Positions 1-30,401 of a stretch of DNA of 30,401 nt are shown here, one piece after another. Numbering within the stretch: the stretch's first letter is position 1; the number at the start of each line of letters is the position of its first letter. This stretch comes from a virus. Location: positions 1 to 30,401 of the IMG/VR virus record IMGVR_UViG_3300044470_000167. The stretch is one strand, 5' to 3'. The notes below the pieces were generated by a model. The model was given only the letters and a program-made list of their open reading frames with translations. It was not told the origin of the DNA and did not search any database. Made by a program: the position numbers and the translations under genes.

Positions 1-33
1 GAAACCGCCTTCTTGCTTGCCATGCTTGGAAGC

Positions 34-60
34 ATAATACAAACAGCGCAGTATTGTCAA
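34..60 (-). promoter_or_regulatory. candidate leftward sigma70-type promoter
   Basis: On the minus strand a consensus -35 TTGACA (60-55) is followed by TATTAT (39-34) with a short 15-nt spacer. An alternative -10, TATGCT (36-31), gives an 18-nt spacer. Transcription would leave the window leftwards, so the target gene is not visible. The -35 lies inside a perfect palindrome (51-63). The spacing is not ideal and the reading frame here is still open, so this is tentative. Confidence 0.4.
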
Positions 61-63
61 TAC
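51..63. repeat. perfect 13-bp palindrome over the -35 box, possible operator
   Basis: GTATTG-T-CAATAC is a perfect inverted repeat with 6-bp arms and a one-base centre. It covers the TTGACA hexamer of the leftward promoter, which is where a repressor would block polymerase. Being an operator is inferred from position only; no second copy was noticed in the window. Confidence 0.4.
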
Positions 64-122
64 CCCCTGAACGCAGAACGACGCCCCCGCCGCGAGGGCA
101 GGGGCGCCGGAGTTCGTGAAAG

Positions 123-614
123 TCAAATTGAACGAAGCATCATCACCTTCAGCCAGCCGGAGATAGTGCGGGCGCTGGTCCCCGAGACAAAGCCCGCGTC
201 CGAACCCCATGCGTTGTGGCTTCCATCGCTGTATGAGGCTCCGTCGACTTGGCCAGCCGTGAAGCTCATATTGTTATTGGCCCAGCTAAGGGAGCCGGCC
301 ACATCTGCGTTGGTAGCCGCCGTCCCGTTACTGAACGGCCACATCGCCACGGTGTGCGCGTCCCAAACGCCCGAGGTTCGCGAGGGTGGAGAGGAATTCC
401 CGACCGCCATGTAGATCGTGCCGTTGGTGGAGGACGAAAGAGTGGAAATCAGGACGCGAAACCACCCGATCCCATTCACGTTATCGTAATAGACGATCTG
501 GCTTGGAATCTGAGTGGCGAGGCCGGAATCCGAGAAGAACAGAATATCCGCGCCAGTGCTCGATTGCACATCCCCACCGTGCGCCGCGTCCTTCATTGCG
601 GCGTATTGGTCCAT
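123..614 (-). pseudogene. DUF2341/LamG-like receptor-binding protein fragment, probably damaged
   Basis: The 163-residue frame resembles DUF2341: ADILFFSDSG, then a WFRV-like strand, LSSSTNGTIYMAVGN and SGVWDAHTVAMWPF. This is followed by the start of a LamG-type jelly roll (VDGASYSDGS, TISGWLKV). DUF2341 is found on secreted and phage adhesion proteins. The ATG at 614 overlaps the end of the fibre gene upstream by 22 nt, has no Shine-Dalgarno, and lacks the lead-in usually seen before DUF2341. The frame stops at 123, early in the jelly roll, while the -1 frame stays open to the window edge with plausible beta-strand sequence (FNLTFTNSG). I read this as a gene truncated at the front and frameshifted at the back. 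A sequencing indel or a genuine short coupled gene are alternatives. Confidence 0.5.
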
Positions 615-1774
615 GTACCAACGCTGGACATGATCGCGTAATGAGTCGCATCGTAACCCACCACACAGATTTGATTAGTCACCGCCGCAGTGCTCGCGAT
701 GCTGTGACTTACCGTCCCCCACCCCGTGCGATCCGTTTTCTCGTAATAGACATTCGTGATCGCCGCCAGCGTGATCGCAGTACTCACGTTATTGTCAGAC
801 CGGATGCAGAACTCGTATCCTGCGGCTGGAACCGGGAGCGTCACGGAACAGGTTGTGGCAGTAGAGCACAGGAAGTACTCACGCGGGGCCGTCATCGTAT
901 GCGTGGTGGCTGCGATAAAGAGCGCTGGAATTGCGGATAGCTGGGTACTCCCATCGGGAAAAATGAACCCTCCTGACGTAGATGCGATTGGACCGGCCAC
1001 GGAGAGGCTAGTGGACTTGATAGCGCCGTTCACTTCGAAGGGGACGGTTGGAGTGGTGGTCCCGATGCCGACGTTGCCGGTGCTATCTTGTATCGTAATC
1101 CCATTACCCCCACTGTTAAATAATCCTAAATTTACTCCCGATTTGGCAATAACTTGATTTACGGTTGCCTCGTAACCAACCATATTAATATTATTTCCTA
1201 CTCGTTGGAATCCGCCATTAACTGCCGTCCCGTCAACTTTTAAAATATATGCCCCATCCGCAACTCCATTATTATTTACTTCGAGAGGAACTCCCGGCCC
1301 CGTCGTCCCGATGCCGACGTTGCCTGTGGTTGAATCATAAGTTACATCGCACGTAGTCCCGTTATGCCGACACAGTTGGATCGCCGTGATAGAGTCCGCC
1401 GCCATCGGGGACAACTTACCCAGTGAGGGATTGAATAGACCGCAGTTGCCAATGATCCCGATAGTGCCGGTTACACAGGTGAAGGCGTACTGAGTGGTAA
1501 GGGAGGACGCGCCGCCAACATAAGCCGCACTACCTCCAGCTACCGGCACCCACTCCACGGCTAGCGTGCAGCCCGCCGCGTTATTGCAGGCATAGCGGAC
1601 ACCCGACGCCGCTTGGCATTCTTGCCGATACGTCCCGGTTGTCGCGCCGGGATATCCCGCGCAGGCAATAGGCAACGGGGGTCCGTTGCGGATGCGGGAG
1701 TAATCGATTGTCGTCTGTCCCCACGACGCCACTGATATCGCAACTACGAAGATCATCAAATATAGCTTTCTCAT
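593..1774 (-). CDS. tail fibre-like protein with Sec signal peptide
   Basis: 393 residues. The N-terminus is a signal peptide: Lys/Arg at 2-3, a hydrophobic core LYLMIFVVAISVA and probable cleavage after the SWG at about 17-19. The middle holds two copies of the NVGIGTT-x-P motif followed by a VPxEVNxx strand, a repeat seen in the shafts of trimeric phage fibres and adhesins, then a DGSTQLS turn. The C-terminal part is a compact Cys-containing beta domain ending in GTWTN, an ending I associate with phage fibre-type proteins. ATG at 1774 follows AAGG by 8 nt and begins one base after the preceding stop. It sits at the distal end of the tail module, as receptor-binding genes do. The export signal is odd for a virion protein made in the cytoplasm. 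Confidence 0.6.
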   Translation of the reverse strand: MRKLYLMIFVVAISVASWGQTTIDYSRIRNGPPLPIACAGYPGATTGTYRQECQAASGVRYACNNAAGCTLAVEWVPVAGGSAAYVGGASSLTTQYAFTCVTGTIGIIGNCGLFNPSLGKLSPMAADSITAIQLCRHNGTTCDVTYDSTTGNVGIGTTGPGVPLEVNNNGVADGAYILKVDGTAVNGGFQRVGNNINMVGYEATVNQVIAKSGVNLGLFNSGGNGITIQDSTGNVGIGTTTPTVPFEVNGAIKSTSLSVAGPIASTSGGFIFPDGSTQLSAIPALFIAATTHTMTAPREYFLCSTATTCSVTLPVPAAGYEFCIRSDNNVSTAITLAAITNVYYEKTDRTGWGTVSHSIASTAAVTNQICVVGYDATHYAIMSSVGTWTNTPQ

Positions 1775-1775
1775 G

Positions 1776-2042
1776 TTATTGCCTTATCATTACCCATCCA
1801 GGAGTCCCGTCTCCGCCCCACGGAGCAACGTTAAAAATAACCGATGTTCCGGACACTGTATAGTCCCACGTATCAGAGTCATTGGGGCGTAGTTCCTGCC
1901 CGTCCCGTTGGACTTGGCAGTTAGCGGCCAATGCGGAAGATTGCGTCCAGACAAAGATAGTCTGCCCTGCGGTTGGAGTGAAGTACTGCTTGACACTGTT
2001 CGATATGCTCCCGACCTTGACGAATATGGGGCTATTTGGCAT
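1776..2042 (-). CDS. small beta-rich protein of the fibre module
   Basis: 88 residues from the ATG at 2042, chosen because GGAG lies 6 nt upstream; a TTG at 2054 would add four residues. The sequence (QYFTPTAGQTIFVW, then WDYTVSGTSVIFNV) alternates like a single small beta-sandwich, and there is no signal peptide or membrane segment. Its start overlaps the stop of the preceding 158-residue gene and its stop lies one base before the secreted fibre gene, so it belongs to a tightly packed fibre operon. A fibre accessory or tip domain is a reasonable guess from position. I do not recognise a named family. Confidence 0.5.
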   Translation of the reverse strand: MPNSPIFVKVGSISNSVKQYFTPTAGQTIFVWTQSSALAANCQVQRDGQELRPNDSDTWDYTVSGTSVIFNVAPWGGDGTPGWVMIRQ

Positions 2043-2508
2043 TGAGCGCTCCAATAGTTTCTATGGGCGGTAAGTGCCGATGCTTGGCGCGGACCCAGCG
2101 CCACACGCGCAGCAGCGCGAACAGCGTATCGTCCAAGTCGCCGGCCGCGATGCAGTCGTCAACTGTCTGACAAAGATAATCGATTCCGCCAGCCGCTTGT
2201 TCGTCGATGGTGTACGGCATCCTCGCTTCAACGCAGAGGTCTGCCCAGTGATCGGCTCCGCCCGTGAGGTTCAGTATGGGTTGATCCGCTTTTGCGGCGG
2301 CATGATTCCGTTTGCGAGCGCGCTCGTGGAACCGATCCATCAGTGCGCTCACGCTCGCGTTGCCGTCTTTCACGCTCGCGTCGAGCAGGGCGTCGATCAT
2401 ATCCTGCGTCACGGCTAGCGCGGCGGGCGGCGCCGGGACCGCCGGGGCGGTGGCCTGGGCTGCGATGGCTTGGGAGGCGACGGCGTGGATGGCGTTGATG
2501 TCAGGCAT
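2032..2508 (-). CDS. hypothetical phage protein, mostly helical
   Basis: 158 residues. The first 35 are Ala/Pro/Gln-rich and probably disordered. The rest looks helical and acidic, with a Cys in LCVEA, another in YLCQTVDDC and a Trp-rich stretch (RVWRWVRAK) near the end. ATG at 2508 has GGAG 5 nt upstream. It is separated from the long fibre gene by the plus-strand regulator and a 48-residue ORF. The lack of beta-rich sequence makes it unlike its neighbours; a fibre-assembly chaperone is possible but unproven. No family recognised. Confidence 0.5.
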   Translation of the reverse strand: MPDINAIHAVASQAIAAQATAPAVPAPPAALAVTQDMIDALLDASVKDGNASVSALMDRFHERARKRNHAAAKADQPILNLTGGADHWADLCVEARMPYTIDEQAAGGIDYLCQTVDDCIAAGDLDDTLFALLRVWRWVRAKHRHLPPIETIGALNAK

Positions 2509-2518
2509 AAATCTCCGC

Positions 2519-2547
2519 TTGCAATGCGTATCGCGTTATGCAATACT
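2519..2547 (+). promoter_or_regulatory. promoter of the ribbon-helix-helix gene with inverted repeat
   Basis: TTGCAA (2519-2524), exactly 17 nt, then AATACT (2542-2547). Transcription would begin near 2554, which is the GTG start of the regulator, so the mRNA would be leaderless. Arms TTGCA (2519-2523) and TGCAA (2539-2543) form an inverted repeat touching both boxes, as expected of an autoregulatory operator. The operator role is inferred. Confidence 0.5.
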
Positions 2548-2553
2548 GTAGAG

Positions 2554-2703
2554 GTGAAGGCAACCAGCTTCCGACTTCCCGAATCGAGCATCGAGCAACT
2601 GGCCAAATTGGCAGCGCAACTCTGTATGACTGCGACGCAGGTGATCGTTGTGGCCCTCGACCGGATGTTCCAACAGGAGAACTCGATTTATGGGCGGTTG
2701 TGA
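2554..2703 (+). CDS. ribbon-helix-helix (CopG/Arc-like) DNA-binding protein
   Basis: 49 residues from GTG at 2554. The layout is a short beta-strand with alternating residues (TSFRLPES, about 4-11) that would enter the DNA major groove as a dimer, then helix A (IEQLAKLAAQL), a turn, and helix B (TATQVIVVALDRMF). This is the whole minimal RHH fold. A start at ATG 2524 would add 10 residues but would overlap the -35 box. The gene runs against the surrounding minus-strand operon and has its own promoter, so it behaves like a moron or a small regulator. It could repress its own promoter through the TTGCA/TGCAA repeat; an antitoxin is possible but no toxin partner is adjacent. Confidence 0.6.
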   Translation: MKATSFRLPESSIEQLAKLAAQLCMTATQVIVVALDRMFQQENSIYGRL

Positions 2704-2724
2704 TCTTGTTTGACATGGTCAGAC

Positions 2725-2871
2725 CTACGACTGCCGGATTCCGGTGAACGGCGGCCGGGGACGCAGCGGAACCCGCGGGGCTTCCTGTCTGCGCGGCGCC
2801 GTGGTCTCCCAATATCCGATTGGTTGGCTGGGTATGCCGAACAGAACCATGAGAAGCAGTGCGATTGTCAT
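2725..2871 (-). CDS. 48-residue secreted or membrane-anchored small protein
   Basis: ATG at 2871 is preceded by AGGAG six bases upstream, which overlaps the stop codon of the 880-residue fibre gene; a second in-frame ATG at 2877 is too close to the AGGAG. The protein begins with a hydrophobic stretch (MTIALLLMVLFGIPS) and continues as a short Pro/Arg-rich tail (APRVPLRPRPPF). That is a signal peptide or single membrane anchor plus a proline-rich periplasmic or cytoplasmic tail. No lipobox Cys, so it is not an obvious Rz1 spanin. The strong, well-spaced ribosome site is the best evidence that it is real. Function unknown. Confidence 0.45.
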   Translation of the reverse strand: MTIALLLMVLFGIPSQPIGYWETTAPRRQEAPRVPLRPRPPFTGIRQS

Positions 2872-2880
2872 AGTCATCTC

Positions 2881-5523
2881 CTAAAATGCCGAATAGAACG
2901 GAATCCAATACTCGCTGCCGTCTTTGTTAAACACCAGAAACCCAGCGGTACTCGACGGCGGAGTAGAGCCAGCCACTGACACTGGAATCAAGCGCAGAGA
3001 GTGAGTTCCGCCAGCGTCCTGAAGAAATAGTTCTCCAGGAGCGTTGGAGGCCCTCGGGATGCGCACCAAAGCTTGTGCCTCTTGGCCGGTGGTCATTGAT
3101 CCGGAAGCGCCCGCGCTCGTATTTGTAACTTGCACCGTACGCGGATAGGTAGAATCGGAATCACTCACCTTGACATAGTTCGTCCCGTCGATATTGACTA
3201 CCACGGTCCCACTGGTCACGCTGATGGTAGGAGACGTCAGAGACACCGCCGCTGAAATAGTCCCAGCCTGTATCTGAGCCGCCTGGACAGTACCCAATAC
3301 CGCCACGTTCGCCGAAATGGTTCCAGCCTGTATCTGAGACGCCTGGACAGTACCCAATACCGCCACGTTCGCCGAAATAGTCCCAGCCTGTATCTGAGCC
3401 GCCTGGACAGTACCCAATACCGCCACGTTCGCCGAAATGGTTCCAGCCTGTATCTGAGACGCCTGGACAGTACCCAATACCGCCACGTTCGCCGCCAACG
3501 TCCCTGCAACCAAGTCCGCCGGGGCCTGCGAACTGTCCCACGCGCTCCCCGTCGCTGTCTTGTAGATTTTGTATGGCGTTGTGGCGAGATCAACGACTGT
3601 CGATCCTGCCGGATAAGCGGCATTCGGGAGCGTGGGCAAGCCATACACCGCGATGAGGTTCAGCAACACGATGTTTTGGCTGCCATCAAGCCCCATCGTG
3701 TAGCCCAATGCAGCTACCGTCTTTCCGGCTGAGATGGAGAGTCCAGCGCCGTTATTCGCCGCCGTCCCGCCGGCAGCCGTGGCTTGTATTCCGTCCCCGG
3801 CGACTACGCGATCAACCGCCACGTCATCGATCCACCAGTCTCCTGAGATCGCCCCACCGGTCAGGTTGGCCACCCCGAAATACACCAGAGCATAGGCCGC
3901 GTTGGAGGGTGCTACGACGCTCAAAGCAGTGTAGGTCGTCCAGACCGTAGCGGGCACGGGGTACCAGTCCTGAGCCCCGCTGATGTAGGTTCCGGTGGAG
4001 TTGTAAAACCCGACGTGAATATCCGCCACTCCGGTGGCGCCGGCCGAGCATTGATAGACGATCTTCATCGCCAACTGATCGCCCGGCTTGCAAGATACTT
4101 CCTGCGACGCGACGTAAGCGTTCGATGGCGGCGGAAGCGTCACGAAATGCAGGCTGTACGATCCGCCAGGGGTGTGATTATGGCCCGTCACGACCTCGCA
4201 CTGAGGAGAGCATACCCAGCCATTCAGACCAAGTTCGAATCCGGGGTTTACTAACTCGTTTGCTCCCGGAGCGGACAGTGCCCCAGGCTTACCGGTGGGG
4301 TTCAGGCCAATGGTCGGGTCAACGGTGTGGATATTAAGAAACGTAAGGTCCAGCGTCCCGAGCGTGGGCGAAGGAGTGAGGTCGAAATGATCGGCTCCCA
4401 GCCATGCGGTGGTCTGGAGTGTGTATGCTCCCGTTCCGCCCGAAGAGTCGGTGCCTAGATGCGAGACCGCATATAGCTGAAACCGAAACGTGCGGTATAG
4501 GTTAGGGGTTCCATCGTCGTTCGTTACGGACGGGAAAATCCAGTCATCCATCCCGCCTGGAATGCTAACTATAGTCCCCGGAATAGACAAGCCGCCCTGC
4601 TGCCATCCGCTGTCAGTTACCCACTGACCCTGATAAAGGGTAGTGTCGTTATTCGGGAACGTCGGGTCTTCGTGCCACACCCCAAAACCGTCTTCGTATC
4701 CTAGTTGGATGATCAGGAACGAAAACCAGTAATACGGGTCTGCGGAAAGGGACGGTTGTGTCCATTGCAGTAAATTCCACTTCCAGCACTGCACGCCGTT
4801 TACGTTGACGGCGTAGGTCATCAGGTCATCAGTGTCATCGGGAACGAATAAAGCGTCCGTGATATCGTTCGCCGGGCACGGCTGCGCAACCTGGACCGTA
4901 AACGATGCGATGATCGCGGAGACCGGAGGAGTGTCTTGTGCTCCGTCCCCGGAAGCCGCGGCCACGCGCCAATTCCCGTATGCGGGATTGGTCGGTACCC
5001 ACTGGTCCGTTGTAACAACCTGCCCGACCGTTGTCAGTGCATACTGGTCAAGCCATTGAAACGTTCCCGTACCGGGGTCGATCCACAACCGAACTGTAGC
5101 GGGCACGCCCGACATCACCGGAACGATATCGATTAGCATGTGCAGCCCGGCTTCGACGTCCTGGTAGACAGAAGCTGAACGCTCATCGGCGGACAACCCC
5201 GTCACGGTTGCAGCCGTGCCGCTTCCGATGGAGCCCGTACCGGTTACTTGCGCCGGGATGCCCGACTCGCTGCGCTGGATCTCGGTCCAGGAGTACGTGG
5301 AGTTGTCGGTAAGGATGATGGACGTTCCGCCGCCGACGAATGTGTCCGAGGTGGATGGATCGCACTGAACCGTGACGGTGTTGGCGGAGCCATCCACCTT
5401 CTGGACACGCACGGGCTTGTTGGCGGATTGTGAGAACGGAAGAAGCGTGAAGACCACAGGTTGATTCGTGGCGTCACACAGGCGCGTCCCGTCCGTGATC
5501 TTCTCTGTGATAAGCAGTGGCAT
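2881..5523 (-). CDS. large tail fibre with carbohydrate-binding-like module and repeat shaft
   Basis: 880 residues. The N-terminal about 400 residues are beta-rich with Trp-rich strands, probably the part that attaches to the tail tip. Residues about 421-573 resemble a CBM4/9-type carbohydrate-binding sandwich, starting NPGFELGLNGW and ending WWIDDVAVDR, the usual pattern of that fold. Residues about 675-760 are four 20-residue repeats of the type ISANVAVLGTVQASQIQAGT, expected to form a trimeric beta shaft. A small C-terminal domain follows. The gene begins three bases after the megatron gene's stop, so it is very likely its co-expressed fibre. The sugar-binding module suggests a polysaccharide receptor. 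Confidence 0.65.
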   Translation of the reverse strand: MPLLITEKITDGTRLCDATNQPVVFTLLPFSQSANKPVRVQKVDGSANTVTVQCDPSTSDTFVGGGTSIILTDNSTYSWTEIQRSESGIPAQVTGTGSIGSGTAATVTGLSADERSASVYQDVEAGLHMLIDIVPVMSGVPATVRLWIDPGTGTFQWLDQYALTTVGQVVTTDQWVPTNPAYGNWRVAAASGDGAQDTPPVSAIIASFTVQVAQPCPANDITDALFVPDDTDDLMTYAVNVNGVQCWKWNLLQWTQPSLSADPYYWFSFLIIQLGYEDGFGVWHEDPTFPNNDTTLYQGQWVTDSGWQQGGLSIPGTIVSIPGGMDDWIFPSVTNDDGTPNLYRTFRFQLYAVSHLGTDSSGGTGAYTLQTTAWLGADHFDLTPSPTLGTLDLTFLNIHTVDPTIGLNPTGKPGALSAPGANELVNPGFELGLNGWVCSPQCEVVTGHNHTPGGSYSLHFVTLPPPSNAYVASQEVSCKPGDQLAMKIVYQCSAGATGVADIHVGFYNSTGTYISGAQDWYPVPATVWTTYTALSVVAPSNAAYALVYFGVANLTGGAISGDWWIDDVAVDRVVAGDGIQATAAGGTAANNGAGLSISAGKTVAALGYTMGLDGSQNIVLLNLIAVYGLPTLPNAAYPAGSTVVDLATTPYKIYKTATGSAWDSSQAPADLVAGTLAANVAVLGTVQASQIQAGTISANVAVLGTVQAAQIQAGTISANVAVLGTVQASQIQAGTISANVAVLGTVQAAQIQAGTISAAVSLTSPTISVTSGTVVVNIDGTNYVKVSDSDSTYPRTVQVTNTSAGASGSMTTGQEAQALVRIPRASNAPGELFLQDAGGTHSLRLIPVSVAGSTPPSSTAGFLVFNKDGSEYWIPFYSAF
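3254..3493. repeat. perfect 120-bp tandem duplication (four 60-bp units, A-B-A-B)
   Basis: Bases 3254-3373 and 3374-3493 are identical. Each 120-bp copy holds two 60-bp units differing at a few sites (for example GAAATAGTCCC versus GAAATGGTTCC), encoding 20-residue shaft repeats alternating AAQIQ and ASQIQ. Whole repeats keep the frame, so copy number could change fibre length. Confidence 0.95.
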
Positions 5524-5526
5524 CGT

Positions 5527-8500
5527 TTAGCTCACCGTGAGCGATGTGCCCTGGGAGTGGAACAGATACATCTCCCGCATTGGGGCTGAGGAAATCGACG
5601 CTGAGTTCCCGTTGGCGTCTTCCACCTTCACTTGGAACACCCAGACTTGGCCGGACTCGTTTGGCAGATCCGGAACGGCCACCTGCATGGACAGGGCGTT
5701 GTTGGGAATCATCATCGACTTGCTGAGCTTCGCGGGCTCGGTGGACGCTTCGACCACAATCACCAGATCCCCGGTGGCTGGCGTGATAGCCCACTGGCCG
5801 GCCAGGTTCACTGTGGTCTGCGGGCTCCCCGTGACGTCCTTCACCACTTGGACGTCGCCCGCGTCAGCCCCCGTGAGAACCATAACGAGGTAGCCCGCCT
5901 CAATGCCCGTGTCTCCGCCAGGAAAATAGGGGTTGGCTATCTCGGAATCGGTGAACGAGGTCGCGGTGAACGTGGCGTAGTTCCGCATCACCAGCAGGTC
6001 CCCGACGGCCAGCAGGGTGGTCAAGTCCGGAAGCGTGTGGCCGGCGGAGTTCGCCCCGATGGTGAGGGTGAACATCCCTGTGCCTGTATCGGTAAGGGAA
6101 CTGTGGGCGACGGGAAGGTTCAGGACCGGCAGTTCCAGCGACGGGTCGTACTTCGCCAGGAGTGTGGCAGTCCGATTCGCCCACTGGTCCGTGGTCATGC
6201 CGGCGCCGGCGATGGTGACGGTGTTAGACGTTACGCCCGTTACGCCCTGCACTTGCTGAGCCCACGGGCCACCGTGCACTTCCTTGAACCACTGAACCGC
6301 GAGATGGTCCGCCACGGAATCCGGGCCGCCGGGGGTGTTCTCGGCGAACGCCGTGATGACGGCCGACGTCACGCCGGAAGCCACGCCCTGGTTCTGATGC
6401 CATCCCCCAACGCTGCCCGAAGGGGATGCCAGGTAGACGTCGCCGCCGTTCGCCCCTGTCGGCCAGGTGATCGTCACCGCAATGGAACCGGTCCCGCCGG
6501 AAGGAATCACAACCGACACGATGTTCGAGAAGTCCGTGTTCCGGTACGGCGTGGCCGTGTCGAACGCCGCGACCGCCACTTCGTAGACGCCCGCCGCCAG
6601 CGCCCCGGCGGTCCCGACGGTGCACGAAATGACGGGCGGCTGAAGCAGTTGCGATGTGAGGGTGATGGGCGGGATGCCCTTGATTGACACCCCCACGGTT
6701 GGGGCACCGCTGCCGTCGATGCCGTAGACCGGCTGTAAGCCGAACGTGCCCTTGCCTGATGCGCCCTTTGGGTACACTGCATCGCCCGCCAGCGGAGCCA
6801 CGTAACCAGGGGACCACGGGAACGGCGCCCGCGGCCCGGTGATGAAGTGCTCGTAGGCCGCGACCAGCGAGACGTCCTGTTCCATCATGCCGGCGGAATT
6901 GAAGCTGGTGAACTTGAAGTACCGCACCTGCCCGACGTCGCTCCACTGGTACGGCGCTTCGAACATGGCCGGATCGACTTTACAGAACAGCGCGCCGGCC
7001 GCGTGGGCCTGGATGCGCGTTCCGAACACGCCGCGACGAAGATAGGTCAGGCTGTAGGCGCACGCGCTCACCGGCGTGGCCGTCCGGTAGGCCATCAACT
7101 CCTGGTCCACCAGGATCAGCGAGACGTCCTGGTCCGCCTGGGTTTGGCTGTAGGATTCCAGCGTCCCGAGGCTCATGGTCAGGTCAACCGCCAGCGTGCC
7201 AGTAGAATCGGGGTCTGCGTTGGCCGCCAGGCTGGCCGTGAGCACCCCCATGACCGCCGGGCCCGTCTGCCGCCCCACCATGCTGTAGCTGGCCCCGTCG
7301 GCGCTCATGTGGATGGTGGCGCCGCCCCAATGCGGGCCGCCGCTCAGCCCCATCAGGAGGGTGTAGAGCGGAATCGAGGCCATGCCAGCCACAGCCTCAA
7401 AGAACACCGGCGGGTTCACGGATCCGGGGTCCGCGTAGTACCCGGGCCCCATCGCGCCGGTAACCTGCTTCCCGTGCAGCGTCGGCGCCGAAACGGACCA
7501 CGGGAACTCTTCGCACTTCACCGTGAGGGCCAACTGATCGTCTTCCTCGATGGAAACGATGCGCACCGGCTTCTTCACGCACCCTAGGTAGGGATCCGTG
7601 ATGGTCACGATGTCCATCGGCTCCAAGAGGGGGTATATCGCCGCGCTCAACTTGAACTCATAGGTGCAGCCGCCCTCGATATAGCACTTCCGCTGCACCA
7701 GCGTGCGGGCCACCGCCGCGCCCGTCGCCTGGCCGCAGATCATGTGCTGGCTCACCGGCGAGGCCGGCCGCGCGCCGTACAGCCCCACGTGACAAGCGTC
7801 TTCCTCCGTCACCGGCTCGGCGTTGTACTGGTTCGATCTGTTGCACCACTCTACCGTGACTTGGTTGTAGGCGTCCCGCACGCTCGGGCGTGTCAGCTTG
7901 ATCGGCACTTCCCCCGGCGCGCAAAGGAAATCGTCATCGTCCAGGTCGTACTGCGGTTGGGTGTTCGGGGTGAACGTAGAACCGTTTCCGATGGCGCTGG
8001 TGTCGCCGTACGACCGAAACTTCAGCAGGCCCTCGGACCAGAAGCAGTTCCCGTTCTGGACCTCCATGACGTCCTGGATGAACTGGGCGGCCGTCTGCGC
8101 GGAGTCGAGCAAGGGCGACACGAACAACCCGTTGGCCGCGCAGTACGTGTAAAGCTCGCCAGACGGCCCCAGCCCACAGGTGGCGCTATCGGACGGAAGG
8201 TCTGCGGCGTCCCACCCCAGCGGCCCGTATAGCGGGCTGGTGAGCAAATCCTTGATGACGTCGGCCGCGCAGCAATCCACGATGGATCCGCCGAACGGCA
8301 CGAATCCGACAACCTCGAAATTCAGGTTCGGCAACATCCCGGCGGAGCCCAGGTCGAATAGGGCGCTCCCGACGCACGCCAGTTCGGAATAACCGACGGC
8401 CTGGGGCCCGGGGAAGTTACTCACCAGGAAATTCCACGGCGCCTGCCCCAACGTGCCAGGAAATAGCACTAGGTCCAGGTGTACGAGCGGATCTCCGGTG

Positions 8501-9432
8501 GTGCTGAAATTGGACGTCATGACCATGTAGTCGATGGTCATTACGGCGCTGTTGGCCCCGTCCGCCGCGGAGAACAGGTAGTGCGCCCCGCCGCTGTCCA
8601 CGTTCAGGGTGTACTGGCCAAGCCCTGGCGAAGCGGAACCTCCGCCCGTGGCATACGTCACCAGCAGTTCGGAAGTATCGCCGGCGGCCGGAACGGCTCC
8701 GGTTTGCGTGAGGATTGTGGACCCGACGGTGTAGGTGAAATCCACCGCCCCAGACGTGCCGAACGTGGGATACGTGACAGTCGAGAACTGGTCTGTCAAC
8801 TGAACCCCGGTGATGCTGCTGGCCGGTTGCGAGAGCGCAAAGGTCAGGTTGACGCCATCGGCGACGAAGTTGTCCTGTCTTATGTTTGGCACGCCGCCCA
8901 GGATCGGGACCAACTGCATCGGCGTCTGGTGCGTTACCGTGAACGTCCTGGGCCCCGGAGACCCTGAATCGTCCGCCGTTATCGTGGTGGTGTCGGCGCG
9001 CGAAACGCCGTTGTCCAGATACCAGGAGTTCCCGTGCGGGTTGTACCCCGACTCCGGCGTGGTGTACGTGTAGGGCGGCGATGAACCCGCGGAGACGGTA
9101 TACGTGTGGGTCACTCGGAAAAGCTGGTACTGGTCTTTATCGTTCCAGACGTTGACGATGCCGCCTATCGGCCCCTGGCACAACCCAATTAGCAGGGAGC
9201 AGGTGTAGTCGTACTGCTGGTTCGAACCGCTCTTGCCCGATCCGCCGGCCTTTCCACCCATCTTTCCGCCGGAAGTGATCGGGTTAGCGGCCCAGTTCGC
9301 AACCCAAACGCTGTTTCCGGCCAGGCGCCGCCGTCCGTATACGATGGGAATTACCGTGCCATTTAGGCTGCGTTGCACGGCAAGCCCGAACAATTGGCTG
9401 GTGCTGTGCGCGTTCGTGGGCGATTTGAGCAT
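5527..9432 (-). CDS. tail tip attachment protein, gpJ/GTA 'megatron' type
   Basis: 1301 residues. The N-terminus has the family signature: IPIVYGRRRLAGNSVWVANW, a Gly/Lys linker, then YDYTCSLLIGLCQGPIGG. Further on are CAANGLFVSPLLDS with a QDVMEVQNGNCFW strand, and a phage-tail_3-like region (YNQVTVEWCNR; YPLLEPMDIVTITDP). The C-terminal third is fibronectin-like beta domains. Such proteins close the tail tip, trimerise on the hub and carry receptor-binding fibres. It follows the NlpC and hub genes as in Rhodobacter-type gene-transfer agents, but 527 bp of plus-strand material separates it from NlpC. No clear Shine-Dalgarno precedes ATG 9432. Confidence 0.8.
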   Translation of the reverse strand: MLKSPTNAHSTSQLFGLAVQRSLNGTVIPIVYGRRRLAGNSVWVANWAANPITSGGKMGGKAGGSGKSGSNQQYDYTCSLLIGLCQGPIGGIVNVWNDKDQYQLFRVTHTYTVSAGSSPPYTYTTPESGYNPHGNSWYLDNGVSRADTTTITADDSGSPGPRTFTVTHQTPMQLVPILGGVPNIRQDNFVADGVNLTFALSQPASSITGVQLTDQFSTVTYPTFGTSGAVDFTYTVGSTILTQTGAVPAAGDTSELLVTYATGGGSASPGLGQYTLNVDSGGAHYLFSAADGANSAVMTIDYMVMTSNFSTTGDPLVHLDLVLFPGTLGQAPWNFLVSNFPGPQAVGYSELACVGSALFDLGSAGMLPNLNFEVVGFVPFGGSIVDCCAADVIKDLLTSPLYGPLGWDAADLPSDSATCGLGPSGELYTYCAANGLFVSPLLDSAQTAAQFIQDVMEVQNGNCFWSEGLLKFRSYGDTSAIGNGSTFTPNTQPQYDLDDDDFLCAPGEVPIKLTRPSVRDAYNQVTVEWCNRSNQYNAEPVTEEDACHVGLYGARPASPVSQHMICGQATGAAVARTLVQRKCYIEGGCTYEFKLSAAIYPLLEPMDIVTITDPYLGCVKKPVRIVSIEEDDQLALTVKCEEFPWSVSAPTLHGKQVTGAMGPGYYADPGSVNPPVFFEAVAGMASIPLYTLLMGLSGGPHWGGATIHMSADGASYSMVGRQTGPAVMGVLTASLAANADPDSTGTLAVDLTMSLGTLESYSQTQADQDVSLILVDQELMAYRTATPVSACAYSLTYLRRGVFGTRIQAHAAGALFCKVDPAMFEAPYQWSDVGQVRYFKFTSFNSAGMMEQDVSLVAAYEHFITGPRAPFPWSPGYVAPLAGDAVYPKGASGKGTFGLQPVYGIDGSGAPTVGVSIKGIPPITLTSQLLQPPVISCTVGTAGALAAGVYEVAVAAFDTATPYRNTDFSNIVSVVIPSGGTGSIAVTITWPTGANGGDVYLASPSGSVGGWHQNQGVASGVTSAVITAFAENTPGGPDSVADHLAVQWFKEVHGGPWAQQVQGVTGVTSNTVTIAGAGMTTDQWANRTATLLAKYDPSLELPVLNLPVAHSSLTDTGTGMFTLTIGANSAGHTLPDLTTLLAVGDLLVMRNYATFTATSFTDSEIANPYFPGGDTGIEAGYLVMVLTGADAGDVQVVKDVTGSPQTTVNLAGQWAITPATGDLVIVVEASTEPAKLSKSMMIPNNALSMQVAVPDLPNESGQVWVFQVKVEDANGNSASISSAPMREMYLFHSQGTSLTVS

Positions 9433-9461
9433 TTGACTTTTTAGGCTGCCAGGCGTATTCT
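9433..9461 (+). promoter_or_regulatory. near-consensus sigma70-type promoter of the 9.4-kb plus-strand cassette
   Basis: TTGACT (9433-9438), exactly 17 nt, TATTCT (9456-9461). Transcription would start near 9468, at the foot of a perfect small hairpin. It points against the late operon and begins one base past the megatron start codon. Confidence 0.6.
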
Positions 9462-9467
9462 GAGTTT

Positions 9468-9539
9468 GTCGGTAGCTCCGACAGAGCCACCAGTCTCGGG
9501 GTGGGGTTCAAATCCCTTGAGCCGCCCCGCCCCCACTGG
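9468..9539 (+). ncRNA. structured RNA: 5' hairpin plus very stable stem-loop, tRNA T-arm-like
   Basis: Starting at the predicted transcription start, GTCGG-TAGCT-CCGAC (9468-9482) is a perfect hairpin. Then CCAGT (9490-9494) pairs with ACTGG (9535-9539), GGGGTGGGG (9498-9506) with CCCCGCCCC (9525-9533, one G-U) and TTCAA (9507-9511) with TTGAG (9517-9521, one G-U), giving about 19 pairs in one arm. No U-tract follows, so it is not an ordinary terminator. The same stretch contains GGTTCAAATCC, which matches the tRNA T-arm consensus, and a D-arm-like GAGT...GCTC just upstream. A full cloverleaf has mismatches in the acceptor and anticodon stems and would have to begin inside the promoter. A structured leader for the small ORF at 9558, or a small RNA, fits better. 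Confidence 0.45.
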
Positions 9540-9557
9540 AACGCTCAAGGCCCAAGG

Positions 9558-9662
9558 ATGAAGCTCTATAACAATTCGGCTTGCCCGATTCAAAACGTAG
9601 GCATTCTTGCGCAACCGCTCGGTGAGGTCGAGGTAGCCGTCGAAAGGGACGCAGGCGGGTAG
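9558..9662 (+). CDS. 34-residue ORF downstream of the structured leader
   Basis: ATG at 9558 has AAGG seven bases upstream and lies about 90 nt downstream of the predicted transcription start. The product begins MKLYNNSACPIQNVG and continues with a Val/Glu-rich strand before TAG at 9660. It has no signal peptide. The +1 frame stays open from just before this stop to 9963, so a frameshifted longer product cannot be ruled out. Too short to assign to a family. Confidence 0.35.
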   Translation: MKLYNNSACPIQNVGILAQPLGEVEVAVERDAGG

Positions 9663-9747
9663 CGGGTATCAAAGCCCGCGGCGGCCCGGCAATACGTCAA
9701 GAGCCCGGCCGCGGCGACCTGCGTTATACCGTGCGGGGCATCGTCAG

Positions 9748-9963
9748 GTGCAACTCCAGACTCCGCAGAAGAGGAACGGGCAGGTGCGTGCCAAGATCAA
9801 ACCGCACCCGTCGAAGCGAATACCGTGGCTCCATACCGCAGAATTTCGCTGTGACGAGAGGAACAGGAAGGTCTGTTTCTTTCGTCTCGCTCCCCCGTCC
9901 ACCACCCGCAGATTAAGGTTTCATGAAGGTTTCACGTTGTCTTGGACAAAACACATCCACTAA
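9748..9963 (+). CDS. candidate 71-residue basic protein
   Basis: From GTG at 9748, the frame gives a strongly basic product (KIKPHPSKRIPWLHTAEF, then RNRKVCFFRLA) that ends in the last bases of the convergent NlpC gene. Third codon positions are mostly G or C. All three plus frames are open through much of this stretch and the start has no clear ribosome site, so coding is uncertain. If real it forms a short operon with the 34-residue ORF behind the promoter at 9433. No family recognised. Confidence 0.3.
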   Translation: MQLQTPQKRNGQVRAKIKPHPSKRIPWLHTAEFRCDERNRKVCFFRLAPPSTTRRLRFHEGFTLSWTKHIH

Positions 9964-10406
9964 GCTCCGAATGGCGAGAAGAACCTCACCGGACGCCGCT
10001 TGAGAAGAGGCTCCTGGTGAGCATCGGCCAGGCTCACCCGCATCCCGCGCCGGCAGACGTGCATAATTGTCGGCCATGCCTGCATAATGATGGCTCCGTG
10101 CGCCCAGATACGCTCCAACTTGAAGATGGCCATGTCGCCCGGCAGCGGTGCGTCAACCTCGCGCAGGTGCTGCTGGACCAGCCGGAGATATCCCTCATCC
10201 GAGGTGTGTCGCGCCCAATCGGCCGCGAAGTGGGGCAGTGTGGCCAGCACCAGCGGGCTGAGCAGTCCGCATTCGACGTATACAGCGGCTGCGAGTCTCG
10301 CGCAATCCACCCCGACGCCCCGGATGGCGCAATTCATCGCGAAGGGCGTGCCAGTCCAGCGCATCGCTTCGGCCACCACTGCGGCTCGTTGCTCAAATTC
10401 CGTCAT
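9960..10406 (-). CDS. NlpC/P60-type cell-wall peptidase of the tail tip
   Basis: 148 residues. The catalytic layout is visible: Cys35 in GVDCARLAA, His103 in WAHGAII and a third polar residue at His116 (IMHV). These enzymes cut peptide bonds in peptidoglycan stem peptides; in GTA-like and lambda-like tails the enzyme sits at the tip and opens the wall for DNA entry. ATG at 10406 overlaps the hub gene's TGA by four bases, indicating coupled translation, and the order hub-peptidase-megatron is that of RcGTA g13-g14-g15. Slightly short but complete. Confidence 0.8.
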   Translation of the reverse strand: MTEFEQRAAVVAEAMRWTGTPFAMNCAIRGVGVDCARLAAAVYVECGLLSPLVLATLPHFAADWARHTSDEGYLRLVQQHLREVDAPLPGDMAIFKLERIWAHGAIIMQAWPTIMHVCRRGMRVSLADAHQEPLLKRRPVRFFSPFGA

Positions 10407-11758
10407 GCGCTGCCCATCTCCGGACGGGGGATAAAATCAGTCCCTCCGTAGAAAGTAGTATTCCCCACCGGCGCCGGATTCACCGCAGTGAATTTTCCGG
10501 CGCAAGCGTTCCACGTCTTCGGGCAACCGGGGCAAACCGTGAACGCATCGCCGGCCGCCGGCACGCCCGGAAGCGGTGGCAGCACCGAGATCGACCCATC
10601 GTACCCGCTGATGAAACGGGAGATCCCGGCGTTTACGCCGCCGCCATGCGCCGCGTCGTTGAACTTGATGGTCCCCAGGGCGAAGTACCCGCTGGTCGCC
10701 ACCGAGGGCACAGGTTGGCCCTGTACGAGGCCGCTGCCAGGCTCCGTCCACCGGGCACCAGAAGAAAACGGGGCTGAGTTCTGAAGTTGCTCATTTCCGC
10801 TGGGCGACTCCGGACTCCACGCATAATCCGAAATGTAGGGGGGATTAGGAAGGAGGCCGGCCACCGCCGCCACGTAGAGGTTCCACCCGCTCACCCCCAA
10901 CGAGAGCATGGGCGTCGGGATGTTGAACGTCGCCTGGATGTAGTACGCCCCGCTGGTGATGTAAACGGCGCTGGTCGGGCCCGGCAGGCTCTCGCCGTTC
11001 GGCCCGGTGTACGTCACCCGGGCGTAGTACGTGACCGGCGCGTAGAGGTTGTGGCCCGTGGCCGTGGGATGCACGGAGTTCAGCGTCGGGCCGGAAACTG
11101 GCGTCGGAAGCGGGCCTGGGTAGCTGCTGACACTGAGGTTGGTCTGGATCACGCTGGCATTCGATGCCGGCGTTGTGGCCACCGTGCTGGCCACCGTGTA
11201 CGTCGCCAGGTTCACCCCGCACCCCGCATCGCCCAGCGTGTGGCGGCAGCCCGGCCCGTAGAGGTTCCGCGGCACGTTGGTGTTCAGCAGCTCCAGTTTG
11301 TCCTTGCAGGTCAGGACTGCATGAGCGCGGTCCAGTTCCGAAATGTCGGCCACCTGCCCCAAGAACCACTTGTAAATCGCGCCGATGGGGGCGAAGGTGT
11401 TGTCGAGGTACAGCCGATCTACCTGCACGGCGGCGCCGTCGAACTGGCCCTGCGCGATGGCGGCCAGCACGGTGTAGGTTCCGATCTCGGCTTGCGGCGG
11501 CGCGAAGATCGACAGGTCCATCTCGCTGGGCTCCAGCCCGACGGCCATCCGGAGCTTCGACCGGTTTACATACGGCCAGGCGCTGCTGAACGTGTGGCCG
11601 CCCCACACGATGTCCTGATCCCATGAGGCCAAGCGCAGCACTGTGCCGCCCACCAGCGTGATAGTGAATAAATCCACCACCGACGTCACACCACCGACGG
11701 ACGCCAGGGCCGCGGCGTTCAGGTAGGTCACCAGCGCGGAATCGACATTGGTTCTCAT
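10403..11758 (-). CDS. tail hub protein, DUF2163 family, with inserted beta domain
   Basis: 451 residues. The N-terminal half matches the GTA/phage hub pattern: a LFTITLVGGTVLRLASWD strand pair, QDIVWGGHTF, and a Cys-containing segment YGPGCRHTLGDAGCGVN (Cys171, Cys180). The C-terminus has CPGCPKTWNAC (Cys409, 412, 419) and ends FYGGTDFIPRPE, the usual ending of this family. Cysteines at these two places are conserved in hubs, and lambda gpL uses such residues for an iron-sulphur cluster; metal binding here is inferred. Residues about 216-350 are an inserted fibronectin-like domain (YYARVTYTGPNGES; SGWNLYVAA) that makes the protein longer than usual. The ATG has no clear ribosome site and faces the plus-strand RNA element. 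Confidence 0.75.
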   Translation of the reverse strand: MRTNVDSALVTYLNAAALASVGGVTSVVDLFTITLVGGTVLRLASWDQDIVWGGHTFSSAWPYVNRSKLRMAVGLEPSEMDLSIFAPPQAEIGTYTVLAAIAQGQFDGAAVQVDRLYLDNTFAPIGAIYKWFLGQVADISELDRAHAVLTCKDKLELLNTNVPRNLYGPGCRHTLGDAGCGVNLATYTVASTVATTPASNASVIQTNLSVSSYPGPLPTPVSGPTLNSVHPTATGHNLYAPVTYYARVTYTGPNGESLPGPTSAVYITSGAYYIQATFNIPTPMLSLGVSGWNLYVAAVAGLLPNPPYISDYAWSPESPSGNEQLQNSAPFSSGARWTEPGSGLVQGQPVPSVATSGYFALGTIKFNDAAHGGGVNAGISRFISGYDGSISVLPPLPGVPAAGDAFTVCPGCPKTWNACAGKFTAVNPAPVGNTTFYGGTDFIPRPEMGSA

Positions 11759-11760
11759 GG

Positions 11761-11766
11761 TATAGT
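11761..11766 (+). promoter_or_regulatory. -10 like TATAGT upstream of the tRNA-like element
   Basis: TATAGT lies ten bases before position 11776, the first base of the acceptor-like stem, so transcription could begin at or near the mature 5' end. No convincing -35 hexamer at 16-18 nt. Confidence 0.3.
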
Positions 11767-11775
11767 GGTTTCGGA

Positions 11776-11933
11776 TGTTCTGTAGATCAATGGAAGAAGA
11801 CCAGAGCGCTCGCGGCAGTCGATGCAGTCAATGCTACACGGATCAGCGAGTCCAAAGGAACGTGACACGGCCGTTCACGCCCGGAAGCAAACTGCCGGCG
11901 CGGGAGTTGCAGGTTCGAGTCCTGCCAGAACAT
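11776..11933 (+). ncRNA. interrupted or expanded tRNA-like element (about 158 nt)
   Basis: The ends look like a tRNA. TGTTCTG (11776-11782) pairs perfectly over 7 bp with CAGAACA (11926-11932), followed by discriminator T. T8 and A9 follow, then GATC-AATGGAA (11785-11795) with A14 and G18G19 in place, like the 5' half of a D arm. At the 3' side GCAGG-TTCGAGT-CCTGC (11909-11925) is a perfect 5-bp T arm with consensus loop. Between them lie 113 nt where a tRNA needs about 27, so some 80-86 nt are extra. The D stem is not closed next to its loop; GATC at 11841-11844 could close it. CGTGA...TCACG (11861-11879) forms an internal hairpin. No anticodon arm could be assigned. It may be a tRNA gene with an insertion, a tRNA-derived RNA, or a decayed gene. 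A 62-codon ORF (11775-11963) overlaps it and is less convincing. Confidence 0.5.
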
Positions 11934-11937
11934 CCTC

Positions 11938-12603
11938 TCAGGCCCGCACGCTCTGAAGAGTGACTTTGCGGCATTCCCAGATCCCCGCCACGTTCCCCAG
12001 CCGGCCGGCCGGTTGCGCCTGATCAACTCCCATGACCGACATCTCCAGTTCGTCGCCTTCCACTCGCACCCGCCAGAAGTACCCGAAGTCGGCGGTGATA
12101 AGCCCTGTTGGAGCATAGCCGGTGTCGAACGTCAGCAGCCCGGTGGATGAGACGCCGTAGTGGATCGACTGGAGCACCCCCGCCACGTAGATGTTGACCG
12201 CCGGCGCGGGTGCCAGGGTGGTCGTGATCCCGTTGATGTCGTAGATCGGCTGCGTCTGCGCGCCATTCGAGCGCTGGAGTTGGAACGCGAGGGTAACGCC
12301 GTTGCCCGTCCCGATAATCTGGTTCGAGACGTAGCAGTCGTTCTCATCGTAAAGCAGGAAACTGTCGTACGGGCCACTCCGCGCCCCCAGAAATCCGAGG
12401 AAGTTCTGGTAGTCGGAAATGGAACCGTTTTGATTCAGATACGTGAATATGAGGTCCCACTGCCAGCGCGGATACTGATAGTTCGGCGAGCGCACTTCCA
12501 TCCCGCTGGCGCTGGTCTGCTGGATTGTGGACGTCTGCATTCGGCGCGTGATCGGGAAGGTGAGACCCGCCATGCCCACGCCCGTGAAGATCGCATTCGA
12601 CAT
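11938..12603 (-). CDS. DUF2460 family distal tail (Dit-like) protein
   Basis: 221 residues. The N-terminal region PITRRMQTSTIQQTSASG and YPRWQWDLIF matches the TIGR02217/DUF2460 pattern, as do FLGFLGARSGPYDSFLLYD and VSSTGLLTFDTGYAPTG. In RcGTA this is g12, the distal tail ring that joins the tube to the hub. The ATG overlaps the tape-measure stop as TGATG, so the two are translationally coupled. It is directly followed by the plus-strand tRNA-like element instead of by the hub gene. Full length for the family. Confidence 0.85.
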   Translation of the reverse strand: MSNAIFTGVGMAGLTFPITRRMQTSTIQQTSASGMEVRSPNYQYPRWQWDLIFTYLNQNGSISDYQNFLGFLGARSGPYDSFLLYDENDCYVSNQIIGTGNGVTLAFQLQRSNGAQTQPIYDINGITTTLAPAPAVNIYVAGVLQSIHYGVSSTGLLTFDTGYAPTGLITADFGYFWRVRVEGDELEMSVMGVDQAQPAGRLGNVAGIWECRKVTLQSVRA

Positions 12604-15518
12604 CAGAATGCCGCCTGTCCGGCCGGCGCATAAGGCCGAATCACTTCGCGCATCAGCTTCTTGAGTTGCGATTTGTTCGCCATGATGGAGCCAGGAGATT
12701 CACCCGCGGCGGCATGGTAGGCCACGTTGTAGTGATGGTTCACCGTGTTACCGCCGGAGTTGTAGTTCTTCGTCTGGTCTGCCGTCAGAACCTTTTCCCC
12801 TTTGTGCAGAAACATCGGGAACGGTCCGCCGGTGGATGGCATGTCGGCGCCCTTCTCGGCGAATCCCGCCACGGCAGCGAACGCGGCGGCCGCGGCCTCT
12901 GGAGCCAGATACGGCCCTACCACCGGAATGGCGGTCACAGCGGCATAGGTATTCTTGAACGCCGTGCGCGCGTCGGTCATGCCCATTTCCGTGCCGACCA
13001 GTTTGTGGATAATGGCCTGGGCAATCATTTGGGTGACGGCCCGCTCGATGTGCATTATCATCTGGTCCGCCATCTCGCGGAAGGACTGAGCCATGGACGC
13101 GGCGAAAGACTTCCCGCCTTTGATCCATGAGTTGAACCCGGAGTCGAACGCGCTGGAAATGGAGGTGATGCCCTTCACCATGGTGTCCTGCATCGTGGTC
13201 ATAGCCGTTTTGGATTCGATATTCAGCTTCGCCATGGCGGCCAGGTACTTATCGTTCAACGCTTGGATTTTTGCTTGAGCTGCCGCAACGGCTCCCAGGT
13301 CCGGCCCACCCATCGGCCCCGCCGTCTGCGCTTTGGTGAGTTCCCCCATAGCAGAACCTGCCTGCGATTTGTACTCCTGCGTCTCCAGGTCTTTCAACTG
13401 CTGGACCTTCGCTGCTTGGCTGATCCGGTGGTTCTTCGCATCGTCTTCCACCGACGCCTTATTGGCATCGTAGACGCGCGTAGCGTGCGCTATCTCGGCG
13501 TTGGCCATGATCTCGGCCGCCCGGTTCGCTTCTTCCATGCGCCGCTTTCCAAGCGCCAGCTCCTTCTCGAATGACTTCTGCCCCTCGGAATCGACGCGGT
13601 TCCAGAACTCTTGCATGTTCTTGACCATCGCGTCGTTGTTCTTATCCTGCGCTTCCAAGTCCTTGTTCCCAAGTTCCGCAAGGGTCTTCGTGTGTTGTGC
13701 CGCAAGCACCGCCAGCGTGTCGTCAACCTCCGCTGGCTTATGCTCTGCCTTGGCAGTAGCGGCTTTCAGCGCGGCCACCTTCTCGGCGGCCTTCCGCTCG
13801 ATCTCGTAACGCTCGTTCTCCGCCCGTACCAAAATCTCGTTTTCGAACCACTGCCGCTCTTCGGCCGACATCTTCCCGATGGCGAGCGTCGCTTTGTCGG
13901 CATCCCGCCGAATGTCCACGCCCAGCAGCGCCACCTTCTTCTCGCCCTCGATCTGCTTCTCCAGTGCGGCGTTCTTCTCGGCAACGCCGGAGCCGGACTC
14001 GGACTTCTCGGCGGCCTTGATCTTTTCGTGAATTTCTGCAATCTGCTTACGCAGCCCAACTTCTTCCGCTGCTCCGGAGGCCGTAAACGCTCCAGGTTTT
14101 TCCAGAGCAGTTACCAACTTCTTATCAGCATCCTCCGCCATGGAAAGGGCGGCCTTGAGACCTTCCAGCGAACCGGCCTGGCCTGCCTTCCACCGATCCG
14201 CAGCAGCAGCAAGAGCGTCAGCGGATTTCTGCGCAACCGCCAACCCAGGGGCCGCGGCAGCCGATGTTGCCGCTGAAAGAGGGTCATACTTCGGGCCCAT
14301 GAATCCAGGTTCGGGCTTTCCACCAGTGGGAACTGGCATGGAACCAACCGCTCTGAGGGCGGCGAGTTGTGCTTTGCCTACAGTGGAGAACCCAGACCAC
14401 ACCGCCTCTCCCCATCCTTTGGCGAGAGTGCTGATGCCGCTGAACCCGGAAGAGATAGCACCCGCCAACGTCCCTTGCTTGGCCGAATCCTCCCCTTCGT
14501 CCGAGACCATGCCACGGACGACGTTGACAACCATCTCGACAATCGGTGATAACTTCGCCGCAAATCCCTCCTTCAGGTGATCCCACGCGATCGCCAACTC
14601 GTTGATCTTCTCGCGGGCCTCAATCATGCTCTGGACGCCACGCTCATCGACAACGCCGCCCAGGCTATCGATGGCCTCCGAGAGCCGGTCGTAGTTCTCA
14701 ATGAGGGGCATGATCTGGAAGGATGCGCGCCCCAGCAGAACGTGCGCCTCTTCGACGCGTTTCGTCTTGTCAGGGATCTCGGAGAGGTTCTGAAGGACTT
14801 GCAGCAGCGCCCCGCCAGTGTCCGTGGCGGTCACGCCGATCTCCTTCAGTGCCTCGGCTTGCTTCTTACCCGCCCCCGTAGGATCTTCCAACGCCTCGGC
14901 CAACCGGAAGGATGCCCGCGCGAGCCCGCCAACGTCGGCATCGACTATGCGCGCCATCTCGCCGAGCTTCTTGGTCTGCTCGAATCCCAGGCCAAGCATG
15001 TTGGCGAAGTTCTGAGTGCCACGCGCGGCGGCGCCCTCTTCGTTTACGAGGTCGTAGGTTTCCTTCCCCAGGAAGGCCATCGAGCTGGCAACTACGGTAA
15101 TGCCAGCGCCGACTGGACCCAGTGTCTCCAGAAAGCTGGTGGCCGTATCGCCGGCCGCTTCCAGCGGATGCTTGATGAAATCGCCAACCTTTTCGGCGAA
15201 TCCCTCAAACATCCCGCCGGCCTTCTGCGCCTCTTCCCCAACGGCCTGAACGGCCGGCTTCAGCGCTTCCGCCGCCGCGGTGGCTTGCCGGTGCTGGTCC
15301 GCCCACGCATCCAGGCCCGCGCCCATGCTGCTCATCTGGGAAGCCGCGTCCTGCTGCGCTTGCACGTTGGCCGCGATCCGATCCGTGAAGGAATCGAACA
15401 CCGACCCCAGGGAAGTGAGCTTGGACGCGTAGTCGTCGGCAGACGCGGCGCCCTGCGCGAATGCCGGACTCGCTTCGTCCGTCCCCGTGATTTTTACTTG
15501 GACTTGATCGTCGGGCAT
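12603..15518 (-). CDS. tape measure protein
   Basis: 971 residues, by far the longest helical protein here. It begins with VQVKITGTDEASPAF, has long Ala/Lys/Glu-rich coiled-coil stretches (about 430-800), a hydrophobic segment near 160-185 (ITVVASSMAFLG) and another near 870-900 (AIPVVGPYLAPEAAAAAFAAVAG), and ends with GGPFPMFLHKGEKVLTA, a motif common near tape-measure C-termini. At the usual about 1.5 angstrom per residue the tail would be about 145 nm. It follows the chaperone pair and precedes the distal tail gene, the canonical order. The ATG at 15518 lies 11 bases after the preceding stop and has a weak ribosome site. Confidence 0.9.
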   Translation of the reverse strand: MPDDQVQVKITGTDEASPAFAQGAASADDYASKLTSLGSVFDSFTDRIAANVQAQQDAASQMSSMGAGLDAWADQHRQATAAAEALKPAVQAVGEEAQKAGGMFEGFAEKVGDFIKHPLEAAGDTATSFLETLGPVGAGITVVASSMAFLGKETYDLVNEEGAAARGTQNFANMLGLGFEQTKKLGEMARIVDADVGGLARASFRLAEALEDPTGAGKKQAEALKEIGVTATDTGGALLQVLQNLSEIPDKTKRVEEAHVLLGRASFQIMPLIENYDRLSEAIDSLGGVVDERGVQSMIEAREKINELAIAWDHLKEGFAAKLSPIVEMVVNVVRGMVSDEGEDSAKQGTLAGAISSGFSGISTLAKGWGEAVWSGFSTVGKAQLAALRAVGSMPVPTGGKPEPGFMGPKYDPLSAATSAAAAPGLAVAQKSADALAAAADRWKAGQAGSLEGLKAALSMAEDADKKLVTALEKPGAFTASGAAEEVGLRKQIAEIHEKIKAAEKSESGSGVAEKNAALEKQIEGEKKVALLGVDIRRDADKATLAIGKMSAEERQWFENEILVRAENERYEIERKAAEKVAALKAATAKAEHKPAEVDDTLAVLAAQHTKTLAELGNKDLEAQDKNNDAMVKNMQEFWNRVDSEGQKSFEKELALGKRRMEEANRAAEIMANAEIAHATRVYDANKASVEDDAKNHRISQAAKVQQLKDLETQEYKSQAGSAMGELTKAQTAGPMGGPDLGAVAAAQAKIQALNDKYLAAMAKLNIESKTAMTTMQDTMVKGITSISSAFDSGFNSWIKGGKSFAASMAQSFREMADQMIMHIERAVTQMIAQAIIHKLVGTEMGMTDARTAFKNTYAAVTAIPVVGPYLAPEAAAAAFAAVAGFAEKGADMPSTGGPFPMFLHKGEKVLTADQTKNYNSGGNTVNHHYNVAYHAAAGESPGSIMANKSQLKKLMREVIRPYAPAGQAAF

Positions 15519-15529
15519 GAGTATTGGCT

Positions 15530-15856
15530 CTATGCGGTCTTCCGGTCGAATCGCAGCGGATTGAGTTGCATGGGCTTCACCGGCGTCGGATTCACGCGCA
15601 TCCCGAAGCCTTCAAGCCCGGCGAACGTGGCGGTGGACTTCGGCGGAGCGGCTGACTTGCGGGAAGACGGCGCCGCGACCGGCCCCGCTTCGCGCGAAGA
15701 GAACACGGCCGCTACCGATTCATGCACCGGCGGGTTCTTCGACCAGTACAGGATGCCGTCCATGGCATCCCGCACCGTCACCTTCCACCGGATGTACTCC
15801 ATCGGCCACCCGGTCACTGTGGCTATGCGCCAGCGGATGTCGCGCCAGGAGATCTT
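15530..15856 (-). CDS. GT-like tail chaperone extension read by -1 frameshift
   Basis: This frame is open well upstream of its first usable start (GTG at 15817) and overlaps the end of the preceding chaperone in the -1 frame. The overlapped part reads like protein (KISWRDIRWRIATVTGWP) and continues into the 95 codons after the GTG, then a Pro/Ser/Ala linker and a basic tail. In lambda the T domain is made only as a G-T fusion that loads the tape measure; the same arrangement here would give about 218 residues. The tape measure gene follows at once, as in lambda. Independent initiation at GTG 15817 is the alternative. Confidence 0.65.
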   Translation of the reverse strand, partial: KISWRDIRWRIATVTGWPMEYIRWKVTVRDAMDGILYWSKNPPVHESVAAVFSSREAGPVAAPSSRKSAAPPKSTATFAGLEGFGMRVNPTPVKPMQLNPLRFDRKTA

Positions 15857-16185
15857 TCCCCCGCTGGCAGAAATTCCCCCAACGCTTCGTACACCTCATC
15901 TTCGCCGCTGGTCCCGGTAGCGATGGCGTACGCTTCGAACACGTTCTTGAAGGTGAAGAACGCCTTCACCTCGGCCAGCGTGATCTTCGGGTAGTTGAGC
16001 GCCGCCGCGGCATGGATGGCCGTGAGCATCAAGTCGCGCCGGTCCTTCCACGGGATAGCCTTGTCGGAGCACTTTTCGAGATCGGCTTCCAACGCTTCGG
16101 CGTCCCCGAGGCTCATGGACGGTAGGATGATATATGAGTTTCCCCGGCGGAACATCTTCCCGCCGAACGCTACGGTCTGTGGCAT
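15823..16185 (-). CDS. tail assembly chaperone, gpG-like
   Basis: 120 residues. A short beta N-terminus (VAFGGKMFRRGNSYIILP) leads into a helical, acidic body (GDAEALEADLEKCSD; KDRRDLMLTAIHAAAALNYPKITLAEVKAFF). Size, helical content and position between the tube and tape measure fit the G-type chaperone that coats the tape measure during tail assembly. ATG at 16185 has GGAGG about 9 bases upstream. The last 11 codons overlap the -1 frame of the next ORF. Confidence 0.7.
   Translation of the reverse strand: MPQTVAFGGKMFRRGNSYIILPSMSLGDAEALEADLEKCSDKAIPWKDRRDLMLTAIHAAAALNYPKITLAEVKAFFTFKNVFEAYAIATGTSGEDEVYEALGEFLPAGERSPGATSAGA
15856..15862 (-). promoter_or_regulatory. candidate -1 ribosomal frameshift site G GGG GAA
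   Basis: In the frame of the upstream chaperone the codons are G GGG GAA. Slipping back one base re-pairs GGG perfectly and GAA as GGA with a G-U at the second position. The upstream stop TAG is 11 codons downstream. A second identical heptamer in the same register lies at 15874-15880. GGGAAAG, the lambda G-T slippery sequence, overlaps at 15860-15854 but in a different register. The exact slip point is inferred. Confidence 0.5.
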
Positions 16186-16202
16186 GTTCGATTTCCTCCC
16201 AA

Positions 16203-16230
16203 GCGGGGCAGCCGGTTATTGCCGCCCCGC
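16203..16230 (-). terminator. stem-loop between tail tube and chaperone genes
   Basis: GCGGGGC (16203-16209) pairs with GCCCCGC (16224-16230) over a 14-nt loop, just upstream of the chaperone's ribosome site. There is no U-tract, so at most a partial terminator or an RNA-processing/stability hairpin that keeps tube mRNA above chaperone mRNA. Confidence 0.35.
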
Positions 16231-16266
16231 GCTGTTCACTGTTTTGTGTCAGACCCGGCCGCTGAA

Positions 16267-17037
16267 CTACGCCGCCACGTCTTGGTTGATGCTGCCGATA
16301 TATCCGGTCCCGTCGTCCATCGCAGCGAAGTCGAACTCGGGGATGTTCCAGTCGTTGAACTTCCAACTTATTGACAGTTTGTTGCTGAGGCACTTATTCA
16401 ATCGAATCGTGACCATCTTTCCGTCGATCTGCGCGTTGCTGATGACGACGGCGAAGCGCGGGCCGCTGCCCATGGCGATGTTCGGGATGTTGAAGTACAC
16501 GCTACCGCCGCCGCTCGCCACGGTGTAGCTGTAGGTGATCTGCTTCGGGTTCGTGTCGGTCGAGAAGAAGGTGTAGACGCCGCCCGTGCTGACCTTGTAC
16601 TGCCCCGCCGCCGGAGTGCCGGTGGCGCTGATGTTGATATTCCACAGCCCGGTGATCGCATCGTAGACGCCGAGGTCTTCGACGAACGTGGCAGCTTGGG
16701 CTACGGTCGCCACGCCGCTGCCGGTGGGTGTGATGGCCTCATCGAGAGACACGCGCCGGGTGTTGCCCGACGTCGGCGCGGGGGCCCCGAAGAACATGTT
16801 GAACAGGTCCGACTTGAACTGCGCACCCTTGGCTTTGCCGCTGATTTTGAACTCGGTGTCCATAATGAAGGCGGCCATTCGGTTCTTGCCGTACAACTCC
16901 TTCGTGGACCCGCTGAAATCGACAGAGACATCCTGGAGGATGCCGAAACGCCGCGGAGTCGGGCCGCTGATTCCCGAGGTTACTGAATTGGGAACCCAGA
17001 TGACATCCCCGACGCCGCCTTGAACGAGTTGACTCAT
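16267..17037 (-). CDS. major tail tube protein
   Basis: 256 residues, beta-rich. Tail-tube features include GILQDVSVDFSGSTKELYGKNRMAAFIMDTEFKISGKAKGA, which is the long beta hairpin and the loop typical of siphophage tubes, and a C-terminal Ig-like strand pattern (LSISWKFNDWNIPEFDFAAMDD). Copies stack as hexameric rings forming the tube. It lies between the tail terminator and the chaperone pair, and AAGGAG precedes ATG 17037. Stem-loops lie on both sides, which would suit a highly expressed structural gene. Confidence 0.75.
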   Translation of the reverse strand: MSQLVQGGVGDVIWVPNSVTSGISGPTPRRFGILQDVSVDFSGSTKELYGKNRMAAFIMDTEFKISGKAKGAQFKSDLFNMFFGAPAPTSGNTRRVSLDEAITPTGSGVATVAQAATFVEDLGVYDAITGLWNINISATGTPAAGQYKVSTGGVYTFFSTDTNPKQITYSYTVASGGGSVYFNIPNIAMGSGPRFAVVISNAQIDGKMVTIRLNKCLSNKLSISWKFNDWNIPEFDFAAMDDGTGYIGSINQDVAA

Positions 17038-17070
17038 GATGCTGCTCCTTTTCTGCTGTTATTTGGAAAT

Positions 17071-17085
17071 GCCGGCGCCGCCGGC
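17071..17085 (-). terminator. GC-rich hairpin upstream of the tube gene
   Basis: GCCGGC (17071-17076) and GCCGGC (17080-17085) pair perfectly over a 3-nt loop in the gap between the tail terminator and tube genes. No U-tract; more likely an mRNA-stability element than a terminator. Confidence 0.3.
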
Positions 17086-17104
17086 CCGTTGAAAACCGTG
17101 CTGC

Positions 17105-17749
17105 CTACCAAGTGGTAATGCGCGCGGGCACGTAGGCGAATCCTTGCCCGCCCTTTGCGCCGCTGTAGGGCTTCTCTTCGCCCGTTAGCCTCGCCCACTC
17201 CACCAGGCCCCCCAGCGTCTGCGGATGGCCCCCGGGGCTCCTGGGGTTGTCTCCCGGCAGCGCTGCTTCGATGGCGTCCAAGAGCGGGTTCATATTCGGG
17301 AAGACCTGATCGGGGTCTTCGTTGAAGACGTACAGCCCCAGCATGACGTCCATGTCCCACTGGTACGCCAGCCCGCCGGTGGGCCCGGTCTTGGGCGACT
17401 CCCCGATCTGCTCCAGGTAGAGCGCCGGCTGTTGTTCCGGTGGAAGGTCGCTGAACACCACCGACCGCCGGCACACGTTCCTGAGACCCTGGATGCTGCC
17501 CTTCATGAGGTTGAACAGCGCCTGGTAGATGGTCTCGCGACAAGGCCCGTACGTGACTGGGGTGGTGGTGAACGGCCCGATGGAACTGGCGAGCGTGAGC
17601 TGCGATTCCGATTGCACCGACGCAATTGTGGCCGTAGCGCCGCCGATCACCAGCGGCAGTGTGGCCCACGTGGCGTCGAAGGATCGACCGCGCGCGCGGG
17701 TTACGACCGTCCCGCCGGAGTCCGTGGTGCAGGTTCCGAGATGTCTCAT
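17105..17749 (-). CDS. tail terminator (tail-to-head joining) protein
   Basis: 214 residues. After an N-terminal beta region (LPLVIGGATATIASVQSESQ), the core YQALFNLMKGSIQG... PPEQQPALYLEQ ... YQWDMDVMLGLYVFNED matches minor tail U-like terminators, which cap the tube as a hexamer and bind the connector. Its ATG overlaps the stop of the gp10-like gene as ATGA, and the tube gene follows, as in lambda and HK97. The N-terminal 60 residues are longer than usual for the family. Confidence 0.65.
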   Translation of the reverse strand: MRHLGTCTTDSGGTVVTRARGRSFDATWATLPLVIGGATATIASVQSESQLTLASSIGPFTTTPVTYGPCRETIYQALFNLMKGSIQGLRNVCRRSVVFSDLPPEQQPALYLEQIGESPKTGPTGGLAYQWDMDVMLGLYVFNEDPDQVFPNMNPLLDAIEAALPGDNPRSPGGHPQTLGGLVEWARLTGEEKPYSGAKGGQGFAYVPARITTW

Positions 17750-18267
17750 CGCTGAATGCCCTCTCCGACCGCCCGCTCAATCCAAGACAGGTACTCCGGC
17801 TCGTTCGCATGAAGCGCGGCCCTCATGAAACTGCGTTCGGGGAACGTCGCCTGATGCGCGCGTACCGTCCAACTGTCGGCGATGGGATGAATGCCCGCCC
17901 GCCGCATCACCCGCGCTCCCTTCTTGGTCCGATGCGCCATGTGCTCTGGGATCGTGAAGGTGCCTCCGTATTCGTGGATAGCCCCGTATGCCGCCAACCC
18001 GCCGCCGCCCTGAACGACGGCCGAAATAGTGAACGGCCCCGCTCCGGTGTAATTCCCGCCCCACTCTACCCACCGCCGGACGCTGCCCTTGAGCAACCCC
18101 GTGCGGTGATGAAGAACCTGTCCCTCCAAGTAGTCATTCTGGATGGACCTCTGGAGGTCCTTGGAGATTCGGTCGAAACACTCCTGCACCGATGTGCGCA
18201 ACCCCGCGCCGCGGCCTCGCAGCCGGGCGGCCACCACCTCGGTATTGTGCGTTAGGGTGAAGGACAT
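17746..18267 (-). CDS. HK97 gp10-like head-tail/tail completion protein
   Basis: 173 residues from ATG 18267; a longer frame from 18342 would overlap the connector gene and add an unlikely leader. The body has the family pattern: RTGLLKGSVRRWVEWG, then YGAIHEYGGTFTIPEH, then HQATFPERSFMRAAL near the C-terminus. Members sit at the head-tail joint or complete the tail. It lies between connector and terminator, 46 bp after the former and overlapping the latter by four bases. The start has no strong ribosome site. Confidence 0.7.
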   Translation of the reverse strand: MSFTLTHNTEVVAARLRGRGAGLRTSVQECFDRISKDLQRSIQNDYLEGQVLHHRTGLLKGSVRRWVEWGGNYTGAGPFTISAVVQGGGGLAAYGAIHEYGGTFTIPEHMAHRTKKGARVMRRAGIHPIADSWTVRAHQATFPERSFMRAALHANEPEYLSWIERAVGEGIQR

Positions 18268-18313
18268 GGCGTGGAATAAAACGAGGAATAATCCGAGCGC
18301 GTTTTGTCGCGGG

Positions 18314-19219
18314 TCAGAAGACCGGCACGGTCCGATACGCATCCATAACGGCCAAAATATCGGGGTCGAAAATCCACGAACGATATGAGATCGTCCCCGC
18401 CTGCGGAATCATCTGGCTCGACTGGTCCACCCAACCGCGCCGCTTGAACGTGAGCACCACCATCTTGCAGCACTTTTCCGCCACATCGTCCGGCACGCCA
18501 TTGAAGCCGGCCACGTAGCTGACTTCCACGTTCTGGGTTCCGCGCGCGAAGCAGTACGGCCGCGCGTACCGACTCCGCCAGTTGGACACGTTCCACCCGC
18601 CGCCGAAACTGCGCATCGCCAGGCACTTGCCCCCCTGGTCGATCACAAAGCCCGGCGCCGTGATGCTGGTGCTCGCCGGAATCGCCAACCCGTTGATGCT
18701 GAGTTCCGAAACCGACACGATAGGCCACAGCCGCAAAAACAGCCTATCGTTGCCGTTCCCGTCGTACCACTCCGGTCCGCACGTCACTTGCTCGACAAGG
18801 CTCGATGTGGCCGGGGTGGACCCGTCAACGTGCACGCGCCCCGTCTTGCGCAGCCAATACAAGCTGGCCGCCGTTATCATGCCCGCCAGCAGCCCGTCCT
18901 GTGCCGTGCACACCGGAGTCGCGGGAACAACCGGCGGACCCACTGAGGCCGCGGCGTGAGCCAAGGCGAAGTTCGCAGTGAAGGTGGAGGATGTCACCGC
19001 CGCGACCTTCACGCTTTCCCGGTTAACGCCACTGTCTACCCAGAGATCGGACCCCACGGCGATGTTCGCCATCGTGGCCGGCGTCACCACCACGCCATTG
19101 CCCGGCGAGATGGCGAGCGGGATGGTGGTGTCCACCACGCCACCCTGGAGCGATGCCCACGTCTTCACGTCGGCAAGTGTGGTCAGATCGAGCGCGTTGG
19201 GAGTGAGTAGGCTGGACAT
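18314..19219 (-). CDS. head-tail connector/adaptor protein, with N-terminal extension
   Basis: 301 residues. The C-terminal part has the adaptor pattern: SYVAGFNGVPDDVAEKCCKMVVLTFKRRGWVDQSS followed by a strand and a helix ending DILAVMDAYR, as in HK97 gp6-like ring proteins beneath the portal. The N-terminus also fits (LTTLADVKTWASLQ). The middle has an extra beta segment (PLAISPGNGVVVTPATMANI; VNRESVKVAAV) that makes it about twice the usual 100-150 residues. It is the first joint gene after the capsid block. Confidence 0.7.
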   Translation of the reverse strand: MSSLLTPNALDLTTLADVKTWASLQGGVVDTTIPLAISPGNGVVVTPATMANIAVGSDLWVDSGVNRESVKVAAVTSSTFTANFALAHAAASVGPPVVPATPVCTAQDGLLAGMITAASLYWLRKTGRVHVDGSTPATSSLVEQVTCGPEWYDGNGNDRLFLRLWPIVSVSELSINGLAIPASTSITAPGFVIDQGGKCLAMRSFGGGWNVSNWRSRYARPYCFARGTQNVEVSYVAGFNGVPDDVAEKCCKMVVLTFKRRGWVDQSSQMIPQAGTISYRSWIFDPDILAVMDAYRTVPVF

Positions 19220-19231
19220 GGGGATTGAACT

Positions 19232-20371
19232 CTACGGGCAAGCGAGAACGCCGCCGGTGTTTGTGCCGGCCGTGATGGTCCCATCGGTCCCGATACAGAG
19301 CGGCAACTTGCCGAGCCCGATCAGGTTCAGCAGTCTCAAACTCCCAACAGGAAGCGAGCCACTGGTCACCTGCTTCAGGGAAAGATTATCGAGCGTGAGG
19401 TTGCCACTGGTCCCCGACGCCCCGATTACGAAGTTGGTCACGGACCCGGCGGAGGTGAAGTAAAGCACGTTGTCAGATCCAAGCGTCAACCCGACCGGCG
19501 GGCTGGCAGGAACTCCCGTTGTGATGTAGGCCGCCAGATCCTCTGCGCTGGTGCTGGTCGCATCGTATGTGAATTTGTAGATGGCGTTGGCAACGGGCGC
19601 GATGGCCATGTTTGCGCTGGTCTGGGTAATCTGGCCACTGCCCGTGCTCTCAGTGAATACCGCGGCCCCGCCCGTGAACGCCCAATCGCCAGTTGCCGTC
19701 CATTTGACGTGCGTGGCGAAAGCGCCCTCATTCAGCGATTCCGAGCCGACCGTGGTTGTGGACGCCAACAGAATGGCCTGCCAGGTGGAACCGTCGAGGG
19801 TCACGCAACTGGCCGTTGCCGTTCCGAGATAGCCTCCGCCGCCGGAGTCAGGGCAGAAGTCGGCGTACGGCGCCTTCGTCCACGTGTAGACGCGGCCGAT
19901 GGTCGCGGCAGCCGCCGCTGGCAGTTGTGTCATGGGCGCTAAGGATGCCGCCGGTTGCACGTTTGCCAGCGCGACTCCCAGGTTGGCCTCGATGGCCTCA
20001 ACTTCTTTCGCTAGTTGCTGCGTGTCGTTGTACCAAGACATTACAGCGGCGGTTGCCCCGTGCGACGCCGCCTTCGTCCCCTTCCATCCGCGCGTGCAGC
20101 CGGTGAGGCCGTTTCCGTTCGACCCAGAGCAGAATACCAGTTCGCTGCCGATCTGCACCGCCAGTGGAGCCGCGAACGGGTTCGTCCCTACGAATGTGAG
20201 CGATGTCGCCGACGCATCCACGAACGACGCCAGCGTGGTGCTGCCCACATTGAGCAGCAGGAGATCCGTGTCCGTGGCGATGGCCGACGGGTACTTCGCA
20301 TATTGAGTGGGTTGCGCCACCAGCAGGAAGGCGAGCGCGGGGAAGGCGATACACAATCGAAAGGGACGCAT
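19232..20371 (-). CDS. secreted-type structural protein with CBM-like C-terminal domain
   Basis: 379 residues. The N-terminus is a signal peptide (MRPFRLCIAFPALAFLLVA, cleavage near 19). Next comes a segment often seen in phage structural proteins, IGSELVFCSGSNGNG followed by TGCTRGWKGTKAASHG, then a helix (QQLAKEVEAIEANLG). Residues about 205-345 look like a carbohydrate-binding-type beta sandwich (WTATGDWAFTGGAAVF; TLDNLSLKQV). AGGAG stands upstream of ATG 20371. It lies between decoration-like genes and the connector, so a capsid surface or appendage role is likely. Why a signal peptide is kept is unclear: display on the host envelope or an adhesin-type moron are options. Confidence 0.5.
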   Translation of the reverse strand: MRPFRLCIAFPALAFLLVAQPTQYAKYPSAIATDTDLLLLNVGSTTLASFVDASATSLTFVGTNPFAAPLAVQIGSELVFCSGSNGNGLTGCTRGWKGTKAASHGATAAVMSWYNDTQQLAKEVEAIEANLGVALANVQPAASLAPMTQLPAAAAATIGRVYTWTKAPYADFCPDSGGGGYLGTATASCVTLDGSTWQAILLASTTTVGSESLNEGAFATHVKWTATGDWAFTGGAAVFTESTGSGQITQTSANMAIAPVANAIYKFTYDATSTSAEDLAAYITTGVPASPPVGLTLGSDNVLYFTSAGSVTNFVIGASGTSGNLTLDNLSLKQVTSGSLPVGSLRLLNLIGLGKLPLCIGTDGTITAGTNTGGVLACP

Positions 20372-20399
20372 GGTGGTGCTCCTTATTTACTGAAATTTC

Positions 20400-20421
20400 A
20401 CGCCGGCCTACGTTCCGGCGT
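20400..20421 (-). other. stem-loop in the 117-bp gap upstream of the secreted protein
   Basis: ACGCCGG (20400-20406) pairs with CCGGCGT (20415-20421) over an 8-nt loop. No U-tract on either strand. The rest of the gap (20372-20488) shows only the AGGAG of the downstream gene. Confidence 0.35.
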
Positions 20422-20488
20422 TGGCGGGTACCGTCCGCACGCTTCGGGCCGCCCGGAGGAGGAAACGGCCGAAGTTCGCAAAAGGTGG

Positions 20489-21052
20489 TTAGTACAAAAG
20501 CGCGACCGGCCCGGTAGCGGCCGTGAATGTCGTCGGGGGCGTGATCGCGGTAGGAGTTCCGAACGTCTGTCCAGTAATCTCCCCCGTGTTGTGATCGCCC
20601 GCGGCCTGAGTCCTGATGTACGCCGTGGTCCCGTCCGTGGTGACCCCGATGTAATAGAGCCCCAGCGCCGCCTGGTAAGGCGTGGCGAACGCGAGCCGCT
20701 GGAACGTGTTGAGAGTCCCCACTACGGTGGTGCTGGCCGACTTCGCCAGGACGTTCCCGGCGGAATCGTACAGGATGGCCTGGATGTGATCCGAGCCGCC
20801 CGTCCCGCCGAGCAGGACGGACACGCCGGTCAGGAGCGCGTTTCCGAACACCCGGACCTCGGACACCCAGATGGCATTCGCGATCCCCTGGGTGTTGGTC
20901 CCGCCAGTGGCGAGGGTTGGGGGGACATAGCCCCCGGCGTAGAAGTGGGTTCCGTTTATCCCGGCCGCGCGCGCCGCTACTTCCAGGGTTTCCAGGTTGT
21001 TCACGCGGTCGAGCAGGGTCTCGGGAGTCGGTTGAGTGAGTTGCAGGTACAT
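20489..21052 (-). CDS. probable capsid decoration protein, paralogue B
   Basis: 187 residues, clearly homologous along its length to the neighbouring upstream gene. Shared blocks include NGTHFYAGG, AIWVSEVRVFGNALLTGVS, ILYDSAGNVLAKSA, FATPYQAALGLYYIGVTTDGT, AAGDHNTGEITGQTFGT and a final ITPPTTFTAATGPVA. A short helical N-terminus (TPETLLDRVNNLETLEVA) may be a coiled coil for oligomerisation. The rest is a beta sandwich. AAGGAG precedes ATG 21052. Lying just after the major capsid gene, it probably decorates the capsid, but no named family was recognised. Confidence 0.55.
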   Translation of the reverse strand: MYLQLTQPTPETLLDRVNNLETLEVAARAAGINGTHFYAGGYVPPTLATGGTNTQGIANAIWVSEVRVFGNALLTGVSVLLGGTGGSDHIQAILYDSAGNVLAKSASTTVVGTLNTFQRLAFATPYQAALGLYYIGVTTDGTTAYIRTQAAGDHNTGEITGQTFGTPTAITPPTTFTAATGPVALLY

Positions 21053-21088
21053 CGTTTTCTCCTTTTCTATTTGGCCTGTCCGGCCCCG

Positions 21089-21670
21089 TCAATAGGTCAT
21101 AGCCACGGGCCCTTTGCTCGCGGTGAACGTGGTGGGCGGGGTGATCGCTACCAGCGTCCCGAAGGTCTGCGCCGTGATGATGCCGGCATTGTGGTCGCCG
21201 GCAGGTTGGGTCTGGATCTTGGCGTGCGTCCCGTTGGTGGACACGCCAATGTAGTACAGGCCGGGAGCGGCCTGGTACGGGGTCGTGAAGGGCACCCGCT
21301 GGAAGGCGGTGGTGCTCGACGTAACGGTCGTTCCCGCCAGCGCCGAGTTGGCAACCACATTGCCGTTGGCGTCGTACAGGATGACGATGACGCTATCCGT
21401 CCCGGCTACCGATCCGGTGAGGAATGAGATGCCGGTGATGAGCGAGTTTCCGTGGATGCGAACTTCGCTCACCCAGACCTGAGTGGCAATTCCGGCGGTG
21501 TCCGTGCCGTAGCCCGTGAAGGCCGTCGGTACCGCGTCCCCGGCGTAGAAGTGGGTTCCAGACAGGCTGGCGACTTGCTTCGCCACCTGTAGGGCTTCGA
21601 GCGCATCCATGCGCGCGGGAAGGGTCTCCCCGGCGCCGGCGGCAGGTTGGCTGAGTTGGCTGTAGCTCAT
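21089..21670 (-). CDS. probable capsid decoration protein, paralogue A
   Basis: 193 residues from ATG 21670, chosen because AGGAG lies about 10 bases upstream; an in-frame start at 21739 has none. Same architecture as paralogue B, with a coiled-coil-like N-terminus (LPARMDALEALQVAKQVA) and conserved beta blocks (GTHFYAGD, VWVSEVRIHGNSLITGIS, VILYDANGNVVANSA, YQAAPGLYYIGVSTNGT, ITPPTTFTASKGPVA). About half the residues match, so this is an old tandem duplication with divergence, not a recent copy. An HNH gene separates it from the capsid gene. Confidence 0.55.
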   Translation of the reverse strand: MSYSQLSQPAAGAGETLPARMDALEALQVAKQVASLSGTHFYAGDAVPTAFTGYGTDTAGIATQVWVSEVRIHGNSLITGISFLTGSVAGTDSVIVILYDANGNVVANSALAGTTVTSSTTAFQRVPFTTPYQAAPGLYYIGVSTNGTHAKIQTQPAGDHNAGIITAQTFGTLVAITPPTTFTASKGPVAMTY

Positions 21671-21707
21671 GGCTGTGTGTTCTCCTGATGGCTGTGTGGT
21701 TTGAATC

Positions 21708-21737
21708 GGGCGCCAGTCCCTCTGTTGACCGGCGCCC
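21708..21737. other. stem-loop between HNH gene and decoration gene
   Basis: GGGCGCC (21708-21714) pairs with GGCGCCC (21731-21737) over a 16-nt loop, upstream of paralogue A on the minus strand. It could end or pause read-through after the capsid gene; there is no U-tract. The remaining gap (21738-21806) holds no other feature I can support. Confidence 0.4.
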
Positions 21738-21806
21738 ATCCAAACTCGATCCCGCTAGCGACGCCGGCGGAATCAAAAGGTTAGTACCCTACGAATCCTT
21801 ACGCGC

Positions 21807-21812
21807 TATAAT
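21807..21812 (+). promoter_or_regulatory. consensus -10 box TATAAT of the first HNH gene
   Basis: TATAAT ends six bases before the ATG at 21819, so transcription would start on or next to the start codon (leaderless mRNA). No good -35 hexamer is seen at 16-18 nt. Confidence 0.5.
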
Positions 21813-21818
21813 GTGGAT

Positions 21819-22412
21819 ATGCCGATCAAGTGCCGGCCGCTCCCCACATTGTCGGATTCTGATATCGAACGATTCTGGCAGTACGTCCAACGCGCTGCCG
21901 ATACTGAATGCTGGCTCTGGACCGGGAATCTATACCCCGATGGGTACGGGCAGCTAAAGGTCTTCCACCGATCCATAAGGGCGTCCCGCGTTGCGTACAG
22001 ACTGCACTACGGGATCGATCCCTATCCGCTCTTCGTCCTCCACCACTGCGATACCCCCGCCTGCTGCAATGGAGTTCATCTATTCCGAGGGACGAACAAG
22101 CAAAACATGGAAGACGCCCAGCAAAAGGGCAGGGTGGTATCCGGGGATCGTCACCATTTCCGCTTGAGGCCAGAAACGGCCCCATTTGGAAAGCGTAACG
22201 GAAAATACACGCACCCAGAGAGCAGGAGCCCCGGAGAGAAAAATGGATCAGCCAAACTCACAGAAGAGAATGTCATGGAAATCAGATCCATGTACAGAGT
22301 TGGCCAACTCTCCCAGCAGCAAATCGCCGATCTTTTCGGGATAAACCAAACGGCGGTAAGTGCGATCATCTCACGTAAAACATGGTCGCACCTACCTCCG
22401 CCGACGGACTAA
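21819..22412 (+). CDS. HNH homing-type endonuclease with C-terminal helix-turn-helix
   Basis: 197 residues from ATG 21819; a GTG at 21813 is overlapped by the promoter. Residues 31-104 form an HNH_3 nuclease: CWLWTGNLYPDGYG, ASRVAYRLHYG, VLHHCDTPACCN (His75/76, Cys77, Cys82/83, Asn84), HLFRGTNKQN (His87, Asn97), KGR. A linker leads to a DNA-binding C-terminus, SAKLTEENVMEIRSMY followed by LSQQQIADLFGINQTAV, a typical homing-endonuclease helix-turn-helix. The gene is opposed to the virion operon and its stop overlaps that of the capsid gene by four bases. It is a free-standing selfish endonuclease placed beside a conserved capsid gene; no intron was seen. Confidence 0.85.
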   Translation: MPIKCRPLPTLSDSDIERFWQYVQRAADTECWLWTGNLYPDGYGQLKVFHRSIRASRVAYRLHYGIDPYPLFVLHHCDTPACCNGVHLFRGTNKQNMEDAQQKGRVVSGDRHHFRLRPETAPFGKRNGKYTHPESRSPGEKNGSAKLTEENVMEIRSMYRVGQLSQQQIADLFGINQTAVSAIISRKTWSHLPPPTD

Positions 22413-24295
22413 CTGACCGAGAAGGGCCCGATGCCCGTCAGCACCCAGGGGAAGCCGGGGAGCATGTGGGCCAGTGCCTGGTGGCGATACGTGCCGAAGG
22501 TCCATCGTCGGCTGGTCTGCGGGTACTCGATGGAGTAGTAGTCCCGCTGCAACATCATGCCAACCGTGAAGGGGATCTCCGACTGCGGGTACGGATTGGT
22601 CTTCACATGGAAATAAATGGTCCCCGGGGGAATCATGGGGTGAATGCGGATGGGCAGCACCTTGCCGCCGGTCGGGGAGTTGGTCTCGAAGCGGCTCTGG
22701 TAGCCGGCCACCACGAACCCTCCGATCAGGTTGTTGAGCTGATCCCTCGTGAAGAAGATTTGCATTCCGCTGGCCTGAGTGCCATTCCAGCGAATCGCAG
22801 CGTCGAGGTTCTCGGCGGCGTCGGCCGACATCCAGAGTTCGTCCACCCCGGCTTGCCATGTTTGGTAGATCGTGAGCAGGATGTTTTCGATCTCGGTGAC
22901 GCGCCCGTTCTTCTGGGAAGTGAGCGACGCGCCGTACAGGTCGGTCCAGCCGTAGCTAGAGGGGTTGATCCCCTTGTTGGAGTAGTTGATGGCGTTGCTG
23001 AACAGCCCGTCGAAGTCGAGCGGGTTGTAGCTGTTGTCGTTGCTGAGCCCCGAGGCGGTGCCCAGTTGCGTGCCGGTCGGGGTTCCGGAGATGTAGCAGT
23101 ACGGAACCGTGGTGATGCCCGCCAGTTTAGCGGCGCCCAGGGAACCCGTGTTGCTGCTTTCCACGTCCACGAACCAGGCATAACCGAAGCAGCCCTTCAC
23201 TGGAAGTGAAGCGGGGGGGATGCTGGCCTTGATAGTGAGCAGGGAGCCGCCGCTCAACGCCTCGCAGGGCGTGCTTACGGCCGAGATGGCGCTCATGCCG
23301 CCCGGGATGGTGTCCTTGGAACCATCGGCATTAGTGCGCGACCAGGTGGTGGTCAGGCTGTTGGTGATGGACGGATTCGTGCCGTAGCCATACTGCCGGT
23401 TGGCGGGGTTGCCCATACCAGTCAGGAGCACCACGGCCACGGAGACGTACTGGGTGTTGGTCAGGGCCGCGGTGTAAGGCAGGTCCGCGCCCGCGAGGTT
23501 GCTGAGGTTGCCGGCCGACCCTACGGTGTGGGTGGTGACGGCAGAGCAGGTCGGGGTCGGGGTGGCGGTCAGGTTGCTGGTCCCGTTGAACTGGAACCCG
23601 TTGGCCCCGACGCCGGATCCGCTATTGCCCATCCAGATCATACCCTCTTCCTGGAGCCACAACCCGAACAGGCTGCGCTGGTGCGCGCCCGCCAGGTTGT
23701 CCACGTAGCCCTCGCCGGCAAACTGCGCGGTCAGGGTCACTTCGGATTCGCTCGCCACCTCTTTGTAGGTGGCGATGTAGGGCACTCGGTTGGGGGTCAT
23801 GACGCCGCCGCGGTTCCCTTCGGAAACGCCGCCGTACACGATCCCCATGTCGGTGATCGCGTTCCAGTTGGCCGCGATACCGACGCCGGCGTTAACCGGC
23901 CCGACGTTCGCGATCTGGGCGCGCATCGGCGTGTTCACCGGAACGATCAGCATGACCGGAGCCCGCAGATCGTAGAAGTTGAACCCGCTCGCGGTTGTCA
24001 CGCCGCCGGCTTTGCTCATGGGATGGACCGGGTGATTGGCCTTCACCATGTCCTTGATGAGACCGAGGGCCAGCAGTTCGCGGTCTTTGCACTTGCCGAG
24101 GTACTCTTCGATGGCCTGTTGCACGCGGTAGTCGCGGTAATCGCCCCGCGGCATCGCCAGCGGAATGCGCGCGCCATCGAGACGCGCGGCATCCGCAGCG
24201 GAAAGGCTACTCTTCCAGGATTTGACGATCTCCGCCCCCTGCACACGCACATCCTGGTAATTGTCGTCGGGGAGGGCGCTGTGAATCATACTCAT
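22409..24295 (-). CDS. major capsid protein, HK97-type, with large insertion
   Basis: 628 residues, about 250 more than usual. The N-terminal part (AIEEYLGKCKDRELLALGL, about 62-80) could be the N-arm region, followed by FYDLRAPVMLIVPVNTPMRAQI. The C-terminal part has P-domain-like strands (TEIENILLTIYQTWQAGVDELWMSADAAENLD; IPPGTIYFH; RDYYSIEYP). The middle, about 235-400, is Thr/Ser/Gly-rich beta sequence (TNTQYVSVAVVLLTG; GSLLTIKAS; CFGYAWFVDV) that looks like one or two inserted Ig-like domains exposed on the shell. AAGGAG precedes ATG 24295. It follows the protease and scaffold candidate, the canonical order. Identity rests on position and general pattern, not a diagnostic motif. Confidence 0.7.
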   Translation of the reverse strand: MSMIHSALPDDNYQDVRVQGAEIVKSWKSSLSAADAARLDGARIPLAMPRGDYRDYRVQQAIEEYLGKCKDRELLALGLIKDMVKANHPVHPMSKAGGVTTASGFNFYDLRAPVMLIVPVNTPMRAQIANVGPVNAGVGIAANWNAITDMGIVYGGVSEGNRGGVMTPNRVPYIATYKEVASESEVTLTAQFAGEGYVDNLAGAHQRSLFGLWLQEEGMIWMGNSGSGVGANGFQFNGTSNLTATPTPTCSAVTTHTVGSAGNLSNLAGADLPYTAALTNTQYVSVAVVLLTGMGNPANRQYGYGTNPSITNSLTTTWSRTNADGSKDTIPGGMSAISAVSTPCEALSGGSLLTIKASIPPASLPVKGCFGYAWFVDVESSNTGSLGAAKLAGITTVPYCYISGTPTGTQLGTASGLSNDNSYNPLDFDGLFSNAINYSNKGINPSSYGWTDLYGASLTSQKNGRVTEIENILLTIYQTWQAGVDELWMSADAAENLDAAIRWNGTQASGMQIFFTRDQLNNLIGGFVVAGYQSRFETNSPTGGKVLPIRIHPMIPPGTIYFHVKTNPYPQSEIPFTVGMMLQRDYYSIEYPQTSRRWTFGTYRHQALAHMLPGFPWVLTGIGPFSVS

Positions 24296-24342
24296 TTGCT
24301 TTTGCTCCTTGATTGTTCTCGTTTTGGTCTTACAGCTTCACC

Positions 24343-24364
24343 GACAGAGGGGGCGGTGAGACGC
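24343..24364 (-). other. stem-loop in the leader of the capsid gene
   Basis: TCACCG (24343-24348) and CGGTGA (24359-24364) pair over a 10-nt loop in the 102-bp gap before the capsid gene. It may protect the abundant capsid mRNA or reduce read-through; no U-tract is present. Confidence 0.35.
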
Positions 24365-24397
24365 TGCGGGAATTGACTTGCTGAAGGGACTACCTGG

Positions 24398-24967
24398 CTA
24401 CAACTCGATGGTGTCGGCGCGAACCGCCTTCGTCGCATCGAGCTTCTTGCCGTCGCGACCGATCAGTTCCATCCCGGCGATCTTCGTCAGGTTGGGCTCA
24501 ATCTGGCTCTTCACCACGTCCTCGACGACCGTTCTGATGGTAGCCTTCAACACGTCGCCCGTCACCGGCTCCACCATCGCCCTGATCTGCTCGATTCCCT
24601 CGGAGAGGGTCTTTTGCAGATCGCCTTCGTTCACATCCGCCTTCACGGCCTTCTCGGCTTCCGCGTGCGCGGCGCCCATCGCCTTGCAGTGCTCCGCGAA
24701 CTTCCCGTGTGCCTTGCAGAGTTTGGCATGATGCCCGGCCTTGGTCACGTGGGCCTTGTGGAGCTTCATGTGCTCCCCGTGCAGTTCCTCGGCCCCTGCG
24801 GCCTTGTGGTGCCCGGCGATAGCCTTGTGGCACTCCGCCATCTCCCCGTGCACGCCGTCCAGCGCATCGTGATGCGCCGCCTTCATTTCGTGGTGCGCGG
24901 CCATCTTGCCGAAATGCGCTGCCAGACTCTTGTGGGCCGCCTTCACAAGCTCGAAGATTGGATTCAT
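24398..24967 (-). CDS. histidine-rich helical protein in the scaffold position
   Basis: 189 residues. The first about 100 are a long Ala/Lys/Glu helix with 19 histidines, many at six-to-seven-residue intervals (12, 18, 25/26, 32/33, 40, 47, 53/54, then 63 to 101), so they would line one face of a helix or coiled coil. Residues 108-189 are a second helical region (GIEQIRAMVEPVTGDVLKA) and a short end reading GMELIGRDGKKLDA. It lies between protease and major capsid gene, where scaffolding proteins are coded, has a good ribosome site (AAGGAG), and lacks enzyme motifs. Scaffolding is therefore likely, but the histidine ladder is unusual. No named family recognised. Confidence 0.5.
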   Translation of the reverse strand: MNPIFELVKAAHKSLAAHFGKMAAHHEMKAAHHDALDGVHGEMAECHKAIAGHHKAAGAEELHGEHMKLHKAHVTKAGHHAKLCKAHGKFAEHCKAMGAAHAEAEKAVKADVNEGDLQKTLSEGIEQIRAMVEPVTGDVLKATIRTVVEDVVKSQIEPNLTKIAGMELIGRDGKKLDATKAVRADTIEL

Positions 24968-25029
24968 CGTAATTCTCCTTTTTTGTTGTTGGTCTACTGC
25001 TTGGGTTCGCCCCGAGTGGGCGGCCCTGG

Positions 25030-27483
25030 TCAGAGGTTGTTCAGCGCGGCCGTGGCGGCTTCTATGCCCGCTCCACTGCCGGCCCCCACAGCTTTGGCCG
25101 CGGCGGCGAGTTGTATCGGTCCCTCGTCTTCTTCGTCGCCACCACCCGGCGCTGTGAGTTCGGTGGTCTCATCTTCCACCAGATCTCGCAAAATGTCGCT
25201 GCCGTCATCGATCAGCCGATTCAGGCTGAGCGCGATCGCCACGTCGCGGTCGTCGTTCTCCCGCTTCGCTTCCGCGTCCACCATGTCCCGCAGTTGCGCC
25301 ATGCTGGCCAAGATGCCGGACATATACGCCACGTGGCTGAGGTCTTTCTGGAGAGGCACGGCAGCCAATACGGCCGCGGCTACCTCCGCCTTCACCAACT
25401 CCTGCACCGCTTCGTCCGTCATGTGCTCCGTCCCTTTCCGCGCGCCGCCTTCCTCGCGCGCCGTGCCATCCAAATCCAAAGCCAACCCTGATGCCCCGGC
25501 CGCCTTCCCTGCCCCGCCCTTAATCCGAGAGGTAGCGGCATCCATATAGGTTTTGATCTCGGGGCGTTCCTTCATAGCTTGAACGAAGAGTGCATGGCCG
25601 TCAGTCTTAACCGGAAGCACTGACCCCTTGACTGAGTGCCATTCAATTAGGGGTTTACCCGCTAGATGCTCACCCGCGATAGTGAATGCACGATTTAGGG
25701 ATGCTATTTCCTCTGGCGTCCCTCCCTGAGCCCTAAGGTTTTCTGCTGCTTGTCTCTGGAGAGCGCCTAGGTTCTTTAGGCCCATCTCGCGGTTTGCTCT
25801 AGCGTTTCCGTTGGCGCGCCCTATATCGTTCGATGCGGGCCGCATCATCCCACTTCCCGGTTGCCATAAATGTTGCTCGGCTATGGGTTCAGGAGATGCT
25901 CCTGAGCCCCAACGCCCGTGGTCATCCCGTGGTTGGTCATCGGAGTATTTTGCCAAACTTTCAGCCCCGGCCGCCTTCCCGCACGCTGCCAAGTGAGCCG
26001 CCAGCGCATCCTTCCCGCTGCCGGTAACCCGCCGCCCTTTCCCATCCTCATGCTCCCAGGCTCCGTCCTCCCGCACCGTAACCCGCTGGCGCCCGTCCTC
26101 GTGCGAGTAGCACGCCGTCGCCGTGGGTTCCGCCGGCGGCCCCACTTGCGCCTCCGTCCCCGTGCGCGTGTGCTCGTATCCCGCCGCCGTCAGGCAATCG
26201 TGCAGCTCGCCTGAGGCGCGTGAAGCAAAACGTCCAGTGGGATGCCGCGCCGCCTTCCCCGAAGTCCCCAATGCCTCGCCAGTATCCCCCGGTTCGCCTA
26301 GACTCGGCTTGCGTTGGCCCCCCGCCCCCGGATCGACTTGATAGGCACGCCCGCACTTCGGACACTTCTCAGCCCCGCCTTCCGTCTCCTCACCGCACGC
26401 TGGGCAGATCAGCCCGTGAACGTTGCTTGCGCCCGCCGCCTTCTTCTCGTCGTCCGAGACTTCAATCCCGTGCTTCTTGCACAACCCCACCAGCCGCTTC
26501 CACGCCTTCGCCTTCACGTCGACTGGCACATCCTGGAGTTGACCGAAGCGAGCGAGTGCATTGCGGAGATGGCTGACCGTCTTCTCTTCCGAGGAGAACT
26601 TCCACGGCAGTTTCCACGTTTCTGGATCGTCCTTGTCGGTGGCAATCAGGAAGTCGCCTGCCGTTAGGTCTTCACCGTCTACACGCTTGGTCTTGGCCTC
26701 GGCCTTACCGACCGCCTTGATAAGCTCAGTCGATCCATTTGCCTTGACCCACAAGAAATAAGCGTCGGCCGCCTTCACCGTCATCTCGCATCCGCACTTC
26801 GGGCACTTCACCTGCTCGCCCACATTCAAGTGGCTGACGGGCACTTCCTCTTCGCACTTCGGGCAGGTCTGGTCTTGCTCCACGCCGGCCTTTTTGAACT
26901 TCCGAATTTCGCTTCCTCCGCCCCCACTTTTCACATAGGAGAATGTGGCCTGCGCGAGGCACGGGGAATCGCAAAAACTCAATTCTGTGATGGGCGGAGC
27001 GGGCGCATAGTCGACGATCACCGTCTTGTGGCATGACTGGCACACGTTTCCCTTCGGAATGACCGTCCCGCACTCGCCGCACTTTCTGTATGCGTAACGG
27101 CCCGCGTGCGAATAGCCCCGTAGGTAGCCCTCTCTCAGCATCATGCTGATTTCGTCATTGACCGCTTTTCCTTTGACCCAAATCTGCTTCTGCTCCTTCA
27201 GATATTCGATGCCGATAGCCTTACCGGCAATCTGCAATGAATGTTGAAGCCGAATTCCACCTTCCGACCCTTCCTGGCCTGCCGCTATAGTGGATCGCAT
27301 TGCGGCATCTGCCCAGGCGGCGTATGCTACGCACGTATCTGAAAAAATTGCCCGTTCCCCATCCTGGTCTGGGATTTCCGCTGTTGCTAGTCCCCACGCG
27401 ACAGCGCGGCCATCGGCGTCTTCCTCGACTTTAGCCAGAGGGAAGTACTTGAGCAGCGGTCCGTATTCCGTTTCAGGTTCCAT
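25030..27483 (-). CDS. XkdF-like head maturation protease with zinc ribbons and inserted domain
   Basis: 817 residues. The N-terminal about 185 match XkdF/prohead serine proteases: TAEIPDQDGER, the histidine in IRLQHSLQIAGKAIG (His81), IWVKGKAVNDEISMMLREGYLRGYSHAG with Ser125. This region is interrupted by a CxxC/CxxC ribbon (135-151). Two more four-Cys ribbons follow (207-230; 360-377). Residues about 281-346 (DDPETWKLPWKF... KKHGIEVSDDEK) match the segment following such proteases. Then come a Gly-rich linker, a basic domain, YSDDQPRDDHGRWG (about 513), an unrelated lower-GC segment (about 535-655) and an acidic helical C-terminus like a scaffold. Fusion of protease, metal-binding modules and a scaffold-like tail is probable. 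GGAG precedes ATG 27483. Confidence 0.7.
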   Translation of the reverse strand: MEPETEYGPLLKYFPLAKVEEDADGRAVAWGLATAEIPDQDGERAIFSDTCVAYAAWADAAMRSTIAAGQEGSEGGIRLQHSLQIAGKAIGIEYLKEQKQIWVKGKAVNDEISMMLREGYLRGYSHAGRYAYRKCGECGTVIPKGNVCQSCHKTVIVDYAPAPPITELSFCDSPCLAQATFSYVKSGGGGSEIRKFKKAGVEQDQTCPKCEEEVPVSHLNVGEQVKCPKCGCEMTVKAADAYFLWVKANGSTELIKAVGKAEAKTKRVDGEDLTAGDFLIATDKDDPETWKLPWKFSSEEKTVSHLRNALARFGQLQDVPVDVKAKAWKRLVGLCKKHGIEVSDDEKKAAGASNVHGLICPACGEETEGGAEKCPKCGRAYQVDPGAGGQRKPSLGEPGDTGEALGTSGKAARHPTGRFASRASGELHDCLTAAGYEHTRTGTEAQVGPPAEPTATACYSHEDGRQRVTVREDGAWEHEDGKGRRVTGSGKDALAAHLAACGKAAGAESLAKYSDDQPRDDHGRWGSGASPEPIAEQHLWQPGSGMMRPASNDIGRANGNARANREMGLKNLGALQRQAAENLRAQGGTPEEIASLNRAFTIAGEHLAGKPLIEWHSVKGSVLPVKTDGHALFVQAMKERPEIKTYMDAATSRIKGGAGKAAGASGLALDLDGTAREEGGARKGTEHMTDEAVQELVKAEVAAAVLAAVPLQKDLSHVAYMSGILASMAQLRDMVDAEAKRENDDRDVAIALSLNRLIDDGSDILRDLVEDETTELTAPGGGDEEDEGPIQLAAAAKAVGAGSGAGIEAATAALNNL

Positions 27484-27488
27484 TTTGG

Positions 27489-27494
27489 TATACT
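27489..27494 (+). promoter_or_regulatory. candidate -10 TATACT of the second HNH gene
   Basis: TATACT lies about 100 bases before the HNH start and would give a leader containing two hairpins. No convincing -35 hexamer is placed upstream. Confidence 0.3.
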
Positions 27495-27507
27495 CCGAAG
27501 TGGGCTA

Positions 27508-27553
27508 AGCGGGGCGTCATGAACCCCGCTGAAAACAACGTTTCCTTGCGTTG
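27508..27553. other. two consecutive stem-loops in the leader between protease and HNH genes
   Basis: AGCGGGG (27508-27514) pairs with CCCCGCT (27524-27530) over a 9-nt loop, and CAACG (27536-27540) with CGTTG (27549-27553) over an 8-nt loop. They lie in the leaders of both divergent genes. No U-tract follows the strong first stem on either strand. Their function is unknown. Confidence 0.4.
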
Positions 27554-27592
27554 CCGCCCCACGTCTAAGGAGCCGCAATAGGAGGCGGATGA

Positions 27593-28432
27593 ATGCTGAC
27601 CCCTACTGAAAGAAGTAAACGCTGGCGCCAGCGTAAGCGCCAAGATCCCGCTTGGCTCGCAAGGCAAGCTGAGAAATCTCGCGAATGGCGCGCTAATCAT
27701 CCTGATAGAACTCGTGAACTTGACCGAAAGAGCAGGGAGAAGACTGCGGCCAAAGACGGTCGCGTGTTAGGTGTCCAGAAGCGGCTTACGCCCGAGCAAC
27801 GCATCGAGAGCAGCCGCGCCCAGTCACGCAGATATCGCGCAGAACACATGGAAGAGCGGCGAGAATACGACCGCCAACGCTGGGCCGACAACACTAACGG
27901 TATCCGCGACCGCGCGAAGAAACGCCACCAAGAGCACGCGGCAGAGGGCCGCGAAGCTACCCGTAAATGGAGGCTTGCCCACGTCGAAGAGCGTAAGGCG
28001 TATCAGGCCGAACATGGAAAACGACTACGTACAGAACGGCCAGAGAAAGCCCGAGAGTACAACCGAACGAACTATGAGCGCCATGCCGAGGCCCGCCGCG
28101 CGTACCGTAAGAAGTACTACGAAGAGCACCCGGAGCAGGTGGCCGTAACGGCACGCAATCAGAAAGCGAAGCGCAAGGGCGCCCCCGGCGGCCACACCCC
28201 GCAGGATATCGCGGATCTATTCGAGAGCCAGGGCGGAAAGTGCGATGCCTGCAAGTGCCGCTTGTTCAAGAAAGGCCCGAAAAAGATGCACGTCGACCAC
28301 GTTCAGCCAATCGCGCGCGGTGGATCGAACAACGCGGATAATCTGGCCCTATTATGCGCTCCCTGCAACATGCACAAGAACGCCATCAGCCCGGAAGCCT
28401 GGGCCAAAGAATTGGGTCGCCTCTTCGTCTGA
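27593..28432 (+). CDS. HNH endonuclease with basic helical repeats
   Basis: 279 residues from ATG 27593 with AGGAGG six bases upstream. Residues 1-190 are very rich in Arg, Lys, Glu and His, with loose repeats of the type YRxxHxEERxxY (REWRANHPDRT; RRYRAEHMEERREY; RKWRLAHVEERKAY; RRAYRKKYYEEHPEQ), found in many phage HNH proteins and likely to bind DNA. Residues 200-275 form the HNH: CDACKC (Cys217, 220), the HVDHV core (His233, Asp235, His236), NNADNLALLC (Asn250), CAPCNMHKN (Cys255, 258, His261). It stands on the opposite strand between endolysin and protease, ending one base from the endolysin stop. No terminase or intron is next to it, so it is probably a free-standing mobile nuclease. 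Confidence 0.85.
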   Translation: MLTPTERSKRWRQRKRQDPAWLARQAEKSREWRANHPDRTRELDRKSREKTAAKDGRVLGVQKRLTPEQRIESSRAQSRRYRAEHMEERREYDRQRWADNTNGIRDRAKKRHQEHAAEGREATRKWRLAHVEERKAYQAEHGKRLRTERPEKAREYNRTNYERHAEARRAYRKKYYEEHPEQVAVTARNQKAKRKGAPGGHTPQDIADLFESQGGKCDACKCRLFKKGPKKMHVDHVQPIARGGSNNADNLALLCAPCNMHKNAISPEAWAKELGRLFV

Positions 28433-29005
28433 CTACGCCGCCGCGCCCACCGCGCTCAGGAACATGCCCGCCACGGCCTTGTTGCGCGCCTCGCTGATGC
28501 CGCGGCGGTGGCACTGCCGAGCAGCCTCGGGCCAGTCATTGGCGAGCACAGCGGCCGTGAGGGCCGGCCATGAGCCATTCGCTGCGAAGCGCGGGCCCAA
28601 TGAGAATGCCATGTCAGCCAGCGCGCTTTGTGCGCCATCTGGGTAAAACTCTGCGTCGGGTAAAAACTTGCGCAGCGTCGCCCACCGCGAGATCAGGTCC
28701 AGCCGGCAGAGCCCGCGGACATCCTCATCGGCCATCCGGCACGCCGACAGGGAAGCGTAGTACGCGGCGGTGTGGCCCGTCGGTGCCAGTTGCACCGCCA
28801 GGTAGTCGGATCGAACCTGCCCAGGCAGCGCGTGCTCGGTCCCCATGCGCCAGGGTAGCAGGATGGCCGCGTCGGCCGAGAAGAGAGCGTGGCCGGCGCC
28901 GCACGTCACGATACCGGCCGGGCTGGTGTCGCGGTACATCCAGGGAATCGCGCCTTCGAAGCCCATCGTCCTGTCCACAATCTCTTGCAGCAGTTCGTCA
29001 GTCAT
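28433..29005 (-). CDS. endolysin, GH24/T4-lysozyme-like muramidase
   Basis: 190 residues. The catalytic arrangement reads FEG-AIPWMYRDTSPAGIVTCGAGH: Glu17, Asp26 and Thr34, with nine residues between Glu and Asp as in T4 lysozyme (Glu11, Asp20). The C-terminal part has DWPEAARQC followed by GISEARN, as in related muramidases. It would hydrolyse the MurNAc-GlcNAc bond of peptidoglycan at lysis. No signal peptide or membrane anchor is present, so a holin is needed; a candidate lies upstream (29956-30261). ATG 29005 overlaps the preceding stop as ATGA. It is placed ahead of the protease and capsid genes, unusual for a lysis gene. Confidence 0.8.
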   Translation of the reverse strand: MTDELLQEIVDRTMGFEGAIPWMYRDTSPAGIVTCGAGHALFSADAAILLPWRMGTEHALPGQVRSDYLAVQLAPTGHTAAYYASLSACRMADEDVRGLCRLDLISRWATLRKFLPDAEFYPDGAQSALADMAFSLGPRFAANGSWPALTAAVLANDWPEAARQCHRRGISEARNKAVAGMFLSAVGAAA

Positions 29006-29193
29006 AAACTATTCTTGGCCTCCGTAATTGCCGCGGATTCTCGCACGGTGAGTTCCCTGTGGAAGATGCAGCGAAGGGGCTGGGCTACCATCAGACGCCG
29101 AAATGCGATGCACGCTAGAGCGTACGCCCACTCTGGACACCACTTGCGCTTCACCACAACCAGTTCGAAGTTTTCCTTGTGCTCGTCTGTCAT
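29002..29193 (-). CDS. 63-residue hypothetical protein upstream of the endolysin
   Basis: From ATG 29193 (AAGGTGG five to six bases upstream). The frame stays open further upstream (TTG at 29271) but without a good start. The middle is hydrophobic and Cys-containing (CPEWAYALACIAFRRLMVA), perhaps one membrane-associated helix, flanked by charged ends. It is coupled to the endolysin by an ATGA overlap, so it may belong to the lysis group. No family recognised. Confidence 0.45.
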   Translation of the reverse strand: MTDEHKENFELVVVKRKWCPEWAYALACIAFRRLMVAQPLRCIFHRELTVRESAAITEAKNSL

Positions 29194-29421
29194 CTCGCCA
29201 CCTTCCGCTTCCCGCGTCCCTTCGCCTCCCGGCGCCCGCACGCCCGGCAACGGTCGCTGCTCGCGGCGCAAGACTACCGCCGCATCCTGGAATGCTTGTC
29301 GGCGCTTCTCATGCTTTCCATCGATGAAAGTGGGGTCAGTGTGAGCTGCGAATCTCTCGCAGTCCCTACTTCCCCCGGCGGGGCAAGTGCCTGGAGGGGT
29401 TGCCTGAAAACTGGGAGCTGG
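29194..29421 (-). other. 228-bp stretch with an open frame but no start codon
   Basis: The frame of the preceding 111-residue gene stays open from its TAG (29424-29422) through this stretch into the 63-residue gene. The translation looks protein-like (TDPTFIDGKHEKRRQAF). No ATG or ribosome site lies in it, only a TTG at 29271. It may be a decayed gene, amber read-through, or chance in GC-rich DNA. Confidence 0.4.
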
Positions 29422-29757
29422 CTACTTGGCCGCGGCGCGGGATGTCTGAAGCGCTTCGAGGGCCTCACCCATTTCCTCTGCCATCTTGGTGATCTCACGC
29501 GCGGCCCGCGTGATACGGACTGTCTCCGGCATCCCCGAACATGCGCAGCCAGAGTTTGGCCCGAAGACCACCGTCCCGTCAAGCAGCGAGTATTCTCGCC
29601 CACACGCACCACACTGCCACGCTGGCGTTGGCATACCCTCGCGCCATAGCCCTCGGAGCCGGTCGTAGTCAGAGGGATCCCCGGCGGGCTCCCCCTTCAG
29701 GTGAAGTACCATGGCGATGCTTTCGAGCTCCGTTGCCATCGTCTTGTTGGTTCTCAT
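29422..29757 (-). CDS. small zinc-ribbon-like hypothetical protein
   Basis: 111 residues. A treble of cysteines, WQCGACGREYSLLDG and then GCACSG, could bind one zinc; a C-terminal helix follows (AREITKMAEEMGEALEALQ). ATG 29757 overlaps the stop of the upstream gene as ATGA. No signal peptide or membrane segment. Proteins of this size and Cys pattern are common in phages and usually of unknown role. It ends in TAG with the same frame open beyond. Confidence 0.5.
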   Translation of the reverse strand: MRTNKTMATELESIAMVLHLKGEPAGDPSDYDRLRGLWREGMPTPAWQCGACGREYSLLDGTVVFGPNSGCACSGMPETVRITRAAREITKMAEEMGEALEALQTSRAAAK

Positions 29758-29951
29758 CTTCTTCCTCCGTCATCTTCCCACCTTACGAGCGCCAACAGGT
29801 CCTGCTGTCGCACACCTGAGACGTCATAGTACTTACACCAGGCAATGGTACGGCAGGCGGTGCAGTCCCTAAGCAGTTGGGAGTAGTTCGCGAATAGTAG
29901 GCACCGGCCCTCGCTCGCAAACATCGCGTTGTGGCGCACCAGCCACTCCAC
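29754..29951 (-). CDS. 65-residue Cys-rich hypothetical protein
   Basis: GTG start at 29951 with AAGGTGG about 7 bases upstream, the same ribosome-site form as for the gene at 29193. The product contains RDCTACRTIAWCKYYD, a cluster of three cysteines that might bind metal, plus one earlier Cys, and ends in an Asp/Arg-rich tail. The stop overlaps the next start (ATGA), and the preceding gene ends four bases upstream. Function unknown. Confidence 0.45.
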   Translation of the reverse strand: MEWLVRHNAMFASEGRCLLFANYSQLLRDCTACRTIAWCKYYDVSGVRQQDLLALVRWEDDGGRR

Positions 29952-29955
29952 ATCA

Positions 29956-30261
29956 TTACCACCTTCTAGGCGGAGTGGCAGGTGGCGCGGGAAGTGGTTC
30001 CGCTACCGGCTCCGTGACTGCCGGGACGCTTACGGTGCTCTCGGTGGTCACCGTGGACGATTGGCCGGGCTTCGCATCGCCCGCCTGCTCTGGCATCTTA
30101 CCACCGGACACCGTACCCACCGTGTTGTTGAGGACGGCGATGATGGCCGTCAGCACCATGCCAACTCCGATTCCGTACTTTGGCTCGGTGAAAAACGAGA
30201 GCACGCCCAGGATGGCGAGCACGACCAAGCATTCGAGGATGACCCAAGAGCTTGACTTCAC
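29956..30261 (-). CDS. two-transmembrane small protein, candidate holin
   Basis: 101 residues from GTG 30261, one base after the upstream stop. Two hydrophobic helices (VILECLVVLAILGVLSFF, about 7-24, and GIGVGMVLTAIIAVLNN, about 30-46) are joined by a short charged turn (TEPKYG), followed by a Ser/Thr/Pro/Val-rich tail (TVSVPAVTEPVAEPLPAPPA). Size, two helices and position two to three genes before the endolysin suit a class II holin, which would release the endolysin. No motif is diagnostic, so a small membrane protein of other function is possible. Confidence 0.5.
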   Translation of the reverse strand: MKSSSWVILECLVVLAILGVLSFFTEPKYGIGVGMVLTAIIAVLNNTVGTVSGGKMPEQAGDAKPGQSSTVTTESTVSVPAVTEPVAEPLPAPPATPPRRW

Positions 30262-30262
30262 G

Positions 30263-30401
30263 TCACGCCGCCTTCGCCGGCGGTATCAGCGCCAGCGTCG
30301 CCACTTCATCAGCACCTACTGAGGCGATGGTACTCGTCATCGCCGCTATCAGCGCCTCCTCTTGCGTCGAGGTCATGTTGGGGTTGGATACTTTCAGGTT
30401 G
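30263..30401 (-). CDS. 3' end of a gene cut by the window edge
   Basis: An open frame of 45 codons runs from the edge to TGA at 30265-30263; the next gene starts one base later. The visible C-terminus (TSTQEEALIAAMTSTIAS, then ATLALIPPAKAA) is Ala-rich and mildly hydrophobic. The operon continues to the right, where portal and terminase genes would be expected. No family can be assigned from this part. Confidence 0.6.
   Translation of the reverse strand, partial: NLKVSNPNMTSTQEEALIAAMTSTIASVGADEVATLALIPPAKAA

Follow-up and report, generated by a model that had tools for sequence, protein, structure and literature searches.

The nearest known analogue of the tRNA-like element described here is RNA C of the T4 phage (rnaC, also known as 'species 1 RNA'), and the likeness between the two is one of architecture only. 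The annotation of RNA C is that of a small stable RNA, 139 nt long. It is a late RNA, detected on Northern blots, and its function is unknown (PMC9697503). When six homologues were aligned, it was observed that RNA C combines a T arm and an internal hairpin with an acceptor-like stem that contains two U-U mismatches. With the mismatched columns left out, 99% of the cells in these helices are paired, against about 41% when the helices are slid, and changes on both sides occur in all three helices. Thus, the alignment and the Northern evidence together indicate that a phage RNA in which the top half of a tRNA is combined with some other body does exist. All the homologues of RNA C that were found are T4-like.

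The present element lies on the plus strand, at 11776-11932, of a 30.4-kb IMG/VR virus record, the whole of which was analysed and is called the window. Its parts and its surroundings are as follows.

10403-11758, minus strand: hub/tail assembly gene (phrog_778, PF09931, PF09356).
11758-11766, plus strand: possible extended -10 promoter, TG-G-TATAGT, some 7 nt upstream of the stem; picked out by eye, weak, with no -35 match.
11759-11937, no strand: intergenic cargo slot of 179 nt, with a wholly different sequence in the sister contig; blastn against contigs L002 (the sister) and L004 breaks at 11760 and 11942.
11773-11782, plus strand: 5' strand of the closing stem, made of the acceptor-like TGTTCTG (11776-11782) and three outer pairs (GGA); read from the sequence, with perfect pairing to 11926-11935.
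11783-11802, plus strand: T8, A9 and a D-arm-like segment, GATC-AATGGAAGAA-GACC, with A14, A15 and G18G19.
11803-11908, plus strand: middle of 106 nt, which replaces an anticodon arm and variable loop of about 22-23 nt, an excess of about 85 nt; its 3' end is GGGAGTT, including T48.
11909-11925, plus strand: T arm, GCAGG-TTCGAGT-CCTGC, read from the sequence; this half matches many phage tRNA genes (blastn).
11926-11935, plus strand: 3' strand of the closing stem, CAGAACA and TCC, pairing with 11773-11782.
11938-12603, minus strand: DUF2460 gene (PF09343).

Along the plus strand, the element runs TGTTCTG-TA-GATC-AATGGAAGAA-GACC, then the 106 nt, then GCAGG-TTCGAGT-CCTGC-CAGAACA. The acceptor-like stem, formed by TGTTCTG at 11776-11782 and CAGAACA at 11926-11932, has 7 bp and no mismatch. 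The elbow nucleotides stand in the tRNA register, with T8 and A9 at 11783-11784, A14 at 11789 and G18G19 at 11792-11793. The preliminary description of this DNA had listed the stem, these nucleotides and a T arm with the consensus loop, and each was indeed found in the sequence. Two further features can be added to that list. The acceptor-like stem lengthens outwards into a 10-bp inverted repeat (GGATGTTCTG at 11773-11782 and CAGAACATCC at 11926-11935), and the Levitt partners, A15 (11790) and T48 (11908), are compatible. The acceptor and T pairs are intact in 12 of 12 cases, as is every elbow position tested; the D stem, GATC/GACC, is imperfect, with 3 of its 4 pairs. The folding energy of the whole element is not better than that of shuffles (z -0.40), and the folding of the antisense strand is not unusual.

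Like RNA C, the element is longer than a tRNA, has an acceptor-like stem directly after a perfect T arm and encloses a non-tRNA body. However, RNA C is part of a tRNA cluster, its acceptor-like stem contains two central U-U mismatches and the T8/A9/A14/GG elbow is absent from it; a blastn search against phages revealed no sequence homology between the two. In tmRNA, too, an acceptor stem and a T arm close a long non-tRNA insert, but a phage tmRNA (in contig L024) measures 372 nt, of which the element has less than half, and the element has T3-A70 in place of G3-U70. Neither the ARAGORN tmRNA search nor the Rfam scan matched tmRNA to the element. The Rfam scans, both at gathering thresholds and permissive, returned only a chance match of the T arm to YrlA, a bacterial Y RNA with a tRNA-like module (14.4 bits, E = 3, where the gathering score is 69).

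A cluster of tail genes, for tape measure, DUF2460, hub and other tail proteins, lies on the minus strand of the window. As noted in the earlier account, the element sits in the gap between the DUF2460 and hub genes and is opposed to this operon. It stands alone, no other tRNA gene being found in the window by ARAGORN, and it fills nearly the whole 179-nt slot (163 nt when the 10-bp repeat is counted). The sister contig, IMGVR_UViG_3300036906_000092, whose locus was located by two protein searches, shares 95-97% identity with the window up to 11760 and 98.7% from 11942 onwards. Its slot (L002 4667-5955), in contrast, holds about 1,290 nt (a 1,293-nt insert) unrelated to those of the window; this sequence has ORFs in both orientations, none with a family match. 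In more distant relatives, DUF2460 and hub are nearly adjacent or overlap (a gap of 9 nt in L005; others among L008-L021). Because the insert of the sister is unrelated and the distant relatives are nearly gapless, the gap is an insertion slot whose content differs between the two near-twins. The DUF2460/hub gap is, in short, a cargo or exchange slot.

Some other observations were made around this slot. Two ORFs of the sister cargo, at L002 4630-4980 (plus) and 5152-5957 (minus), have no Pfam, PHROGs or PADLOC match, and a promoter-like pair, TTGCAG-N17-TATAAT, lies at the start of the sister insert. A likeness around TATAGT.GTTT beside the hub start in the window and the sister was not significant (700 of 5000 shuffles) and was set aside. 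The tape measure gene holds a second stretch without blastn similarity, about 13571-15465 in the window and 1430-3033 in L002 (1,894 and 1,603 nt), between flanks that are 98% identical. On the plus strand of the window, a sigma-70 two-hexamer scan gave no promoter, and a clear terminator was not found.

The reading that is tentatively preferred, at less than even confidence, is that of a gene for a tRNA-derived 'top-half' RNA, acquired as cargo in the DUF2460/hub gap and opposed to the operon. In such an RNA, the intact top half, namely the acceptor stem, the T arm and the elbow joining the D and T loops, would allow the host tRNA machinery to process and stabilise the molecule. The host factors would be RNase P, the enzymes that modify the T loop and, possibly, those of CCA addition. 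As the anticodon half is replaced by a body of about 106 nt, the predicted RNA would be unable to decode. Its function may reside in the body or in mimicry of the tRNA elbow, as may hold for T4 RNA C. Transcription, processing by tRNA enzymes, stability and function are all predictions from the sequence.

In favour of such an RNA gene, the acceptor and T pairs and the elbow are intact despite the lack of a recognisable anticodon arm. Nearly the whole slot is the element, and the slot is exchanged between near-twins. There is also a precedent in T4 RNA C and in the over-long elements of two phage contigs, L036 and L037. Against it stand the lack of any homologue in the searches made, the unremarkable folding, the absence of a clear plus-strand promoter or terminator and the mismatch in the D stem. 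The proposal of a tRNA-derived RNA in the preliminary description stays the best reading, with elements that are intact and exceed chance; the interpretation given there is, as a whole, partly supported.

The over-long elements deserve a description of their own. Contigs L036 and L037 come from uncultivated phages and were fetched by the acceptor pattern. In their tRNA arrays, tRNA-like sequences with a perfect acceptor and T arm occur at 8414-8522 on the minus strand (L036, 109 nt) and at 4910-5034 on the plus strand (L037, 125 nt). Their elbow positions are largely intact, and both were missed by ARAGORN at default settings as well as by Rfam. Similarly, contig L032 has, at 4994-5095 on the plus strand, a probable phage tRNA of 101 nt with about 26-30 extra nucleotides, probably an intron or insert, which is missed by default ARAGORN and scores 43.3 bits with the Rfam tRNA model. 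All three share with the element a perfect 7-bp acceptor, T8, A14, GG, a perfect T arm and a middle region exceeding that of a tRNA in length. Unlike it, they are located within tRNA arrays and are shorter (101-125 nt), and Rfam still identifies that of L032 as a tRNA. A further candidate, L029 8831-8954 on the minus strand, has 124 nt and a T-loop-like hairpin and adjoins a tRNA-Arg; Rfam gave no match to it, and phage records contained no relative. Its closing stem is 17 bp long and it lacks T8 and A14, and it was not counted as a second example.

No homologue of the element was found in any search made, whether of viral contigs, phage records or genomes. Exact and gapped pattern scans of the viral contigs for the T arm or the acceptor gave just ordinary tRNAs, chance matches and the L029 sequence. 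By blastn of the window region against phages, only matches of T-arm length were listed, and a hub-profile scan of genome contigs gave no relatives.

A dead tRNA gene, whose anticodon arm was destroyed by insertion or recombination and whose remainder has not yet decayed, is nearly as likely as a functional RNA; taken singly, it is possible rather than probable. A one-off recombined remnant of this kind would look identical to an RNA gene. In its favour, the acceptor TGTTCTG/CAGAACA is identical in tRNA-Gln genes of uncultivated phages (L028, L035), the following TGTAG is also similar, and GTAGATCAATGG is identical to the D-arm string of a real phage tRNA-His (L024). These tRNA-Gln and tRNA-His genes have a normal anticodon arm and length, whereas the element has its 106-nt middle and no recognisable anticodon. 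The solitary position of the element suits a remnant, as does its absence from the sister, which is 95-99% identical on both sides; the gain or loss must, because of that absence, be recent. However, the anticodon arm should be rebuildable after a simple insertion, and no restorable class I arm was found. Random decay is also not expected to spare all of the acceptor, T-arm and elbow positions. Further, canonical tRNAs in the fetched phage arrays have 0-2 pairs beyond the acceptor, as against the 10-bp closing stem here.

The element is not an ordinary tRNA. The acceptor, T arm and elbow of a canonical tRNA are present; an anticodon arm with 5 bp, a 7-nt loop and U33 is lacking, as is a covariance score at or above the gathering threshold. 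ARAGORN at default settings reported no tRNA in the window, the element included. A tRNA covariance model had been suggested as a check in the preliminary description, and the Rfam tRNA model (RF00005) gave no match to the element up to E = 10. A fusion of two tRNAs, which the length of 158 nt might recall, was rejected, since the T-arm descriptor finds just one T arm with a partner.

On balance, the element is unlikely to be a functional tRNA whose anticodon region is interrupted by an intron of about 62-85 nt. When introns were allowed, ARAGORN called a tRNA-Ala(CGC) with a 62-nt intron, and its score lies roughly in the top 1% of those for shuffled middles. The call requires an oversized variable region of about 28 nt and has 4 of 5 anticodon pairs, and a call of some kind was made in 253 of about 300 shuffled middles (about 84%). 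The probable tRNA with an insert in L032 is a point in favour of this reading; the literature searched gave nothing specific on intron-bearing phage tRNAs or on tRNA-like phage RNAs. Enumeration of single excisions yielded no class I anticodon arm with 5 of 5 pairs, and the two solutions with 4 pairs both lack U33. Class II solutions were no better than shuffles in a home-made test, which is weak because it failed to single out the L032 control as well. Rfam called no group I intron. The earlier suggestion of a tRNA with a small intron is weakly supported: the ARAGORN score speaks for it; the missing class I excision, the frequent calls on shuffles and the silence of the Rfam tRNA model speak against it.

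It is very unlikely that the locus is a protein-coding gene. A 62-codon frame (11775-11963, plus strand) is open across the element, but it matches nothing in Pfam, PHROGs or PADLOC and has no relatives among viral contigs or phage records. Since the window is GC-rich and has 182 ORFs of at least 60 aa, a single frame of this kind is no surprise. The element is not evidently coding.

A chance resemblance to a tRNA is just as improbable. It was modelled with 800 Mb of first-order Markov sequence of the window's dinucleotide composition, which contained 2,700 T arms, 36 of them with a perfect 7-bp acceptor partner within 220 nt. For the T arm and acceptor together, this amounts to 0.0027 per window on both strands, or about 1 window in 370, which is not negligible when many windows were read. 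However, with T8, R9, A14 and GG added, the full descriptor was not found once in the 800 Mb, and neither the window nor the first 150 kb of related loci contains another match to it. Given these counts, a chance origin, already judged unlikely in the preliminary description, is unlikely even for many windows read; moreover, the element occupies a non-coding, exchanged slot. That the sequence really derives from a tRNA is much more probable than chance.

In phages, the T arm and 3' end of a tRNA are often part of the attP site, and the T-arm string is common to many bacterial replicons. The pattern GGTTCGANTCCNNNCAGAACA occurs 44 times in 84,980 species genomes, never with the T stem of the element paired; the true tRNAs among the 44 are Bacteroidetes tRNA-Gln with other T stems, and phage tRNA-Gln genes in viral contigs share this acceptor. 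As a paired tRNA half, GCAGG-TTCGANT-CCTGC-CAGAACA is found in none of the 84,980 genomes (contigs of at least 3 kb). An attachment site that copies a host tRNA gene at its 3' end, the landing site for integration once envisaged, is hence contradicted so far as the tests reach and is the least credible reading, as it would also make the matching 5' half unnecessary, and no integrase was found among the 20 ORFs scanned with Pfam.

More speculatively, and with low confidence, phages may carry a loose class of RNAs that keep the acceptor, T-arm and elbow half for processing and stability in the host and have diverse bodies. The element would be a stand-alone, exchangeable tail-operon cargo of this class, perhaps a decoy without a target for the host defences that cut anticodons. 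If the element is transcribed, it would suggest that RNA C, far from being peculiar to T4-like phages, exemplifies a design that unrelated phages use: the top half of a tRNA is borrowed for processing and stability, and another body is attached. Standard tRNA finders would, in that case, miss such RNAs. The exchanged slot means, besides, that cargo is accepted even at the usually tight DUF2460/hub junction.
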